Origin: Tepidanaerobacter syntrophicus
GTDB lineage: Bacteria > Bacillota > Thermosediminibacteria > Thermosediminibacterales > Tepidanaerobacteraceae
DNA length: 64,000 bases
NCBI RefSeq assembly: GCF_001485475.2
Contig: NZ_DF977002.1
Span: 156,426 to 220,425 of the forward strand
Direction: 5' to 3'
The translations under genes and the position numbers were made by a program. A model generated the notes under the pieces. The model did not search any database and had not been told where the DNA came from. It saw only the letters and a program-made list of their open reading frames with translations. The first letter of the stretch is position 1, and every line of letters starts with the position of its first letter. Below, piece by piece: positions 1-64,000 of the stretch.

Positions 1-588
1 GTAGAAGTCTTAAATAATATAGATATACTGAATCCTCAAGTTATTTTGAGCATCTTAAGCAGAATACAAACAAAGCTTGATGCCGAAAGCAGTTTTTTTG
101 AATGTAAATTCCCATATTTTATCTGGAAAGAATCACCGGTAAGTAAGAATATATCGCCTCTTAAAATTGAAGCAACAATATCGGGTGAGAAAAACCGCGA
201 TAAAACTGAAATAATCATCGGAGTTGTGGTTCCTGTGCAGACTCTTTGCCCATGTTCTAAGGCTATTAGCAGTGTCGGCGCTCACAACCAACGGGCAAAT
301 GTTAAAATTCTGGTGAAAACCAAAAAGAAAATTTGGTTTGAACATTTAGCAGCAATTGCAGAAATGTCAGCATCAAGCCCGGTTTATTCCTTATTAAAGC
401 GTGAAGATGAAAAATATGTAACCGAAGCAGCCTATAATACGCCAAAATTTGTGGAGGATGTGGCAAGAGATGCAGCTCTTTTGCTGGAAAAAGAAGAAGG
501 GCTCAAATGCTACAGAGTAGAAGTAGAAAGCCATGAAAGCATTCACAACCACGAAGCCTTTGCTTGGGTTGAAAAAGCATTAAGTTGA
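1..588 (+). CDS. folE2: GTP cyclohydrolase FolE2 (type IB), 5'-truncated by the window edge
   Basis: The enzyme converts GTP to 7,8-dihydroneopterin triphosphate, the first step of folate synthesis. The frame is open to base 1 with no stop, so the first visible ATG/TTG-type starts are internal and the true start lies upstream; about 195 residues of an enzyme that is usually 260-300 long are present. The CPCSKAIS motif followed by GAHNQR is the FolE2 metal and active-site signature, and the SIHNHEA stretch near the C-terminus is also typical. It is the first visible gene of a folate operon: folP starts 17 bases after its stop and folK overlaps folP. FolE2 is the metal-flexible alternative to zinc-dependent FolE and is often used under zinc limitation, but no Zur site can be judged because the promoter is outside the window. 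Confidence 0.93.
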   Translation, partial: VEVLNNIDILNPQVILSILSRIQTKLDAESSFFECKFPYFIWKESPVSKNISPLKIEATISGEKNRDKTEIIIGVVVPVQTLCPCSKAISSVGAHNQRANVKILVKTKKKIWFEHLAAIAEMSASSPVYSLLKREDEKYVTEAAYNTPKFVEDVARDAALLLEKEEGLKCYRVEVESHESIHNHEAFAWVEKALS

Positions 589-605
589 AAGGAGATAGCT
601 CTGAC

Positions 606-1796
606 ATGATATTAGAAATATCTCAAGAATATCTGGAAAATGAAATGAAAAAAGTCAATGCGCATCCCGCATCTTTTAAAATATTTAAAGATAAGTCCCG
701 GATAATTCCTCTGAAACTCTTTGATATACCTGCGCCCGGAGCAAATATCATAAAGCAAGAAATGCTTTCATCAGGCGGTGACGCCGCAGTTCACAAAAAT
801 GCAGTAGATTGCAGTGTAGAAACCTCAGATGTAATCCTTTTAGGCACTAAAAAACACTACAATATCCTGATGGAAAAACTTCAAAAGATGCCTTATTTCA
901 AACTGAATAATGTTTGCGGTGAGCTTAAAGAATTTTTTTCAGCCAAAAAGACAAATTCTATAAAATCTCCCTGGGGCAGAACTTTAAGTTTCGATAAGAC
1001 TCGCGTTATGGGCATAATAAATGTCACCTCAGATTCCTTTTACCCTGGTTCTCGAAAGCAGAGCATACAAGAAATATTAGATACTGCCCAGGATATGATA
1101 CAATCGGGCGCAGATGTTGTGGACATTGGCGGAATGTCAACCAGACCCGGCTCTGACCCTATCAGCGAGGAAGAAGAAACAAAAAGGGTTGTTATGGCTA
1201 TAAAAGCTATCAGGGAAAATTATCACGATGTAATGATTTCCGTAGATACCTATAGGTCAAATGTAGCGGAAAAAGCTTTAGAGGCAGGCGCTGATATAAT
1301 AAATGATGTAAGCGGATTTAGTTTTGACCAAAGACTGATAGAGGTAGCAGCTAAAAGCAATGCCCCATATATCCTTATGCACATAAAAGGCACTCCTAAA
1401 AATATGCAGGAAAATCCTGCATATGATGACCTTATAAAAGAAATCGCACAGTATTTTGTCGAAAAGATTAACTATGCAATAAGTTTCAACATGAATGAAA
1501 ACAATATAATTCTAGACCCGGGACTGGGCTTTGGAAAAACTTACGAAGATAACATGGAGATAATGGACAGAGTTTGTGAACTTCAAAGTCTTCACAGGCC
1601 TTTACTTATTGCTGCATCAAGAAAATCTTTTATCGGTAAGGCACTGGGTTTAAAATCTCCCGAGAATAGGCTGGAAGGCACTCTTGCTATTACCGCACTT
1701 TGCGCCTATCACGATGTGGATATGGTGCGAGTGCACGATGTAAGAGAAAACGTCAGGATTATTGAAATGGTGGAGGCGATAAAGTGCCGCAGGTAA
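606..1796 (+). CDS. folP: Dihydropteroate synthase with N-terminal extension
   Basis: FolP condenses p-aminobenzoate with dihydropterin pyrophosphate to give dihydropteroate. The core has all DHPS signatures: VMGIINVTSDSF, DIGGMSTRPG, DPGLGFGK, AASRKSFIG and the terminal VRVHD. About 110 residues precede the TIM-barrel core; such an extension is seen in DHPS of some Clostridia and archaea and has no function I can assign. I place the start at ATG 606, 11 bases after the AAAGGAG ribosome site at 588-594; an in-frame TTG at 585 would overlap the folE2 stop and lie on the ribosome site itself. The 3' end overlaps folK by 13 bases, which indicates translational coupling. Confidence 0.95.
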   Translation: MILEISQEYLENEMKKVNAHPASFKIFKDKSRIIPLKLFDIPAPGANIIKQEMLSSGGDAAVHKNAVDCSVETSDVILLGTKKHYNILMEKLQKMPYFKLNNVCGELKEFFSAKKTNSIKSPWGRTLSFDKTRVMGIINVTSDSFYPGSRKQSIQEILDTAQDMIQSGADVVDIGGMSTRPGSDPISEEEETKRVVMAIKAIRENYHDVMISVDTYRSNVAEKALEAGADIINDVSGFSFDQRLIEVAAKSNAPYILMHIKGTPKNMQENPAYDDLIKEIAQYFVEKINYAISFNMNENNIILDPGLGFGKTYEDNMEIMDRVCELQSLHRPLLIAASRKSFIGKALGLKSPENRLEGTLAITALCAYHDVDMVRVHDVRENVRIIEMVEAIKCRR

Positions 1797-2245
1797 TAAT
1801 AGCCTTTGGAAGCAATATGGGCAATAAAGAGCAAAACATTAAAACGGCTTTGGAGAAAATGAAGGCTCGCGGACTTAATATAATAAAGGTTTCAACTATA
1901 ATAGAGACAGAACCATACGGCTATGAAGATCAAGATACTTTTTTAAACGGAGCATGCATTGCAGATACAAATCTTTCTCCTCAAGAAGTTTTAAAAGAGC
2001 TGCTTTCTATTGAGCAAGAGATGGGGAGAGTGCGAAAAATCCACTGGGGACCGAGAAATATAGATCTTGACATCATCTTCTATGAAAATATTATAGTTGA
2101 TGAAGACAACCTTAAAATCCCCCACCCCGATGCCCATAACCGCTCTTTTGTCTTAGGTCCTGTATGTGAAATATCTCCATCTTTTTTGCACCCAATATAT
2201 AACAAATCCGTAAAACAACTTTATGAAGAACTGAAGGAAAAATAG
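1784..2245 (+). CDS. folK: 6-hydroxymethyl-7,8-dihydropterin pyrophosphokinase
   Basis: FolK transfers pyrophosphate from ATP to 6-hydroxymethyl-dihydropterin, producing the FolP substrate. At 153 residues it has the usual length for a stand-alone HPPK. It carries the N-terminal AFGSNMGN loop and the HPPK signature around WGPRNIDLDIIFY, followed by PHPDAHNRSFVLGPV. The start is GTG at 1784 with GGAGG about 8 bases upstream, inside the end of folP. No dihydroneopterin aldolase (folB) is visible; it may lie upstream of the window or be supplied by another enzyme. Confidence 0.95.
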   Translation: MPQVIIAFGSNMGNKEQNIKTALEKMKARGLNIIKVSTIIETEPYGYEDQDTFLNGACIADTNLSPQEVLKELLSIEQEMGRVRKIHWGPRNIDLDIIFYENIIVDEDNLKIPHPDAHNRSFVLGPVCEISPSFLHPIYNKSVKQLYEELKEK

Positions 2246-2270
2246 CTTTTGCTTTGCGCTTTTTATTAAG

Positions 2271-2747
2271 TTAATGCTTGATTAGTCTATAAAATGCGTA
2301 TCCGAGTATCGCCCCAAGCATATTAAGCAATATATCGTCCACATCAAAAATTCCCAAATTAAATAACAATTGGGCAGTTTCCATGGCAAGGCTTACAAAA
2401 AATGAAGCTGTGACGACAGATTTGAGGCTGTGTATTTTTCTCTTTAAGATTACGGGAAGTAAAAAACCAAGAGGCGCGAATATAGCTATATTCCCTAATA
2501 AATTTTCAGCGGAAACTCTAAGATTTTTGCTTATAACCATGAACCTAAAGATGGTTTTTGTTGGTATAAAGTTTGCGCTTTCAAGCCTTACAGCTAAGGG
2601 AGGTATTTCGCCGGCTTTTAAAGCGGATATGGCAATATTTATAGGATATTTGAACAAAATTACTTTTATCAAAAAGATAAAATATATGCAAAATAAGATT
2701 CGAATTCCGATTTTCATTTTTCTATTTTCAGTCACTGTATAGTTCAT
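2271..2747 (-). CDS. VanZ-family membrane protein
   Basis: A 158-residue integral membrane protein with about four hydrophobic segments. The family hallmarks are visible: NLLGNIAIFAPLGFLLP in the middle, then METAQLLF, and FDVDDILLNMLGAILGY near the C-terminus. VanZ is known for low-level teicoplanin resistance in one Tn1546 context, but most chromosomal members have no known role and this one has no van genes around it. The start ATG at 2747 has an AGGTGA ribosome site 6 bases upstream. It converges with folK, and no obvious terminator separates them (26 bases). Confidence 0.85.
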   Translation of the reverse strand: MNYTVTENRKMKIGIRILFCIYFIFLIKVILFKYPINIAISALKAGEIPPLAVRLESANFIPTKTIFRFMVISKNLRVSAENLLGNIAIFAPLGFLLPVILKRKIHSLKSVVTASFFVSLAMETAQLLFNLGIFDVDDILLNMLGAILGYAFYRLIKH

Positions 2748-2882
2748 TTCGTTTCACCTATAAGCTTTAAATATTTTTGTCGCCTATTTAAATATACAAA
2801 AATCCCACGTATAAATCAAACACTATCTTGTAAAATATACAGGTCTTTTCTATGTCCAAATAATTTTCCTGCAAAAGTATAA

Positions 2883-2921
2883 AAAGCCTGAGTGCCATAT
2901 TTGTAAAGGCATTCAGGCTTT
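2883..2921 (-). terminator. Intrinsic terminator of the blaI/M56 operon
   Basis: A 14-bp stem (AAAGCCTGAGTGCC with GGCATTCAGGCTTT, one mismatch) and an 11-base loop. Read on the minus strand it is followed by TTTTT. It lies about 110 bases downstream of the M56 gene. The bases between it and that gene show nothing further. Confidence 0.75.
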
Positions 2922-3033
2922 ACATTCAATCATAAAGCTTATTGTAAAGCACCGCATTTTATTTCACTTGAAAGTTTGCTATGAAGTAGTGCATTTCTAT
3001 TTTAATCAGAAACTTACTGCAGGGCATTATATT

Positions 3034-4884
3034 TTATTGGTTTTTCTCAAGCAGTTCCCTTACAGCCGTTTTCAGGCTGCCTTCTTCTACCGCAGTTCCT
3101 GTCATAACTATTCCGATAAATTCAATGCTATCATCATCTCGAGATACTACAAGCAAAGGGCTTCCCATACTGCTGGTTTCCTTGAGCCAGCCGTCATCAT
3201 CTACGTCCATGCCTCCTGCCAAAACTACTTTACTTAAGTCTTCCGGAAGCAGGCGATATTCCAATGCATATACGTCGATGGTTTTATCTGTTAAGTCGTC
3301 AAAGCTTTCTATGCGTTCTAAACGCGTTATTTTGCTGTCAATAATTTTAACTTCCGGATTTTCTTCATAATATGCAATATCTTTGTTTATTACTTCCCAT
3401 GCAAAAGCAACAATTTGTTCTGACTTATCGACTTTATCTGTTTCATACATTTTAAGCGGTCCATCTGCTCCGCCAATTGTGGTAATAGAACTATTTTTGT
3501 TCTCGTTGATAAAACTTTCTTCTATCTTGTCCCCTATTTTCAAAAGCTGTGCAAATGTTTTTTTATCTAAAGAAAATTCTCGTACATCTTTCCCTACCAT
3601 AGCATCTGCTTGATCTTTAGTATATTGAATCAGATAATCATTTTGGCCGTCAGTCAAATTAAAATTGATATAATCCACGTTACCTATGAGTGAAAACATG
3701 ATAATGGCATTTTTCTCAAAAGGTGTCTGATTTATAGCGCCGGTATATTTATTCCTCGTCTTAGCATCGGTATTCAAATGCACTGTAATACCGTAAGGAA
3801 CATTTTCTGTGTGAAGTTCAAAGTAGCTATAGTTTACATTTTCAGGGAAATCCAGCAGAGAAATAATATTGCCGACCTTTGACGCATCTCCTACATAATC
3901 CGTCTTATATTCTAAGAATTTTTCAGCTGAAGCTAAATATTCTATTTTGTCCGAAGGATTTGCCGCAAGTGCCATTGATATTGCTACAACTAAAATGCAA
4001 GCAGGGCATATAGCCCAAAGCGCCGGCTTTTTGTAGTTTATTATATTTTTTATTCGAGTTTTGATATTGCTTTCGCCAAAGGCAAGCGGAGCTAAAAGAC
4101 CTGACTGCTTCATCGAAAGTGAAAGCAGTGAGCGAGAGTAACTAACACGTATATCTTCTTTTGACTGTCTGATTACTTCTTCATCACAAGACATCTCCAT
4201 ATCTTTTGACATAAGAAAATAGCTAATCCATACAATAGGGTTAAACCAATGCAAAACTACAGTAAAGAAGGCTATGGGCTTTATAACATAATCCCTTCTC
4301 TTTATATGTATCTGCTCATGTTTTAAAATATAGTCCAATTCTTTTTGTTCAAGCCCTGTGGGAATATAGATTCTCGGTCGCATAAGCCCAAGGACAAAAG
4401 GAGTATGAATTTGATCAGTTTCAAAGATATTGTCTTTATAAAAAGTTGCAGTAGAAATACGATTTCTGAGTTTAAGATAGGATATAGTGCTGTGGCACAA
4501 AATTATCGCAATCCCTAATATCCAGACAGCTGCAGCAATTTTTACTGCTGTATCTATCAAGTTCGCATTTGATGAGGTATTTACTGCTGTTAAAGTCGAT
4601 TCCAATGTTTGCTTTACAGCACTGCCTGCACCATATTGTTCGGATAGTGCATTTGGATTTGCAAGTGTATCAACGTTATAAAACATAAGGTTTTGGCCGG
4701 GCAAAAGACTTAGGGCGCTTTCAAAAGATACGGGACATATGAGGCGAAACCATACCACTGCCCAAAGTGCATAAGAAAAAATCTTTGGTGATTTTCTAAG
4801 CAGCATACGGGCGAAAATTATGATTAAAGCTGCAAAGCTTGCAGTAATACTCATATTTAGTACAGTAATAAAAAGTTTGCTCAC
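3034..4884 (-). CDS. M56 (BlaR1/MecR1-type) membrane metallopeptidase sensor
   Basis: A 616-residue membrane protein. Three hydrophobic segments lie in the first 135 residues, the zinc peptidase motif HEQIH is at about 189-193 with the distal Glu in MEMSCDEEV, and another membrane segment follows near residue 290. In the BlaR1 family this protease domain, once activated, leads to removal of the partner BlaI repressor. The extracytoplasmic C-terminal part (about 300 residues) contains a GGADGP motif but no penicillin-binding SxxK or SxN motif, so the signal is probably not a beta-lactam. The start is GTG at 4884, overlapping the blaI stop by four bases, so the two genes are coupled. Confidence 0.9.
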   Translation of the reverse strand: MSKLFITVLNMSITASFAALIIIFARMLLRKSPKIFSYALWAVVWFRLICPVSFESALSLLPGQNLMFYNVDTLANPNALSEQYGAGSAVKQTLESTLTAVNTSSNANLIDTAVKIAAAVWILGIAIILCHSTISYLKLRNRISTATFYKDNIFETDQIHTPFVLGLMRPRIYIPTGLEQKELDYILKHEQIHIKRRDYVIKPIAFFTVVLHWFNPIVWISYFLMSKDMEMSCDEEVIRQSKEDIRVSYSRSLLSLSMKQSGLLAPLAFGESNIKTRIKNIINYKKPALWAICPACILVVAISMALAANPSDKIEYLASAEKFLEYKTDYVGDASKVGNIISLLDFPENVNYSYFELHTENVPYGITVHLNTDAKTRNKYTGAINQTPFEKNAIIMFSLIGNVDYINFNLTDGQNDYLIQYTKDQADAMVGKDVREFSLDKKTFAQLLKIGDKIEESFINENKNSSITTIGGADGPLKMYETDKVDKSEQIVAFAWEVINKDIAYYEENPEVKIIDSKITRLERIESFDDLTDKTIDVYALEYRLLPEDLSKVVLAGGMDVDDDGWLKETSSMGSPLLVVSRDDDSIEFIGIVMTGTAVEEGSLKTAVRELLEKNQ

Positions 4885-5240
4885 TTTGTCGCCTCCTCAA
4901 TCATCTTTTGTATCTCTTTGGCTTCTTTTTCGGAAAGCTTTTTATCTTGTAAAAAAGCCGCCAGAAATGCAGGAAGTGAACCGTTAAATTTGTCCTCTAG
5001 CAATGCTTCGCTTTCATATTTTTGAACATCTTTCCGTTTTAATAAAGCAGTAACTGTGGCATTTTCGTTTTTCAAAATATCTCGCTGGGCAAGTTTTCTT
5101 ATCATCGTATAAGTTGTAGATTTTTTCCAACCTAACTTTTGTCTGCATATCTTGGTAAGCTCTGTGGAATTTATAGGTTCATGCTCCCAAACAATATCCA
5201 TAAGTTTATACTCTGCGTCAAAAAGTTTCAATTTGCTCAT
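4881..5240 (-). CDS. BlaI/MecI-family transcriptional repressor
   Basis: A 119-residue winged-helix repressor. The N-terminus (LFDAEYKLMDIVWEHEPINSTEL) and the recognition helix (KKSTTYTMIRKLAQRDIL) are characteristic of BlaI/MecI/CopY regulators, and the C-terminal helical region would dimerise. I choose ATG 5240, about 9 bases after GAGGAGG; an upstream ATG-like frame start at 5246 is too close to that site. The gene is co-transcribed with the M56 sensor immediately downstream and is very likely autoregulated through the two palindromes at 5262-5305. Confidence 0.92.
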   Translation of the reverse strand: MSKLKLFDAEYKLMDIVWEHEPINSTELTKICRQKLGWKKSTTYTMIRKLAQRDILKNENATVTALLKRKDVQKYESEALLEDKFNGSLPAFLAAFLQDKKLSEKEAKEIQKMIEEATK

Positions 5241-5256
5241 AAGCAAATCCTCCTCA

Positions 5257-5309
5257 ATTGGTTTACTGTAGTAAATCTTTATAGGTATAGTTTATTCCAA
5301 TAAACCAAT
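5257..5309 (-). promoter_or_regulatory. Twin operator region for the BlaI-type repressor
   Basis: Two dyads lie just upstream of blaI: TTTACT-GT-AGTAAA at 5262-5275 and GTTTATT-CC-AATAAAC at 5290-5305, both with perfect arms and two-base centres and spaced 28 bases apart. A larger 9-bp inverted repeat (ATTGGTTTA at 5257-5265, TAAACCAAT at 5301-5309) encloses them. BlaI-family repressors bind such dyads as dimers. The assignment to this repressor is inference from position. Confidence 0.7.
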
Positions 5310-5411
5310 GTTGTCAAGAGGTTGTTTTTTTTCTTTATTCTTTAGAGTATATAAAATGTATCTTGAATGGCGGCTCAATTAATTCATTTACCTTTTTCAG
5401 TATAAAAATTG

Positions 5412-5846
5412 CTAAGATAAGAAATCTTTTGGCGGAGCTATATCTTTAGGACACAATTCTTTGCTATATGGCTTAATATCAAGCACAGGAGTGCCATCTA
5501 GCATATCTACTCCTTCAAAAATCAGTCGGTTATTTTCTTTTTTAATAAACCGGACAATAGACATTCCAATACCGTTTGGACGGTTAGGAGATCTTGTAGA
5601 AAACACGCCCATAATTTTATTGCTTTTAGCAGAAAGTGTCGTTAGTTTATAGCCTTCGGATTTGTGAAAATAGAATAATATGATACCGTATTCCCCTTCT
5701 TTAATATCGGCTATGCCTTCTTTGTATTCCTCCAATATCTCAATAGCAGCTGTTGTTCCTTCTGATGGTGTACCTTGTTTGGGAGCAGCAGTCTTGTCTT
5801 TATAAGGCGATCGAATATAACCAATAGGTTTCATTAAAATCTCCAT
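5412..5846 (-). CDS. trmO: TrmO/TsaA-type tRNA methyltransferase
   Basis: A 144-residue member of the TsaA/YaeB family (UPF0066). E. coli TrmO uses S-adenosylmethionine to methylate N6 of t6A37 in tRNA-Thr. Diagnostic stretches are the N-terminal KPIGYIRSP and the central FSTRSPNRPNGIGMS, followed by GTPVLDIKPY. Members of this short form lack the C-terminal extension of the E. coli protein; some archaeal relatives have other roles, so the tRNA substrate is inferred. The start ATG 5846 has AAGGAGG about 6 bases upstream. The gene stands alone. Confidence 0.85.
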   Translation of the reverse strand: MEILMKPIGYIRSPYKDKTAAPKQGTPSEGTTAAIEILEEYKEGIADIKEGEYGIILFYFHKSEGYKLTTLSAKSNKIMGVFSTRSPNRPNGIGMSIVRFIKKENNRLIFEGVDMLDGTPVLDIKPYSKELCPKDIAPPKDFLS

Positions 5847-6064
5847 TGATTTCCTCCTTGCTCAACATATTGACTTTATAACTGCAACGATATCTGAAAC
5901 TTCTTTCGAATATATTATAAACCTTTTATGGTCATATTAGAAACTGCTGCATATCAGTTTAACTAATCAGGTATATTATAATCGATAATGGACGTTTTTA
6001 TGGTATTATTGTAATATATTTATAATATCTATCATCATAGAAAACTACGGAGGCGAATAATCCA

Positions 6065-7411
6065 TTGCCTAATCAAACTCTTTATCAGACTCAGTATAAA
6101 TCCAAACTGGTTGATGCAGCAGAGGCGGTAAAAGTGGTCAAAAGCGGGGATTGGGTGGATTATGATTTTGCTCATCTTCACCCTAGGGAATTGGATAAGG
6201 CCCTGGCTGCCCGCAAAGATGAACTGACTGATGTAAAAATACGCGGCATGCTTTCTCTTTGGCAGCCGGAAGTAGTCAAGATTGACCCGGAGCGAAAGCA
6301 TTTTATTTATAATTCTTGGCACTTTAGCGGTATCGATCGTAAAATGCACGACCAGGGACTTTGCGACTACATTCCAATGATTTACCGCAACAAGCCTCTA
6401 TTTTATCGCAATGAACTTACAGTTGATGTAGCAATGATTCAGGTTGCTCCTATGGACAACCATGGATTTTTTAATTTTTCTCTGATCAACTCTGCGACTA
6501 GGTCTATTGTGGAAAAAGCCAAAACAGTGATTGTCGAAGTAAATCCTCGTCTGCCCCGATGTCTTGGCGGATGGCAGGAAAATGTGCATATTTCTGAAGT
6601 GGATTACATAGTAGAGGGGCCCGGTGAGCCACCTGTGGCAATTCCAGCTGCCTTGCCAACACAACAGGAAATAAAAATTGCACATCTTGTAGTAAGTCAG
6701 CTTACAGACGGTTCCAATCTTCAGTTCGGCATCGGCGGTCTGCCAAATGCCATCGGAACAATGTTAGCTGATTCCGATCTAAAAAACCTGGGATGTCATA
6801 CAGAGATGTTAGTTGACGCATACTATTATTTGGATATGGCCGGAAAGCTTACAAATAAGAACAAAAAATTTTTAAAAGGCAAAACGGTTTGGTCCTTTTG
6901 CGTGGGCAGTAAAGAGCTTTATGACTGGGTAGACGACAACCCGGCATTGGCTTCTTTTCCGGTAGACTACACTAACGATCCTACTGTAATTGCCGCAAAT
7001 GACAACGCAGTATCTATTAACAGCGCCATAGAAGTAGATTTGTTTGGTCAAATATCAGGAGAATCTTCCGGATTAAGACAAATCAGTGGTACAGGCGGTC
7101 AACTCGATTTCGTTACCGGTGCTTTTCAGTCCAGGGGAGGAAAAGCTTTCATTTGCCTTCCTTCCACATACAAGGATAAGGATGGCAATGTTCACTCTAG
7201 GATTGTGCCCGTTCTACCTCTTGGAGGAGCCGTCACTACCCCACGTAGTCAAGCACATTACATAGTAACAGAATACGGAATTGCCAACCTTGCCGGACGC
7301 ACCACTTGGGAGAGAGCCGAGGCCCTAATCTCAATCGCCCACCCTAAATTCAGGGACGGGCTAATCAAAGAAGCAGAAAAGATGAAAATTTGGCGGCGCA
7401 GCAACAAATAA
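6065..7411 (+). CDS. Acetyl-CoA hydrolase/transferase family CoA-transferase
   Basis: A 448-residue family I CoA-transferase of the 4-hydroxybutyrate / butyryl-CoA:acetate CoA-transferase type. It shows [13 protein letters not shown], then LGCHTEML with the likely catalytic Glu247, then [21 protein letters not shown], the CoA-binding loop. Homologues move CoA between a short acyl-CoA and acetate. The exact acyl group cannot be read from the sequence; acetate- or butyrate-forming fermentation is the natural setting in an anaerobe. The start is TTG 6065 with GGAGG at about 6050. The gene is monocistronic in view, with 218 bases upstream in which I see no clear promoter. Confidence 0.88.
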
Positions 7412-7467
7412 TATAGTTAGTTCTTCAGCCCTCTAGCCGCCTTAGAGAAAATCCTTGTGTATGTTAG

Positions 7468-7613
7468 CGTGAAAGCAGGGGGCCGGTCTCAGAATACCAG
7501 ACATGTATGTCTAACGGAAAATAGCCTAAGGAGCTTAGTATAATTTCACGATGTCGTTAAAAAGTGCTATAAATGCACTCTGTCTCTTAGAGGCAGAAAG
7601 CCCTAAGAGACAG
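7468..7613 (+). other. Unassigned structured RNA-like segment
   Basis: CGTGAAA (7468-7474) pairs with TTTCACG (7544-7550), enclosing AGACAT-GT-ATGTCT (7499-7512). A small AGTGC/GCACT hairpin follows (7563-7579), then an 11-bp perfect stem CTGTCTCTTAG/CTAAGAGACAG (7580-7613) with a GCAGAAAGCC-type loop. The order of pseudoknot-like helices ending in a palindrome resembles the right end and guide RNA of IS200/IS605 elements, but no transposase or TnpB is present. The last hairpin could simply be the terminator of the CoA-transferase gene. Confidence 0.4.
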
Positions 7614-7640
7614 ATATCTTCCGGTAATATAAATATATAT

Positions 7641-8173
7641 TTAGATTGCATTTTTGTTTGATTCAAAAAATCTTCTTAAATTTTCCGGCAATTGATACGG
7701 TTCTTTATTAGCCTCGCTATCAGGCATTTTTTCGGTGTTGCCATATATTTCGCGTAGGATAGCATCAATAATCATAGCTTTCGGAGGAACATTGTATTCC
7801 TTCCCTTTATATACCCATACTCGACAATCCACCTCATTACCGCATAAATCTCCACATGGCTCACATAAAGATTCTTTGAAATCCATTTGTATATCTCTTC
7901 CATTTACTCGTAAGTTGGTGAAGTAACAAATCTATATTGTATTGCTTTTTCCTTACTATTGATATGAATCTTATTTACAACTATTTCTATTCCTGCTGAC
8001 TCAAGCACTTTTGCTACGTCTGCAATAGCTTCTTCTAAACCTTCGCCGGTCCCCTGGCATCGATTACAGATATTTAAATCTAAATATAGAAAATCAATGA
8101 TTATTTTATTTTCCCCTTCAACGCGATTGTTTTCTGTGCTTCCGCAGCATCCTGTGTTACATTTGCAGTCCAT
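7641..8173 (-). pseudogene. DUF2703-family protein split by a single-base deletion
   Basis: Two adjacent frames give one protein. The 8173-7904 part starts with a Cys-rich N-terminus (MDCKCNTGCCG), carries ICNRCQGTGEGLEEAIADV and ends FVTSPTYE-stop. The 7886-7641 part continues DFKESLCEPCGDLCG...DCRVWVYKGKEYNVPPKAMIIDAILREIYG. Inserting one base near 7915-7917 restores SPTIRVNGRDIQMDFKES, the expected junction for this family. The first frame has its own GAGGGAA ribosome site. DUF2703 proteins are small, cysteine-rich and of unknown function; some lie near metal or arsenic resistance genes, which are not seen here. The break may be genuine or a sequencing error. Confidence 0.8.
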
Positions 8174-8202
8174 GAATGTTCCCTCCTCTAAATAAGTCTA
8201 TA

Positions 8203-8383
8203 GTGAACTACTCACCACTTACTCATTCATTCGTTGAAGTGGGAGCTTCTTGGTCAATAGCAGTAGCCTGCCAAGTTTACCCAAGCTCTAAGGGTAGTCC
8301 CTACCCCAATAATAATTCTTAGCTATGGTTTGGCTATCACCATAGTTGTTAGTAATTCATGCGGTAGCGCACCTCCTGTTAAT
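8203..8383 (-). mobile_element. IS200/IS605-type right end with putative omega (guide) RNA, no TnpB
   Basis: On the minus strand this reads through AACTATGG...CCATAG and GGGTAG-GGA-CTACCC hairpins, then GGCAGGCTACTGC, TTGACCAAGAAGCTCCCACTT, a short palindrome arm AAGTGG, and ends GGTGAGTAGTTCAC at about 8203. This order is the usual 3' part of tnpB and right end of IS605-type elements, where the RNA also serves as the TnpB guide scaffold. No TnpB or Y1 transposase ORF adjoins it, so it is a relic, a non-autonomous derivative or an orphan guide RNA. It ends 30 bases before the DUF2703 start codon. Confidence 0.6.
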
Positions 8384-8503
8384 TTATTTTTGAAGCATAT
8401 TTTCCCATCCTTTAAAATCATCACAAGAAAACCCACTTTTCCTGTATTTATCTAGCACCTCTAAATCTTTTTTATATATTTTTAGTTTTATAGTTTGATT
8501 CAT
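8384..8503 (-). CDS. 39-residue ORF upstream of the IS605-type right end
   Basis: ATG at 8503 follows AAGGAG by 7 bases and opens MNQTIKLKIYKKDLEVLDKY, ending ...GWENMLQK. The first dozen residues resemble the N-terminus of TnpB proteins, so this may be a TnpB gene reduced by internal deletion to its start and last codons, with the guide-RNA region kept behind it. It may equally be a short ORF of no importance. No functional motif is visible. Confidence 0.4.
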   Translation of the reverse strand: MNQTIKLKIYKKDLEVLDKYRKSGFSCDDFKGWENMLQK

Positions 8504-8694
8504 GGATATCTCCTTATACTATTTTAACATTTTCTGCAACCTGTTTCCTATATTCATATAAATAATACAACTTTATTTTCTTTTTTATGGGATTTTCCAA
8601 AGGGAGAAAGTTTAATGAAAAACCTAATAAAAAACCATAGTTTCAAGGCATTCCTTATACCTTTTCACTATGGTCTTCTAATAGTTATGTAACC

Positions 8695-9127
8695 CAAATA
8701 AACTTCTTTCCCTTTTCAAATAAAGTCCTTTTATAGACAGCCCTCAAACCCTTGAAAATACTGGCTTGTTATTCCCTTCCAATTTCCCATTTAATTCCTT
8801 TTTCCTTATTCCTTACTTCCTAAAGTCCTTTCATTCCTCAATTTTTAGGGCAAAAAATGAAAATAAAGTGCTTTTAGGATTGAGGGTTAAGGGGGAAGGG
8901 TTAAGGAGAGATTTTACCCATTTTTCATTCCATTTTCTTTTCCATTCAATCTTCTAATCCATTGATTTTTCTGGCTTTTAGCCTTATTCCTTGTTCCTTA
9001 TCCCTTAAAACTAATACATAAAAAAACATGGCCTACAGGGCTTTTCTTCTCCCTAATAAACCATGTTTTTTGAAAGAACTTTATTTGATTTACAAAGAAA
9101 ATTTGCAAAATGAAAGGAGTTTATTTG
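8695..9127. repeat. MITE-like element with nested terminal inverted repeats
   Basis: The left end has CAAATAAACTTCTTT (8695-8709) and TCAAATAAAG (8716-8725). The right end has the inverse copies CTTTATTTGA (9079-9088) and AAAGGAGTTTATTTG (9113-9127), in mirrored order. The roughly 350 bases between are pyrimidine-rich on the plus strand with many CCTT/TTCC runs and no credible gene. The ORF track frame there has no coding character. A further imperfect hairpin (ACCATAGT at 8634-8641, ACTATGGT at 8667-8674) lies just outside the left end. No target duplication was found by eye. Confidence 0.4.
9021..9071 (-). terminator. Intrinsic terminator after recR
   Basis: An 11-bp perfect stem, AAAAAACATGG (9021-9031) with CCATGTTTTTT (9061-9071), encloses about 29 bases. 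Read on the minus strand it ends in a run of seven T. It is the first terminator after the dnaX-ybaB-recR genes and lies inside the right part of the MITE-like block. Confidence 0.6.
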
Positions 9128-9148
9128 ATGGAGACAATAGTGCTTTAT

Positions 9149-9748
9149 TTATTCCATTTCCTGTCTGCCTTCTAAGGCTTTGGTCAGTGTAACTTCGTCT
9201 GCATATTCTAGGTCCCCGCCAACCGGTATTCCGTGAGCTATACGGGTTACTTTTACTTGTAAGGTTTTCAAAAGTCTTGCAAGATACATCGCCGTGGCTT
9301 CGCCCTCCACGTTTGGATTTGTGGCAATAATAATTTCTTTTACTTCTGGAGTTATCCTGGAAAGAAGTTCTTTGATTTTAATGTCGTCAGGGCCTATGCC
9401 TTCTAGAGGCGATATGGCGCCATGGAGGACATGATAAACCCCTTTGTAGTCTCTGGTCTTTTCAATGGCAACTACATCCTTTGGATCTTCTACAACCATT
9501 ATAATGCTCTTGTCTCTATAAGGAGATTGGCATATGCTGCATGGATCTGTATCAGTAAAATTGCCGCAAATCGAGCAATAAATAATGGAATTTTTTGCCT
9601 GTATAATGGCGTCTGTAAGATTTTCTACGCGCTCTTTTGGCATCTTTAAAAGATAAAAGGCTAAGCGCTGGGCAGTTTTGGGACCTATGCCCGGCAATCT
9701 GGAAAGTTCACTAATGAGGCGATCCAGCGGTTCTGCATAATAAGCCAT
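9149..9748 (-). CDS. recR: Recombination mediator protein RecR
   Basis: RecR works with RecF/RecO to load RecA at gaps during recombinational repair. At 199 residues it is full length. Order of parts: an N-terminal helix-hairpin-helix ([20 protein letters not shown]), a four-cysteine zinc finger ([16 protein letters not shown]), then the Toprim domain ([15 protein letters not shown]) and the conserved C-terminal [20 protein letters not shown] with [10 protein letters not shown]. It lies 11 bases after ybaB and is in the standard dnaX-ybaB-recR operon. The ribosome site is AGGTGG. Confidence 0.97.
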
Positions 9749-9759
9749 TTAACCGCCAC

Positions 9760-10080
9760 CTAAAAGAGTCCCGGCATATTTAGCCCGCCGGTAAGTTTTC
9801 CCATTTCTTCAGCCACCATATCTTCAGCTTTTTGAAGTGCTTCATTGGTTGCTGCCATTATTAAATCTTGCAGCATTTCTACATCATCCGGGTCAACTAC
9901 TTCCGGACTTATGTCGATACTTACAATTTGTTTTTTTCCGCTGGCAACTACCTTTACCACTCCGCCTCCTGCAGTAGCTTCAACCGTCTTCTCCTGAAGT
10001 TCTTCCTGAAGTTTTGCCATATCCTGCTGCATCTTCTGAACCTGTTTCATGATTTTATTCATATTTCCCATGTTTTTCAA
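9760..10080 (-). CDS. YbaB/EbfC-family nucleoid-associated protein
   Basis: A 106-residue DNA-binding protein of the YbaB/EbfC family, usually encoded between dnaX and recR as here. The methionine-rich N-terminal helix ([22 protein letters not shown]), the central [25 protein letters not shown] and the PGLF end are family features. GAGGGGG sits about 10 bases before the TTG at 10080, whereas ATG 10071 is 18 bases away, so the TTG start is preferred. Confidence 0.94.
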
Positions 10081-10106
10081 ATTATATTCCCCCTCAAATT
10101 TTCTGC

Positions 10107-11843
10107 TTAGTCTTCAAATGTGACATTGTCTTCACCAAAAAAATCTATAACTTGCTGACTGTATTCCTCATCAGATATTTCTTTCTTGTCTTTCTTAATT
10201 TTATCTGGTTCAAAATTTTTGATATCAGAAGGCGCATCTTCGCCCTTTTGCACGAAACCTTTAACTGTTATGTCTATGTTTGCAATCTCTTTTATCATTT
10301 CTTCAATGGTATGCTTTTCGGCAAGAATCATCTCTTCATAAACTGCGTCACCCTCATTTATAAAATAAAGTTTCTTGTTTTCGATCTTTGCCGGCTTTAT
10401 TTCTCCTGCTTTAATAACTGAAATAAGTTTCATTTTTCCTTTGCCGGTCAGGGTTTTTAAGATATTGGGCCAGGATTTTTGAATGGTTTGCAATACTTCT
10501 TTATCATCAGTTTCATCTTTGTCAAGAGGTTTAACCTTTTTTTCAGGCTTTTTGGGCTCATCAGCTTTTATAGGTTCCGCCTTGGAAGATAAATCGGCTA
10601 CATTTACACTATCGGTAACATTTTTTATATCTGAAACAGGTTCTTTTATTACATGGCTGCCTGTATTAGTCATTACATTTTCAAGCCTTGCCTCAAGGGC
10701 TGCAACCTTTTTTTCCAATTCTTGGACCCTTGCAATGTGCCCCTCTTCTTTTTTCCAAAGGGCCGGAAGTACAAGTTTAGCCAGTGCAGCCTCTACTATA
10801 ATCCTTGGCTGAGATGACCATTTAATCTCGCTTTCGGCATCGTTTAATATATCTATAATTGAAAGTATTTTTTCCTTGGTATACTCCTTTGAAATCTCTT
10901 TAAGCCTTGCGTAGTCTTCGTCGGTTGCATCTACAAGACTTCTATCTGCATCTATGGAAACCATAAGAAGGTCTCTAAAATGTTTTAGGAGTCCTTCTGT
11001 AAATCTAAAAATATCTTTGCCTTTTTTTGATATATCATCGACTGCATTGAGCATTGCAGAGATATCGGCCTTTACTGCTGCATTTGAAATCCCATAAAAT
11101 ACTTCGTTTCCAACAGCTCCAAGCAAATCCAAAACGTCTTGATATGTTATTTCTCCTTTTCCGAAAGCCGCTGCCTTGTCAAGAAGGCTTAACGCATCTC
11201 TTACTGAGCCTTGGGAGTAAGCTGCAATTTGGGATAATGCTCTTTTCTCCACTTTTATATCTAAGTCATCTGTAACCTTCTCTAATTGACCTATAATCTC
11301 GTTTACAGAAACTCGTGTAAAGTCAAATCTCATACAGCGAGATAAAATTGTAGATGGAAGTTTATCGGGTTCTGTTGTGGCAAGAATGAATATAACATAG
11401 TCAGGTGGTTCTTCTAATGTCTTTAAAAGCGCGTTAAATGCTTCGGTTGTAAGCATATGTACTTCATCGATAATGTAGACTTTATATCGCCCTTGAGAAG
11501 GAGCAAAATTCACTTTTTCTTTTAGATCTCGAATATCGTCAATACCGCGGTTTGATGCTGCGTCCATTTCTATTACATCAATCATGCTGCCATTTGATAT
11601 GGCTCGGCATGTATCGCATTCATTGCATGGATTTTCAGCAGGGCCTTTTTCGCAATTTAGGGCTTTTGCAAAAACTCGCGCAGTACTTGTCTTGCCGGTT
11701 CCTCTCATTCCACAGAAAAGGTAGGCATGAGCAATTTTCCCCGTCTTTAGTTGGTTTTTTAAAGTTGTAACAATGGCTTTTTGCCCTACAATTTCGTCAA
11801 AAGTTTGGGGGCGGTATTTGCGATAAAGGGCCACATATGACAT
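10107..11843 (-). CDS. dnaX: DNA polymerase III subunit gamma/tau
   Basis: The clamp-loader ATPase. The true start is ATG 11843 ([21 protein letters not shown]) with GGGAGAG about 9 bases upstream. The longer open frame extending to 12068 is an accident of reading through the SRP RNA gene. The AAA+ core carries GMRGTGKTS (Walker A), a four-cysteine zinc module ending [15 protein letters not shown] (Walker B) and the LSRCMRFDF sensor. A low-complexity charged linker with [18 protein letters not shown] follows, then a tau-like C-terminal domain. It is 578 residues long. I did not find an obvious A AAA AAG frameshift signal giving a gamma form. Confidence 0.95.
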
Positions 11844-11860
11844 TAAGAATCTCTCCCACT

Positions 11861-11894
11861 TATTTTTAAAGCCGCCGATTATAAACCGGCGGCT
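11861..11894 (-). terminator. Terminator of the SRP RNA
   Basis: AGCCGCCG/CGGCGGCT, an 8-bp GC-rich stem with a 9-base loop, just past the RNA's 3' end. The T tract is short (TTTAAAAAT). It lies between the SRP RNA and dnaX, so dnaX is expressed by read-through or from a promoter not recognised here. Confidence 0.65.
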
Positions 11895-11905
11895 AAAACT
11901 TATAT

Positions 11906-12172
11906 GCCGTGCACCCTCCGTCGATCTGACCCTCCGAGCGTTACGATGGCAGTTAGCTCCAATCAGGCTCCCCCGCGGCACATGAAAGGGCTTCCTTACC
12001 GCTGCTTCCTCCCGGACCTGACGGGGTTCGAAAGTTTTCATTGCGCAGGACCCGATTATCGTCACCACTTACCAAAGTCAGTCCTCACAGGGAAAAGACC
12101 TCTGGAGGGAATTCGACCCCACTATAGCGGATTGTGGGTACAGGGCACCGCTACCTCCCCGCCTAGCACGGC
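11906..12172 (-). ncRNA. ffs: Signal recognition particle RNA, large (Bacillus-type, with Alu domain)
   Basis: About 267 nt, with complementary ends (GCCGTGCTAGG...and ...GGGTGCACGGC). The conserved helix 8 reads GTCAGGTCCGGGAGGAAGCAGC on the minus strand: CAGGTCC, a GGGA tetraloop, then GGAAGCAG. E. coli has GGAA at the loop; GGGA still fits GNRA. The length implies the Alu domain of Firmicutes 6S-like SRP RNA (scRNA). It scaffolds Ffh for co-translational membrane targeting. The ORFs read on either strand across it are spurious. Confidence 0.95.
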
Positions 12173-12239
12173 AAAACTTATAACCAATTGTTAAGTAGTA
12201 ATTGTATTTTACTATACTTTACACCTTAAATCAAGGATC

Positions 12240-12294
12240 AAAAAAGCTGTTACACTCAGCGATCTAAACGCCCTTTGGTATAACAGCTGCTTTT
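12240..12294 (-). terminator. Terminator after the tRNA-Ser(GGA) gene
   Basis: AGCTGTTA pairs with TAACAGCT across about 28 bases, extended by A/T pairs, and the minus-strand product ends TTTTTT. It separates the tRNA/tadA transcript from the SRP RNA. Confidence 0.6.
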
Positions 12295-12304
12295 AACATT
12301 TAAA

Positions 12305-12399
12305 TGGCGGAGAGAGAGGGATTCGAACCCTCGAACCGCGTTTTAGCACGGTTACGCGATTTCCAGTCGCGCGCCTTCGACCAGCTCAGCCATCTCTCC
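12305..12399 (-). tRNA. tRNA-Ser (anticodon GGA)
   Basis: Minus-strand cloverleaf with acceptor GGAGAGA/TCTCTCC, discriminator G and encoded CCA. The anticodon loop is CTGGAAA (GGA). A long variable arm marks the serine class. Confidence 0.96.
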
Positions 12400-12465
12400 A
12401 CGTTGATTTTGGAATTGCTGTCTACTTACTTTTTTATAATATATTCACTTGGCAAATTTACTAAA

Positions 12466-12556
12466 TGGCGGAGAGAGTGAGATTCGAACTCACGGGACGG
12501 GGCTGCCGTCCACTCGCTTTCGAGGCGAGCGCCTTCAACCTCTCGGCCATCTCTCC
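12466..12556 (-). tRNA. tRNA-Ser (anticodon CGA)
   Basis: Minus-strand type II tRNA with acceptor GGAGAGA and encoded CCA. The anticodon loop is CTCGAAA (CGA). The long variable arm is GC-rich. Confidence 0.96.
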
Positions 12557-12600
12557 TCAAATAAAAGTAAATGCCAGGTTTTGCTAGCTTTATAGTTCAA

Positions 12601-13077
12601 CTATTTCCGTTTGTCTTGAAAAAATTTCTTCAGAATATCGCCGCATTTATCGGCCAGCACATCGCCTGTTACTTCAGGCTGATGGTTGAATCTTTCATCT
12701 GAAAGAATATTAATCAAGCTTCCACAAGCTCCGCCTTTCGGATCCTTTGCACCAAAAACTACTTTTTTGAGCCTTGATAATATTGCAGCTCCGGCACACA
12801 TAGGACAGGGTTCCAAAGTAACATATAAGGTGCAATCTGTCAAGCGCCAACTGCCTACAGTCTTGCATGCTTGCCGAATTGCCAGAATCTCTGCGTGTGC
12901 TGTAGCATCTTGCAGGGTTTCTCTTAAGTTATGAGCTCGCGAGATAATTTCGTTGTCTTTTACAATTACTGCGCCAATCGGCACTTCATCTAACTCGGCA
13001 GCTTTTTCTGCTTCTTTAATTGCTTCTTGCATAAAAAAAACATCATCTTGGCAGTGCTTAGAAAAAGACATGTTCAA
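12601..13077 (-). CDS. tadA: tRNA(Arg) adenosine-34 deaminase
   Basis: TadA converts A34 of tRNA-Arg(ACG) to inosine, needed to read CGU/CGC/CGA codons. The zinc deaminase motifs are HAE (in ATAHAEILAIR) and PCPMC (in LEPCPMCAGA); the preceding EVPIGAVIV stretch is also conserved. At 158 residues it is full length. It sits between tRNA-Ser(CGA) and a tRNA-Arg pair; its own substrate tRNA-Arg(ACG) is about 120 bases upstream on the same strand. Start ATG 13077 or the internal ATG 13071 are both possible. Confidence 0.95.
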   Translation of the reverse strand: MNMSFSKHCQDDVFFMQEAIKEAEKAAELDEVPIGAVIVKDNEIISRAHNLRETLQDATAHAEILAIRQACKTVGSWRLTDCTLYVTLEPCPMCAGAAILSRLKKVVFGAKDPKGGACGSLINILSDERFNHQPEVTGDVLADKCGDILKKFFQDKRK

Positions 13078-13102
13078 AATCCCTAAACTTCATAGATATT
13101 TA

Positions 13103-13179
13103 TGGTGCGCCCGGGAGGACTCGAACCCCCGGCACGCGGTTTAGGAAACCGCTGCTCTTTCCTCCTGAGCTACGGGCGC
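13103..13179 (-). tRNA. tRNA-Arg (anticodon CCT)
   Basis: Minus-strand tRNA with acceptor GCGCCCG/CGGGCGC and encoded CCA. The anticodon stem-loop CGGTTTCCTAAACCG gives CCT, reading AGG. Confidence 0.96.
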
Positions 13180-13196
13180 AATTAAGGTCAATATAA

Positions 13197-13273
<77 letters not shown>

Positions 13274-13280
13274 ATGCAAA

Positions 13281-13375
13281 TGGCGGAGAGAGAGGGATTC
13301 GAACCCTCGATACGGATTTTAGTCCGTATAATCGCTTAGCAGGCGACCGCCTTCGACCTACTCGGCCATCTCTCC
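13281..13375 (-). tRNA. tRNA-Ser (anticodon GCT)
   Basis: Minus-strand type II tRNA, acceptor GGAGAGA, encoded CCA. The anticodon loop CTGCTAA gives GCT, and the variable arm is long. Confidence 0.96.
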
Positions 13376-13432
13376 ATTACAAAAGCCCGGCATCTTACGG
13401 CTTTTGTTTTTGTATCAAGTTATGGCGGAGGG

Positions 13433-13509
13433 GGTGGGATTCGAACCCACGGCTCTTTCGAGACACTGATTTTCAAGACCAGCTCCTTAAACCGCTCGGA
13501 CACCCCTCC
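13433..13509 (-). tRNA. tRNA-Ser (anticodon TGA)
   Basis: Minus-strand tRNA, acceptor GGAGGGG/CCCCTCC, encoded CCA. The anticodon loop CTTGAAA gives TGA, and the extended variable arm is rich in G/C. A CAAAAGCC/GGCTTTTG hairpin lies between it and the next tRNA (13380-13407). With the other three, all four serine isoacceptor types needed for the six serine codons are clustered. Confidence 0.95.
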
Positions 13510-13688
13510 CGTCCGATGACTATTTTAAAGTATAGCACAATAATCCTTCTTTTGTCAACACTGTCAAAGCCACATAAAATTTGGATTCAAGGCTCTCTTA
13601 CTATTCTTTAAGTTCCAAATACAGCATTATTGCATATAGCAGCTACATCTGATAGGATAAAAGTAATTATATTTGGCAGGTGATTTTT

Positions 13689-13970
13689 GTGATAGTTGGA
13701 ACGCTTACTGTGAAGCTTTCTTTGGGAGATCTCTTTTCCTTAAAGGAAAAAAGACAGATAGTAAAAAGCGTAATAGACAAAGTAAAAAATAAATTTAATG
13801 TGTCAATTGCCGAAGTGGATCAGCAGGATGTCAAGAGATGGGCCGTTATAGGCATTGCTTGTGTATCAAATAACACACAATTTGTTGACAGGCAGCTTGA
13901 TCTTATCCTTGACTTTTTGGAATCAGATGGCAGGTTTACCGTAGAGGAGGTTCATAAAGAAATATTGTAG
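13689..13970 (+). CDS. DUF503 (YlxP-like) protein
   Basis: A 93-residue member of DUF503, often found in rbfA-region operons as ylxP; its function is not established, though B. subtilis YlxP has been linked to ribosome assembly. Family features seen are the start MIVGTLTVKL, the LKEKRQIVKSVIDKVKNKFNVSIAEVD stretch and the closing FTVEEV. The start is GTG 13689 with AGGTGA 6 bases upstream; the in-frame GTG 13680 overlaps that site. The gene is isolated here from translation genes. Confidence 0.85.
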   Translation: MIVGTLTVKLSLGDLFSLKEKRQIVKSVIDKVKNKFNVSIAEVDQQDVKRWAVIGIACVSNNTQFVDRQLDLILDFLESDGRFTVEEVHKEIL

Positions 13971-13975
13971 AAAGC

Positions 13976-14010
13976 AAAATGAGCAGATTTTAGTCCTCTC
14001 TGCTCATTTG
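13976..14010. terminator. Bidirectional terminator between the DUF503 gene and the ABC operon
   Basis: AAATGAGCAG (13977-13986) pairs perfectly with CTGCTCATTT (14000-14009). The TAA stop of the minus-strand permease (13990-13992) lies in the loop, so this one hairpin serves both convergent transcripts. Confidence 0.7.
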
Positions 14011-14667
14011 AAATCCGGGTATTGCAAGTTTTCTTTCGAATATATCCACGATCTTTGCGATTATCGATAATACAATGATATACACAACACCCACCCAAAA
14101 CAGCGTTTCAATAGGCTTAAACGTTTGAGTAATAAGCATTTTGCCTCTGGCCATAAGTTCCGGCACGGCAATTAAAAATGCAACTGATGTATATTTTACC
14201 ATATAGACCACTTCGTTGGACCAAGGCGGCAGTACAATCCTTAAGGCTTGGGGAAGTATGATGTTTACAATCGTCTGGCTTTTCGTCATTCCAAGGGCTT
14301 GAGCGGCAAGACCCTGCCCCTCATCTATCGACAAAATAGCTCCCCTGAAGTATTCAGCCTGATAAGCACTGCTGTTTATTCCAAGAGCCAAAATAGCCGC
14401 AGGCATTCTGTCAAGCAATATCCCAAAATCAGGCAGGCCGTAGTATATTATGAACAGCTGCACAATCATGGGGGTACCGCGAATAATCTCAATATATGCA
14501 GTGGCTAATGTCCTTAAAAGGCCTTTTCCATAAGTTCTGGCAAGGGCCATGGGAAGTCCGATTGCAAATCCTAATACAAGAGCTCCTGCTGAAAGCTGTA
14601 ATGAAACTATGAGACCTTTGTAAAGTTCCGGCCAAATCTTGATAAAAAACTGTATCAGTTCAATCAT
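13990..14667 (-). CDS. Amino-acid ABC transporter permease (second)
   Basis: A His/Glu/Gln/Arg-type inner-membrane permease of about 225 residues with roughly five membrane segments. The EAA loop that contacts the ATPase reads AAQALGMTKSQTIVNIILPQALRIVLPP. I place the start at ATG 14667 (MIELIQFFIKIW), which overlaps the ATPase gene's stop by eight bases; a longer frame to 14715 reads into the ATPase gene. Substrate cannot be told from the permease. Confidence 0.92.
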   Translation of the reverse strand: MIELIQFFIKIWPELYKGLIVSLQLSAGALVLGFAIGLPMALARTYGKGLLRTLATAYIEIIRGTPMIVQLFIIYYGLPDFGILLDRMPAAILALGINSSAYQAEYFRGAILSIDEGQGLAAQALGMTKSQTIVNIILPQALRIVLPPWSNEVVYMVKYTSVAFLIAVPELMARGKMLITQTFKPIETLFWVGVVYIIVLSIIAKIVDIFERKLAIPGFQMSRED

Positions 14668-15442
14668 GCAAATCAGCCCCTGATACATCTTGAGCCTTGC
14701 CGTGCAGCCTTGCAATCTTGCTTATAAATTCCCGTGTGCGCTCTTTTTCAGGATTATTGAATATCTTTTCGGGAGGTCCCATTTCTACGATAACGCCATC
14801 TTCTAAAAACACTATCCTGTCTGCCGCCTCCCTGGCAAATCCCATTTCATGGCTTACCACCAGCATAGTCATGCCGGCATCAGCAAGTTTTTTCATAACT
14901 TCCAAAACCTCGCCTATCAGCTCCGGGTCAAGGGCAGATGTGGGCTCATCAAATAACATAATCTCAGGATCCATTGCAAGGGCTCTGGCAATTGCCACAC
15001 GCTGCTTTTGTCCGCCTGAAAGCTCTGCCGGATAGCTATTGGCTTTGTCGGCAAGTCCGACCCTTTCCAGTTCTTGCATGGCAAGCTTTAAGGCAGCTTT
15101 TTTGTCCATTTTTTTCACCTTTATGGGGCCAATTGCAACATTTTGTAAAGCAGTAAGGTGGTTAAAGAGATTAAAATCTTGAAACACCATGCCTATACGC
15201 TGCCGGACTTTACTTAAATTCGAAACACCCGGTTCAATTTTCTCATCACCCAAGTAAATTTCCCCTGCATCAGGTTCTATAAGCCTATTAATGCAGCGAA
15301 GAAGGGTGCTTTTGCCTGTGCCGCTGGGGCCTATTATTACAACAACTTCGCCCTCATCTACGGTAAGGCTTACTCCTTTTAGCACTTCTGTATCTTTAAA
15401 TTTTTTATGCAAATTGTCGATTCTTAAAATTGGTTTTGACAT
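14660..15442 (-). CDS. Amino-acid ABC transporter ATP-binding protein
   Basis: A GlnQ/ArtP-type ATPase of 260 residues with GPSGTGKST (Walker A), the Q-loop FQDFNLF, LSGGQKQRVAIARAL (signature), ILFDEPTSALDP-type Walker B (written IMLFDEPTSALD here) and the H-loop VVSHEM. The start is ATG 15442, 10 bases after AAAGGTG. It energises the two permeases on either side of it. Confidence 0.96.
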   Translation of the reverse strand: MSKPILRIDNLHKKFKDTEVLKGVSLTVDEGEVVVIIGPSGTGKSTLLRCINRLIEPDAGEIYLGDEKIEPGVSNLSKVRQRIGMVFQDFNLFNHLTALQNVAIGPIKVKKMDKKAALKLAMQELERVGLADKANSYPAELSGGQKQRVAIARALAMDPEIMLFDEPTSALDPELIGEVLEVMKKLADAGMTMLVVSHEMGFAREAADRIVFLEDGVIVEMGPPEKIFNNPEKERTREFISKIARLHGKAQDVSGADLHD

Positions 15443-15449
15443 CAAAAAT

Positions 15450-16121
15450 TCACCTTTCAAGACCTGGAATCTTTACTTTTATTTCGATTTTAGACATGCT
15501 TCGCGTAAATGCATAAGTTAATATTAGATATATCAGCCCTGATACTATATATGTCAGCATAGGCTGAGCAGTTCTAGCGCTTACATATTCGCTTCGCCGC
15601 ATAAGTTCGGCAATGCCCAGCACATATGCCATAGAAGAATCTTTTAAAACTATGCTTGCTTCGTTTGCCCAATAAGGGATAGCCCGACGCAAAGATTGAG
15701 GTAAAATAACTGCAAATATGCTTTGATATTTGCTCATACCCAGCGCTAACGCAGCCTCCATCTGCCCCTTACTTATGGATTGGAGCGCGCCTCTGAAAAT
15801 TTCAATTTGATACGCGCTTGTATGAATGGCAAGGCCAATAACTACTGCCCAAAATGCCGGTATATTTACAACTTCTGAACCTAAAAAATAAAGCATAAAT
15901 AATATCACAAGCAAAGGCAGGCTTCGTATTATCCTGCTGTAAAATAGTGCAAAAGTGTGCAGAATTGTACCGCCGTAAACCCTGCATAATGCAAGCAGAA
16001 GCCCTGCCACTGTTCCCAGGGCAAGGGCTATTACTGTAATTTCCAGTGTTATTCCCACACCTTCAAGGAGGTAGGGAATGCTTTTAAAAACTTTTATTGC
16101 ACTGCTGTTCATTAAACCCAT
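15450..16121 (-). CDS. Amino-acid ABC transporter permease (first)
   Basis: A 223-residue permease with about five hydrophobic segments and the EAA loop EAALALGMSKYQSIFAVILPQSLRRAIPY. It is paralogous to the permease at 13990. The start overlaps the end of the ornithine-cyclodeaminase gene by 10 bases, and the ATPase start follows its stop within a few bases, so all are coupled. The two-permease layout suggests a heterodimer as in HisQM. Confidence 0.92.
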   Translation of the reverse strand: MGLMNSSAIKVFKSIPYLLEGVGITLEITVIALALGTVAGLLLALCRVYGGTILHTFALFYSRIIRSLPLLVILFMLYFLGSEVVNIPAFWAVVIGLAIHTSAYQIEIFRGALQSISKGQMEAALALGMSKYQSIFAVILPQSLRRAIPYWANEASIVLKDSSMAYVLGIAELMRRSEYVSARTAQPMLTYIVSGLIYLILTYAFTRSMSKIEIKVKIPGLER

Positions 16122-17128
16122 AACGCCTCATCCCATAATGTCAACTTCTGCCCGAGGCCTTTTTTTACGGCTTCTTTATACAGATAATCACCGATTATTA
16201 TATCATGAGCGCCCATTCCTCGGGAGCTAAACATTGTGATTTCATCATTATTTTCTCTGCCGGGCTTATTTCCGCACACTATATCGCTTAATGACCATAT
16301 GTCTGCTTCAGCAATCTTGCCCTGCTGCACCATTTGATTTATTATTGAAAGATCGTTTTCTTTCATTTGATCCCAGCTGTCCACTACAATCTTCTCGGTT
16401 TTTTCTACAACGCCGCCCTCGACTTCGCAGGAACTCATCTGTATAATCATGGAGCCTTTCTTTATCCAGTCGGACTTGACAAAAGGTTTCTTGCTTGTAG
16501 TCATTGTAGCTACAATATCAGCACCGGTTACGGCTTCTTCTACACTATTTGTAGGAATAACTTCTATTTCATCCTTGAATTCATTTGCAAGATTTTGCGC
16601 TTTTTCTAGATTAAGATCGCATAGTTTTATCTGTTTAAGGCTCGGAGCAACCTCTCGTAATGCCATAATCATGGTTCTGCCTATAACACCTGCTCCTACA
16701 CACCCTGCAACCTGTGCATCTTTCGGTGCAAGGTATTTTGCCGCAACTCCTGCCGCTGCCGCTGTTCTCATAGCCGTAATAACCATACCGTCCATAATTG
16801 CCACAGGCTGCACCGTCACGGGATCGCTTAAAATCACCATATCTATTCCCATTGGAAGATTACCAATCTTCGCATTTGCACGTGACTCCGCTGCCCATTT
16901 AGTGCCTGGTCGATTTATATCTCCGCCTATATAGACCGGCATTGAAAAAAAATGGGATTGGGGTTCTTCACCTATAGGTATGCCAAATACCGTCTTAGGC
17001 GGATTAATTATCTGTCCATGTCCTTGCAGATAAAAAACCTTCTCTACAAGCTCTAATATTTTTTTCATATCCAGTACGCCGGCTGCTATTACGTCCTCTT
17101 GTTTCATAAATAGCAATTCGCTTTTCAT
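16112..17128 (-). CDS. Ornithine cyclodeaminase/mu-crystallin family protein
   Basis: A 338-residue NAD(P)-dependent enzyme of the OCD/mu-crystallin family. The dinucleotide-binding stretch is VAGCVGAGVIGRTMIMALREV, and the substrate-side features MRTAAAAGVAAKYL and SRGMGAHDII are conserved. Members include ornithine cyclodeaminase (ornithine to proline plus ammonia), alanine dehydrogenase and ketimine reductases, so the substrate is open. Its place between the binding protein and the permease of an amino-acid ABC transporter suggests that it processes the imported compound; ornithine is a reasonable guess only. The ribosome site is GGAGG. Confidence 0.85.
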   Translation of the reverse strand: MKSELLFMKQEDVIAAGVLDMKKILELVEKVFYLQGHGQIINPPKTVFGIPIGEEPQSHFFSMPVYIGGDINRPGTKWAAESRANAKIGNLPMGIDMVILSDPVTVQPVAIMDGMVITAMRTAAAAGVAAKYLAPKDAQVAGCVGAGVIGRTMIMALREVAPSLKQIKLCDLNLEKAQNLANEFKDEIEVIPTNSVEEAVTGADIVATMTTSKKPFVKSDWIKKGSMIIQMSSCEVEGGVVEKTEKIVVDSWDQMKENDLSIINQMVQQGKIAEADIWSLSDIVCGNKPGRENNDEITMFSSRGMGAHDIIIGDYLYKEAVKKGLGQKLTLWDEALWV

Positions 17129-17147
17129 GATTGTTTTTGCCTCCTTA

Positions 17148-17969
17148 TTACTGTCTAAACCACTTGTCTTCTAATTTTGCTATAGTTCCGTCTGCTACCA
17201 TATCGTCTATTATCTTGTTTAGCTTTTCTACCATTTCAGTAGAGCCTTTTTTAAGTACAATCCCTGGATCTTCATCATTATCAAGGGTTGTCTCTACTGC
17301 TACTTTAAGTCCCAGTTCTTTTGCTTTTGCATAAGCCACAGGTAAATCTATTACAAATGCCGCCAGTCTACCGTTTTTAACGTCCAGCACTCCGGCATTA
17401 GCATCAGTGTAATATTTTACTTGAGATTCTTTTACCGCACCGCTTTTTATTTGCTTTTGTGCCCATGCAGCCATTGTTGTGCCGCTTTGAACGCCAAACT
17501 CGTATTTTAGAACATCACTAAGTTCTTTTATCTCCGCTTTACCTTCAGGATTTACAAGCACACCGTGTTTCGTCTTGTAATAAGGCTTTGTAAAATCTGC
17601 TTCTTTAAGTCTTTCTTCATTTGGACTCATACATGCAATAATCGCATCTATTTTGCCCTGTTTCAAAGAAGCAATAAGGCTTTCAAACTCTAAAGACTCA
17701 ATCTTAACTTCTACTCCTAATCTCTTGCCGACTTCGTTTATTAAGTCTATGTCAAAACCGGCAAAATTCCCGTTTTCATCAACGAACTCGAAAGGCGGAT
17801 AGTCTGGAGATGTGCCTACAACCCATACTTCCTTTTCTCCTGACTGTTGGTTTGAACTTTCGCCGCTTTGGCTTTGCTGTCCACTGTTTCCGCAGCCGGA
17901 TACCACACCCAACACCAAACTTAAGCATAAAATAAAAGTTATTATCTTAACTGTCCTTTTCATCTTCAT
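17148..17969 (-). CDS. Amino-acid ABC transporter substrate-binding lipoprotein
   Basis: An extracellular solute-binding protein (family 3), 273 residues. The lipobox LGVVSGC at about 18-24 predicts lipid anchoring, followed by a Ser/Gln-rich linker. The mature domain has GTSPDYPPFEFVDENGNFAGFDIDLINEV, the typical opening, and IDAIIACMSPNEERLKEADFTKPYY. Start ATG 17969 has AGGGGGA 6 bases upstream; the longer frame to 18008 lacks such a site. It is the first gene of the 17969-13990 operon. Confidence 0.95.
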   Translation of the reverse strand: MKMKRTVKIITFILCLSLVLGVVSGCGNSGQQSQSGESSNQQSGEKEVWVVGTSPDYPPFEFVDENGNFAGFDIDLINEVGKRLGVEVKIESLEFESLIASLKQGKIDAIIACMSPNEERLKEADFTKPYYKTKHGVLVNPEGKAEIKELSDVLKYEFGVQSGTTMAAWAQKQIKSGAVKESQVKYYTDANAGVLDVKNGRLAAFVIDLPVAYAKAKELGLKVAVETTLDNDEDPGIVLKKGSTEMVEKLNKIIDDMVADGTIAKLEDKWFRQ

Positions 17970-18061
17970 TATCCCCCTTGGTTTAAAATGCTGGATATAA
18001 TTATACACTGTTATGTATAATTATTCAATACCTGAATTCATATAAAAATTTTCTCTGTTTT

Positions 18062-18496
18062 TCAAATAGGGCCATAGAAATTCCAGGATGTAACCCTTAT
18101 TTCGGTGTTCATATAAGGTGGATCAGGGTAAATTTCAGGATCTGTTTCAATATATAAATCTACATAGACAGTAAGCACTGCCTCGGCTTTTCTGACTTTG
18201 CCGGTAGAAGTTACGGTTAGCGAGTCAGTGCCTTTTGATGCGATTTTCGTTTTATATCTGCCTTCTCCCAAAGCCTTCCAATTGTTTGCCCCTCTATAAT
18301 AAGGATCATTTTTTAAAGCGGAAAGCGCCTCTTGAACACCGGCTTCTGCAAGATAATACGCCATAGTATAATCCCTTGCATAACACCCCATCATATACTC
18401 GCTAGATGCAATGTTAAGCAAAGATATCGCAAGCGTTGTTGTAATTGCGCAAACAAATAAAACAATCACCAAGACGTATCCGCTATTATTTCTCAC
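18062..18496 (-). CDS. PilX-like prepilin-type protein
   Basis: A 144-residue protein with a short polar N-terminus (RNNSGYVLVIVLFVCAITTTLAISLLNIA) and one hydrophobic helix, then AEAGVQEALSALKNDPYY, the pattern of PilX/minor pilin-like proteins in which an AEAG motif follows the helix. No classical GFTLIE prepilin site is present. I use GTG 18496, preceded by GGAGAG; the longer frame to 18544 would start inside a repeated hairpin. No other pilus gene is visible nearby, so its role is unclear. Confidence 0.65.
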   Translation of the reverse strand: MRNNSGYVLVIVLFVCAITTTLAISLLNIASSEYMMGCYARDYTMAYYLAEAGVQEALSALKNDPYYRGANNWKALGEGRYKTKIASKGTDSLTVTSTGKVRKAEAVLTVYVDLYIETDPEIYPDPPYMNTEIRVTSWNFYGPI

Positions 18497-18516
18497 AGCA
18501 ATCTCTCCACATGTTA

Positions 18517-18546
18517 AAATGGCCGATCCTTTCGAACCAGCCATTT
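18517..18546 (-). repeat. GAAA-tetraloop hairpin, copy 1 (terminator-like)
   Basis: A 30-bp sequence identical to 23088-23117. As minus-strand RNA it folds AAAUGGCUGGUUC-GAAA-GGAUCGGCCAUUU with 13 pairs including G-U pairs. It lies after the symporter gene, and TTTT follows, so it can act as its terminator. Confidence 0.8.
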
Positions 18547-18603
18547 TGCTCTTGTTATCTAAATGGTATTGTTTTTTAAAGGTAAAGTCAAGTCTTTCAA
18601 TTG

Positions 18604-19964
18604 CTAGATTTTAATAATACCTGTGGAACTTAAAAATACCAAAAATATTATTACAGGAACAACATATTTTACCAATACACTCCATATTTTTTCTAAGCCA
18701 AAATGCACGGTGCCGTTATTTGTGGCTTCTTTAATTGCTTCATCAAGTCCCAAAACTCTTACTACAAAAAGTGTCATCATAAAAGCTCCGAAAGGCATTA
18801 AGATGTATGATGCTAAAAAGTCCATGGCACTGAGAAAATCTAGGCCGAATATCTTGAAATTCGCCAGTATTCCTTGTGACAGCGAAGATGGAATTCCCAT
18901 GATGAATATTAAGATTCCTGCGGTCAGCGCTGCTTTTTTCTATCTATCTTATAGTTGTCCACTAGGAAAGCAGTGTTTACCTCAAGCATAGAAATTGCAG
19001 ATGTAAGGGCTGCAAAAAGCATTAATACAAAGAATATGAAGCCAAACAGCGCCCCCAGCGGCATTTTCTCAAAGACATGGGGCATTGTTATAAACAATAG
19101 CGGAGGTCCTGCTGCAGGATCAAGGCCAAATGCAAAAACCGAAGGTATGATTATCATTCCCGCAAGAAACGCCGCTAAAAAGTCCATTATAGGCACAATA
19201 TTAGCTAATTTTGGTATGTTTTCATTTTCGGACAAATAGCTGGCATAAGTCATGGTGCATCCTGCACCAATATTCAAGCTGAAAAATACCTGCCCCATAG
19301 CCATAAGAAAAGTAGTTCCTGTAAGCTCGCTGAAATCCGGCATTAAGTAATACTTTATGCCCTCGAGTGCGCCGGGCAATGTGACTGCTCGAATTACTAA
19401 AACAATAAATAGCACAAATAGTGTCGGCATAAGGATGTTGCTGGCTTTTTCTATACCGCCGGACACCCCTTTTGCTACTATATAAATCGTAACGCCCATG
19501 AATATAGCATGCCACAGCAGGGGAGCATAAGGATTAGAGACAAAACTTCCGAAATATCCGACAATGTCTCCTTTAATGCCTCCTGTAATGTAGCGGAACA
19601 TATAGTGAGTAATCCATCCGCCAACTACAGCATAAAACGAAAGCACTATAAAGTTTACCGCAATAGCAACATAGCCCACAGATCTCCAGAACTTACTGCC
19701 TCCTGAAAGCTTTGAATAAGTGCCTACAGGATCTAGTTTTCCCCGCCTACCCAGCACCATTTCCGTTATTAAAACCGGTATCCCTAAAAACAGCAGCATC
19801 AAGATATAGGCAAAAAGAAATGTTCCGCCTCCGAACTTTGCTGCAAGATAGGGAAATTTCCACACATTGCCTAAACCAATTGCCGCACCTGCAGCAGCCA
19901 TTACAAAACCTATACTTGTCGCCCACTGGCCGCGTTCGGATTTTTTGGGTTTTTCGCTTTCCAT
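18604..19964 (-). pseudogene. NSS-family sodium:amino-acid symporter (TnaT-like), frame-broken at an A AAA AAG site
   Basis: The first frame (start ATG 19964, ribosome site GGGGAGG) carries the LeuT-type N-terminus GQWATSIGFVMAAAGAAIGLGNVWKFPYL and continues to DNYKIDRKKQR-stop at 18924. The second frame picks up at MGIPSSLSQGILANF and runs to 18604. Together they make about 454 residues, normal for a bacterial NSS carrier with 11-12 membrane segments. A -1 shift at the AGA AAA AAG CAG codons gives DRKKAALTAGILIFIMG, the expected junction. Next to tnaA, tryptophan is the likely substrate, as for TnaT of Symbiobacterium. The break may be a lost A in the A6 run, a sequencing error or programmed frameshifting. 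Confidence 0.8.
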
Positions 19965-19999
19965 TATTTCCTCTCCCCTCTTTTTATACTGCAAAGTTA

Positions 20000-20030
20000 G
20001 GCCGCTACAGGCATTACGCCTATAGTGGCC
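20000..20030 (-). other. Hairpin between tnaA and the symporter gene
   Basis: GGCC-CTA-AGGC pairs with GCCT-TAG-GGCC across a five-base loop with two single mismatches. No T run follows on the minus strand, so it is more likely an mRNA-processing or stability element than a terminator. Confidence 0.5.
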
Positions 20031-20054
20031 ATATTATGATAGATTTGCGTGTCC

Positions 20055-21437
20055 TTACTCGATAGGTTTTAATCTTGCGGTAAAATGTCTTAGGACTTTT
20101 GGCTCATAAGTAAATTCCAGACCCTTTAAGTCTTTTGCTTTATCTTTAATCGAAATTAACGCATCAGCTACAAAGTCCATATGATCATTAGTATAAACTC
20201 TGCGAGGAATTGTAAGCCTTAAAAGCTCCAGTGGAGATTCTAACTGTTCTCCGGTTTCCGGATCTCTTCCCAGCAAGAAGGAACCCACTTCCACTGCCCG
20301 CACGCCTGATTCAATATAAAGGGCATTTGCAAGGACCTGGGCCGGGAATTGATAATAGGGTATATGCGGCAAAACCTTTTTTGCATCAACAAAAACCGCG
20401 TGTCCTCCTGTAGGTGTTTGAATAGGAATTCCGCCTTCTGTCAACCGGTGTCCCAGATACTCAACCTGTGATATCCTATATTCGAGGTAGTTTTCATCGA
20501 TACCCTCTATAAGACCTCTGGCCAGGCATTCCATATCTCTTCCTGCAAGTCCTCCATATGTTATGAATCCTTCATTGGGTACAACCATACTGGCCACTTC
20601 ATTAAACAGTTCTTCGTCTTCCTTGATTCCGATAAGACCCCCGATATTTACTATTGCATCCTTTTTTGCGCTCATCGTAAAGCCTTCGCCATATGAAAAC
20701 ATCTCTCGGACTATTTCTGCAATGCTCTTGTTTTCATAACCCTTTTCACGCTTCTTTATAAAGTAGGCATTTTCTGCAAACCTTGCAGCATCAAAGAACA
20801 GCCTTATCTTATATTTCTTGGCAATTTCGCTTACTGCCTTAATATTTTCCATTGATACAGGCTGACCTCCGGAGCTGTTGCAGGTAATGGTAATCAGTAT
20901 AAAAGCTATATTTTCAACTCCGTGTTCCTTTATAAAGCCTTCTAATTTATCAAGATCAAAATTACCCTTCCATTCATAAGGAGTCGCTGTATCAAAAGCT
21001 TTTTCGGTAACTAAATCCACTGCCCTTGCACCGTTTAGTTCTATATGAGCTTTTGTTGTGTCAAAATGCATGTTCCCCAGCACATACTGTCCTTTTTTCT
21101 TAATTAGACAAGGGAAAAGCGATTTTTCTGCTCCTCTGCCTTGATGAACAGGCACTACATAATTGTAGTTAAATAAATCTTGAACGGTTTTCTTCAAATT
21201 TCTAAAGTTTCTGCTTCCGGCATAAGATTCGTCCCCCAGCATCAAGCCAGACCACTGGTTGTCGCTCATTGCCCCGGTTCCGCTGTCGGTTAAAAGATCA
21301 ATGTAAACATCATCGGAATTTAGTAAAAATGGATTATAACCGGCTTCTTCCAGTGCTTTTATTCTTTCTTCCCTGCTTATTATTCTTAACGGTTCAACCA
21401 TTTTAATTTTAAAAGGCTCAGGTACTCTTTTGTACAT
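20055..21437 (-). CDS. tnaA: Tryptophanase
   Basis: A PLP enzyme that splits tryptophan to indole, pyruvate and ammonia. At 460 residues it matches the tryptophanase/tyrosine phenol-lyase family. Three positions that separate them all fit tryptophanase: FDTT (Asp; Thr in TPL), RAVEVG (Val; Arg381 of TPL is absent) and LRHFTARL (His; Phe in TPL). The PLP lysine is in MSAKKD. Start ATG 21437 follows AGGAGG. The symporter gene lies 90 bases downstream and a sigma-54 activator gene upstream; a -24/-12 promoter is at 21486-21501. No TnaC-like leader peptide with a tryptophan codon was noticed. Confidence 0.95.
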
Positions 21438-21485
21438 CTCGGCTTCCTCCTGTTTATGAAAAAATTTTATTTGAAAATATATAAT

Positions 21486-21501
21486 TGCAAGTTTCGTGCC
21501 A
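21486..21501 (-). promoter_or_regulatory. Sigma-54 promoter of tnaA
   Basis: Minus strand TGGCACG-AAAC-TTGCA, an exact match to the sigma-54 consensus with the correct GG-to-GC spacing. It places the transcript start about 40 bases before the tnaA ATG. Confidence 0.88.
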
Positions 21502-21507
21502 ATATAA

Positions 21508-21563
21508 TAAATACGCTTCTTCGCCGAATCTTAAGGTATGCGCAGGGCGTAAAAGCGTATTTA
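21508..21563 (-). promoter_or_regulatory. Long inverted repeat upstream of the tnaA promoter
   Basis: TAAATACGCTT (21508-21518) and AAGCGTATTTA (21553-21563) are perfect 11-bp arms, with inner CGCC/GGCG pairing. Its position just above the -24/-12 element suits an activator-binding site or a hairpin; no T run supports a terminator. Confidence 0.45.
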
Positions 21564-21677
21564 ATAAGTGAATATTTGTCAAATAATAATACACTTTGAG
21601 TTATTTGTATCATTTCTAGACAGTTAATAGAATTTGCCGGTTTTGCGAACTTAGTTTTAATATGGATTGTCTTAAAA

Positions 21678-23042
21678 TTATACAATATCCTTATCCAATC
21701 CCATTTCTTCCATCTTCCTATAAAGCGTAGCTCTTGATATACCTAGTACTTTTGCAGCTTTTGTTTTATTGGGAAAAGCTTTTAATGTTCTTTCGATTAT
21801 GGCCTTTTCTGCCTCTTGAAGTGTAGGCCAATTTTCGTCAAAGTTCCATTTTAAGATATTATGTTCCGGCTTTAAGGACAGGAATTCCGGCAGATCATCA
21901 ACTCCTATAATTCCGTCTTCATCCATAACAAAGCCCTTTTCAAGGATATTTTCTAGTTCTCTTATGTTTCCCGGAAAATGATAGTTTATGAGGCAGCGCA
22001 AAGCCGCAGGTGAAATATCTTGTATTTTCTTGTTCAGCCGCTGTCCAATTTTGTCCATAAGCAATTTTGCATATACAGGAATGTCCTCGCTTCTTTCTCG
22101 AAGAGGAGGAAGTTCGATATGTATAACATTTAGTCTGTAATAAAGATCTTCTCTGAATTCACCACTTTCTACCATAGCTTCTAGAGATCTGTTTGTGGCC
22201 GATATAACTCTAATGTCCAGTTTAATTTTGCGTCCCCCGCCAAGTTTTCTAATTTCGCTGTCCTGCAGCATTCTAAGTAGTTTGGCCTGGATAGAAAAGG
22301 GCATATCTCCGATTTCATCTAAAAAAATAGTACCGCCATTTGCTTTTTCCAGCAGCCCTGTCTTTCCTTTGGGATCAGCGCCGGTAAATGCTCCGGGTTC
22401 ATATCCGAAAAGCTCGCTTTCCAGAAGTGTTTCCGGAATCGCGCTGCAGTTTACCTCTATAAAGGGGCCATTCTTTCGCGGGCTGTTGTTATGGATAAAC
22501 TTTGCCACAACTTCTTTGCCGGTGCCGCTTTCTCCGGTAATTAAAACACTTGAAATAACTCCCGCAGCTTTTTTTGCCACTTCCAAAACCTTTTGCATCT
22601 TTGGATTTCGACCTACTATAAAATCTTTATCTCCGATAAAACCCGAAAGCTGCTTAGAAAGGCTATTGATCTGCTGTCTTGCCGACTCTAGCTTTTGATT
22701 TAGATCCTGAATTTCTGTAAGATCGAGAAAAACCGAGATGCTGCCTATTAACACACCGCTTTCATATATCGGAACTATGTTAGAATAAACATATTTGTTA
22801 TTAACCCGTGTTTTAACACCCAGCCTTTCTTTGCCTGACTTTAGCACATCGATAAGCGAAGAAGTCGGAACCACATCGATGACTTTCTGTCCAAGTATTT
22901 TTTTGTTATCAAGCCCTGTAATTCTTTCATTAGCTTCATTTACATAGATAACTCTGCCTTCTCTATCAGCTATTACTATTCCTTCATGAACATGCTTTAA
23001 AATAAAATCGATGGACCTTACTATCTTCTCAAGTTTATCCAT
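21678..23042 (-). CDS. PAS-domain sigma-54-dependent transcriptional activator
   Basis: A 454-residue enhancer-binding protein. A PAS domain fills about residues 10-120. The AAA+ domain (about 140-370) has GESGTGKE (Walker A), ELFGYEPGAFTGA (sigma-54 contact loop) and [11 protein letters not shown] (Walker B), then a Fis-type HTH at the C-terminus (NKTKAAKVLGISRATLYRKM). The likely target is tnaA, whose sigma-54 promoter lies about 180 bases downstream of its stop. The PAS ligand is unknown; an aromatic amino acid is possible. The ribosome site is AGGGGG. Confidence 0.94.
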   Translation of the reverse strand: MDKLEKIVRSIDFILKHVHEGIVIADREGRVIYVNEANERITGLDNKKILGQKVIDVVPTSSLIDVLKSGKERLGVKTRVNNKYVYSNIVPIYESGVLIGSISVFLDLTEIQDLNQKLESARQQINSLSKQLSGFIGDKDFIVGRNPKMQKVLEVAKKAAGVISSVLITGESGTGKEVVAKFIHNNSPRKNGPFIEVNCSAIPETLLESELFGYEPGAFTGADPKGKTGLLEKANGGTIFLDEIGDMPFSIQAKLLRMLQDSEIRKLGGGRKIKLDIRVISATNRSLEAMVESGEFREDLYYRLNVIHIELPPLRERSEDIPVYAKLLMDKIGQRLNKKIQDISPAALRCLINYHFPGNIRELENILEKGFVMDEDGIIGVDDLPEFLSLKPEHNILKWNFDENWPTLQEAEKAIIERTLKAFPNKTKAAKVLGISRATLYRKMEEMGLDKDIV

Positions 23043-23087
23043 AAACTATACGTCCCCCTGTTTTTAATATAGAGGCTGCATTTTAAA

Positions 23088-23117
23088 AAATGGCCGATCC
23101 TTTCGAACCAGCCATTT
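23088..23117 (-). repeat. GAAA-tetraloop hairpin, copy 2 (terminator)
   Basis: Identical to 18517-18546. It directly follows the stop of the 23124 gene and is followed by TTTTTT on the minus strand, so it is a good intrinsic terminator. The two copies bracket the activator-tnaA-symporter locus. Confidence 0.85.
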
Positions 23118-23123
23118 CGTTTT

Positions 23124-24209
23124 TTATTTCCAATTTATTTTCATGCGTCCGGACGAAGTACAGCTGAAGGTAGCTTGGGTTTTGCCGCTGCTGTTTTCTA
23201 CATGTCCTGATATGATATAATCCTTGTATTCGCTATGGGCATATTCCATTATGTCATACAGCCAGTCATCAGAGGCTGCGGTGTCTTTGACATCGTCCCA
23301 TTCATCGCCGTATTTCGAGGTATTTACGATAACAGTTATATAGATTTCGTCGTCATCGTAATCTTCTACTTCTATAGTAGCTTTCAGACTTCCAAAGTTT
23401 TTACTGTATTTTGTAAGATTTGAGCCATAAAAATAGTTCAAGTCATCTTCCAGGTCGGCAAAAGATACGGTGCTATCATAGAATTTTACTTTCAATTTGC
23501 TGCCGGATTCTTCAAATGAAACAAGGGTTTCCTTCTTGTCGGTATCCTTAATTGTTCCTTCAAAATCGGCTTTCGGAAACTCATCTTTTACGTAATCATA
23601 TATATCATTTAGCCAATTTTCGATCTTTCTTTCCGTAAGCTTATTCCACTCTGATTTGTAGTCACTTTTGTCAAACTCAATGGTCAGTGTCAAATCCCCG
23701 CTTGACGATTCCTTAACCTTATAATTAAACTTGATATCGTTCCACTTAGAGTATTCATCGTATAGATAATCCTCTAAATACTCATCGGCATTTTCCTTTT
23801 CCTCTTTTTCCTTCTTTAAATCATCAATGGTTTTATTGAGCTCGATAATCTTGCTTTGCAAAAGTGAATTTTGATAGGTCAGATTTTGGATTTGAGCATC
23901 TTTGTTTGCAATCTCCTGGGATGTTTGTGATGTAGATTTGTCGGTTATTATCACCGTGCTCTGATTATTGTCCCATTCAACAACCTTGTCTAAGGCTTCA
24001 CTTATAAGTCTTATGGGCACATATGTAGAATCATTGTAAATAAAGGGCTCTGTATTTCCGACATCAACTAATTTGCCGTTAACTTTGATTTTAATGTTTC
24101 TGTAAAATGCCTTGATGTCTTTTGCCCCTGTGGCACCCATTGCTACAGACGATAGTAGCAGCACTGCTGACACCAGCACCGCCGTAAAGATCGCAACCCT
24201 CTTATTCAT
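23124..24209 (-). CDS. Secreted protein with copper-amine-oxidase-N-type (stalk) domain
   Basis: A 361-residue exported protein. The signal peptide covers about residues 1-25 (RVAIFTAVLVSAVLLLSSVAMGA). The domain at about 35-90 (IKVNGKLVDVG...YVPIRLISEALDKVVEWDN) is the copper amine oxidase N-terminal type common in Clostridia, probably for surface attachment. A coiled coil follows (about 100-145, NKDAQIQNLTYQNSLLQSKI). The remaining 200 residues, acidic and aromatic with repeated YDDDE and YDYVKDE patterns, match no family I know. Function unknown. Confidence 0.75.
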   Translation of the reverse strand: MNKRVAIFTAVLVSAVLLLSSVAMGATGAKDIKAFYRNIKIKVNGKLVDVGNTEPFIYNDSTYVPIRLISEALDKVVEWDNNQSTVIITDKSTSQTSQEIANKDAQIQNLTYQNSLLQSKIIELNKTIDDLKKEKEEKENADEYLEDYLYDEYSKWNDIKFNYKVKESSSGDLTLTIEFDKSDYKSEWNKLTERKIENWLNDIYDYVKDEFPKADFEGTIKDTDKKETLVSFEESGSKLKVKFYDSTVSFADLEDDLNYFYGSNLTKYSKNFGSLKATIEVEDYDDDEIYITVIVNTSKYGDEWDDVKDTAASDDWLYDIMEYAHSEYKDYIISGHVENSSGKTQATFSCTSSGRMKINWK

Positions 24210-24328
24210 TATTAAAAACCCCCAAAGAATTTATATTTTATTGTAATTTTGTTACTCTTATACTATCATACCTGCTTGCATCAAGGAATGCAAGATTGTG
24301 GCAAATTTTAACTGACGACTTGTTAAAT

Positions 24329-24376
24329 AAAAACGGCCTTCTTGACATTTAGATACTGTCAAAAAGGACCGTTTTT
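24329..24376. terminator. Terminator after the YfcC-type carrier gene
   Basis: AAAACGG and TTGACA segments pair with TGTCAA and CCGTTTT in a long hairpin with T-rich flanks on both strands. It lies 24 bases beyond the stop of the minus-strand operon. Confidence 0.7.
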
Positions 24377-24399
24377 GTATTAGTATGTAATATCTAAAC

Positions 24400-25800
24400 T
24401 TAGTATCCTATTTTTAGCGCAATTACAATAAAAACGAAGGCAATTACATAGAAAATACCCATTAGTGGTATGAAGAATTTATACCACTTGTCCAAAGGCA
24501 CTTTGCCATAGCTTAAAAAAATAAGCAATGTTCCATAGCTAAACCAGAACATATTTGTGATTCCATCTCCAAATTGATAAGCTAAAACCGTCGTCTGGTG
24601 TGTTAAGCCAAGACTTAGGCCTATAGGCACGAGTATTGGAATAAGGAGAGCACCCTTGCCGCTTCCTGATGGGATAAGACCATTTATAAAGGTTACAATA
24701 ATAACAATGCCAATAGCTGCCACAAAAGGTGAAGTCCCTTCCAGCAGTTTTATTGCACTGTAAATAATGGTGGCATTTACATTAGCGGCATTTAGAACCC
24801 AGTAAACTCCCCGAGCAACACCCACTACCATAGCGCCTCCAATTGAACCCTTAGCGCCCGCAATCAAGCAGTCGGCAATATCTCCTGCACTCATTTTTCC
24901 AATAATGCCTGAAAGAATACCTGAAAGTAGAAATACAGCAGACACATCATCAATAGCCCATTTTACACCATTAATGCCGTATTTCATGCCGATTACCGTA
25001 AGCACTACGGCACCTACTATGGTAAGCAAAACCATAACTTGCGGCGTTGTAAGTTTTGCCTCGTCAGCTTTAGTTGTATCCAGACGAATATCTGAAACAT
25101 CAATATCGGCTACCAGACTTTTTGAGGGATCTTTTAATACTTTATTTGCATAAACAAGAATGTATATTGTGCTGACAGCAGTTATAACAATCCACAATAT
25201 TACCCTCAGTCCCAGACCCACAAACAAGTCGCTGCCCTCGGGCAAAACGCCCATTTTCTGAAGTATCCCGTTTGCAACGCCCACAGTATAAAGATTTGTA
25301 GGTCCTGCAATAAAGCCGCCCATTGCACCGATAATGCAGACTGCGACAGCGGTCATAGCATCATAGCCCAGCGCTAGTACCGTTGCAACTACAAGGGGAA
25401 CAAAAGGTATAAGGGTTTCAATCCAGCCCAAGAAGCCGCCAATGGCAGAAAAAAGCACTATCAGTGCTACCAAAAGCATAGTTTGCGAAGATTTCCCGAA
25501 TTTTTGCACCACCGTCAAGATTCCTGCATCAATAGCACCGGTTTTCTTGTAAACTTCAAGGGCGCCTCCCACTGTCAAAATAAGTATGACTATATTAGCT
25601 GAATCCTTTATGCCATAAGGAACTGCTCTGAAAATATTAAATAAGTTATTAAAATTCAACTGATTTTTAGGAAGCGGGGTATAGACCCCATCCGTCAAAG
25701 TGCCGGGAGTAATTACAAATGTTAATAATCCGCAGATAAATATTACAGCAAAAATTAGAACAAATGGGTTAATGCCAACTTGTTTTTTCTCTTTTTTCAT
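24400..25800 (-). CDS. YfcC-family anaerobic C4-dicarboxylate/amino-acid carrier
   Basis: A 466-residue integral membrane protein of the DcuC/YfcC group with about 12 hydrophobic segments. Family-like stretches are the opening NPFVLIFAVIFICGLLTFVITPG, GGFLGWIETLIPFVPLVVA and the C-terminal FINGLIPSGSGKGALLIPILVPI. YfcC proteins are often linked to arginine or peptide use, so the substrate here, in an operon with an M20 hydrolase and a sulfur-amino-acid lyase, is probably an amino acid or acylated amino acid. The ribosome site is GGGAGG. It is last in the operon from 29797. Confidence 0.85.
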   Translation of the reverse strand: MKKEKKQVGINPFVLIFAVIFICGLLTFVITPGTLTDGVYTPLPKNQLNFNNLFNIFRAVPYGIKDSANIVILILTVGGALEVYKKTGAIDAGILTVVQKFGKSSQTMLLVALIVLFSAIGGFLGWIETLIPFVPLVVATVLALGYDAMTAVAVCIIGAMGGFIAGPTNLYTVGVANGILQKMGVLPEGSDLFVGLGLRVILWIVITAVSTIYILVYANKVLKDPSKSLVADIDVSDIRLDTTKADEAKLTTPQVMVLLTIVGAVVLTVIGMKYGINGVKWAIDDVSAVFLLSGILSGIIGKMSAGDIADCLIAGAKGSIGGAMVVGVARGVYWVLNAANVNATIIYSAIKLLEGTSPFVAAIGIVIIVTFINGLIPSGSGKGALLIPILVPIGLSLGLTHQTTVLAYQFGDGITNMFWFSYGTLLIFLSYGKVPLDKWYKFFIPLMGIFYVIAFVFIVIALKIGY

Positions 25801-25818
25801 TGTTTAGTCTTCCTCCCT

Positions 25819-27021
25819 TTAGTCTTCTATATTTGCAAGGGTATAAGCCAGTGCCAAATATCCCAATGTGCCTTCTTCCATCATATTGATATCTATGCTA
25901 TCTTCTGTTGTATGGCAAAGCCTTATTTCTGCCGGAGAATAACCGATACATTTTACGCCTTTTGCCGCATAATGACCGGTATCAGTAGCAAATTCCCAAG
26001 TTTTTGTTTTTATAGGGTGACCCGTAATCTTTTCTAATGTCTTCTTGCACAGCTGAACATAGGATTCTTCCGGGCTTACACTAAAAGGAGGTTCGCCTTG
26101 GTGTGCCATACCTTCAAAACCTGTATATGTTTTCAGTGGAAAATATAGGGATTTAAGGTCGACTGTAATACCTTCCATTTTACATCTGTCAATGACCTCT
26201 TGAATTTTAGCAAGGGCGACTTCCTCTGTGTCAACGCTGGATTGTCGATAATCTATGTATACTTTTAGTTCATTCGGTATGATATTGGTTCCCTTTTCCG
26301 AGGATTCGATATTGGTAACCGACATTGTGGAAGAACCGAATAATTCATCTTTACCCATTTCTACGGTTTTTAATTCCACAAGGAATTTACCAAGAAAGTC
26401 AAAGGGGTTTTTGCCCATATGGGGCATAGATGCATGACATGACTTGCCTGTTATGGTAACAACAGCACAGAATCTGCCCCGGCATCCTATCGCAAGATCG
26501 TTTTCTGTGGCTTCACCTACAATAGCATAGTCTGTAAGCTTAAAGTTATCCTTAGCTTGCATCATTGCGCCAAAACCTGCAATCTCCTCACATACGACAC
26601 CTGCAACGACTATATCACCCTTAGGCAGCAGCCCTGCCCGCTTAAGCATAATAGGAGCGTAAATCTGGATAGCAAAGGTCCCTTTGGTATCCGAAGCCCC
26701 TCTTCCCCATATCCTGCCTTCAGCAATTGTGCCGCTGTAGGGAGGATATTTCCATTTTGATATGTCACCTTCATCTACCACATCCAGATGGCAGTTGAGC
26801 ATGACAGAGCTTCCACCGCCGGTGCCTTTCACTGTCCCAAAGACATTTCCGTAAGTATCAACAACTACCTCATCGTAATCCAGATCTTGCATTTTTTTCA
26901 CTACATATTGAGCAAACTCACCTTCCTGTGTTGATTGGGAATTAATTTGTATCATCTCAGAAGCGGTTTTTATAATTTCATCTTTATATTGTTTTACCAG
27001 TGATTCGAATTTTTCCTTCAT
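25819..27021 (-). CDS. M20-family metallohydrolase (YgeY-like)
   Basis: A 400-residue zinc hydrolase of the ArgE/DapE/carboxypeptidase G2 superfamily. Metal-site motifs in order are LNCHLDVVDEG, GRGASDTKG, the general base in VCEEIAGFG, GEATEND and the C-terminal DTGHYAAKG with CHTTEDSI. A dimerisation lid domain interrupts the core at about 185-300. It resembles YgeY-type enzymes of purine or selenium-linked catabolism, but the neighbours (lyase and carrier) point to hydrolysis of an acylated amino acid or dipeptide. It starts 39 bases after the lyase gene. Confidence 0.88.
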   Translation of the reverse strand: MKEKFESLVKQYKDEIIKTASEMIQINSQSTQEGEFAQYVVKKMQDLDYDEVVVDTYGNVFGTVKGTGGGSSVMLNCHLDVVDEGDISKWKYPPYSGTIAEGRIWGRGASDTKGTFAIQIYAPIMLKRAGLLPKGDIVVAGVVCEEIAGFGAMMQAKDNFKLTDYAIVGEATENDLAIGCRGRFCAVVTITGKSCHASMPHMGKNPFDFLGKFLVELKTVEMGKDELFGSSTMSVTNIESSEKGTNIIPNELKVYIDYRQSSVDTEEVALAKIQEVIDRCKMEGITVDLKSLYFPLKTYTGFEGMAHQGEPPFSVSPEESYVQLCKKTLEKITGHPIKTKTWEFATDTGHYAAKGVKCIGYSPAEIRLCHTTEDSIDINMMEEGTLGYLALAYTLANIED

Positions 27022-27060
27022 CGCACGCCACTCCTTTACTTATTTAATATCAAGATTATA

Positions 27061-28236
27061 TCATATCTTTTCAAATGCCTTATTAAATTCTTCGATTATA
27101 TCTTCTATTTCTTCAAGACCCACAGAAATTCTAAGTAGGCTATCGGATATTCCTGCATCTTGCCGTTCTTTGCGGCTCATAGACCGGTGGGATGTTTTGG
27201 CAGGGTAGGACATTGTAGTTGTCACTCCTGCAAGGCTGGGAACCAGTTTTACTTTTTCAAGGCTGTCTATGAATTTGCATGCCTCTTCTTCTTCGCCTAC
27301 CAAATCCACGCTCATCATACCGCCAAAAAGCCCGTTATAAAATATTTCCTCTGCTATATTTTTTGAAGGTGATGATGCAAGTCCCGGATAATATACTTTT
27401 TTGACCTTTTTGTGATTTTCCAGGTATTCCGCAAGCTTCATGGCATTTTGACTGTGCTGGCGCATCCTAAGTTCTAAGGTTCTAAGACTTCTTGTTATAA
27501 GCCAAGCATCAAACGGGCTCATTGTAGGACCGTAAATTGCACCGACATGTCTTATGTTTTCAATAGTTTCTTTATCAGAAACCACACCCCCGCCTATAAC
27601 GTCACTATGGCCGCCCATATATTTAGTCAAACTGTAAACCACTATATCTGCTCCAAGTTTTAGCGGCTGGCATACTACCGGTGTTGCAAAAGTATTGTCT
27701 ACTATTAATTTTGCATTATGCTGGTGGGCAATTTTTGCTATTTTTCGTATGTCTGCAACTTCCATGAGCGGATTAGAGATAGTTTCCATATAAACAACTT
27801 TTGTATTAGGTTTAAAATATGGTTCAATGTCATCCTTATTAAAATCCAAAAACGTAACTTCCACATTAAATTTCTTCAGTTCTTCCGTCAAAAGCTCCCA
27901 TGTCCCGCCATACAAGACATTACTCGATATAATATGATCTTGGGATTTTATGTTCGCAAGCAGCGACATAGAAATTGCGCCCATTCCGGAAGAATAGACC
28001 AGTGCGTCTTCTCCTTCATCTATAGTAGCTAAAATCTCTTCCAAGCTATCATGGTTGGGATTTCCCATGCGAGAATACACATATCCGGGAGTGCCTTCAT
28101 ATACTTCATCTAATTCTTCAACACTATCAAAAGAAAAAACCGAACTCATATAAATAGGCGGAACCTTGGGAGCAGATACTGAAGGCATAACTTTCTCTCC
28201 TGTATGAGTTAATTTAGTCATATATTTTTTATTCAT
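27061..28236 (-). CDS. Cys/Met metabolism PLP enzyme, methionine gamma-lyase type
   Basis: A 391-residue trans-sulfuration-family PLP enzyme. The PLP lysine is in [18 protein letters not shown], and [12 protein letters not shown] and VDNTFATPV are family features. Characterised methionine gamma-lyases have Cys at the LYGCT position; here it is LYGGT, as in cystathionine gamma-synthase or gamma-lyase, so the reaction (methionine, homocysteine or cystathionine cleavage) is not settled. Catabolic context (sigma-54 activator, hydrolase and carrier) favours a lyase. It overlaps the activator stop by eight bases. Confidence 0.88.
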
Positions 28237-29797
28237 TTTGAAACCTCCATTCGGAATTTTTTATTCCGTATTTTTTAATTCTGTTGATAAGCATAGTATG
28301 AGTAACCTGCAATGTTCTTGCAGCTTCCCGTATGCTGCTGCTATGCTTTAATGTGTTTAAAATAATATTCCTTTCCACTTCATCAAGTGTACTTTTAAGA
28401 GACATTGATTCATTGATTTGATTTTGAACAGACAAATTATTTAACACTATATCTTCTGCATCAATTTCATTTCCTTTTGTAAACGCTATTGCTCTCTCTA
28501 AGACATTTTGAAGTTCTCTTACGTTCCCCGGCCAATTATACGCCAGGAGCTTTTTTAAAGCTTGAGGCGCAATGCCGTTAATCTTTTTACCGTACTTTCC
28601 GCTATAAATCTTTATAAAGTGTTCTATTAGCTCATTGATATCCTCCCTCCTTTCTCTAAGCGGCGGCACAGTTAAAGAAAATGTATTTATTCTGTATAAC
28701 AGGTCAAGGCGAAACTGACCGTCCTCTACCATTTTATATAGGTTTTTATTGGTTGCTGTTATAACTTTTACGTTTATATTTTCAAAGGTATTGCTCCCGA
28801 CTTTTCTTATTTTGCTCTCTTGAAGCACACGAAGTAATTTTGCTTGCAAATGCGGCGGCATTTCGCCTATCTCATCTAAAAAAATCGTGCCTCCATTAGC
28901 TATTTCAAATATCCCTGTTTTACCATGTTTTTTTGCTCCTGTAAAAGCGCCTTCTTCATATCCAAAAAGTTCACTTTCGAGCAACTGATCCGGTACAGCT
29001 GCGCAATTAACAGGTATAAAAGGCTTTGACGATCTTAAACTTGCGTTATGTATTGCTCGTGCAAAAAGTTCTTTTCCTGTTCCGCTTTCGCCAAGAATCA
29101 GTACAGGAGAATCAGATTGAGAAAATACTTTGGCCTGTTCAATTACTTGATGATGTTTTGCACTACTGCCGATAATGTCATCGAACGTAATCGGGTTATC
29201 ATACCTTTTAAGATTTATAATCTCACTAATTTTTCCTGAATCCTGCATTGTAAATATGTAACCAAAAACTGCGCCTTCCTCGGTTTTTAAACCATAAATA
29301 TCCATTAGATAGGATTTATTCTTTAATCTTATCTCAATATTTTCAATATCATCGTAAAATGACAAATCCGAACCTATATAGCTACTTAAGCTTTTTCTTG
29401 GAATAAAGTCCCATATACTTTTGTCTATGGCGCCGTGTTCATCTGTCATTAAGATAGTTTTTGCCGCAAATTTATTAATATACTTTATCTTTTTTTCTTT
29501 ATCAAGCAATAAAATACCATAGGGGAGTAAGTCTAAAATGGCTTTCTTCTCAATTTCTCTTTTTTCAAAATCAATCAAATCAATTTCTGTAACGCTTTTT
29601 ACTCCCGGTATCTCTAATATCTCCGATTTTATAGTTTTCCAAAGGTTAGAATCTATTTTGGGAAGCTTTATGTAAACTACATAGGTGTATACCTCCATCC
29701 ATGTAACACTTAATTCGTATTTCACCAAAACCGAAAGGATATCATACGTCATATATGGCCGATCGATGGTTTCAATTTTAATTCTCGTTGTTTGCAT
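28229..29797 (-). CDS. TyrR-like sigma-54-dependent activator (ACT-PAS-AAA+-HTH)
   Basis: A 522-residue enhancer-binding protein. An ACT-type region (about 1-80; [22 protein letters not shown]) precedes PAS (about 80-190), AAA+ (about 205-440; [37 protein letters not shown]) and a C-terminal HTH ([22 protein letters not shown]). The order is that of TyrR, which senses aromatic amino acids. I start at ATG 29797, with GAGGTG 8 bases upstream; the longer frame to 29860 lacks a site. It is the first gene of the operon and has a sigma-54 promoter at 29821-29836, implying autoregulation. Confidence 0.93.
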
Positions 29798-29820
29798 GTA
29801 ATTCACCTCATTTTGATATA

Positions 29821-29836
29821 TGCAAAATTTATGCCA
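29821..29836 (-). promoter_or_regulatory. Sigma-54 promoter of the TyrR-like operon
   Basis: Minus strand TGGCATA-AATT-TTGCA, with exact -24 GG and -12 GC spacing. The implied leader before ATG 29797 is short (about 13 bases). Upstream, a near-palindrome ATGGAA-N8-TTCCAT at about 29877-29896 and a similar AATTTATGCCATT element may be activator sites. Confidence 0.75.
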
Positions 29837-30101
29837 TTCCTTAAAACATCGAAATGGCACAAATATATAATAATATATGGAACAAATTTATTCCATTAAT
29901 ATTTTACTGAACTTCTATTAATGACAGCCTCCGGTTTAAACTCATTACATCGGAACAAATTCGAACCACTTTACTTATGACTTCTGTATATCGTTTTTTA
30001 TCTCCGCCTCCTATTTATTTTTTCTTTAAGGAGCAATGACTTTACCTCAATCTTATGATAATATTATAGTGATTGTAAAGCCCTATTTTCTCGGAGGTGT
30101 C

Positions 30102-30857
30102 ATGGTTTTGAGCGGCAGCAACATGCTTGAAAAAGAATATCGCATTCATTATTACGAAGCAGATGTCAAGGGAAGGATTTTAATTACTAGCTTGATGAGA
30201 TATTTCGATGATATTGCAACACAGCAAAGCCGAGAACTGGGAGTCGGCATAAGTTATCTTAAAGAGCATAATGTAGCCTGGATGCTATATCGATGGGATA
30301 TTAAAATAAATAAATATCCAAGATACGGAGAAACTATTAAGGTCAGAACCGCCCCTTACTCTTTTAGAAAATTTTACGCCTACCGCTGGTTTGATGTCCT
30401 AAATAAGGATGGGGAAAGGCTGGTAACGGCTAATTCTGTCTGGCTTTTTGTAGATAAAGACAAAAGGCGCCCTCTTAAAATTCCCGATGTGATGTATGAA
30501 GCTTATCAGGTAACTTCTGATGAGCCTCTGGAAATCGGGGAAATAACGGAGCTTTCCTCCTGTGATATAGAAAAAAAGTTTCAGGTAAGATACAGTGACA
30601 TAGACACCAATAGCCATGTAAATAATGTAGTATATGTCACATGGGCATTAGAGGCTTTGCCTTATGATATAATTTCAAACTATGAACTTAGAAATTTAAA
30701 GGTTACATATAAGCAGGAAACAACCTATGGCATGATTATAAGATCTCAATGTCAGGTTATCAAAAATGATGACCACGTTACTACAAGGCACAACATATTA
30801 AGCGAAGAAGGAAAACAGCTTTGCCTTTTAGAAGGCAGATGGATTAAAAATAGCTAG
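30102..30857 (+). CDS. Acyl-ACP thioesterase
   Basis: A 251-residue double hot-dog protein of the FatA/FatB-like bacterial acyl-ACP thioesterase family; it frees fatty acids from acyl carrier protein in the cytoplasm. Typical parts are HYYEADVKGRILITSLMRYFDDIATQQS, then AWMLYRWDIKI, and in the second hot dog RYSDIDTNSHVNNVVYVTWALEALP, which contains the conserved Asn/His. I choose ATG 30102 (after GGAGGTG); the open frame to 30036 has no site. The regulator gene starts 15 bases downstream. Confidence 0.88.
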   Translation: MVLSGSNMLEKEYRIHYYEADVKGRILITSLMRYFDDIATQQSRELGVGISYLKEHNVAWMLYRWDIKINKYPRYGETIKVRTAPYSFRKFYAYRWFDVLNKDGERLVTANSVWLFVDKDKRRPLKIPDVMYEAYQVTSDEPLEIGEITELSSCDIEKKFQVRYSDIDTNSHVNNVVYVTWALEALPYDIISNYELRNLKVTYKQETTYGMIIRSQCQVIKNDDHVTTRHNILSEEGKQLCLLEGRWIKNS

Positions 30858-30872
30858 AAAGGAATATATGGA

Positions 30873-31568
30873 ATGGACTTTACACCAATTAGAGTGCAAA
30901 AAGTATATGAAGATATAATAGAGCAATTTAAAAATATGATATACAACGGACAACTTAAAAAAGGAGACAAGCTCCCGCCGGAAAGAGAGCTCTGTCAGAT
31001 ATTAGGCGTCAGCAGGGCGTCTATGCGTGAGGCTTTAAGGGCAATGGAAGTAATGGGTATAGTTGACAGTAGGCCCGGTGAAGGCACATACATTGTAAAT
31101 GAGATTACCTCCTCAATATTCAAGCCTCTCTCACTTATTATAGCCTTAGAAAAAAATCAGGACGACTTTATTGAATTAAGAAAGATATTAGAAAGCGCCT
31201 GCGCGAAAAAAGCGGCAGAAATGCGTACAGATGAAGACCTTGAAAAAATGCAGTCGCAAATAAAGATTATGATGGAAAGCGATAATGAAAGCGAGCGAGC
31301 CGAAGCAGATAAAAAGCTGCACAGGATTATAAGCGAAGCCACCGGCAACAAACTACTTATAGATATGGTAGAGGTAATAGCCGATGGCATAGAGGCGTAT
31401 ATAAAAGATGCGAGAAAAAAACTTATGCAGGATCCCGGCAATGCAGACGCACTGCTTCAGCAGCATATCGCCATATATAACCACATAAAAAACAAAGACG
31501 GACAAGCTGCCGCCAAAGAAATGGAAATACACATAGATTTTGTGGAAGAAAAATTAAAGAGCTTGTGA
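30873..31568 (+). CDS. GntR/FadR-family regulator of lactate utilisation (LldR-like)
   Basis: A 231-residue FadR-subfamily repressor. The winged helix has GQLKKGDKLPPERELCQILGVSRASMREALRAMEVMGIV, and the FCD sensor domain (about 95-225) carries the ligand and metal residues in FIELRKILESA and DKKLHRIISEATGN. LldR/LutR proteins release DNA on binding lactate. The lactate permease operon begins 127 bases downstream, and a GGTC-T-GACC palindrome overlaps its promoter. The pairing with lactate is inferred from that context. Confidence 0.88.
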   Translation: MDFTPIRVQKVYEDIIEQFKNMIYNGQLKKGDKLPPERELCQILGVSRASMREALRAMEVMGIVDSRPGEGTYIVNEITSSIFKPLSLIIALEKNQDDFIELRKILESACAKKAAEMRTDEDLEKMQSQIKIMMESDNESERAEADKKLHRIISEATGNKLLIDMVEVIADGIEAYIKDARKKLMQDPGNADALLQQHIAIYNHIKNKDGQAAAKEMEIHIDFVEEKLKSL

Positions 31569-31599
31569 AATATTTGTCAAAATATTTTTTATTTTCCTC

Positions 31600-31628
31600 T
31601 TGCGGTCTGACCAGTATAATAGTATAAT
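31600..31628 (+). promoter_or_regulatory. Promoter and GntR operator of the lactate operon
   Basis: TTGCGG (31600-31605), 17 bases, TATAAT (31623-31628). The perfect palindrome GGTCTGACC (31604-31612) overlaps the -35 end and spacer and fits the FadR-family GT-N-AC pattern; repressor bound there would block RNA polymerase. Confidence 0.75.
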
Positions 31629-31694
31629 ATAATTAAGCTAAATAGTAAGAAATGTTTATATAGGCTAAAATATTTTGACAGGAGGTTTTAAAAA

Positions 31695-33272
31695 ATGTGG
31701 GAGCCTGTAACGTCTCCTTTTGCAAGCCTTTTTATTTCAAGCCTAGTAGCTTTTCTTCCCCTTTTATTTTTACTGTTGGGCCTTGGCTGGTTAAAACTCC
31801 CTTCTTACAAGGTGTGTTTTACTTCACTTGTCCTAACTGCAATCATCGCACTTACCGCATGGAAAATGCCGGGTGTCTTTGTGCTGCAGTCTGTAGTTGA
31901 AGGAGTTCTTACCGGTTTTTGGCCAATACTATGGGTTATCATCGCAGCTATGTATACATACAATGTTACTGTGGCAACTGGCGGTATGGACACTATTAAA
32001 TCAACCCTGGCTAAAATATCTCCCGACAGAAGAATCCAAGCACTGATACTTGCTTTCTCCTTTGGAGGTTTTCTCGAAGCTGCCGCAGGTTTCGGCACGG
32101 CAGTTGCAATACCTGCAAGTCTTTTGGCGGGTATAGGCTTTAATCCGATTTTTGCAGCAATAATTTGCCTTGTCGCAAACACAGTGCCGGTAGCTTTCGG
32201 CGGTGTAGGCATACCGGTTATAACTCTTGCCCAGGTAGCAGAACTGGACCTTTTAGCTGTTACGGCAAGCATTGCATACCAACTTATTATTTTCATTATC
32301 ATCCTTCCCTTCGTGCTTGTCCTCTTGCTTACAAAATCTTTTAAAAGTTTAAAGGATGTATTAGGCGCATGCTTAGTAAGCGGCGTACTTTTTGCCCTTT
32401 TCCAAACCATCACTGCAGTATATATCGGACCTGAAGTAGCAGCCATCATTGGCTCACTTGCATCCTTGGTAGGTACAATAATATATGTCAGAATATTTCC
32501 ACTTAAAAATATATGGCTTTTCCCCGGTGAAAGCCAGGCAACAAATAAAGCAAATATCGCAATTAACTCAGATAAAGAAATAGGCCTTGCCGCTGCATGG
32601 ATGCCTTATATTATCCTTTTTATACTGATTATGAGCATAAACCTTGTGCCATCACTAAAATTTTTAGGAAAGGCACCCTTCGCATCCAGCCTACAGCTTT
32701 ACTTTGGACCCGGCGGCAAACCCGCTACTTTCCAGTGGCTTACAACACCGGGCACTCTGATGTTAATATCAGCTATCATAGGAGGTTTGGTACAAAAAGC
32801 AAGCCTTGAGCAGCTATTTTCCATATTCCTGCGCACGATTAAACAGCTTTTGCCTACTATCGGCACAGTACTTTCGATAGTATCCATGGCTAAAATAATG
32901 GGATACAGCGGTATGATTTCCAGTGTAGCAATAGCCCTGGCAAACGCCGCAGGACCCATATATCCCTTCGTTGCGCCAATGATAGGAGCGCTTGGTACAT
33001 TTGTAACCGGAAGCGACACCTCATCTAATATACTCTTTGGAGCGCTGCAAAAACAGGTTGCGCTGCAGATAGGCAAAGACCCTGTTTGGATTGCGGCAGC
33101 TAATGCCACCGGAGCTTCAGCCGGTAAGATGATATCCCCTCAGAGCATAGCCATAGCAGCTTCAGCTACGGGTCTTGAAAAGCACGAAGGGCAGATACTC
33201 AATTCTACTCTTTTATACTGCCTGATATATGCACTTTTACTGGGTGCAGAAGTTTTCATAGTCAGCTTATAG
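31695..33272 (+). CDS. lctP: L-lactate permease
   Basis: A 525-residue LctP/LldP-family transporter with about 12-14 membrane segments; it imports lactate with protons. Recognisable parts are the opening LISSLVAFLPLLFLLLGLGWL (FISSLVAFL here), GGFLEAAAGFGTAVAIPASLL, and the late TGSDTSSNILFGALQ and ATGASAGKMISPQSIAIA. The ribosome site is GGAGG. It leads the operon lctP-etfB-etfA-lactate dehydrogenase. Confidence 0.95.
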   Translation: MWEPVTSPFASLFISSLVAFLPLLFLLLGLGWLKLPSYKVCFTSLVLTAIIALTAWKMPGVFVLQSVVEGVLTGFWPILWVIIAAMYTYNVTVATGGMDTIKSTLAKISPDRRIQALILAFSFGGFLEAAAGFGTAVAIPASLLAGIGFNPIFAAIICLVANTVPVAFGGVGIPVITLAQVAELDLLAVTASIAYQLIIFIIILPFVLVLLLTKSFKSLKDVLGACLVSGVLFALFQTITAVYIGPEVAAIIGSLASLVGTIIYVRIFPLKNIWLFPGESQATNKANIAINSDKEIGLAAAWMPYIILFILIMSINLVPSLKFLGKAPFASSLQLYFGPGGKPATFQWLTTPGTLMLISAIIGGLVQKASLEQLFSIFLRTIKQLLPTIGTVLSIVSMAKIMGYSGMISSVAIALANAAGPIYPFVAPMIGALGTFVTGSDTSSNILFGALQKQVALQIGKDPVWIAAANATGASAGKMISPQSIAIAASATGLEKHEGQILNSTLLYCLIYALLLGAEVFIVSL

Positions 33273-33317
33273 CAAAAGAAAGTTTAAATAAATAATTAAT
33301 TTGGGAGGAGAAACCTT

Positions 33318-34112
33318 ATGAGAATAATCATACCAATCAAGCAGGTTCCTGAAACCAGCAATGTTAAAATGGATCCCGAAACCGGCACAATGGTTCGGGA
33401 GGGTGTGGAAAGCATAATAAATCCTTTAGACCTTTATTCAATAGAAACAGGTATAAGGTTAAAGGAAAAATACGGCGGCGAGATTATTGTAGTTTCCATG
33501 GGACCTAAAAAAGCCGAGGAAGCTTTGAAAGAAGCTATTGCAATGGGCTGTGACGATGGAGTGCTGCTTACAGACAGATTTTTTGCAGGCTCAGATACCT
33601 TTGCAACCTCTTACACGATTTCTAAGGCAATAGAAAAATTAAAACCTTTTGATTTGATTTTATGCGGCGAAAGAGCAACAGACGGCGACACCGCTCAAGT
33701 AGGGCCCGGTATTGCTTCTCTTTTAGGTCTGCCTCTTTCAACATTTACCAGCAAAGTAGAGGTAGAAGATGGCCATATAATAGCCAACAGACTTATAGAA
33801 GGCGGTTATGAAGTCTTAAATCTGCCGATGCCTGCTTTGGTAACTGTAGTCAAAGAAATAGCAGATCCGCGGCTTCCTACACTTACAGGGAAACTTAAAG
33901 CTAAAAAGCTGGAAATAAAGCAGTGGACAGCAAAGGATATCGAAGCTAACCCGGAAAGCTTGGGGCTTAAAGGCTCTCCTACAAGGGTAGTCAAGACATT
34001 TAGTCCTAAGGTAACACGAGAGGGTAAGGTTATAGAAGTAAAAGACGAAAATAGCCTTAATCAGGCTTTAGATGAAATACTAGAACTTCTCAAAGAGAAG
34101 GCAGTAATATAA
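33318..34112 (+). CDS. etfB: Electron transfer flavoprotein subunit beta (LctB-like)
   Basis: A 264-residue EtfB. The opening IKQVPETSNVKMDPETGTMVREG and the GERATDGDTAQVGPGIASLLGLP loop are those of anaerobic, NAD-linked Etf proteins in which EtfB holds the FAD that interacts with NAD. With EtfA and the FAD lactate dehydrogenase downstream it matches the Acetobacterium woodii lctBCD order, where lactate oxidation by NAD is driven by co-oxidation of ferredoxin. Spacing to etfA is 14 bases. Confidence 0.93.
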   Translation: MRIIIPIKQVPETSNVKMDPETGTMVREGVESIINPLDLYSIETGIRLKEKYGGEIIVVSMGPKKAEEALKEAIAMGCDDGVLLTDRFFAGSDTFATSYTISKAIEKLKPFDLILCGERATDGDTAQVGPGIASLLGLPLSTFTSKVEVEDGHIIANRLIEGGYEVLNLPMPALVTVVKEIADPRLPTLTGKLKAKKLEIKQWTAKDIEANPESLGLKGSPTRVVKTFSPKVTREGKVIEVKDENSLNQALDEILELLKEKAVI

Positions 34113-34126
34113 GGGAGGGAATAGAT

Positions 34127-35125
34127 TTGAAGGAAATATGGATATATGCCGAGGCAAGAGGCGGACGGGTAAATGAAGTTGCCCACGAACTGCTCACAAG
34201 GGCTCTAGATTTAAAGGAAAAGTTGGATAACTCGATAGTATCGGCTGTCTTAATCGGCCATGATATACCTGATGAGGATAAACAGGAGCTGATTCAAAGA
34301 GGAGCGGATAAGCTGTACTATGTAGATGACCCTAAGCTTAAAGATTTTTTAGTGGAACCTTATTCAAAAGTGCTCATCCAGCTTGTAAAAGAATACACAC
34401 CTGAAATCATCATCGCGCCTGCTACCACTCAAGGACGCACACTTATGCCTTACACCGCTGTAAGGTTAAGAACAGGACTTACTGCTGATTGCACCGGCCT
34501 TGATATCGATGAAGAAGGAAATTTACTCCAGACAAGACCTGCCATAGGCGGCAATATTATGGCAACCATAAAGACAGCTACACGGCCTCAAATGTCGACA
34601 GTAAGACCTCACTCTACCAGACCTGCGCCTATTATGGATGGGCAAAGGCAGGGCGAGATAATAAATATAAAGATTCAGCTTACTCAAGAGGACCTTCCAA
34701 CAGCAAGACTGGACTTTATAAAAGATGAGACGCAAGGCGGCACTATACAAGATGCTGATGTTATCGTATCCGGAGGCAGGGGCGTAGGCAAAGCAGATAA
34801 CTTTAAGATAGTCTACAAGCTGGCAGAACTTTTGGGCGGTGCGGTAGGAGGCTCTAGAGATGTGGTAGACAGAGGATGGATAGGGTATCCTCACCAAGTA
34901 GGTTTAAGCGGTAAGACAGTAAATCCAAAACTTTATATAGCTCTCGGTATATCCGGGGCGATACAACATCTGGCAGGTATGCAGACATCCGACACAATAA
35001 TAGCTGTCAACAAAGATCCTGATGCCCAGATATTTAGAGTATCTGATTTAGGTATTGTAGCAGATGTAACCGAATTAGTGCCTGCACTTATAGAAAAGCT
35101 GGAGGTGGCAAAAAGTGAAGTATAA
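34127..35125 (+). CDS. etfA: Electron transfer flavoprotein subunit alpha (LctC-like)
   Basis: A 332-residue EtfA. The C-terminal FAD domain shows GGRGVGKADNFKIVYKLAEL, GGSRDVVDRGWIGYPHQVGLSG and ALGISGAIQHLAGM. It starts at a TTG (MKEIWIYAEARGG). Unlike some clostridial bifurcating EtfA proteins it has no N-terminal ferredoxin-like domain with CxxC clusters. It overlaps the next gene by 11 bases. Confidence 0.93.
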   Translation: MKEIWIYAEARGGRVNEVAHELLTRALDLKEKLDNSIVSAVLIGHDIPDEDKQELIQRGADKLYYVDDPKLKDFLVEPYSKVLIQLVKEYTPEIIIAPATTQGRTLMPYTAVRLRTGLTADCTGLDIDEEGNLLQTRPAIGGNIMATIKTATRPQMSTVRPHSTRPAPIMDGQRQGEIINIKIQLTQEDLPTARLDFIKDETQGGTIQDADVIVSGGRGVGKADNFKIVYKLAELLGGAVGGSRDVVDRGWIGYPHQVGLSGKTVNPKLYIALGISGAIQHLAGMQTSDTIIAVNKDPDAQIFRVSDLGIVADVTELVPALIEKLEVAKSEV

Positions 35126-36536
35126 TAGCATAACTCCACAGATTGTAGATGAGCTAAAACAGATAGTGGGCGAAAGAAATGTCATATATGATGATATAGA
35201 AGCAATGGAAGCATACTCTCACGACGAAGTAGCGGAAAAACATTATGCACACATGCCTGATGTAGTACTAAAACCAACTTCTGCTGAGCAGATTTCAAAG
35301 ATAGTAAAGCTTGCAAACAAATATAAGATACCTGTAACACCAAGAGGAGCAGGCAGTGGACTTTCCGGCGGCGCTGTTCCCATCTGCGGAGGCATAGTTT
35401 TATCTGTAGAAAAGATGAATAAAATTTTGGAAATTGACACCCAAAACCTGATGGCTGTCGTCGAGCCCGGTGTTGTTACCAATGAAATAAACAATGTTGT
35501 AAAAGAATATGGTCTCTATTATGCAGGTTACCCCATGAGCGTAGAAACATGCTATGTAGGCGGAAACGTAGCTGAAAATGCCGGCGGCGGCAAAGCCATA
35601 AAGTATGGTGTTACCGCAAGATATATCATGGGACTGGAAATGGTAACTCCGGAAGGAGATATCATAACTTTAGGCGGCAAGAGAGTAAAAGATGTTACAG
35701 GCTACAACCTCCTACATCTTATGGTTGGCTCAGAAGGCACTCTTGGCATATTTACCAAGATAATAGTAAAACTTCAGCCGATGCCTGTTGCCACAGCAGA
35801 TCTTTTGGTGCTGTTTAACAGTGTCAAGGAAGCAATCGACATAGTCCCCATAATAATGACAAACGGCAAAATAATACCTACTTCCATAGAGTTTATGGAT
35901 GAACTGTCATTTAAGACATCATGTGAATACTTAAACGAAAAGCTCCCCTATCAGAGCGCAAAAGCCATGCTTCTTATTGAGCTGGACGGTGATAACATGG
36001 ATATAATCGAATCACAGTATGAAACCATTGGAGAGCTTTGCATGCAAAACGGAGCTATAGAAGTCTATGTAGCCGACAATGCTACAACCATTGAAAGAGT
36101 GTGGAGGATAAGGCGAAACGTTGCCGAGGCATGGAAACTGGTGAGCCCCCACCAAAGCCTTGAAGACATTGTTGTTCCAATATCTGAAATACCCACATTC
36201 ATGGATAGACTGGCAGAGCTTCAAACAAAATATAATGTATCAATCCCATGCTACGGTCACGCAGGTGATGGAAACCTGCACGTAACACCGGTCAAAGACC
36301 CTGAATGGTCACTTGACAAATGGTATGACACCTTAAACAAATTGCTGCCGGAGATGTATAAGATCGTAGCAAATCTCGGAGGCACCATAAGCGGTGAACA
36401 CGGCATAGGCCACAAGAGAAAACCATACATGCCTCTTGTGCTAAAGGATACAGAAATTGAATTGATGAAGCGCATAAAGAAAGCCTTCGATCCAAACATG
36501 ATACTAAATCCGGGCAAGTTATTCGATATAGATTAG
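35115..36536 (+). CDS. lctD: FAD-linked (D-)lactate dehydrogenase / GlcD-like, LctD type
   Basis: A 473-residue FAD oxidase of the vanillyl-alcohol-oxidase fold. The FAD-binding part has TPRGAGSGLSGGAVP and SVETCYVGGNVAENAGGGKAIKYG; the C-terminal cap has PCYGHAGDGNLHVTP and GTISGEHGIGHKRKPYMPL. It would pass electrons from lactate to the EtfBA encoded just upstream. Stereochemistry is not readable from the sequence; no lactate racemase gene is in the operon. The ribosome site GGAGG lies inside etfA. Confidence 0.92.
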   Translation: MKYNSITPQIVDELKQIVGERNVIYDDIEAMEAYSHDEVAEKHYAHMPDVVLKPTSAEQISKIVKLANKYKIPVTPRGAGSGLSGGAVPICGGIVLSVEKMNKILEIDTQNLMAVVEPGVVTNEINNVVKEYGLYYAGYPMSVETCYVGGNVAENAGGGKAIKYGVTARYIMGLEMVTPEGDIITLGGKRVKDVTGYNLLHLMVGSEGTLGIFTKIIVKLQPMPVATADLLVLFNSVKEAIDIVPIIMTNGKIIPTSIEFMDELSFKTSCEYLNEKLPYQSAKAMLLIELDGDNMDIIESQYETIGELCMQNGAIEVYVADNATTIERVWRIRRNVAEAWKLVSPHQSLEDIVVPISEIPTFMDRLAELQTKYNVSIPCYGHAGDGNLHVTPVKDPEWSLDKWYDTLNKLLPEMYKIVANLGGTISGEHGIGHKRKPYMPLVLKDTEIELMKRIKKAFDPNMILNPGKLFDID

Positions 36537-36554
36537 GAACTTTGATACAGTAAA

Positions 36555-36578
36555 GGCAGGAGATTTTATTCTCCTGCC
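36555..36578. terminator. Shared terminator between the lactate operon and encapsulin operon
   Basis: GGCAGGAGA/TCTCCTGCC, a perfect 9-bp stem with a six-base loop (TTTTAT type) between two convergent stop codons (36536 and 36587). Confidence 0.75.
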
Positions 36579-36586
36579 TACATTAT

Positions 36587-37375
36587 TTAATCAAGATTAA
36601 ATTTAACTATCAGGGTTGGATCCAAGACTCTAAAGGTGAAGGATTCCTTTATAAAGAATTTGATTTTATCAGCAGTATGGCATTTATATCCTATTGCAAA
36701 ATCTTGACCAATCGTAAATTCCAAATCATCATGGTCATGAGGCAGTAAGTACGCTCCATCTATAACGTGATTGAATACTATCTTTCCGCCGATCAGATCC
36801 TCTATTTTTTCATCAAGAGGATACTCTCCATCAGCCGCCATGATTCTTGTGTACACCTTATCGCTTACCACAAGATCATAAGGGCCTTCCTGGTATGATT
36901 TCCTGAGGGTTATGAGACCTTTTGATATTGCCTCCATTATTGCTGTCTGGTCTTTTCCAAAAGGTATCGCATCGTGCTTTACGGAATTCTTTATGCCAAC
37001 AATCGAGGCTTTCTCCAAGCCGTTAAATACAGCATTTTCCTCAAACAGTGCAATATTTTTAGCCGCTTCCTCTAGAGGTCCAAAATCGATGTCGCGCGCT
37101 CCTCGGTCAATATTGTTTAATTCACATCTGTCCATTTCGAATTCAACTTTTACTTCTGTTAAAGGCTGTACTTTGTAAACCCCACAGCAAAGCGCTCCAG
37201 CCTCTTCAACATCTGTTAATCTTCCTTCTGATATCGCATTAAAGCTTAATCCGTAAGGACCATTTACTTTCACAACTTTTCTTGCCGAAAGATAGGATTT
37301 TAAAACCTTTTCTGCTCTTTCATCTATTTCTTCCCACGCTTTTGCGCTTATAGGAGCTTGCTCTCTGTTAAACAT
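36587..37375 (-). CDS. Encapsulin shell protein (family 1)
   Basis: A 262-residue HK97-fold protein that assembles into a protein nanocompartment. Family 1 features are the N-terminal REQAPISAKAWEEIDERAEKVLKSYLSARKVV (start of the N-arm and cargo-binding region), SYQEGPYDLVVSDKVYTRI, and the C-terminal FFIKESFTFRVLDPTLIVKF. I use ATG 37375, about 11 bases after GGGAGG; GTG 37384 overlaps that site. It follows its cargo gene by 16 bases, so shell and ferritin-like protein are co-produced for iron storage. Confidence 0.95.
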   Translation of the reverse strand: MFNREQAPISAKAWEEIDERAEKVLKSYLSARKVVKVNGPYGLSFNAISEGRLTDVEEAGALCCGVYKVQPLTEVKVEFEMDRCELNNIDRGARDIDFGPLEEAAKNIALFEENAVFNGLEKASIVGIKNSVKHDAIPFGKDQTAIMEAISKGLITLRKSYQEGPYDLVVSDKVYTRIMAADGEYPLDEKIEDLIGGKIVFNHVIDGAYLLPHDHDDLEFTIGQDFAIGYKCHTADKIKFFIKESFTFRVLDPTLIVKFNLD

Positions 37376-37391
37376 AATGCACACCCTCCCC

Positions 37392-37730
37392 TTATTTTAA
37401 ATTTCCAATATTTAATCCGGGCTTTGCTTCTCCATCATCGGCTGCTTGGCCTTCCAGTTCTGTAATGGGAGCTGTTGTAAACAGATAGTCTTTAAGCTCG
37501 CCATCCCATTTGTCCATGTTTCTTCTAAGCCATTCGATTAGCATAGTTGCATGTTCGATTTCCTCATCCCGATTATGTGCCATTATAGCCTTTAGCTCTG
37601 CGTCATCCGATGCATCGACTCTTTGGTTGTACCAATCTATTGCTTCAATTTCTTCTTTTAAACTGGTTAGTGCTCTGGAAATATTAAGGGTATGATTGTC
37701 TAACTTGTCAACAGGTTCAGTGTACGCCAT
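37392..37730 (-). CDS. Encapsulated ferritin-like protein (EncFtn) with cargo-loading peptide
   Basis: A 112-residue two-helix ferroxidase. Residues Glu27, Tyr34, Glu57 and His60 (in LKEEIEAIDWYNQR and RDEEIEHATM) line up at a constant offset with Glu32, Tyr39, Glu62 and His65 of the Rhodospirillum rubrum protein, whose ten-subunit ring oxidises Fe(II) inside encapsulin. The C-terminal KPGLNIGNLK matches the encapsulation-signal pattern (LxIGxLK) behind a flexible linker rich in Asp, Glu and Gly. Start ATG 37730 follows GGGAGG. Confidence 0.95.
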   Translation of the reverse strand: MAYTEPVDKLDNHTLNISRALTSLKEEIEAIDWYNQRVDASDDAELKAIMAHNRDEEIEHATMLIEWLRRNMDKWDGELKDYLFTTAPITELEGQAADDGEAKPGLNIGNLK

Positions 37731-37832
37731 TACACATACCTCCCTAAGTAATTTTTATAAGCACTTTTACGGTATATGTTGCGGCAAATTGTGTGCATAT
37801 ACAGGTGCTTTTCCTGCCACATCAACACCTTC

Positions 37833-37861
37833 ATTATATCATTTGACAAATACAAGGTCAA
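37833..37861 (-). promoter_or_regulatory. Promoter of the encapsulin operon
   Basis: Minus strand TTGACC, 17 bases, TATAAT, a strong sigma-A promoter. The leader to the ferritin-like gene is about 95 bases and has no recognised riboswitch. The REP array begins about 10 bases behind the -35 box. Confidence 0.7.
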
Positions 37862-37871
37862 TCCTGTAAAG

Positions 37872-38146
37872 AACACAAGGGGAGGCCAGAAGAACACAAC
37901 CGGAGGAACACAAGGGGTCAGTCCCTCTGTGCTAATTGCTGGTAAGAAGAACACAAGGGGTCAGTCCCTCTGTGCTGTTTAGTCCCTCTGTGCTGTTTTC
38001 TAGGTTTTTTGCAGGAAAAATTCATTCGGGCGTAGTATAGCGCAAGGGGTCAGTCCCTCTGTGCTAATTGCTGGTAAGAAAGAACACAAGGGGTCAGTCC
38101 CTCTGTGCTAATTGTTGGGAACACAAGGGGTCAGTCCCTCTGTGCT
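37872..38146. repeat. REP array: five 27-bp imperfect palindromes plus fragments
   Basis: Full units lie at 37907-37933, 37950-37976, 38039-38065, 38083-38109 and 38120-38146; four are identical (arms AACACAAGGGG and GTCCCTCTGTGCT around TCA), the third begins AGCGC. Half units are at 37872-37882 and 37981-37994. Spacers are themselves repeated (AATTGCTGGTAAGAAG), giving a 43-44 bp period in places. Each unit can fold ACACA.GGG against CCC..TGTG. Similar units are at 50264-50290 beside a RAYT gene and at 63941-63967. Confidence 0.85.
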
Positions 38147-38335
38147 GTGGAAACTCACAGAAAGGTGAGGTCTTTATGGAGAAAATTCTCTTGTAATGGA
38201 TAAATTCCTGCTTGTAGAAGAAAAAATATTTAAGCTTTTAGAGGGGGCTATACCTACCCTGAATTTGAAAAAGAGCTAAAGGAAGCACTAAGCGATCTAG
38301 GCAAAGATGTATGTCAAGATGTACTAAAGTTTCTA
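37999..38335 (+). mobile_element. ISLre2-family remnant interrupted by REPs
   Basis: 37999-38035 matches the left end of the intact element at 58613 almost base for base. 38147-38335 matches its 5' leader and the first 50 or so transposase codons, but with a stop at codon 7 from a lost base and further indels. In place of the roughly 40 leader bases of the intact copy there are about 110 bases with three REP units. The rest of the element is deleted; the chromosome resumes just before the opu promoter. Confidence 0.85.
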
Positions 38336-38339
38336 TGCA

Positions 38340-38369
38340 TTGACAATATTTTATAATATTTGTTATAAT
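38340..38369 (+). promoter_or_regulatory. Promoter of the riboswitch-opu operon
   Basis: TTGACA (38340-38345), 18 bases, TATAAT (38364-38369). The -35 box lies directly at the edge of the ISLre2 remnant. Confidence 0.75.
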
Positions 38370-38391
38370 AAAGAAAAACATATTCTGAATA

Positions 38392-38519
38392 TATCGCTTA
38401 ATCCTTTTATAAAGGAACGGGGGAACCAATTTCTTGGGGTGTATCTTCTTATACGAAGTAGGGTTACTCTTGGACCTGAACCCGTCAGCTAACCTCGTAA
38501 GCGTGCCAAGAGGAGGTTG
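38392..38519 (+). promoter_or_regulatory. Cyclic di-AMP riboswitch (ydaO/yuaA type)
   Basis: The conserved ydaO/yuaA elements appear in order: CGCTTAATCC, GGAACGGGGGAACCAAT, TTGGGGTG, GTAGGGTTACTC, GAACCCGTCAGCTAACCTCGTAAGCGT and AGAGGAGG (quoted in part). Cyclic di-AMP binding normally lowers expression of potassium and osmolyte uptake genes; here the downstream operon is an OpuC-like transporter, which fits. Confidence 0.93.
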
Positions 38520-38540
38520 ATAGTTGTTGAGCTTGTTGAT

Positions 38541-38580
38541 AAAACAAAGCTATGGATCTCCATGGCTTTGTTTTTATTTT
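38541..38580 (+). terminator. Riboswitch expression-platform terminator
   Basis: ACAAAGC-ATGG pairs with CCAT-GCTTTGT around ATCT, followed by TTTTTATTTT. It lies 22 bases after the aptamer and 44 before the opu start, so it is well placed to be the ligand-controlled terminator. Confidence 0.85.
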
Positions 38581-38623
38581 ATCAGTTGCTTAAATTTCTG
38601 CAAAAAAGAAGGGAGGGCTTTTT

Positions 38624-39757
38624 TTGATAAGCTTTAAAAATGTCACTAAGAAATTTGGAGAGCAAATCGCTGTAGACAATTTGACAATAGATCTGCCTTC
38701 CAGCGAAATCACTGTATTGATTGGTCCCAGCGGTTGCGGGAAGACCACGACTTTAAGGATGATTAACCGTTTGATAGAACCGACCGAGGGTGTAATTTAC
38801 ATTAACGGAACTGACATAAGCAAAGTAGATCCGGTAGAGCTAAGGCGAAATATCGGTTATGTCATACAGCAAATTGCGCTTTTCCCCCATATGACCATTG
38901 CTCAAAACGTCGGTCTTGTGCCATATCTAAAAAATTGGCCTGAGGCCAAGCGCAAGGAGCGAATAGAAGAACTGCTCGAAATGGTGGGGATGCCCCCGTC
39001 TAAATTCTACAACCGCTATCCTGATGAGCTAAGCGGCGGTCAGCAGCAACGAATAGGCGTAGCCAGAGCCCTTGCGGCAGATCCGGATATAATCTTGATG
39101 GATGAGCCCTTCGGAGCGCTCGATCCTATTACCAGAGCAACCCTCCAAGACGAACTTTTGGACATGCAGGATAAGCTTGGAAAAACCATTGTTTTTGTTA
39201 CCCATGATATGGATGAGGCGTTAAAGCTTGCAAATAAAATAGCTATTATGAAGGACGGAAAGGTACTCCAATATGATACTCCCGAGCAATTATTGAAAAA
39301 TCCTGCTCATGGTTTTGTAGAGGAGTTCATTGGGAGAGATCGATTGCTCAAAAGGCCTGAATTAATCAAAGTTAAAGATATTATGATAACAGAACCTGTA
39401 ACAATTCTTCCGGAAAGAACTTTAACTCAAGCATTGGAAAAAATGCGAAGAGAAAAAGTTGATAGCCTTATGGTCGTAGACCGATCTGAAAAGTTTATAG
39501 GGCTTGTTACCGCAAACGATGTGCTTCAAAGCTTCGACAAAGTAGAAAAAATATCCGAAATAGTAAAGACAGAGGTTTATTATGTAAATGAAGATGCTAA
39601 CGTAAGCCAGGTGCTTTCAATAATGGCACAAAAACAAGTGGGTTATGTGCCAGTCGTCAGCAGCGACAATAGGCTTGTAGGGCTTGTCACCCGATCCAGT
39701 TTAGTCAATGTTTTGGGGGCAACGGCTAATCGAGGGAAAGGAGAGGACAAAAAATGA
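38624..39757 (+). CDS. opuCA: Glycine betaine/carnitine/choline ABC transporter ATPase with CBS domains
   Basis: A 377-residue OpuCA/ProV-type ATPase. The nucleotide-binding domain (about 1-240) has GPSGCGKTTTLRM, YVIQQIALFPHM, LSGGQQQRIGVARAL, ILMDEPFGALDP and FVTHDMDEA. Two CBS domains follow (about 255-365: VKDIMITEPVTILPERTLTQALEKM and KTEVYYVNEDANVSQVLSIM); in OpuC-type systems these sense ionic strength or cyclic di-AMP. TTG 38624 is the start, with GGGAGGG 7 bases upstream. It overlaps the permease gene by four bases. Confidence 0.94.
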   Translation: MISFKNVTKKFGEQIAVDNLTIDLPSSEITVLIGPSGCGKTTTLRMINRLIEPTEGVIYINGTDISKVDPVELRRNIGYVIQQIALFPHMTIAQNVGLVPYLKNWPEAKRKERIEELLEMVGMPPSKFYNRYPDELSGGQQQRIGVARALAADPDIILMDEPFGALDPITRATLQDELLDMQDKLGKTIVFVTHDMDEALKLANKIAIMKDGKVLQYDTPEQLLKNPAHGFVEEFIGRDRLLKRPELIKVKDIMITEPVTILPERTLTQALEKMRREKVDSLMVVDRSEKFIGLVTANDVLQSFDKVEKISEIVKTEVYYVNEDANVSQVLSIMAQKQVGYVPVVSSDNRLVGLVTRSSLVNVLGATANRGKGEDKK

Positions 39758-40404
39758 AGCTAATTACATTTTTCATAAATAATTACGATCGTATATTTGA
39801 ATTGCTGCTTCAACACCTCACACTTACCGGAACCGCAATACTTGCTGCTATAGCAATTGGTGTCCCTATCGGCATAGCAATAACCCGCTATAAATACCTG
39901 GCAAGCCCAATACTTGCCATCTCTAGTATATTTCAAACAATTCCCAGTATAGCCTTTTTTGGCCTCCTGATACCTTTTCTTGGCATCGGCAGGAAAACTG
40001 CGATATTGGTCTTGTTTCTGTATGCTCTGCTTCCCATAGTAAAAAACACCTATACGGGTATAAAGGAAGTCTCGCCTTTTATGATCGAAGCAGGACGAGG
40101 CATGGGAATGACGGACTTTCAAATACTGCGAATGGTAGAATTGCCCCAATCTTTGCCTGTAATCATGGCGGGTATAAGGGTTGCAACTGTAATAAACATC
40201 GGCACAACTACTATAGCAGCATACATCGGCGCAGGAGGACTTGGAGAATTAATTTTTACCGGAATCCAAATATATCGAAATGAAATGATACTGGCTGGAG
40301 CTATTCCTGCTGCAATTCTCGCGATTTTGGCGGATCAGTTGCTTGGATATGTTGAATATAGGCTAACGCCGAGAAGTATCCGTAAGGCAAAAAAATCATC
40401 ATAG
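39754..40404 (+). CDS. opuCB: Osmoprotectant ABC transporter permease
   Basis: A 216-residue permease with about six membrane segments; the EAA loop reads EAGRGMGMTDFQILRMVELPQSLPVIMAGIR. Bacillus and Listeria OpuC have two permeases (B and D); only one is encoded here, so it may act as a homodimer. It lies between the ATPase (ATGA overlap) and the binding protein (13 bases). Confidence 0.92.
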   Translation: MKLITFFINNYDRIFELLLQHLTLTGTAILAAIAIGVPIGIAITRYKYLASPILAISSIFQTIPSIAFFGLLIPFLGIGRKTAILVLFLYALLPIVKNTYTGIKEVSPFMIEAGRGMGMTDFQILRMVELPQSLPVIMAGIRVATVINIGTTTIAAYIGAGGLGELIFTGIQIYRNEMILAGAIPAAILAILADQLLGYVEYRLTPRSIRKAKKSS

Positions 40405-40417
40405 GGAGGTATATTAA

Positions 40418-41320
40418 ATGAAGAGAAAATGGTTGTCTGCTATGGGATTGTTAATTATTGGCGTATTTTTGGCAACAAGCTTAATCGGCTGTGGCGGTCC
40501 AAAAGAACCTGATATAAAAATCGGAGGCAAAAACTTCTCTGAGCAATTTATAATGGCAGAAATGTTCAGGATCCTTATCGAAGAAAATACCGATCTTACC
40601 ACCAGTGTTAAGACTAATTTAGCAGCAACTGTTATTTTCGATGCGATAAAATCCGGTGATATAGATTTATACTTGGAATACACCGGAACTGCATTGACTA
40701 ACCTTGGTATAGATCCTATAAGCGATCCCGACGAAGTTTATAGAATCGTCAAAGAAGAATTTGACAAACAGTTTAACATAAAATGGATGAAGCCTTATGG
40801 CTTCAATAATACCTATGCAATGGTAGTTACAAAAGAAACCGCTGAAAAATATAATTTAAAAACAATATCCGACCTTGCTAAGGTGGCAGACAAACTGACC
40901 CTCGGGTGCACTTACGTCTTTACCGAAAGAGACGATGGCTATCCCGGGCTTAGCAAACACTATGGATTCAAATTTGGCGATGTTCGGGGGATGGATCCTT
41001 CACTGATGTACCAAGCCCTGGTTCAAGGCAGTGTTGATGTAATTAGCGGATTTGCAACCGATGGCAGAATAGCTGCTTTCGGCTTGGTGACCCTTGAAGA
41101 CGATAAAAAGTTTTTCCCTCCTTATGACGCAACAGCTATAGTAAGAGGGGAAGTGTTAGAAAAACACCCTGAACTAGAAGATTTACTAAATAAGCTTGCC
41201 GGGCGCATCGACGATAAGAAAATGGCTGAACTTAATGCTGCAGTAGACCTGGATAAACAAGAGCCTGCTGATGTTGCAAGAAAGTTTCTTGAAGAAGAAG
41301 GTCTTATAGGCAAAAAATAG
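40418..41320 (+). CDS. opuCC: Osmoprotectant-binding lipoprotein
   Basis: A 300-residue OpuAC-type binding protein. The lipobox LIGCG is at about 22-26. The mature part opens IKIGGKNFSEQFIMAEMFRILIEE and has DLYLEYTGTAL, both typical for OpuC/YehZ quaternary-amine binding proteins. Aromatic-cage residues cannot be placed with confidence, so betaine versus carnitine or choline is open. The ribosome site is GGGAGG. Confidence 0.92.
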   Translation: MKRKWLSAMGLLIIGVFLATSLIGCGGPKEPDIKIGGKNFSEQFIMAEMFRILIEENTDLTTSVKTNLAATVIFDAIKSGDIDLYLEYTGTALTNLGIDPISDPDEVYRIVKEEFDKQFNIKWMKPYGFNNTYAMVVTKETAEKYNLKTISDLAKVADKLTLGCTYVFTERDDGYPGLSKHYGFKFGDVRGMDPSLMYQALVQGSVDVISGFATDGRIAAFGLVTLEDDKKFFPPYDATAIVRGEVLEKHPELEDLLNKLAGRIDDKKMAELNAAVDLDKQEPADVARKFLEEEGLIGKK

Positions 41321-41357
41321 CGAGAATATATATTAATTAAAATAACGGGCATTAGTT

Positions 41358-41392
41358 AAACGCCGTCTGATAATTAGCACGGCGTTTTTACA
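41358..41392 (+). terminator. Terminator of the opu operon
   Basis: AACGCCGT/ACGGCGTT, an 8-bp stem with a 12-base loop followed by TTTTTA. Confidence 0.8.
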
Positions 41393-41459
41393 TAACCATA
41401 TGTTCAGACCGTATATACGGTTCCTGACAAATCTTGGCAACTTTTATCGATAATAATTA

Positions 41460-41580
41460 AAATGTCGGAGAGCAGATAAAGAACTTGCTGCCGGAGCAAG
41501 TTTAGAAGTATCAGTCTCTGTTATTTTAAGAAGGTCTTAAGATGGGAAAGTTCCCGTATTTGTGTTAAAATAGCCTTGCA
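41460..41580 (+). other. Unassigned leader of the sigma-54 activator gene
   Basis: AACTTGC/GCAAGTT forms a hairpin around TGCCGGA, GGAGAG may pair with CTCT about 60 bases on, and a GGGAA-AGT-TTCCC hairpin follows. The GCCGGAGCAAG piece recalls, but does not match, a glycine riboswitch core. No T run near a terminator is obvious. The rest of 41393-41631 shows nothing more. Confidence 0.3.
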
Positions 41581-41631
41581 AAGCGCTCTTTTTCTTTTAT
41601 TCACAACAAGATGAACAAGAGGTGAAATATT

Positions 41632-43647
41632 ATGGAAAAACTCATAATGCTGAGTCCCGGCAGAACAACTTCGATTAATTTATCTGTGCAGCTTGAGGAA
41701 GTTTTTGGCAAATATATTAAAATAGAGCCATATTGTCTAGAAGACGATTTAGATTTTAATATTACAAACTCACTTGTTGTGCTGTCCTCTCCTCGCATTA
41801 TAAAGGGTAAAATTAAATCATTAGTAGATCGTGGATTAAATTATATTATAGCTCAGCGAGTAATAAATCATAGATATATTTCAGAATTATTAGACCTTCC
41901 TAAGGCAACTGAGGTTCTGCTTGTAAACGACAGAGCCGAGACAACATATCAGACCATAGAACAGCTAGAGGCGCTAGGGATAAATTATATAAAATATCAC
42001 CCTTATTATCCCGGTATAGATTCATATCCAAGGCTTAATATTGCCGTAACGGTTGGAGAGCCAAATCTTGTCCCATATGCAGTCAAGAAGGTAATTAATA
42101 TAGGCACAAGACAAATAGATATCATAACATTAGCAGATATAGCAAGAAGGCTCGGATTAATTGACAAACTAGCAGATAAGCTGTCTTCTCAATATGTAAA
42201 TGAAATAATAGAACTGCTAAATCAAATAAACGATTACGCAAAAGGTCTAAAAATAGTTAGTAGCAGGCTTAATACTATTGCTAATTGTCTATCAAAGGCA
42301 ATTCTATACATTAAAAACGATGGCACTATCTTAGTCAGCAATCAGGAATTACATAATATTTTGGGATATAGCAGCGAGAATATCATTGGAAAAAATATTA
42401 ATGACATATTGCCCCAAATAACTGTGCGAAACCATAATAAGTCAGAAATTGTCACAATCCATAATAATACACTATTTGTTACTGCCAAAGTCATAGAAGG
42501 CCAAAACAGTGAGGATGGAATCATTTATATTTTTGAAAAAAGCGAAGAAATTGAAAAAAACGAGCACAAAATTCGCCGAATGACAACAAGAAAGGCTGTC
42601 AAGAGTTATTACACCTTTGATGATATCATTTATGAAAGTAAAGAGATGGAAAAACTCATTGAGAAAGCTAGGACTTTTGCGGCTACAGATTCCACAATTT
42701 TGATAGAGGGAGAAAGCGGCACAGGTAAGGAATTATTCGCCCAGGCAATTCATTCTGACTCGAGGCGAGCAAATGGACCTTTTGTACCTGTTAATTTTTC
42801 ATCTATACCTATAAATCTAATTGAATCTGAGCTTTTCGGCTATGAAGAAGGCTCTTTTACAGGTGCTATAAGAGGTGGAAAGCGGGGGCTTTTTGAAGAG
42901 GCGCATGGAGGAACAATTTTCTTAGATGAAATCGGAGATGCTTCATTAGAATCTCAATGCACATTACTGAGAGTAATTCAAGAAAGGCAAGTAAGAAGGG
43001 TTGGAAGCATCAAAGAAATCCCTGTAGATGTAAGGATTATAGTTGCAACAAATAAAAATTTGGTAGAAGAAGTTAATAAGGGCAATTTTAGATCAGATTT
43101 ATACTACAGATTAAATATCTTGCCTCTTAGGACATTGAGCCTGAGAGAAAGAAAGTCGGATATTTTTGTTTTAGCAAACCATTTTATAAAAAACTATAGC
43201 AATGGTCAAATTATCAATATCGAACAAATTTTAGATAATGAAGCTATTAAGGCACTATACGAATATGATTGGCCGGGAAACATACGGCAATTAGAAAATG
43301 CTATGGAGTATTTAGCTGTTATTTGGCAAAATGGTAAAAAATTAAGCAAGAATGATCTTCCTGAATACATCATATCAGGCAGCAATGTCTCTAAAAACAC
43401 CCTCCTTTTAGACATATTGGGCAAGGATATGCTGTGGCTTTTAAGTAAATTAAAGAACTCAGACGGCTTGGGAAGGCGCTACTTAGCAGAGTTTGCCAAA
43501 AATGAAAATATTCCTCTTACGGAAGGACAGATAAGAAATTTGATTAATAAGGCGGAATCTCTGGGGTTTGTAAAATCTTACACAGGAAGGCAAGGTACTA
43601 TACTGACCGAAAAAGGATATGCTGTTATATCATTAATTAAAATCTAA
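41632..43647 (+). CDS. Sigma-54-dependent activator with PAS and novel N-terminal domain
   Basis: A 671-residue enhancer-binding protein. Residues 1-215 form a domain I do not recognise firmly (some resemblance to PrpR_N-type sensors). A PAS domain follows (about 225-310). The AAA+ part has [24 protein letters not shown] (GSFTGA, a Ser variant of GAFTGA), [11 protein letters not shown] and R-finger region LRERKSDIF. The C-terminus lacks a Fis-type HTH and ends in a winged-helix-like segment (LTEGQIRNLINKAESLGFVKSYTG). The neighbouring aspartate operon has a matching sigma-54 promoter. Start ATG 41632 follows GAGGTG. Confidence 0.9.
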   Translation: MEKLIMLSPGRTTSINLSVQLEEVFGKYIKIEPYCLEDDLDFNITNSLVVLSSPRIIKGKIKSLVDRGLNYIIAQRVINHRYISELLDLPKATEVLLVNDRAETTYQTIEQLEALGINYIKYHPYYPGIDSYPRLNIAVTVGEPNLVPYAVKKVINIGTRQIDIITLADIARRLGLIDKLADKLSSQYVNEIIELLNQINDYAKGLKIVSSRLNTIANCLSKAILYIKNDGTILVSNQELHNILGYSSENIIGKNINDILPQITVRNHNKSEIVTIHNNTLFVTAKVIEGQNSEDGIIYIFEKSEEIEKNEHKIRRMTTRKAVKSYYTFDDIIYESKEMEKLIEKARTFAATDSTILIEGESGTGKELFAQAIHSDSRRANGPFVPVNFSSIPINLIESELFGYEEGSFTGAIRGGKRGLFEEAHGGTIFLDEIGDASLESQCTLLRVIQERQVRRVGSIKEIPVDVRIIVATNKNLVEEVNKGNFRSDLYYRLNILPLRTLSLRERKSDIFVLANHFIKNYSNGQIINIEQILDNEAIKALYEYDWPGNIRQLENAMEYLAVIWQNGKKLSKNDLPEYIISGSNVSKNTLLLDILGKDMLWLLSKLKNSDGLGRRYLAEFAKNENIPLTEGQIRNLINKAESLGFVKSYTGRQGTILTEKGYAVISLIKI

Positions 43648-43695
43648 TACCTGCCCAAATCTATTTTCTTTTTAATTAAAACTAAATGGGTCAAA

Positions 43696-43735
43696 TTAAT
43701 TAAGAAACGGGAAAAAATATCTCCCGTTTCTTAAT
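43696..43735 (+). terminator. Terminator after the activator gene
   Basis: AATTAAGAAACGGG pairs with CCCGTTTCTTAATT, a long perfect stem with T-rich 3' flank. It insulates the sigma-54 promoter of the next operon. Confidence 0.8.
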
Positions 43736-43776
43736 TTTAATTACAAGATATACGCAATACTTAGTGCTTTGATATT

Positions 43777-43792
43777 TGGCATGTAATTTGCA
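43777..43792 (+). promoter_or_regulatory. Sigma-54 promoter of the aspartate operon
   Basis: TGGCATG-TAAT-TTGCA, an exact -24/-12 element with correct spacing, about 44 bases before the symporter ATG. It lies between the activator gene and its likely target. Confidence 0.9.
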
Positions 43793-43835
43793 TTATATTT
43801 TTAATATATTTAGCAAAATGTAGGGGAGGGTAATT

Positions 43836-45071
43836 ATGAAAAAACTCAGTTTGCCTGTAAAGATATTTATCGGATTGGTATTAGGTATAGTGGTAGGTCT
43901 TATTTTTCAATCATCGCCAGAAGTTGCAATAACTTACATTAAGCCATTAGGAGTTTTGTTTTTAAATCTTATTAAAATGGTCATAGTTCCTCTAGTATTA
44001 TCTTCATTAGTAGTAGGTAGCGCGAGCACCGGCGATGTGGGAAAGCTAGGCAGAATAGGTATCAAAACCCTGGCTTATTTTTTAATTACTACTGCTTTAG
44101 CTGTTACTTTAGGGCTGTTTTTTGCTAATATTTTACAGCCGGGTCTTGGTTTAAGTATTCCTTTAGATGCCACAGCCGAAGCTGGGGAAATTCCTTCTAT
44201 GTTAGATACCTTATTAAATATTGTTCCAACAAATCCTATTCAAGCTATGGCTGAGGCTAATATGCTCCAAATTATTATTTTCGCTCTATTTTTGGGAATT
44301 TCAATTACGCTAGTAGGCGATAAAGCTAAACCATTCTTTGATTTTTTTGATAGTATGGCAGAAGTATGTTACAAGATAGTTGCTATAATAATGGAATTTG
44401 GACCTATAGGAGTTTTTGGTTTAATTGCTCCTGTTGTAGCAGAGCACGGAGCATCGGCGTTGCTTCCCCTCTTGAAGGTGATTATTGCAGTTTATCTCAG
44501 CTGTATCGTCCATGCTGTTGTAGTTTACTCCGGCGCAGTTTATCTCTTTACAAAGATGAACCCTATCATGTTTTTTAAAGGAGCAGCTCCTGCTATGATG
44601 CTCGCATTTACTACAAGCTCTAGCTCAGGTACACTGCCTATTACTATGAAATGCACAGAGGAAAATTTAGGTGTTCCAAAATCCATTAGCAGTTTTGTGC
44701 TGCCTTTAGGAGCAACGATCAATATGGATGGCACAGCTTTATACCAAGGAGTCTGCGCACTATTTGTAGCTCAAGTCTATGGTTTAGACCTTAATCTTGC
44801 ACAGCAGATGACTGTAGTATTAACAGCAACTTTAGCTTCTATAGGCACTGCTGGGGTTCCCGGCGGAGGACTTATCATGCTTACAATGGTTCTTCAATCA
44901 GTTGGCCTTCCCTTAGAGGGCGTTGCTCTCATTGGCGGAATTGACAGGATATTAGATATGGCAAGAACTTGTGTTAATACAACTGGCAATATGGCTTGCG
45001 CTGTGGTGATAGCATCTACTGAAGGAGAGCTGCAAGAATCTGTTAAAGAACAAGAATCAGTCTTGGCTTAA
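43836..45071 (+). CDS. Dicarboxylate/amino-acid:cation symporter (DAACS)
   Basis: A 411-residue GltP/DctA-family carrier for aspartate, glutamate or C4-dicarboxylates. Typical parts are KMVIVPLVLSSLVVG, the serine-rich loop FTTSSSSGTLPITM, PLGATINMDGTALYQG (NMDGT ion-site motif) and the late DRILDMARTCVNTTGN. Re-entrant hairpin features are therefore intact. Context (racemase and aspartase) points to aspartate. The ribosome site is GGGGAGG. Confidence 0.93.
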   Translation: MKKLSLPVKIFIGLVLGIVVGLIFQSSPEVAITYIKPLGVLFLNLIKMVIVPLVLSSLVVGSASTGDVGKLGRIGIKTLAYFLITTALAVTLGLFFANILQPGLGLSIPLDATAEAGEIPSMLDTLLNIVPTNPIQAMAEANMLQIIIFALFLGISITLVGDKAKPFFDFFDSMAEVCYKIVAIIMEFGPIGVFGLIAPVVAEHGASALLPLLKVIIAVYLSCIVHAVVVYSGAVYLFTKMNPIMFFKGAAPAMMLAFTTSSSSGTLPITMKCTEENLGVPKSISSFVLPLGATINMDGTALYQGVCALFVAQVYGLDLNLAQQMTVVLTATLASIGTAGVPGGGLIMLTMVLQSVGLPLEGVALIGGIDRILDMARTCVNTTGNMACAVVIASTEGELQESVKEQESVLA

Positions 45072-45135
45072 AATTTAAATATCGAAAAAGTTGCCTATTC
45101 ATTCAACATAAACTTTACTATTCGAGGTGGTAGCT

Positions 45136-45861
45136 ATGATACTTGGAATATTAGGCGGCATGGGTCCTGCAGCCACTAGTAATTTTTTTAAAAAAATAAT
45201 TAGCTGCACTGATGCAAAAAGCGATCAGGAACATCTGCATGTAATTATTGACAATAATGTAGAAATACCTGACCGAACAAGTTATATCTGTGGTTCCGGA
45301 GAAGATCCCAGGGTTGAGATGATTCGTTCAGTTATAAAATTAGAAGCAATGGGAGCCGATTATATAGCAATTCCTTGCAATACTGCCCATTATTTTTACG
45401 ATGATTTAACTAAATATACAAAAGTAAAAATACTTAACATGATACATGAAACAGCAATCTTTTTAAAAGATACGAAACCAGATTGTAAGGATTATTTACT
45501 TTTAGCAACTAAAGGCACATATTTCTCGGGAATTTATAGGAAAACATTTGATGCAGTAGGTTTAAGAATAATCGAACCAGACAATAACGATAAAGAGCGT
45601 ATCATGGATTGGATTTATAATGTAAAATCTTCAAACTTTGATATATCTTTAAATGAATTTACCTTTGTTATTAATAAATATTGTGGAGGCAAAACTGTCT
45701 TGCCAATTTTAGGATGCACTGAATTGCCTTTGCTGGCACAGAAAATAGGATTTTCCGAGGAGTATATAGATCCTCTTTCGATACTCGCCAAGCGTTGTGT
45801 TGATGTTGCTGAAGCGGAAAAAAAGAGCAGTGTAGGTGTAAATACTTGCTGTTTTATGTAA
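45136..45861 (+). CDS. Aspartate/glutamate racemase family protein
   Basis: A 241-residue cofactor-independent racemase. The N-terminus LGILGGMGPAATSNFFKK and the two catalytic cysteines in IPCNTAHYFYD and ILGCTELPLL are intact. Placed between an aspartate-type carrier and aspartase, it would feed D-aspartate into L-aspartate breakdown; glutamate cannot be excluded. I use ATG 45136 after GAGGTGG; GTG 45127 is on top of the site. Confidence 0.9.
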   Translation: MILGILGGMGPAATSNFFKKIISCTDAKSDQEHLHVIIDNNVEIPDRTSYICGSGEDPRVEMIRSVIKLEAMGADYIAIPCNTAHYFYDDLTKYTKVKILNMIHETAIFLKDTKPDCKDYLLLATKGTYFSGIYRKTFDAVGLRIIEPDNNDKERIMDWIYNVKSSNFDISLNEFTFVINKYCGGKTVLPILGCTELPLLAQKIGFSEEYIDPLSILAKRCVDVAEAEKKSSVGVNTCCFM

Positions 45862-45897
45862 ATTACTGTAAAAATCAACATGGAAGGTGATTAAAAA

Positions 45898-47298
45898 ATG
45901 GAACAGTATCGCATAGAGCATGATTTGTTAGGTGAAAAAAAGGTGCCAATTGATGCCTACTATGGCATACAAACTCAACGTGCATTGGAAAATTTCCCTA
46001 TTACAGGCTACAGGCCTCATAAAGAACTAATACTTGCTATGGTTATGGTTAAAAAGGCAGCTGCACTTGCCAACATGCAATTGGGGAAATTAGATAAAAA
46101 AAGAGCTGATGCAATTATCCGAGCTACCGATGAAATCTTGTCAGGACAATTCTTAGACCAATTTGTTGTAGATGTTATACAAGGCGGCGCCGGAACATCA
46201 CTGAACATGAATGTCAATGAAGTAATTGCAAACAGAGCAATAGAGATTCTCGGAGGTAAAAAAGGTGACTACACGCTGATTTCACCAAACTCCCACGTAA
46301 ACATGTCTCAATCTACTAATGATGTTTTCCCTACTGCTGTTCGAGTTGCCATATTAAAATTAGTGAAAAGCCTTTTGGCAGAATTAGAACATTTGCATGA
46401 GGCACTTCTAAAAAAATCCGAAGAGTTTGATGATGTTATAAAAATGGGTCGTACCCATCTTCAAGATGCGGTTCCTATTCGTTTAGGGCAGGAATTTGGA
46501 GCATATGCCCGAGTGATTAACAGAGATTTGCTCAGAATCAAAGCAGCTTCCGAAGCTCTAAAAGAAGTGAATATTGGAGCAACTGCTGTAGGTACCGGTC
46601 TAAATGCTCAAATAGAATATATCGAATCCACGATAGAAAACCTGAGAAAGATTTCCGGCTTTCAAGTCTATAGTGCTGAAGATTTAGTAGATGCAACACA
46701 AAATGTAGATACACTTGCAGCTTTTTCAGGAAGTTTGAAGATTCTAGGATTAAATCTATCAAAGATAGCTAATGATTTAAGATTGATGGCATCGGGCCCA
46801 AGAGCCGGCCTTCATGAAATCAACCTACCGCCGGTTCAACCCGGTTCATCGATTATGCCCGGTAAAGTAAACCCTGTAATGGCAGAAGTGGTAAACCAAG
46901 TAGCTTTTCAAGTCATGGGAAATGACCACACTGTTGCTCTTGTGGCACAAGCAGGCCAATTTGAACTAAATGTTATGGAGCCGGTAATGGTCTTTAATAT
47001 AATACAATCTATAGAGATACTTACGAATGTTATAAAGGTCTTTAGAGAAAAGTGCATAATGGGGATAACAGCAAATCGTGAAAGATGCCAAGATATGGTC
47101 AATAGAAGTGTAGGAATTATCACGGCATTAGTGCCTCATATAGGATATGAAGGTGCGTCAAAGCTTGCTAAAGAGGTTATAATCAGCGGCAAAAGTGTGC
47201 CTGAAATAATCCTCGAAAAGTCTATTTTGACACCGGAAGAAACGAAAGTCATATTGAGTCCTCAGAACATGACGCAACCTATCTATTCTCACAGATAA
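45898..47298 (+). CDS. aspA: Aspartate ammonia-lyase
   Basis: A 466-residue class II fumarase/aspartase superfamily enzyme: L-aspartate to fumarate plus ammonia. The signature GSSIMPGKVNPVMAEVVNQ contains the catalytic Ser loop; N-terminal YYGIQTQRALENFPITG and HVNMSQSTNDVFPTA are conserved. Length and the opening IEHDLLGEKKVP match aspartase rather than fumarase. Fumarate can then be reduced or enter the partial TCA pathway. A terminator hairpin ACTCGCCC/GGGCGAGT (47304-47321) follows. Confidence 0.94.
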   Translation: MEQYRIEHDLLGEKKVPIDAYYGIQTQRALENFPITGYRPHKELILAMVMVKKAAALANMQLGKLDKKRADAIIRATDEILSGQFLDQFVVDVIQGGAGTSLNMNVNEVIANRAIEILGGKKGDYTLISPNSHVNMSQSTNDVFPTAVRVAILKLVKSLLAELEHLHEALLKKSEEFDDVIKMGRTHLQDAVPIRLGQEFGAYARVINRDLLRIKAASEALKEVNIGATAVGTGLNAQIEYIESTIENLRKISGFQVYSAEDLVDATQNVDTLAAFSGSLKILGLNLSKIANDLRLMASGPRAGLHEINLPPVQPGSSIMPGKVNPVMAEVVNQVAFQVMGNDHTVALVAQAGQFELNVMEPVMVFNIIQSIEILTNVIKVFREKCIMGITANRERCQDMVNRSVGIITALVPHIGYEGASKLAKEVIISGKSVPEIILEKSILTPEETKVILSPQNMTQPIYSHR

Positions 47299-47303
47299 AA
47301 AAC

Positions 47304-47321
47304 TCGCCCCAGGGCGAGTTT
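47304..47321 (+). terminator. Terminator after aspA
   Basis: ACTCGCCC-CA-GGGCGAGT, an 8-bp perfect stem followed by TTAT. It separates aspA from the convergent minus-strand anti-sigma gene. Confidence 0.65.
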
Positions 47322-47375
47322 ATAAGTATCAATCTTTAGAAAAAGCAGGTATTATTTCTTCCATATTGCTTAATT

Positions 47376-48449
47376 CTATTTCAAATCTATAACTATATCA
47401 TCTAAGAATACCTCTTTTGGCAATGTCCCTTTCTGCTTTAAATAATCTAATACTTCTTTTTCATCACTTTTAAGAATTGAGGGGCCAATTATCCGATGTC
47501 CGTCTTCGCCTAATACTTCAAATTCTACCTTAGGAGTTATAATGAGCTTAGTAGCGTCTTTATCTATTTTCCCATAGGTAGACGAGAATTTCATAAGATT
47601 TTTGGTCCCGCTGCCGCCATTGCCTTCACCGGAATACACATTGCCTAAATCATCTTTGACTTCTACTAGAGATGTATATGCGCCAAAGTATCCTTTTATC
47701 GCCTCTTCGGGAACCTGCTGACTGTAATGTATGATAGTAGACATAGGGGTGAAGGTTATTTTATCAATCTTTACAGTTGCTCCATCCTTTGTTACGCCTT
47801 TATTAGCCACCAAGATGTCTGTATCCGTCTTTTTAATGTTAAAATTAAAAGCCCATTTGCCCTTTATGTCTAAATCTTTGTGATTAGTTATATTATCGAA
47901 TTTTAATCTGACATCAAGTTCATCGAAAACCTTATCCATAGTCATTCTCATAAAACCGATATAGGTATTTTCATTTACCTTATAGATGCCGCTGCTTCCT
48001 GTCATCCCTCCAAAATACCCCTTGATATCAAGGTCATCCCTAATATATATGTCATCACCTAAATCCTTTTCACTTTCTAATGTGTATGTCACCATCACTG
48101 TTGTCCCGTCATATATGGCATCGTTTAATGTAATTTTGACATCTTTATCTTCGCATGCCATATCCAACGACTTGGAAAAGTCCTTGTATTCTGCATAGTT
48201 TCCATGGGCGTATTCGCTTAAATAGGCAAATACATTTCCGATGATGGGAATTTCCTTGGCTTGGGTGGGAAAGGCCATGCCAAAAGCCGTTGTCCCAATT
48301 ATTAAAGCTGCTGCCGCTGCTGCTATATGTTTTTTTAGTCCTCTTTTCTTTGTTTTCGCTCTCTTGCTGTATCCTTCCTCGATAGCAAATCTGATAGTAT
48401 CATCAAGTCTGGATGATACCTTGATTTTATCTAAATCCTTATAATTCAC
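47376..48449 (-). CDS. DUF4179-domain membrane protein, putative anti-sigma factor
   Basis: A 357-residue single-pass protein. A short cytoplasmic N-terminus (VSSRLDDTIRFAIEEGYSKR) precedes one hydrophobic helix (about 41-62) and a large external region; the DUF4179 stretch with SEYAHGNYAEYKDFSKSLD, then beta-rich segments, is found in proteins encoded next to SigV-like ECF sigma factors. The N-terminus is therefore likely to hold the sigma factor. It overlaps the sigma gene by four bases. The external signal is unknown; binding of a cell-surface stress agent is plausible. Confidence 0.8.
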   Translation of the reverse strand: MNYKDLDKIKVSSRLDDTIRFAIEEGYSKRAKTKKRGLKKHIAAAAAALIIGTTAFGMAFPTQAKEIPIIGNVFAYLSEYAHGNYAEYKDFSKSLDMACEDKDVKITLNDAIYDGTTVMVTYTLESEKDLGDDIYIRDDLDIKGYFGGMTGSSGIYKVNENTYIGFMRMTMDKVFDELDVRLKFDNITNHKDLDIKGKWAFNFNIKKTDTDILVANKGVTKDGATVKIDKITFTPMSTIIHYSQQVPEEAIKGYFGAYTSLVEVKDDLGNVYSGEGNGGSGTKNLMKFSSTYGKIDKDATKLIITPKVEFEVLGEDGHRIIGPSILKSDEKEVLDYLKQKGTLPKEVFLDDIVIDLK

Positions 48450-48967
48450 TTACATTCCCCCTCCATATACGTCCTTAGCTTCTTTATTGTTCTTGAAATC
48501 TTACTGCTTACCGTCCCCAGAGGTGAATGAACTGTTTCTGCAATATCCCTTATACTCATATCCTCCATATACCGCATTGCAATCAATTCCTTTTCATCGT
48601 CCTTTAAATTATCAAGCGCCTTGTGTAAATCTATATTATCTTCTATGCTCGCATCATTATGGGCCGGTATTTTTTCAAATTCCGATGTATCATGAGATAT
48701 GGAATTTTGGGCCTTTCTCAGATTGTCCTTGCAGGTATTTATGGTTATGCGGGTAATCCATGTATTAAAATACCTGGGTTCTCTTAAGCTATCAATAGAC
48801 TGTATGGCTTTCACGATAGAATCATGGACACAGTCTAAGGCATCATCTTCATTTTTCATATACATGAAAGCCGTTCTGTATAGCTGGTCTTTTATGGGTT
48901 CCAGTAGTTTATAGAAACTTTCTGCATCTTTATTTTTGGCTCGTTTAAAACTTATTTCATCGATCAT
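48446..48967 (-). CDS. ECF-type RNA polymerase sigma factor
   Basis: A 173-residue sigma-70 family protein with region 2 (LEPIKDQLYRTAFMYMKNEDDALDCVHDSIVKAIQSIDSL) and region 4 (DEKELIAMRYMEDMSIRDIAETVHSPLGTVSSKISRTIKKL). Region 3 is missing, as in extracytoplasmic-function sigma factors. It is co-transcribed with the DUF4179 anti-sigma gene. Start ATG 48967 follows GGGAG. A GGTAAAAA/TTTTTACC-type inverted repeat lies in its leader (48986-49004). Confidence 0.92.
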   Translation of the reverse strand: MIDEISFKRAKNKDAESFYKLLEPIKDQLYRTAFMYMKNEDDALDCVHDSIVKAIQSIDSLREPRYFNTWITRITINTCKDNLRKAQNSISHDTSEFEKIPAHNDASIEDNIDLHKALDNLKDDEKELIAMRYMEDMSIRDIAETVHSPLGTVSSKISRTIKKLRTYMEGECK

Positions 48968-49081
48968 TTTCTACTCCCTTCTATCGGTAAAAATCTATTT
49001 TACCAGTCACCATTCTCGCTCCCTTCCATCTTTTTTTGAAGCTGCTTCATATATTAGACGAATGAAATGGCAAAAACACTG

Positions 49082-49324
49082 CTAAGCTTTAATAAATTTT
49101 GCCGGCATCGCATCGTTAAGCCATATTCCGCTCTCTTTTTGATAAAAATTAATCCTGCATTATAGGTGCCATCAATTCTAAGATTACAGGCTCTTTTGTC
49201 CTGCGCCGGCCTGCTTTATATCAGAGAAAAGATGTACATATTGCCTGCCACAAGGTTTTAGCCCGGTCTTTAATATGTTTTCTGCTGACTTAGGTGTTGT
49301 ACCGTGATATAAAATTTGCGGAGC
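49082..49324 (-). pseudogene. kptA: RNA 2'-phosphotransferase (KptA) relic
   Basis: The minus strand first encodes APQILYHGTTPKSAENILKTG and GLKPCGRQYVHLFSDIKQA, then in another frame NLRIDGTYNAGL and FYQKESGIWLNDAMPAKFIKA-stop (49082). These are the C-terminal catalytic half of KptA/Tpt1: HGT loop, GRQYVHL and the closing IWLNDAMPAKFI. The N-terminal half is absent, one frame change and a small deletion lie near 49190, and what precedes is unrelated. An AAAGAAAGCC/GGCTTTCTTT hairpin (49348-49384) marks the upstream edge. The rest of 48968-49440 shows no gene. Confidence 0.8.
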
Positions 49325-49439
49325 AAGGAATCTTGAAGCTGCTTTTAACGAAAAAGAAAGCCACAAAATGGCTTTCTTTTTCACTGTCGGTTGGATTATA
49401 ATAATAATGCCTTGTTTTAATAATTCGCAAGTTATTGCT

Positions 49440-50207
49440 TTAGCGACTATCTACGCCCCGTATCACTCCAAAACTGATACCGGTCAGCCGTTCAATTTGC
49501 CTGATGGATAAGCCTTTTTCCCTACACTGTTTTATGACTTTATTGCGCTTACCCTTTTCAAAAAGCGCTATCTCGCTTGGGCTCTGGACATCGCATATAC
49601 TTTTAATAAAATCGGTAGCTTGCATATCATTTAATCTGACACCTTGATCATAGTCCAGGCATCGGTCCTGATTTTCCGCTAAGTTAAATTCCTCAAATAA
49701 TTTTATTGCCTTTACCCTATCGCTAGAAAAGAGGCTGAGCCCAAATTCAGTATCACAAAGTCTTGGCTCTTCAATATACTCATGATAGCTGCTCCATGGG
49801 TAATCAGCTATATTTTCCACTATTCCGGCATTGTATGGGTTTTGATGAATGTAGCGGAGCACTGTTAGAAAATAACTGTCCGTCTCCACCGCTTCACTTT
49901 TATATCGATCCTGGAACAAATGACCCCGGCGGCCATATTTCCGGTTATACCAATATACATAACTAGCTCCGATTCTTCTAAACACTATCCCCAAGTCTTC
50001 TTCTGCTTCCTTTATCAATAAATGAATATGATTACTCATAAGACAGTAGGCATAAATTATGTAGCCGCTTTTTTCCTTGGTGTGCTTCAGTGTCCGCAGA
50101 AACTTTTGATAATCTTCGTCATCCTCAAATATGATTTGGTGGTTAACGCCTCTTAACATCACGTGATAAATCCCGGTACTGCTTTTATCTCTCGCTGCTC
50201 TTGGCAT
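49440..50207 (-). CDS. REP-associated tyrosine transposase (RAYT, IS200-like Y1 HUH)
   Basis: A 255-residue Y1 transposase-domain protein. The N-terminal core starts GIYHVMLRGVNHQIIFED, the HUH motif is in MSNHIHLLI, and GRRGHLFQDRYKSEAVETDSYFLTVLRYIHQNPYNAG is the block seen in RAYT/IS200-like proteins. The C-terminal 60 residues add an HTH (KGLSIRQIERLTGISFGVIRGV). RAYTs are domesticated and single-copy, and are thought to move REP palindromes; here a REP-like unit lies 57 bases upstream of its start and similar ones lie at two other loci. Codon use and borders give no sign of a full IS. Confidence 0.92.
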   Translation of the reverse strand: MPRAARDKSSTGIYHVMLRGVNHQIIFEDDEDYQKFLRTLKHTKEKSGYIIYAYCLMSNHIHLLIKEAEEDLGIVFRRIGASYVYWYNRKYGRRGHLFQDRYKSEAVETDSYFLTVLRYIHQNPYNAGIVENIADYPWSSYHEYIEEPRLCDTEFGLSLFSSDRVKAIKLFEEFNLAENQDRCLDYDQGVRLNDMQATDFIKSICDVQSPSEIALFEKGKRNKVIKQCREKGLSIRQIERLTGISFGVIRGVDSR

Positions 50208-50263
50208 ATTCTCGCCCCTGATGTAAATTGTAAACTAAAACAGCATAAAAGGCAACACAAAAT

Positions 50264-50290
50264 AGCACAAAAGAACCGTCCCTCTGTGTA
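50264..50290. repeat. REP unit next to the RAYT gene
   Basis: A 27-bp unit with arms AGCACAAAAG and GTCCCTCTGTGTA around AACC, the same length and layout as the units at 37907-38146. It sits between the RAYT gene and the gatB stop. A fragment AACACAAAAT (50254-50263) precedes it. Confidence 0.75.
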
Positions 50291-50291
50291 C

Positions 50292-51722
50292 TTATTTGTT
50301 CAACTCTTCTTCTAGTAGTTTATTTAAAAGCTGAGGGTTGGCTTTTCCTTTTGTAAGTTTCATAGCTTGACCTACAAGATATCCCATTGCTTTCTTTTTG
50401 CCGGCTTTGTAATCTGCTATCGATTGCTCATTCTCTTCAAGAACCTGCTTTACTACCTTTAAAAGGGCATCCTCATCGCTTATCTGCACTAAGCCTTGTT
50501 CTTCAATTATTGTGCCGGGCGCTTTGCCGGTTGCAAACATTTCATCAAATACTTTCTTTGCTATGGTAGTGCTTATAGTTCCTTCATCGATGTATTCTAA
50601 GAGCTGTGCTAAATATGCAGGGGGAAACGGTATATCCGAAGGAGATAAGCTTTTTTCATTTAATACCCTTAGGACATCCCCCATCAGCCAATTGCTTACG
50701 GCTTTTGCGTCTTTGTAAATTGCTGCGCATTCTTCGAAGTAATTCGCTAAATCCTTTGAGGATGTTAGAACCATTGCATCATATTCAGGCAGGCCATATT
50801 GGGCTATAAAGCGGCGATATTTTTCGTCAGGCAGCTCAGGAAGACTTTTTCTTATTTCTTCTACATATTCTCTGCTCAATACTATCGGAACAAGATCCGG
50901 TTCAGGAAAATATCTGTAATCATGGGCTTCTTCTTTGCTCCTCATTGGCACTGTTTCACCATTTGCTTCATCCCAGCGGCGAGTTTCATGGACCGTAGCC
51001 GTCTCATGCACAATGGCATCATGATGGCGCTTTTCTTCGTATTCCATAGCTTTAATAGCTGCTTTAAATGAATTAAGATTTTTCATCTCGGTAATTGCCG
51101 TGGCTCTTGATCCATCACTTGATACGGCATTTACATTTACATCGCAGCGTAAAGACCCTTCTTCCATTTTGCAGTCGGATACCTCTATATACTGAAGTAT
51201 CGCTTTTAACTTATCAAGAAAAGCCCCTGCCTCCGCCGCCGAATTCATATCAGGCTCAGTTACTATTTCTATCAGCGGAACCCCTGATCTGTTGTAGTCT
51301 ACCAGTGAGCTATCGCCCCACCCTTCATGCAGTAGCTTTCCTGCATCTTCTTCTATGTGAACCCGCCTGATGTTTATCCGTTTAGGACCGTTGTCGGTTT
51401 CTATATCTATATACCCACCTACACACAAAGGCAAATCATATTGAGATATTTGATACGCCTTGGGAAGATCCGGATAATAGTAATTTTTTCTGTCCATTTT
51501 GCTAAATTCCGAAATAGTGCAGTTTAATGCTAATCCGGCTCTTACAGCATATTCTATAGCCTTTTTATTGGGCACCGGCAGCACGCCCGGCATTCCTGTG
51601 CATATAGGACAGCATTGGGTATTAGGCTCTGCTCCAAATTGGGTGCTGCAGCTGCAAAACATCTTGCTTTTTGTAGCCAGTTCGGCATGGACTTCTAAAC
51701 CTATAAGAGTCTTTATATCCAT
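50292..51722 (-). CDS. gatB: Aspartyl/glutamyl-tRNA amidotransferase subunit B
   Basis: GatB of the GatCAB amidotransferase activates the mischarged Glu-tRNA-Gln or Asp-tRNA-Asn. At 476 residues it has the opening IGLEVHAELATKSKMFCSC with the zinc cysteines and CCPICTGMPGVLP, then MDRKNYYYPDLPKAYQISQYD. The C-terminal YqeY-like tail ends QAMKLTKGKANPQLLNKLL. It is the last of gatC-gatA-gatB, starting 9 bases after gatA stops. Confidence 0.97.
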   Translation of the reverse strand: MDIKTLIGLEVHAELATKSKMFCSCSTQFGAEPNTQCCPICTGMPGVLPVPNKKAIEYAVRAGLALNCTISEFSKMDRKNYYYPDLPKAYQISQYDLPLCVGGYIDIETDNGPKRINIRRVHIEEDAGKLLHEGWGDSSLVDYNRSGVPLIEIVTEPDMNSAAEAGAFLDKLKAILQYIEVSDCKMEEGSLRCDVNVNAVSSDGSRATAITEMKNLNSFKAAIKAMEYEEKRHHDAIVHETATVHETRRWDEANGETVPMRSKEEAHDYRYFPEPDLVPIVLSREYVEEIRKSLPELPDEKYRRFIAQYGLPEYDAMVLTSSKDLANYFEECAAIYKDAKAVSNWLMGDVLRVLNEKSLSPSDIPFPPAYLAQLLEYIDEGTISTTIAKKVFDEMFATGKAPGTIIEEQGLVQISDEDALLKVVKQVLEENEQSIADYKAGKKKAMGYLVGQAMKLTKGKANPQLLNKLLEEELNK

Positions 51723-51731
51723 TTCCTTTTA

Positions 51732-53195
51732 TCACCTTTCGTCAGGTTTCTTATTGTGAAATTCTGTATTCTTTTCAAAGGTATAAGCAACACGCAGTAT
51801 AGTCTCTTCGTCAAATGCCTTTCCTATAATTTGCAGCCCTATCGGTAAGCCGCGGCTGTCGAATCCGCAGGGCATTGACAAGGCCGGCAGGCCTGCTATA
51901 TTAACAGGTACTGTGCAAACATCTGATAAGTACATCTCCATGGGGTTATCTATGCGTTCTCCGATTTTAAATGCCGTCGTAGGAGATGTAGGAACTATTA
52001 ATACATCATATTTTTCAAAGGCCTTCTTGAAATCTTCTGTTATAAGTGTGCGCACTTTGAGTGCTTTCAGATAATAGGCATCGTAATACCCGGAGCTTAG
52101 TGCATAAGTCCCTAACATTATCCGGCGCTTAACCTCACTGCCGAATCCTTCGCTGCGTGTCTTTTTATACATATCTATCATATCTTCATAGTTTGCCGCT
52201 CTGTAGCCGTATTTTACCCCATCATATCGTCCAAGATTAGAGCTTGCCTCAGCCGAAGCTATTAGATAGTAAGCCGACAGGGCATAATCCGTATATTTGA
52301 GCGAAGTTTCTTCATAATCTGCTCCCAAGGTTTTAAGCAATTCAATTGCGTCTATTACAGCTTTTTTCACTTCTTCATTTATGCCTTGGCCAAAGTATTC
52401 CCTCGGGACACCTATTTTGAGACCTTTTACGTCGTCTATTAAAGCAGACTTATAATCCGGACATTCCCTTACAGCAGATGTAGAGTCGTTTGCATCGTGA
52501 CCTGCTATGGCATTTAGTACCATGGCGCAGTCTGTCACATCTTTTGTAAAGGGTCCTATCTGATCCAAAGAGGATGCAAAAGCTATAAGGCCATAACGGG
52601 ATATTGCTCCATAAGTAGGTTTCATGCCTACAACTCCGCACAGAGAGGCGGGCTGTCTGATGGAACCTCCCGTATCAGAACCTAACGTAAAAAATGCCTC
52701 ATCCGCTGCAACAGCTGCAGCCGACCCGCCGCTAGAACCTCCCGGCACTCTGGAAATATCCCAAGGGTTTTTTGTTTTTTTAAACGCAGAGGTTTCCGTG
52801 GAGGATCCCATGGCAAATTCGTCCATGTTCAGTTTCCCAAGAATTATATCATGTCTATCTTTGAGCTTTTTAACTACAGTAGCGTCATAAGGCGGAACAA
52901 AATTTGCCAACATTCTGGATGCGCACGTAGTCGTCATGCCTTTTGTACACATATTGTCTTTTATCCCTATCGGTAGACCGCCTAAGGGTTCAAGTTCTTT
53001 TCCTGATGCAATTAATCTATCCACCTCGTCAGCTTGTTTGAGAGCTTGCTCAGTATCAAGGTAAAGATATGCATCAATGTCTTTTTCCACATCTTCGATA
53101 CGTTTTATGACCGATTGGGTAAGCTCACGGCAGCTTATTTCACGTTTTTTTAGCATATCATAAGCCTGGCAAGCAGTAAGTCTATATAATTCCAC
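51732..53195 (-). CDS. gatA: Aspartyl/glutamyl-tRNA amidotransferase subunit A
   Basis: The amidase subunit that releases ammonia from glutamine. The Ser-cisSer-Lys triad is visible: Lys in [12 protein letters not shown], and both serines in [32 protein letters not shown] (quoted in part). At 487 residues it is full length. The start is GTG 53195 with AAGGGGTG upstream. It lies between gatC (13 bases) and gatB. Confidence 0.97.
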
Positions 53196-53208
53196 CTAAT
53201 TACACCCC

Positions 53209-53496
53209 TTATTCCACAATTTTAGGCACTTTAAAGCAGCCGCTTTCCACTTCCGGTGCGTTGCTGAGCAATACACCTCTATCAAGGGAGGGTTTGACTT
53301 CGTCTTCTCGAAAAACATTAGTCATGGGTAAAACATGTGCTGTAGGTTTTACGTTATCTGTATCTAGTTCTTTTAAGCGTTCGGCATGTTCTAGTATTTG
53401 GCTTAAATGATTTGCGTATATTTCTTTTTCTTCTTGCGAAAGTATTAGTCTTGATAATGAAGCTATATAATCTACTTCTTCCGGTTTAACTTTCAT
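53209..53496 (-). CDS. gatC: Aspartyl/glutamyl-tRNA amidotransferase subunit C
   Basis: A 95-residue GatC that stabilises the GatA/GatB complex. Typical are EVDYIASLSRLILSQEEKE, LKELDTDNVKPTAHVLPMTNVFREDEV and the end GCFKVPKIVE. I prefer ATG 53496, with GAGGTG at a good distance; a TTG at 53505 is the longer choice. Confidence 0.95.
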   Translation of the reverse strand: MKVKPEEVDYIASLSRLILSQEEKEIYANHLSQILEHAERLKELDTDNVKPTAHVLPMTNVFREDEVKPSLDRGVLLSNAPEVESGCFKVPKIVE

Positions 53497-53567
53497 TTGC
53501 AACACCTCACTGGCATTTTATCACTATTTAGCTTCTGATTCAACAAAAGTGCCGCTTCCTAAATATG

Positions 53568-54899
53568 TTAAAACTCGCTTATATATCTTTCTATCTCCCA
53601 CAAAGATACCTTTGTCTTGTATTCGTCCCACTCTAATTTTTTGGCTTCTACATATTTAGTATAAATATGTTCACCTAAGGCTTCGCGAATCAGAGGATCC
53701 TTTTCCATCTCGCAAATAGCATCTTCTAAATTCTGGGGCAGGCTTTCTATGGCATACTCTGCTCTTACATCCTGGTTCATGTCAAATATGTTTTTATCAA
53801 CAGGTGGAGGTGGTTGAATTTTATTTCTTATTCCGTCAAGACCGGCCTTTAGCATTACTGCCAGTGCAAGATAAGGATTGGCTGTAGGATCCGGATTGCG
53901 CAGCTCAAGTCTTGTTGCAGATCCGCGTTTTGCCGGAACACGTATTAACGGGCTGCGATTTTTAGGAGACCAAGCTATATAAAGAGGAGCTTCGTAGCCT
54001 GTTACAAGTCTTTTGTAGGAATTTACTGTCGGATTTGTAATAGCCGTTATTCCTTTTGCATGTTTCATAAGGCCGCCCATATAATAATAAGCTTCTTGGC
54101 TCAAGCCTAGCACACCGCTGGGGTCATCAAATATATTTTTACCGTTTTTAGAGAGCGACTGGTTTGTATGCATCCCCGAGCCGCTTATACCGTATATAGG
54201 TTTGGGCATAAAGGTTGCATGTAAACCATGGCGTTTGGCAACTGTGCGGACCACCATTTTAAATGTCATTATCTTATCAGCCGTCATAAGGGCATCATCA
54301 TATTTAAAATCAATTTCATGCTGCCCGGGAGCGCCTTCATGATGGGATGCCTCAATTTCAAAACCCATTTGCTGCAGCGTAAGGCACATATCCCGGCGTG
54401 CATCTTCACCTAAATCTACCGGAGCTAAATCAAAATAACCGGCTTTATCATGAGTGTTAAGTGTAGGCTTTCCTTCTGCATCCGTTAAAAACAAGAAAAA
54501 TTCGCATTCGGGTCCCACCGACATTTCATAGCCCATTTGAGCAGCTTCTGCCAGCGCTTTCTTTAACACATTCCGAGGGCATCCGATAAACGGCGTGCCG
54601 TCAGGATTGTAAGTGTCGCATATGAGGCGAGCTTCCTTGCCGTTGTTCTGCCCCCATGGAAATATTACAAAACTTGATGGGTCAGGTCTTAAATACATAT
54701 CTGATTCCTCAATGCGCACAAATCCCTCAATAGAAGACCCGTCAAACATGATTTCATTATTTAGAGCTTTTTCCAGTTCTTTTACTGTTATAGCTACATT
54801 TTTCAGCACACCGAATATGTCGGTAAATTGCAGCCTTATAAACATGACATTTTCATCTTTGGCCATTCGCATTACATCTTCTTTTGAATACTTTGGCAT
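53568..54899 (-). CDS. glnA: Glutamine synthetase, type I (GlnA)
   Basis: Makes glutamine from glutamate, ammonia and ATP. At 443 residues it is the short GS-I-alpha form of Firmicutes, which lacks the adenylylation tyrosine and is feedback-inhibited. Motifs seen are [47 protein letters not shown] and [11 protein letters not shown] hairpin with a T run lies in its leader (54946-54982). Start ATG 54899 follows GGGAG. The Asn-Phe end EIERYISEF is normal. Confidence 0.97.
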
Positions 54900-54945
54900 A
54901 AATATGCGCTCTCCCGTTTATTAAATTTTTAGGATGTAAATAAGA

Positions 54946-54982
54946 AAAAGGCGCCTTAACGCTTTTAATGTTAAGAACGCCA
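54946..54982 (-). promoter_or_regulatory. Terminator-like hairpin in the glnA leader
   Basis: On the minus strand GGCG-TTAAC pairs with GTTAA-CGCC, followed by TTTTT, about 47 bases before the glnA ATG. It looks like an intrinsic attenuator. No GlnR box (TGTTA-N7-TAACA) is evident. The same hairpin could instead end a short upstream transcript. Confidence 0.6.
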
Positions 54983-55061
54983 TTCCCCCTTTGCAAAAAA
55001 TTACAATTTATATTATCAAAAACAATTTACAAATGCAATAAAAATTTTTTATTAAATGTTT

Positions 55062-55091
55062 AAGGCCGGACTCTAAATAAAGTCCGGCCTT
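55062..55091 (-). terminator. Terminator after the APC permease gene
   Basis: AAGGCCGGACT/AGTCCGGCCTT, a perfect 11-bp stem with an 8-base loop, about 70 bases beyond the stop of the minus-strand permease. Confidence 0.75.
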
Positions 55092-55159
55092 TTGTTGTCT
55101 TGTTATGCTGTTTGTGTTATTATTCTATTAAGCTCAGTTTTTATTGTGACCATGGCTAA

Positions 55160-56497
55160 TTAGCTTTCTTCATAGCTGATTTCCATGGTTACTTTTTTCT
55201 CTAAAAGAAATCCGTAGGCTATGGCAAAAGCAAAGATGCAGAGATTACCGATAACCGCAGCCTTAGAAATATTTCTTGCCAGCAGGAAGGTTTGCACTAT
55301 ATTTATTCCTACAGAAATCAGCGCAAAAAACCAAAGCATACCACTGCTTACATGAAACTTGGATTTTTTCCATATTTCAGGGATAACCTTAGGCAGTCTC
55401 ACTATGGAAACAGAAAGAACTATTAAAAACCCCCGGTTTATAAATAGTACCATGTTTCCTACAAATCCAATATCCCATCCTGTCAAAATCGGCAGCATTC
55501 CAACTATATAGAAAAGCAAGAGCAGGTAAACCGGCGTCTTATATTTTGGATGAAGCCTGCCGAGGGTTTTAGGAAACCAGCCGTCAACACATGCCTGAAG
55601 CACTGGTTTTGTCATGCCGCCTATTTGAGAATTTAGGGTAGTTGTCAGTGCAAAAAGCGCTCCACATACTATAAAAAATACATATAGAGGCTTTGGAAGG
55701 ATTTCAGCCGCTACTACTGTTAGCGGCTTATTTGCAACCTCCGGCACAGGAAGAACTCCGGCTGCAACAATTGACATCAAACCGTAAAGAAGGGCAACGC
55801 CCAATGTCGCTACTACTATCACAAATGGCATGTCTTTTACCGGATCTTTTGCTTCCGCTCCGTAGTTTAGTATGATACTTGCTCCACCTGTAGCAAAGGT
55901 CAAAAACGCAGCTGTGGAAAGGAGTCCAATTATGCCTGACGTCATATAATATGGTTCGCTAAAAAACCCCGGCTGCACTTTAGGTATTCCAAATGCTGTA
56001 AACACCGCAAGAGCGGTCGCCAGAACCACAACCATTATGTTTTGCAGCTTTGCAGCCTGCTGTATTCCAAAATAGTTCGTTATAAAAAATAGCGTCATTA
56101 TGCCGCCGGCCACAAGTTTGTGAGGCACTCCCGGCACAAGAGACAGAAAATAATCAGCAAATGAAAGTGCATACATTGCTATTGATATATTGCTTACGAT
56201 ATATGTAATTATATACATACCGGCCCACTTAGGACTTGTCAAAAATGCTATCTGAGTATAATTTCCTCCTCTCATTCTCACTGTCCCGCCCAATATTATA
56301 ACAGGAATTTCCTGTATAAGCACAAAAACTGCAGCAATCAGAAACGCCCAGAATACTGATTTACCCGTCATACCGATAGCAATTCCGGTCATCGACATAA
56401 TGCCTGCTCCGATAATTTGACCTACAGCCATCGCCATAAGGTCCCATCTGCCTAGAACCCTGTTTAGATCCTTGGTGCTGACAGTCGTATCGTCCAT
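55160..56497 (-). CDS. APC-superfamily amino-acid permease
   Basis: A 445-residue carrier with about 12 membrane segments. The opening LGRWDLMAMAVGQIIGAGIMSMTGIAIGM carries the GAGIM-type helix-1 break of APC carriers, and FATGGASIILNYGAEAKDPVKDMP is helix-6 region-like. The substrate is unknown; its partner gene, a PatB/MalY-like C-S lyase 28 bases upstream, hints at a sulfur amino acid. The ribosome site is AGGAGAG. Confidence 0.85.
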   Translation of the reverse strand: MDDTTVSTKDLNRVLGRWDLMAMAVGQIIGAGIMSMTGIAIGMTGKSVFWAFLIAAVFVLIQEIPVIILGGTVRMRGGNYTQIAFLTSPKWAGMYIITYIVSNISIAMYALSFADYFLSLVPGVPHKLVAGGIMTLFFITNYFGIQQAAKLQNIMVVVLATALAVFTAFGIPKVQPGFFSEPYYMTSGIIGLLSTAAFLTFATGGASIILNYGAEAKDPVKDMPFVIVVATLGVALLYGLMSIVAAGVLPVPEVANKPLTVVAAEILPKPLYVFFIVCGALFALTTTLNSQIGGMTKPVLQACVDGWFPKTLGRLHPKYKTPVYLLLLFYIVGMLPILTGWDIGFVGNMVLFINRGFLIVLSVSIVRLPKVIPEIWKKSKFHVSSGMLWFFALISVGINIVQTFLLARNISKAAVIGNLCIFAFAIAYGFLLEKKVTMEISYEES

Positions 56498-56525
56498 TGC
56501 CTTCTCTCCTTATGCAAGTTTTATT

Positions 56526-57716
56526 TTAGTTGTATTCCTCATTTATTGCTTTGGCTATTCTCTCAAGCCCCTCTTTAAGCAATATTTTCGGGCATGCAAA
56601 GTTTAGCCTTATAAATCCGTCTCCTCCATTTCCAAACCATGTTCCACCGTCCAACGCTACCCTTCCCTTGCCATAAACAAGGCTTTCTAGTTTTTTGCCA
56701 TCCTTTTCATATCCTCTAAAATCAAGCCAGCCCAGGTAAGTGCCTTGTGGGTCAATAAGTTTTGCTTTCGGAAGATGCTTTTTTAAGTATTCATGGATAA
56801 ATTCAATATTCCCCTCAAGATAGGCCAAAAGTTGATTTAGCCAGTCTTCCCCCTCGTTATATGCAGCTTCAAGCGCCACAATACTAAAGGGGTTTTGACC
56901 GCCGATTGCATTTTTCTCCAAAATCCTTTGAAATCTTTCTCGAAGCAGGGGATTTGGTATAATGATATTGGAAGCCTGCATGCCGGCAAGGTTAAAGGTT
57001 TTGCTTGGTGCAGTGCATGTGATAGAGTTTAGGGCAAATTCTTCTTTTATAGATGCAAACATGGTGTGCTTATACCCTGAAAAAACTAAATCGTTGTGAA
57101 TTTCATCAGCAATAACTAAAACATTATTTCTGCAGCATATGTCTCCTATTTTTTCCAGTTCTTCTTTTGTCCATACTCTTGATACGGGATTGTGGGGACT
57201 ACATAATATAAATAGCGTGACCTTTGGGTCTTTCGCCTTGTTTTCAAAGTCTTCGAAATCCATTTCATAGTATTCGCCATTAAATTTAAGTGTGCTGTCT
57301 ATTATGTGACAGCCGTTGTTTTTTATTGCGTCATGAAAAGGGTAATATACCGGATTTTGAATTATTATTTTGTCACCGGGTATGCAGAAAGCCTGAATTG
57401 CGTAGTTTATGGCAGGCACGACACCAGGGGTAAAATTAATCCACTCCTTTTCTATTTCCCATCCATGCCGCCTCTTTGTCCAGTTTATTATCGATTCATA
57501 ATACGAATCAGTTCTGCTGCTATAACCATAAATCCCATGCTCAGCTCGCTTTACCACCGCATCGATAATAGGCTGAGCTGCCTTAAAGTCCATATCGGCT
57601 ACCCAAAAAGGCAGAACATCCTCTGCGCCGAACATTTCTTTTAACGTATTCTTGTCCCATTTCGCCGAATTTGTTCCTGAGCGATCAATTATTTCATCAA
57701 AATCATACTTCAACAA
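56526..57716 (-). CDS. MalY/PatB-family PLP C-S lyase/aminotransferase
   Basis: A 396-residue fold-type I PLP enzyme. The family features are LPFWVADMDFKAAQPI, the PLP-phosphate and lysine region TAPSKTFNLAGMQAS, NPVSRVWTKEELEKIGDIC and DEIHNDLVFSGYKHTMF. PatB and MalY cleave cystathionine or cysteine by beta-elimination, giving pyruvate, ammonia and a thiol. The start is TTG at 57716 or 57713 (ribosome site GGAGAGG). It heads a two-gene operon with the APC permease. Confidence 0.9.
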   Translation of the reverse strand: MLKYDFDEIIDRSGTNSAKWDKNTLKEMFGAEDVLPFWVADMDFKAAQPIIDAVVKRAEHGIYGYSSRTDSYYESIINWTKRRHGWEIEKEWINFTPGVVPAINYAIQAFCIPGDKIIIQNPVYYPFHDAIKNNGCHIIDSTLKFNGEYYEMDFEDFENKAKDPKVTLFILCSPHNPVSRVWTKEELEKIGDICCRNNVLVIADEIHNDLVFSGYKHTMFASIKEEFALNSITCTAPSKTFNLAGMQASNIIIPNPLLRERFQRILEKNAIGGQNPFSIVALEAAYNEGEDWLNQLLAYLEGNIEFIHEYLKKHLPKAKLIDPQGTYLGWLDFRGYEKDGKKLESLVYGKGRVALDGGTWFGNGGDGFIRLNFACPKILLKEGLERIAKAINEEYN

Positions 57717-57759
57717 AACCCTCTCCTTTGCATTTATTGTCTGGAATTTTTCTTCCGGC

Positions 57760-57960
57760 CTAGGCCGGTTTGTCCAATATCTCTGTTATACTCACCCCCA
57801 GTGCCTCAGCAATAATTTTTAGCTCATTGGCCTTCAGAAATCGCGTATTGTTTTCTATTTTGCTAATCTGAGATTGGTTAAATATCTTAGTCCTCCTTGC
57901 AAGCTCAGATTGAGAAAGATTATGCTGCTTTCTGATTTGTTTTATCTTCTGGCCAAACAT
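57760..57960 (-). CDS. Small XRE-family regulator
   Basis: A 66-residue, single-domain Cro/CI-type HTH protein: MFGQKIKQIRKQHNLSQSEL, then ARRTKIFNQSQISKIENNTR. The start is ATG 57960 with GGAGG upstream; the longer frame to 58011 has none. It is divergent from the second XRE gene at 58148 and shares its control region with it. A CCGGCC-TA-GGCCGG palindrome covers its stop codon (57755-57768). Confidence 0.88.
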   Translation of the reverse strand: MFGQKIKQIRKQHNLSQSELARRTKIFNQSQISKIENNTRFLKANELKIIAEALGVSITEILDKPA

Positions 57961-57976
57961 AAGCGAGCCTCCTTTT

Positions 57977-58128
57977 AATTCTATTATAGAATTAATTAGA
58001 ATAATTTTCAAATCAATAATTCCAAAATAAACTTAATAGGCTTAATTTATTCGTTCTTTTCTTGATATACCTTGCTATTTCTCTCTTATTTAAGTAAAAT
58101 GAATATATCGAAATTCTATTTTGGAATT
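57977..58128. promoter_or_regulatory. Shared operator region of the divergent XRE genes
   Basis: AATTCTAT-T-ATAGAATT (57977-57993) is a perfect palindrome. AATTCTATTTTGGAATT (58112-58128) and an AATTCCAAAATA half element near 58018-58030 share its half sites. They flank the two start regions, as operators of one or both regulators would. Confidence 0.55.
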
Positions 58129-58147
58129 TTTTAGAGGGGTTATAAAT

Positions 58148-58444
58148 ATGAATGTAGGAAAACACCTTAAAGATATTAGGATGGCAAAGAAGATAACAAC
58201 ATATGAATTATCTGAAATTACTGGCATATCTCAACCTGTCATAAGCAAACTAGAAAATAACAACCGAAAAGCCGACATCGAGACACTAGAAAAGATATGT
58301 GAGGCTTTGGGTATTACACTGGTGGACTTTTTTAGCACAGATGCGGAAGAAATGCCTCCTGAGTATCTGCGCCTTATGCAAAATGCAAAAAATCTTACAC
58401 CTAAACAACTGAAAATATTAAATGATATCATAGAAAACTTTTAG
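58148..58444 (+). CDS. XRE-family regulator with C-terminal extension
   Basis: A 98-residue protein: an N-terminal HTH (VGKHLKDIRMAKKITTYELSEITGISQPVISKLENNNRKAD) and a C-terminal segment ending KQLKILNDIIENF that may dimerise. Start ATG 58148 follows AGAGGGG; the open frame to 58121 lacks a site. It is divergent from 57760 and has no other partner before the ISLre2 element 170 bases on. Targets are unknown. Confidence 0.88.
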   Translation: MNVGKHLKDIRMAKKITTYELSEITGISQPVISKLENNNRKADIETLEKICEALGITLVDFFSTDAEEMPPEYLRLMQNAKNLTPKQLKILNDIIENF

Positions 58445-58612
58445 CCACTTTTTGCTTCTGATTTCCTGTTCCTTAATCGATATACCAAAGTTATGATATA
58501 TAAACTATCGTTAAACATCTTGAAGTATTTAGCAAAAATCTTAAAAGTGATAGATGCATTTCCAATTATAATAATTCATAAAGATGAAAGGATGACGATA
58601 GTGTAAAATATT

Positions 58613-60197
58613 TCTAGGTTTTTTGCAGGAAAAATTCATTCGGACGTAGAAAAAAGACCTCACCATCCTTTCCACAGGATGAGTATAAACTCATAGAAAG
58701 GTGAGGTCTTTATGGAACTAATTCGACTTGTAATGGATAAATTCCTGCTTGTAGAAGAAAAAATATTTAAGCTTTTAGATGGGAGCTATACATACCCTGA
58801 ATTTGAACAAGAGCTAAAGGAAGTACTAAGCGATCTAGGTAAAGATGTATGCCAAGATGTACTAAATGAACTAGATGAAAAGATATACAAGGACAAAGAT
58901 AAGAGAAAGGACTGGAAGGTGGTACAAAAGGGCTGTAAAAGGACAATCGTAACACCCTTTGGAGACGTAAACTACGAGAGAAGGTACTACAAGAACAAAA
59001 GTACAGGCAAAAGAGCTTATCTTTTAGATAATGCGATAGGAATAGAAAAACATGAAAGGATAGATACCGCATTAAGAGCTGACATAGTAGATATTTCAAC
59101 TAACCTTTCATATCAAAAAACTAAAGATGAACTTACAAGATATACAGGTAAAGCAAGTCTTAGCCGCCAAACGGTAATGAACACCATAAGAAAGACAAAA
59201 CAGATTGCATCAAATGAAAAAGTAAATGCTAAAAAGACTGTAAATACCCTTTATATAGAGGCGGACGAAGATCATATACATCTACAAAACGGCAAATCAT
59301 GCGAAGTAAAGCTCGTATATGTCCATGAAGGGAAAAAAGAAACTTTAAAGGGAAGATATGCCCTTAAAAACCCCATGTACTTCTCAGGGATATATGAGAA
59401 AGAAGAAATAGAAGACCTATGGGAAAAAGTATGGGAATACATCAAAGATACATACGAGGAGGACAAAATAGAACGCATATACATCTTTGGTGACGGAGCA
59501 AAATGGATAAAATTCGGCGTAGACTACCTTCCCAATACAGTTTACGTCCTAGACCTTTTTCACCTTCAAAAATACATAACATCCGCGTTAAAAGACGATA
59601 AAAAATCAAAGAAAAAGCTGCTAAAAGCTATCTTTAAAAAAGATATACAAACAGTAAATGACATTCTAAATGAAAAACTTAAAACACAGATAGAATCAAA
59701 AGACCAGATAGAAAAATGCATAACTTACGTAAATAGCAACTTAGACGGCATATTATCCTACAGCATTTACAAGGATGAAATCATAGGCTGCAGTGCCGAA
59801 AGCCATGTAAGCCATGTGCTTTCAGAAAGGCTTTCAAGAGGTCCTATATCGCAGAGTAAAGCCGGGGCACATAAAATGGGAAAGCTTCGCGCTGCAAAAG
59901 CAAGCGGCATATCTGTTAAAGATGCCATATTAAAGGAGCGCTATAAATCTTTAGAACCAATTAGCCTTTTACCAGATGTTATCTCTTATGAAAAACAAAA
60001 ACTAAAGAAGGCAACTTCAATGATACGTGCAGGTGGGACATCTCTTCCCATCTTAAACTACAAGAAGAGCTTTACATCAGATGCCATTAAATCTCTTCTT
60101 GAAAGCTGCAGTATTTAAAATCAATAAGTTAAAACAGATTTAATTTCTTTTGCTTGTTCTGTATAAGGTTGGCAGAGGTCTTACAAAAAAACCTAAG
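58613..60197 (+). mobile_element. ISLre2-family insertion sequence (complete)
   Basis: The left end reads TCTAGGTTTTTTGCAGG; the right end, read inverted, TCTTAGGTTTTTTTGTAAG, giving imperfect terminal repeats about 1.58 kb apart around one transposase gene. A 12-bp inverted repeat AAAGACCTCACC/GGTGAGGTCTTT lies between the left end and the gene and covers the ribosome site. A partial, dead copy with an identical left end is at 37999. No flanking duplication could be set by eye. Confidence 0.85.
58712..60118 (+). CDS. ISLre2-family transposase (UPF0236)
   Basis: A 468-residue transposase of the UPF0236/ISLre2 family. It has the conserved CKRTIVTPFGDVNYERRYYKN, LSRQTVMNTIRK, TLYIEADEDHIHLQNGK (DED-like acidic stretch), IYIFGDGAKWIKFG and YVLDLFHLQKYI, and SAESHVSHVLSERLSRGPISQS. 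The frame is intact, so it may be active. ATG 58712 overlaps the end of GGTGAGGTCTTT, whose GGTGAGG ribosome site is in a hairpin stem; read-through mRNA would be poorly translated. Confidence 0.95.
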   Translation: MELIRLVMDKFLLVEEKIFKLLDGSYTYPEFEQELKEVLSDLGKDVCQDVLNELDEKIYKDKDKRKDWKVVQKGCKRTIVTPFGDVNYERRYYKNKSTGKRAYLLDNAIGIEKHERIDTALRADIVDISTNLSYQKTKDELTRYTGKASLSRQTVMNTIRKTKQIASNEKVNAKKTVNTLYIEADEDHIHLQNGKSCEVKLVYVHEGKKETLKGRYALKNPMYFSGIYEKEEIEDLWEKVWEYIKDTYEEDKIERIYIFGDGAKWIKFGVDYLPNTVYVLDLFHLQKYITSALKDDKKSKKKLLKAIFKKDIQTVNDILNEKLKTQIESKDQIEKCITYVNSNLDGILSYSIYKDEIIGCSAESHVSHVLSERLSRGPISQSKAGAHKMGKLRAAKASGISVKDAILKERYKSLEPISLLPDVISYEKQKLKKATSMIRAGGTSLPILNYKKSFTSDAIKSLLESCSI

Positions 60198-60286
60198 ATT
60201 ACTTGACGCGATCAAGGATGACAGTTTAATAGAAAATTATAGAAATTCATGCTATAATGGTTATAGAAAGGAAGAAGGTGATGGAT

Positions 60287-60442
60287 ATGGCGGAAAAGGA
60301 AATCGATGGCAGAGGCGCAGGAAATGACGGACAAAACGCAAAAAGACCTGCAGAACCGAAGATTTATGCATCCGGATATTTTTATCTGTCACAGCAAATA
60401 AACGATTTAAGAGACGTATGGATGCAAAATTTGATAGAGTAG
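60287..60442 (+). CDS. N-terminal part of a coiled-coil membrane protein
   Basis: MAEKEIDGRGAGNDGQNAKR... ending YLSQQINDLRDVWMQNLIE, 51 residues; AAGGAAG/AAGGTG sites precede it. Its last codons overlap the first of the next gene in another frame. A one-base change would fuse the QQINDLRD end with MDAKFDRVDTKF of the next frame into a single protein, which seems the ancestral form. Alternatively the overlap couples two short proteins. A TATAAT lies at about 60252-60257. Confidence 0.5.
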   Translation: MAEKEIDGRGAGNDGQNAKRPAEPKIYASGYFYLSQQINDLRDVWMQNLIE

Positions 60443-60765
60443 ATACTAAATTTGAGGTAGTTCATGGAGAAATAAAGGATCTATCAGATAAAACTAATAC
60501 AAGGTTTGAGTCCCTAAAAAAAGAGATAGACTCAAGGTTTGATAAAGTAGATACAAAATTTGAGGTAGTCCATGGAGAAATAAAAGCTCTGTCAGATAAA
60601 ACTGATGCTAAGTTTGAGTCTATGAGAAAGGAAATGGACTCAAGGTTTGATAAAGTAGATGAGAAATTCGATGACATTCATAAAGAAATCATTGGGATTC
60701 AAAAATGGGCATTTGGATTAATAGTGACGGTCATAATAGGTTTTATTGCTGTGTACTTTAAATAA
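60418..60765 (+). CDS. Coiled-coil protein with repeated heptads and C-terminal membrane anchor
   Basis: A 115-residue protein. Two near-identical 34-residue repeats (RFDKVDTKFEVVHGEIKALSDKT and RFESMRKEMDS-type units) give a continuous coiled coil over about residues 1-88. One hydrophobic helix ends it (WAFGLIVTVIIGFIAVYFK). It resembles small Clostridial DUF1640/bdr-like proteins of unknown role, possibly phage- or wall-related. No good ribosome site precedes ATG 60418, which supports a fused or coupled gene. A terminator, AATAAGCAAGT.../ACTTGCTTATT, follows (60763-60803). Confidence 0.65.
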   Translation: MDAKFDRVDTKFEVVHGEIKDLSDKTNTRFESLKKEIDSRFDKVDTKFEVVHGEIKALSDKTDAKFESMRKEMDSRFDKVDEKFDDIHKEIIGIQKWAFGLIVTVIIGFIAVYFK

Positions 60766-60803
60766 GCAAGTACCGGTTAACTTACCAGGCACTTGCTTAT
60801 TTG
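60763..60803. terminator. Bidirectional terminator
   Basis: AAATAAGCAAGT pairs with ACTTGCTTATTT around about 18 bases, between the coiled-coil gene (ends 60765) and the convergent radical SAM gene (ends 60808). Confidence 0.7.
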
Positions 60804-60807
60804 CTTA

Positions 60808-62214
60808 TTAAGATTTAGTTGCTGGCGTGCCAATATTTTCGGATTTTATAATTTCTTCAGGCGTCATATGCTTTAGTTTATAAATATAGGTGCCTTTTGC
60901 AAAATTTGCTATAAGATTTACTCCCGGGATTCCGATTTTTGCAATAAGCCAGATGCCCAACCGGCGAAGTCCATAACCTATACCAAAGATTTTTCCTATT
61001 TTAAAAGACGGCAGAAAAGCATAAAATCTCTTTAATGCCCTTATTATTTCTATTTGGAGCTCCCAAGGGCTCATCTTTTTTGGTATAAATGTTACATATG
61101 CCATATTAAATAGGCTCCAATCTTTTGTCATCATCCTGTTTTCTTTTTCATATTGTTCATATACTGCGGTTTTCGGGAATGGTGTAAGAATTGCAGGCTG
61201 AAGCTGATAAGCATTGATTTTATTTGCAAAATCAACACTTTTTCTAATATCTTCTTTACCGTCATCATCAATGCCTAGCACTAAACTTGCAATAATTCTG
61301 ATTTTGTGGCGGGATAAAGTCTCTGCACATTTTTCTATATCTTCAACCGTCTGGTGTTTATTTATTGTATCTAATGATTTTTGATTTAACGATTCAATTC
61401 CTATAAGCACCCTTGTAAGATGCGCTCTTTCCAAAAGATCCAATAATTCTTCATCATTTGCCATGTCGGTCCTGCCAAAGAAAAATGTTTCTCTAAAAAC
61501 AAGGTCCTCTTCTATCATTCTACGGCAAATTTCTTTTGCTCTTTTTTTATTTGCAGTAAAATTATCATCTTCAAAGTTCATGTATTTAAAACCAATGCTT
61601 TTATAGTATCTAAGTTCTTCCATCACACTATCAACACTTCTTTCCCTATAAGGATGGAACATGCGTGAAGTAGTGCAAAAAGAACAGCAAAAAGGGCATC
61701 CTCTTGTTGTCATAACATTTGCGCATGAGCAGGGAGTTTTTAAAAGAGAATAATCAGGAAACGGTGCATCATCAAGATTTTCAAGGCGCGGTGCATAAAC
61801 TATTTTGTCGGTGATTTTGCCTTCTATGACGTCGCGTATTACGGTTTCAGCTTCTCCCACAACCACTTGATCTGCGTGTAAAGCCGCTTCTTCAGGTAAT
61901 GCGCTTGCATGCATCCCACCTATAATAACACGCCCTTTTGTTTCTTTGTGTAACCTATCTGCGAGAAAATACGCTCTTGGAGCAGTTGATGTCATTGTTG
62001 ATATACAGTATACATCAGCATCCATGATTTTGGAGTAATCAACATTTGCATAAAGTTCTTCATATACAGAGACATCATGGCCTGCATCCTTTAATATTCT
62101 GCCAAGAATTAATGGACCTGTGATGGAGTTTCTCTGTCCGTAAACCTTGCTCCCCAACCTGTAGAGGAACATCCGGCATAAATCACTGGCCGGCGTTATA
62201 AATACTACTTTCAT
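60808..62214 (-). CDS. B12-binding-domain radical SAM protein
   Basis: A 468-residue enzyme. The N-terminal B12-binding domain (about 1-125) includes LGRILKDAGHDVSVYEE and GGMHASALPEEAALHADQVVVGEAE. The radical SAM core has CPFCCSFC (C-x3-C-x2-C for the 4Fe-4S cluster) in TTRGCPFCCSFCTTS, then FEDDNFTANKKRAKEIC and GIESLNQKSLDTINK. A hydrophobic C-terminus (FKIGKIFGIGYGLRRLGIWLIAKIG) may touch the membrane. Such BchE/HpnJ-type enzymes modify lipids, tetrapyrroles or peptides; no partner gene hints at the substrate. Start ATG 62214 with AGGAAG upstream. Confidence 0.88.
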   Translation of the reverse strand: MKVVFITPASDLCRMFLYRLGSKVYGQRNSITGPLILGRILKDAGHDVSVYEELYANVDYSKIMDADVYCISTMTSTAPRAYFLADRLHKETKGRVIIGGMHASALPEEAALHADQVVVGEAETVIRDVIEGKITDKIVYAPRLENLDDAPFPDYSLLKTPCSCANVMTTRGCPFCCSFCTTSRMFHPYRERSVDSVMEELRYYKSIGFKYMNFEDDNFTANKKRAKEICRRMIEEDLVFRETFFFGRTDMANDEELLDLLERAHLTRVLIGIESLNQKSLDTINKHQTVEDIEKCAETLSRHKIRIIASLVLGIDDDGKEDIRKSVDFANKINAYQLQPAILTPFPKTAVYEQYEKENRMMTKDWSLFNMAYVTFIPKKMSPWELQIEIIRALKRFYAFLPSFKIGKIFGIGYGLRRLGIWLIAKIGIPGVNLIANFAKGTYIYKLKHMTPEEIIKSENIGTPATKS

Positions 62215-62410
62215 CTCACACACTTCCTGTAAATAGAATATATAAATAATTGTATCACTTTTATTTAGGTTATGTCGAATATTTGCAAAATTACATTTTC
62301 TGATGATTTTACTTATTATCAGTAAAAGATAAGAAACATAAATATTTTATACTTAGTGAATATATGGTATAATGTAATAAATTTTAATATTTCTATTGGA
62401 GGCCAAAATT

Positions 62411-62692
62411 ATGGAAAAACCAAAAAGGGCTGAGGTCGTCCGTTTCCTAATCGGTCTTGGAATAGTAGGCTATGCGGTCGCTATGTTTATTCATGTGCTT
62501 ATACTAAAAAATGCTTTGAACATGTTTGTTTATGCGTTTATTGGCACACCATGGGGTCTAATAGCACTATTTTCGTTAATTCCTGGTACTTATTTTATGC
62601 TTGTATCTAAACCTAGGTGGCAACTTGATGTGATTATGGGCATTTTAGGTGTAATTAGTATAGTATTGTCTAGCACTTTAAAGGCCGGTTAA
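62411..62692 (+). CDS. Small integral membrane protein
   Basis: A 93-residue protein with three hydrophobic segments (about 10-30, 36-60, 68-90) and a charged N-terminus (MEKPKRAEVVR). Start ATG 62411 follows TGGAGG by 8 bases. I do not recognise the family. It is alone, 200 bases before the dehydrogenase gene. Confidence 0.7.
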   Translation: MEKPKRAEVVRFLIGLGIVGYAVAMFIHVLILKNALNMFVYAFIGTPWGLIALFSLIPGTYFMLVSKPRWQLDVIMGILGVISIVLSSTLKAG

Positions 62693-62910
62693 TTTCAAGC
62701 TTAATTTAATAATTGATATTTAGTGAAAAAAGGCACATTAATAAGATTTAGCCTTAAAATCATATCTTAGTATTGTAAAACCGCGAAAATTTATCCAAAT
62801 TTATCTTGCTTATTCATTTACTTATATATAACAGGATGTATAATATATACAATGTGTAGTAGATTGTATTATAACATAAATCAGAAACTGATCTGGGGAG
62901 TGGACAACTT

Positions 62911-63867
62911 ATGAAAAAGAAAGCAAAAGGGAAAATTGTAATGGTGGGTGCGGGCTTCGTAGGTTCAACTATTGCTTATACGGCAGTGGTAAGCGGAATC
63001 GCATCTGAAATTGTTTTTGTCGATGTCAATCGGGACAAGGCTGAAGGAGAAGCTATGGACATGAGCCATGGACTTGCTTATGTAAAGCAAGTAGACATTA
63101 GGGCAGGCGAATATAGTGATTGTAAAGATGCCGATATCGTCGTTATAACTGCAGGCATCAACAGAAAACCCGGACAGTCGCGGCTAGACCTTGCAAAAAT
63201 CAACGTTAAGATTGTTCAAGATGTGATTGTAAATGTTACCAAGTACACCAGTGATGCTATTATTTTGGTAGTATCGAATCCAGTGGATATTCTTACTTAC
63301 TTTGCTCAAAAGATATCCGGTTTACCTCGTTATCAAGTTATAGGTACAGGCACAACACTGGATACGGCACGATTTAAGTATTTAATTGGCAAAAACTGTG
63401 AAGTCAACGTAAGAAATGTTCATGCTTACATAATAGGTGAACACGGTGACAGTGAAGTGCCTTTGTGGAGCACTGCAAATATCGCCGGTAAACCATTAGA
63501 GGAATTTTGGGCAGATTCGGGTAAGGACGGTGCTGTAGAAAAGTCAAAATTAATAGAAGATGTTCGAGATGCGGGTGCTGAGATAATAAAAAAGAAAGGT
63601 GCAACATATTATGGCATCGGTCTTACTACAACAAACATTCTTTCAGCAATGCTGGGCAACGAAAATTCTGTATTGACTGTTTCAAGCGTGCTAGACGGCG
63701 AATACGGAATAAAAGATGTGGCTTTGAGTTTACCGTCGGTAGTAAATGTTAAAGGTATAGACAGAATATTTAATATTAACATAAGTGAAGACGAACAATT
63801 GATGTTAAATGAATCAGCTACTAAACTAAAAGAAACAATAAGGCAAGTGGAAAATGAATTAAAATAA
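62911..63867 (+). CDS. L-lactate/malate dehydrogenase family, malate-type specificity residue
   Basis: A 318-residue NAD-dependent enzyme of the LDH/LDH-like-MDH family. The Rossmann opening is VGAGFVGSTIAYTAVVSG; catalytic and substrate residues lie in SNPVDILTYF and IIGEHGDSEVPLWS. In true L-LDH the loop reads NQKPGETR, with Gln102; here it is NRKPGQSR, with Arg, the residue that switches specificity to malate in engineered and natural MDHs. It is thus more likely malate dehydrogenase, fitting fumarate made by AspA. The ribosome site is GGGGAG. Between 62693 and 62910 I see only an AT-rich stretch with a partial TGTATA/TATACA dyad. Confidence 0.85.
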   Translation: MKKKAKGKIVMVGAGFVGSTIAYTAVVSGIASEIVFVDVNRDKAEGEAMDMSHGLAYVKQVDIRAGEYSDCKDADIVVITAGINRKPGQSRLDLAKINVKIVQDVIVNVTKYTSDAIILVVSNPVDILTYFAQKISGLPRYQVIGTGTTLDTARFKYLIGKNCEVNVRNVHAYIIGEHGDSEVPLWSTANIAGKPLEEFWADSGKDGAVEKSKLIEDVRDAGAEIIKKKGATYYGIGLTTTNILSAMLGNENSVLTVSSVLDGEYGIKDVALSLPSVVNVKGIDRIFNINISEDEQLMLNESATKLKETIRQVENELK

Positions 63868-63933
63868 TTATCAAGTTCAGTTTTGTCCTGTCCTTATACT
63901 CCTTTATTTTATAGTGTAGTGGCACAAGGGAAT

Positions 63934-63992
63934 GGCAAAGAACACAAGGGGTCAGTCCCCTTGTGTTCTTTAGTCCCCTTGTGTTCTTTGCC
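63934..63992. repeat. REP unit with long perfect hairpin
   Basis: GGCAAAGAACACAAGGGG (63934-63951) is complementary to both a near copy (CCCCTTGTGTTCTTT, 63957-63971, loop TCAGT) and a full one (CCCCTTGTGTTCTTTGCC, 63975-63992). The core 63941-63967 has the same 27-bp length and centre as the other REP units but is a better palindrome. It follows the dehydrogenase gene and could serve as its terminator. Confidence 0.75.
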
Positions 63993-64000
63993 GCACCTGT

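Follow-up and report, generated by a model that had tools for sequence, protein, structure and literature searches.

The stretch of DNA analysed here (the window) comprises 64,000 nucleotides of the Tepidanaerobacter syntrophicus genome, positions 156426-220425 of contig C8, and holds one Y1 transposase gene, which lies on the reverse strand at 49440-50207 and encodes a protein of 255 residues. A previous inspection of the letters alone (the sequence-only reading) had reported a single gene resembling those of REP-associated tyrosine transposases (RAYTs), with a 27-bp unit beside it. Both are in place: the gene has a Y1_Tnp match and the unit is present at 50264-50290. The features discussed below are as follows.

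49440-50207, minus strand: HTH-tailed RAYT (TIRYT) gene, 255 aa; Pfam Y1_Tnp, E 2.2e-12
49446-49562, minus strand: C-terminal helix-turn-helix (HTH), residues 216-254; model helices 218-230, 235-242 and 246-254; weak matches to HTH families in Pfam
49455-49475, minus strand: recognition helix, residues 245-251, with F246 and R250 as putative arm-reading residues (protein-DNA couplings and pair test)
49851-49853, minus strand: likely catalytic tyrosine Y119 of the Y---NP motif; Y119, N123 and P124 invariant in 85 relatives
49908-49910, minus strand: D100, putative core-reading residue (disjoint-pair test), aligned to P96 of E. coli TnpAREP
50022-50030, minus strand: HUH motif, residues H60-I61-H62; H60 and H62 invariant in 85 relatives
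50227-50232, minus strand: putative -10 box TACAAT of the RAYT promoter, from the same pair as TTGCCT
50250-50255, minus strand: putative -35 box TTGCCT of the RAYT promoter, from the top-ranking -35/-10 pair on the downstream side of the unit, with spacing 17
50264-50290, minus strand: type A unit upstream of the RAYT gene, its GGGAC strand directed at the gene; same side and orientation in relatives
37907-37933, minus strand: type B unit 1 of a direct array (by sequence)
37950-37976, minus strand: type B unit 2 of the array (by sequence)
37981-37994, minus strand: half unit, outer arm only (by sequence)
38039-38065, minus strand: type B unit 3 of the array (by sequence)
38083-38109, minus strand: type B unit 4 of the array (by sequence)
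38120-38146, minus strand: type B unit 5 of the array (by sequence)
63941-63967, minus strand: type B unit, an almost perfect palindrome (by sequence)

The NCBIfam model that best matches the protein is REP_Tyr_transpos (NF047646), at 76.1 bits and just below its cut-off of 80; this model for REP-associated tyrosine transposases matches all 85 aligned relatives at E <= 0.01. The predicted structure (pLDDT 93.5) has as its top PDB match 4er8, TnpAREP with a REP hairpin, with Z 19.2 over 161 residues compared with 11.0 for the runner-up, and Foldseek returns the same structure at E 4e-9. From the Pfam match and the alignment of 85 relatives, the Y1 domain carries both HUH and Y---NP, the latter being the class 2 signature (PMC6006769). 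The C-terminal extension is predicted to be a three-helix HTH. Compared with the PDB by itself, the HTH model gave no strong match (best Z 5.3, tied with unrelated folds); Pfam families that match the C-terminal parts of relatives include HTH_23, Sigma70_r4_2 and others. With one intact copy of the gene in the 2.43-Mb assembly and REP_Tyr_transpos as the best NCBIfam model, identification of the gene as an IS200/IS605 insertion sequence was rejected.

Repeat units in the window and the genome

The sequence-only reading had placed equivalent units at three places in the window. Their coordinates are exact (50264-50290, five units within 37907-38146, and 63941-63967), but the units are not of one sequence: the gene-adjacent unit is of type A and the six others are of type B. 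The two types have the outer arm in common, with the first 13 and last 7 bases identical, and their cores are GGGACGGTTC in type A and GGGACTGACCCC in type B, giving the consensus sequences AGCACAGAGGGAC-GGTTCTTTTGTGTT and AGCACAGAGGGAC-TGACCCCTTGTGTT, respectively. The five array units stand in direct orientation within 240 bp, accompanied by the lone half unit.

That the unit recurs genome-wide, and that its copies are intergenic, had been named as points to check, and both were borne out in counts made from pattern searches and fetched stretches. The 13-mer GTCCCTCTGTGYT, with at most one mismatch, occurs 51 times in the 2.43-Mb genome and its reversed pattern 0 times, a difference that chance does not explain; 25-mer searches gave 33 hits for type A, 26 for type B and 0 for controls. 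Besides the gene-adjacent unit, 56 units were mapped, and 41 of them lie outside open reading frames of at least 100 aa, as against 119 of 959 random positions. Most of the 15 units inside such frames fall in two clusters, and the frames concerned may be spurious.

Twenty of the type A units form ten inward pairs (REPINs), each 61-62 bp long with its members 34-35 bp apart. Mean identity among the ten pairs is 85% and that of their flanks 28%, the pattern that spread by copying would leave; the pairs look like the transposon minus its gene. No inward pairs of this kind were found for type B among the 56 mapped units, and no RAYT in this genome has an adjacent type B unit, the type B core being tied to none there. 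The window gene has an upstream unit only, none having been found downstream. A search of the REPIN flanks for inverted flanks or fixed target sites gave nothing convincing, and no empty site was found for the units.

Some type A units are broken within the core and joined to a common sequence, GAGACCACTGAAAAACTAGCC or GAGACCACTGAAAAAGTCCCC. Examples in the window's own genome (G000) are at C5:464147 (L008), C7 at ~64.5 kb (L013) and C5 at ~1.7 kb (L032), with further cases at L091 and L137; the junction occurs once in the same-genus genome G011 too. The joined sequence may be a terminus of some other element, one that uses the units as insertion sites. In the flanks of L007 and L009, short tandem or dispersed AGCACAGAGACCAGCTAAC-like repeats, which carry the unit's outer arm bases, adjoin type A doublets.

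Units beside RAYT genes and across genomes

Loci of relatives were chosen by protein similarity alone, and a unit was counted where an inward GGG[AT]C, with 6 or more of its 8 arm positions paired, lay no more than 200 bp from the gene. Such units occur upstream of 58 of 90 genes and downstream of 61 of 89, compared with 46 of 1060 background stretches 1-2.7 kb away. The core usually lies about 58-75 nt before the start or 15-50 nt after the stop, and relatives with units on both sides of the gene are found across Bacillota. For 55 of 80 named relatives, the inverted repeat scored above all 100 shuffles. The core hardly varies: 69 of 121 cores are GGGACGGTT, with GGGACAGGT, GGGACGTTT and GGGACGGGG as the main variants. 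The arms vary widely by lineage and covary as inverted repeats, with 75.6% of arm cells paired (54.7 +- 2.1% when shuffled) and an arm covariation of 0.599 (0.248 +- 0.028 when shuffled; 0.258 for the best slide). Dispersed units match the RAYT-flanking units of their own genome, a fit equalled in 24 of 5040 permutations; G007 and G002 are exceptions, with dispersed units that fail to match those beside the RAYT identified.

Palindromic, intergenic sequences of this sort might be intrinsic terminators or other RNA-level elements, the pairing of the arms then reflecting RNA hairpins. The unit contains no T-run, however, and genome-specific arms that track a protein, the inward pairs and the dependence on RAYT presence make such an explanation very improbable.

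Repeats and gene also occur together at the level of whole genomes. Among 398 genomes of the phylum, at least five cores are present in 69 of 114 with a RAYT and in 17 of 284 scored as RAYT-negative (odds ratio 24, p 1e-30), where presence was called at a cut-off of E 1e-40 and the negatives are a loose class, with only six candidates per genome scored. The one RAYT-negative genome that was searched again (G001, 27 cores) contains only broken RAYT pieces. Within the order (22 genomes), RAYTs of the HTH-tailed type occur in one family, with 1-52 copies of the core GGGGACGGTTCT per genome, and are absent from the other, with 0-1; a class-level sample of 17 genomes was too small for use. The expectation that relatives lacking the RAYT also lack the repeats proved right for family f2, which has no RAYT gene and zero near-exact units; two genomes of the same genus, G011 (no gene found) and G012 (gene fragments only), keep 1-3 near-exact units. 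Findings that would have spoken against the original claim, namely units abundant in RAYT-less relatives or missing elsewhere in this genome, did not appear in strong form, G001 being a holder of RAYT fragments.

Those broken fragments lie at C1:3195851-3201582 and 329013 in G001 and at C80:94326-94689 in G012. There are GGGACGGTTC units with AT-rich arms near the G012 fragments and one unit beside the G001 fragment at 329013; these sites resemble RAYT loci in decay.

The number of copies, their intergenic placement, the conserved position beside the gene in relatives and the co-occurrence across genomes support the conclusion that gene and repeats belong together, and with it the earlier proposal of a RAYT with cognate repeats. 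We consider it likely that the gene encodes a single-copy HTH-tailed HUH/Y1 transposase of the TIRYT (TnpAREP subclass 2.1) type, with the type A units as its cognate terminal sequences; these units are spread through the genome singly and as 61-62-bp inward pairs. One alternative is that some other element, an IS200/IS605 transposase or a DDE enzyme, spread the repeats, the RAYT being a bystander located where repeats are abundant. The genome does possess a second Y1 gene, a 129-aa open frame at C9:88034-88339 (L001), but this gene is IS200-like and no GGGAC unit was seen in the sequence around it, on which ground it was set aside as the driver of the repeats. The paired unit position beside RAYTs is, moreover, conserved in dozens of genera, and neither the co-occurrence across genomes nor the residue-base covariation described below fits a bystander, a role we regard as highly unlikely.

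Covariation of protein residues with arm and core bases

Across 36 gene-unit pairs, arm sequence was most strongly associated with protein columns 246 and 83, followed by 81 and 250. Residues 246 and 250 sit on the last helix of the HTH (246-254) in the predicted structure. The columns were then ranked in a discovery set of 74 sequences and in an independent replication set of 93, taken from a phylum search and less than 90% identical to the discovery sequences. After adjustment for overall identity, column 246 ranked 5 of 223 in discovery and 12 of 227 in replication, and column 250 ranked 2 of 223 and 13 of 227. Most protein columns failed to replicate between the two sets (rank correlation 0.07), and we therefore place weight only on the named residues. 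No claim is made for the stem-associated columns 235, 105 and 107, seen in the replication set only, or for columns 138 and 83, seen in the discovery set only.

When the sets were joined, 13 of the 50 strongest protein-DNA couplings fell within residues 245-251, where 1.4 are expected; the maximum reached 5 in 200 permutations and 8 in 840 tree simulations. The overall protein-arm correlation of 0.28 is a little above that of the simulations, which give up to 0.24 on average. At the level of single residues, R250 goes with C at arm position -6 (19/22), E250 with G (14/22) and F250 with A (14/18), and F246 goes with C at -6 (16/18) and A at -5 (16/18). For these two arm positions, a comparison of 83 phylogenetically disjoint pairs placed residue 250 first (p 1.1e-4) and 246 third. 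The same 83 pairs, examined for core positions +5 to +8, ranked residue 100 first of 252 columns (p 1.1e-4), a result that comes from the joint data, without replication in a split set. D100 is associated with G at core +5 and E100 with AG. The aligned counterpart of residue 100 in E. coli TnpAREP is P96, which lies between W94/Q95 and E100/H101 in the strip that contacts GTAG (W94, Q95, E100, H101 and R104).

Cross-prediction, in which only neighbours below 50% identity served as guides, separated the two sets of residues. Arm bases were predicted best from residues 246 and 250 (0.43; whole protein 0.35; random 0.31) and the core from residues 80, 96 and 100 (0.85; whole protein 0.75; random 0.66). 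With the tasks exchanged, the recognition helix predicted the core no better than random, and residues 80, 96 and 100 had a weak edge on the arms (0.37 compared with 0.31 for random). Taken as a whole, the data from some 170 relatives suggest that the repeat has two distinct portions, each read by a different portion of the protein. The possibility raised in the sequence-only reading, that the HTH directs REP recognition, is backed by the residue-to-base covariation, covariation being distinct from binding.

Possible reading of the units and described systems

As single-stranded DNA, the 27-nt type A unit hardly folds (-1.1 kcal/mol, z -0.3), type B reaches -5.0 kcal/mol and the doublet folds strongly (-36.4 kcal/mol). 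Folding with DNA parameters was a poor detector of units in relatives, and fixed-register pairing performed better. In a set of 161 distinct units chosen without regard to pairing, the mismatched arm positions on the GGGAC strand comprise 44 G.T and 63 A.C, and on neither strand is there an excess of G.T over A.C. Given the lack of a G.T strand bias and the weak folding of type A, these units offer no clear support for the one-strand hairpin of classical REPs; a duplex dyad site explains the arm symmetry as well as a hairpin does.

A sigma-70-like promoter with no more than 3 of 12 mismatches accompanies 53 of 104 upstream units, compared with 4 of 125 downstream controls and 13 of 104 shuffled flanks. 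Its spacing is mostly 17, and the -35 box, which most often begins 12 nt past the GGGAC start, lies mostly in or beside the 3' arm of the unit. The window unit is located just upstream of a weaker promoter, TTGCCT-17-TACAAT, without overlap. Because the upstream unit of relatives often carries the -35 box of the gene, RAYT bound there would repress its own gene, which suggests autoregulation through the upstream unit.

The units might be operators, that is, double-stranded dyad sites at which a regulatory RAYT places two HTHs on two duplex arms, with spread being secondary or caused by something else. Arm symmetry without strand bias, the weak single-strand folding of type A, the overlap of upstream units with the promoter -35 and the tracking of arm bases by HTH residues would all follow. 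On the other hand, HUH and the tyrosine are invariant in 85 relatives, which places the nuclease under selection; units stand on both sides of the gene; and near-identical REPIN pairs in unrelated flanks indicate copying. On balance, we hold the operator explanation to be rather unlikely.

If type A units are instead the cognate terminal sequences of the RAYT, as we prefer, the Y1 domain would read the core GGGAC(G/A).. by means of the loop around residue 100, much as GTAG is read by E. coli TnpAREP. The lineage-specific arms would be read by the C-terminal HTH through residues 246 and 250, and units would spread through cleavage by Y119. More tentatively, we propose a modular two-part code: the nuclease domain may read a near-universal core and an exchangeable HTH the lineage arms, giving each lineage a private repeat family. 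Sites that carry the promoter of the enzyme could render the system self-limiting, and dispersed copies could put operators or -35 boxes beside host genes.

Systems of this kind are known. TIRYTs, with GGGGWSAS terminal inverted repeats (TIRs), were described in 2013 (Di Nocera et al. 2013, PMC3733652). In those TIRtrons, a RAYT-like gene is flanked by TIRs, some of which belong to repeat families as dimers or clusters; here, relatives have such repeats around the gene and the window gene has the upstream copy only. The type B sequence GGGGTCAG fits the motif, and the type A core GGGACGG is close to it but does not conform. The TIRtron study called most TIRs unrelated to REPs and saw no clear correlation between gene and repeat family, whereas the present system shows a constant core with lineage-specific arms, co-occurrence across genomes and a residue-level code. 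In its Y1 core, C-terminal HTH extension and Y---NP, the protein resembles TnpAREP subclass 2.1, which the 2018 survey of Quentin et al. (PMC6006769) takes to be RAYT group 1 in the grouping of Bertels et al. (2017), as cited there, and probably also TIRYT. HTH-tailed RAYTs form a large named family and not the isolated clostridial case envisaged in the sequence-only reading. In the survey, the surroundings of subclass 2.1 genes yielded no REP-like sequences, and contact between HTH and target was left open; the questions it left, the cognate repeats and the role of the HTH tail, are both addressed here.

In GTAG systems, RAYTs and REPs are known to co-evolve (Nunvar et al. 2010, PMC2817692). 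The classical RAYT/TnpAREP with GTAG REPs (PMC2817692; PDB 4er8) shares with the present system the HUH/Y1 fold, inverted palindromes that flank the gene in relatives, dispersed intergenic copies and doublets, and co-evolution of repeat and enzyme. Here, however, it is a central GGGAC core that stays invariant, the enzyme carries an additional HTH and hairpins of type A are weak; on inspection, none of the listed units begins its stem with a GT(A/G)G head. The inward pairs are, like the REPINs of Bertels and Rainey (2011, PMC3116915), short mobile-looking doublets of inverted units, but they measure 61-62 bp, have arms and core of the TIRYT kind and are present in the window's genome in tens of copies, not hundreds. 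A literature search for the core sequence, with subscription papers outside its scope, gave no relevant match. Systems of the kind have precedents; what appears to be new are the private arms around a constant core, the co-occurrence across genomes and the residue code. Together they provide named residues and named bases that can be tested, and a natural collection of enzyme-repeat pairs, well over a hundred in number, that differ in their arms. They could account for the way a domesticated transposase keeps its repeat family separate from others, and they offer orthogonal protein-DNA pairs based on a single-strand nuclease.

Two further observations concern sigma factors. A sigma-factor-like gene is located at 48446-48967 of the window, ~470 bp past the RAYT stop codon, and the HTHs of several RAYT relatives score against sigma region 4 models.
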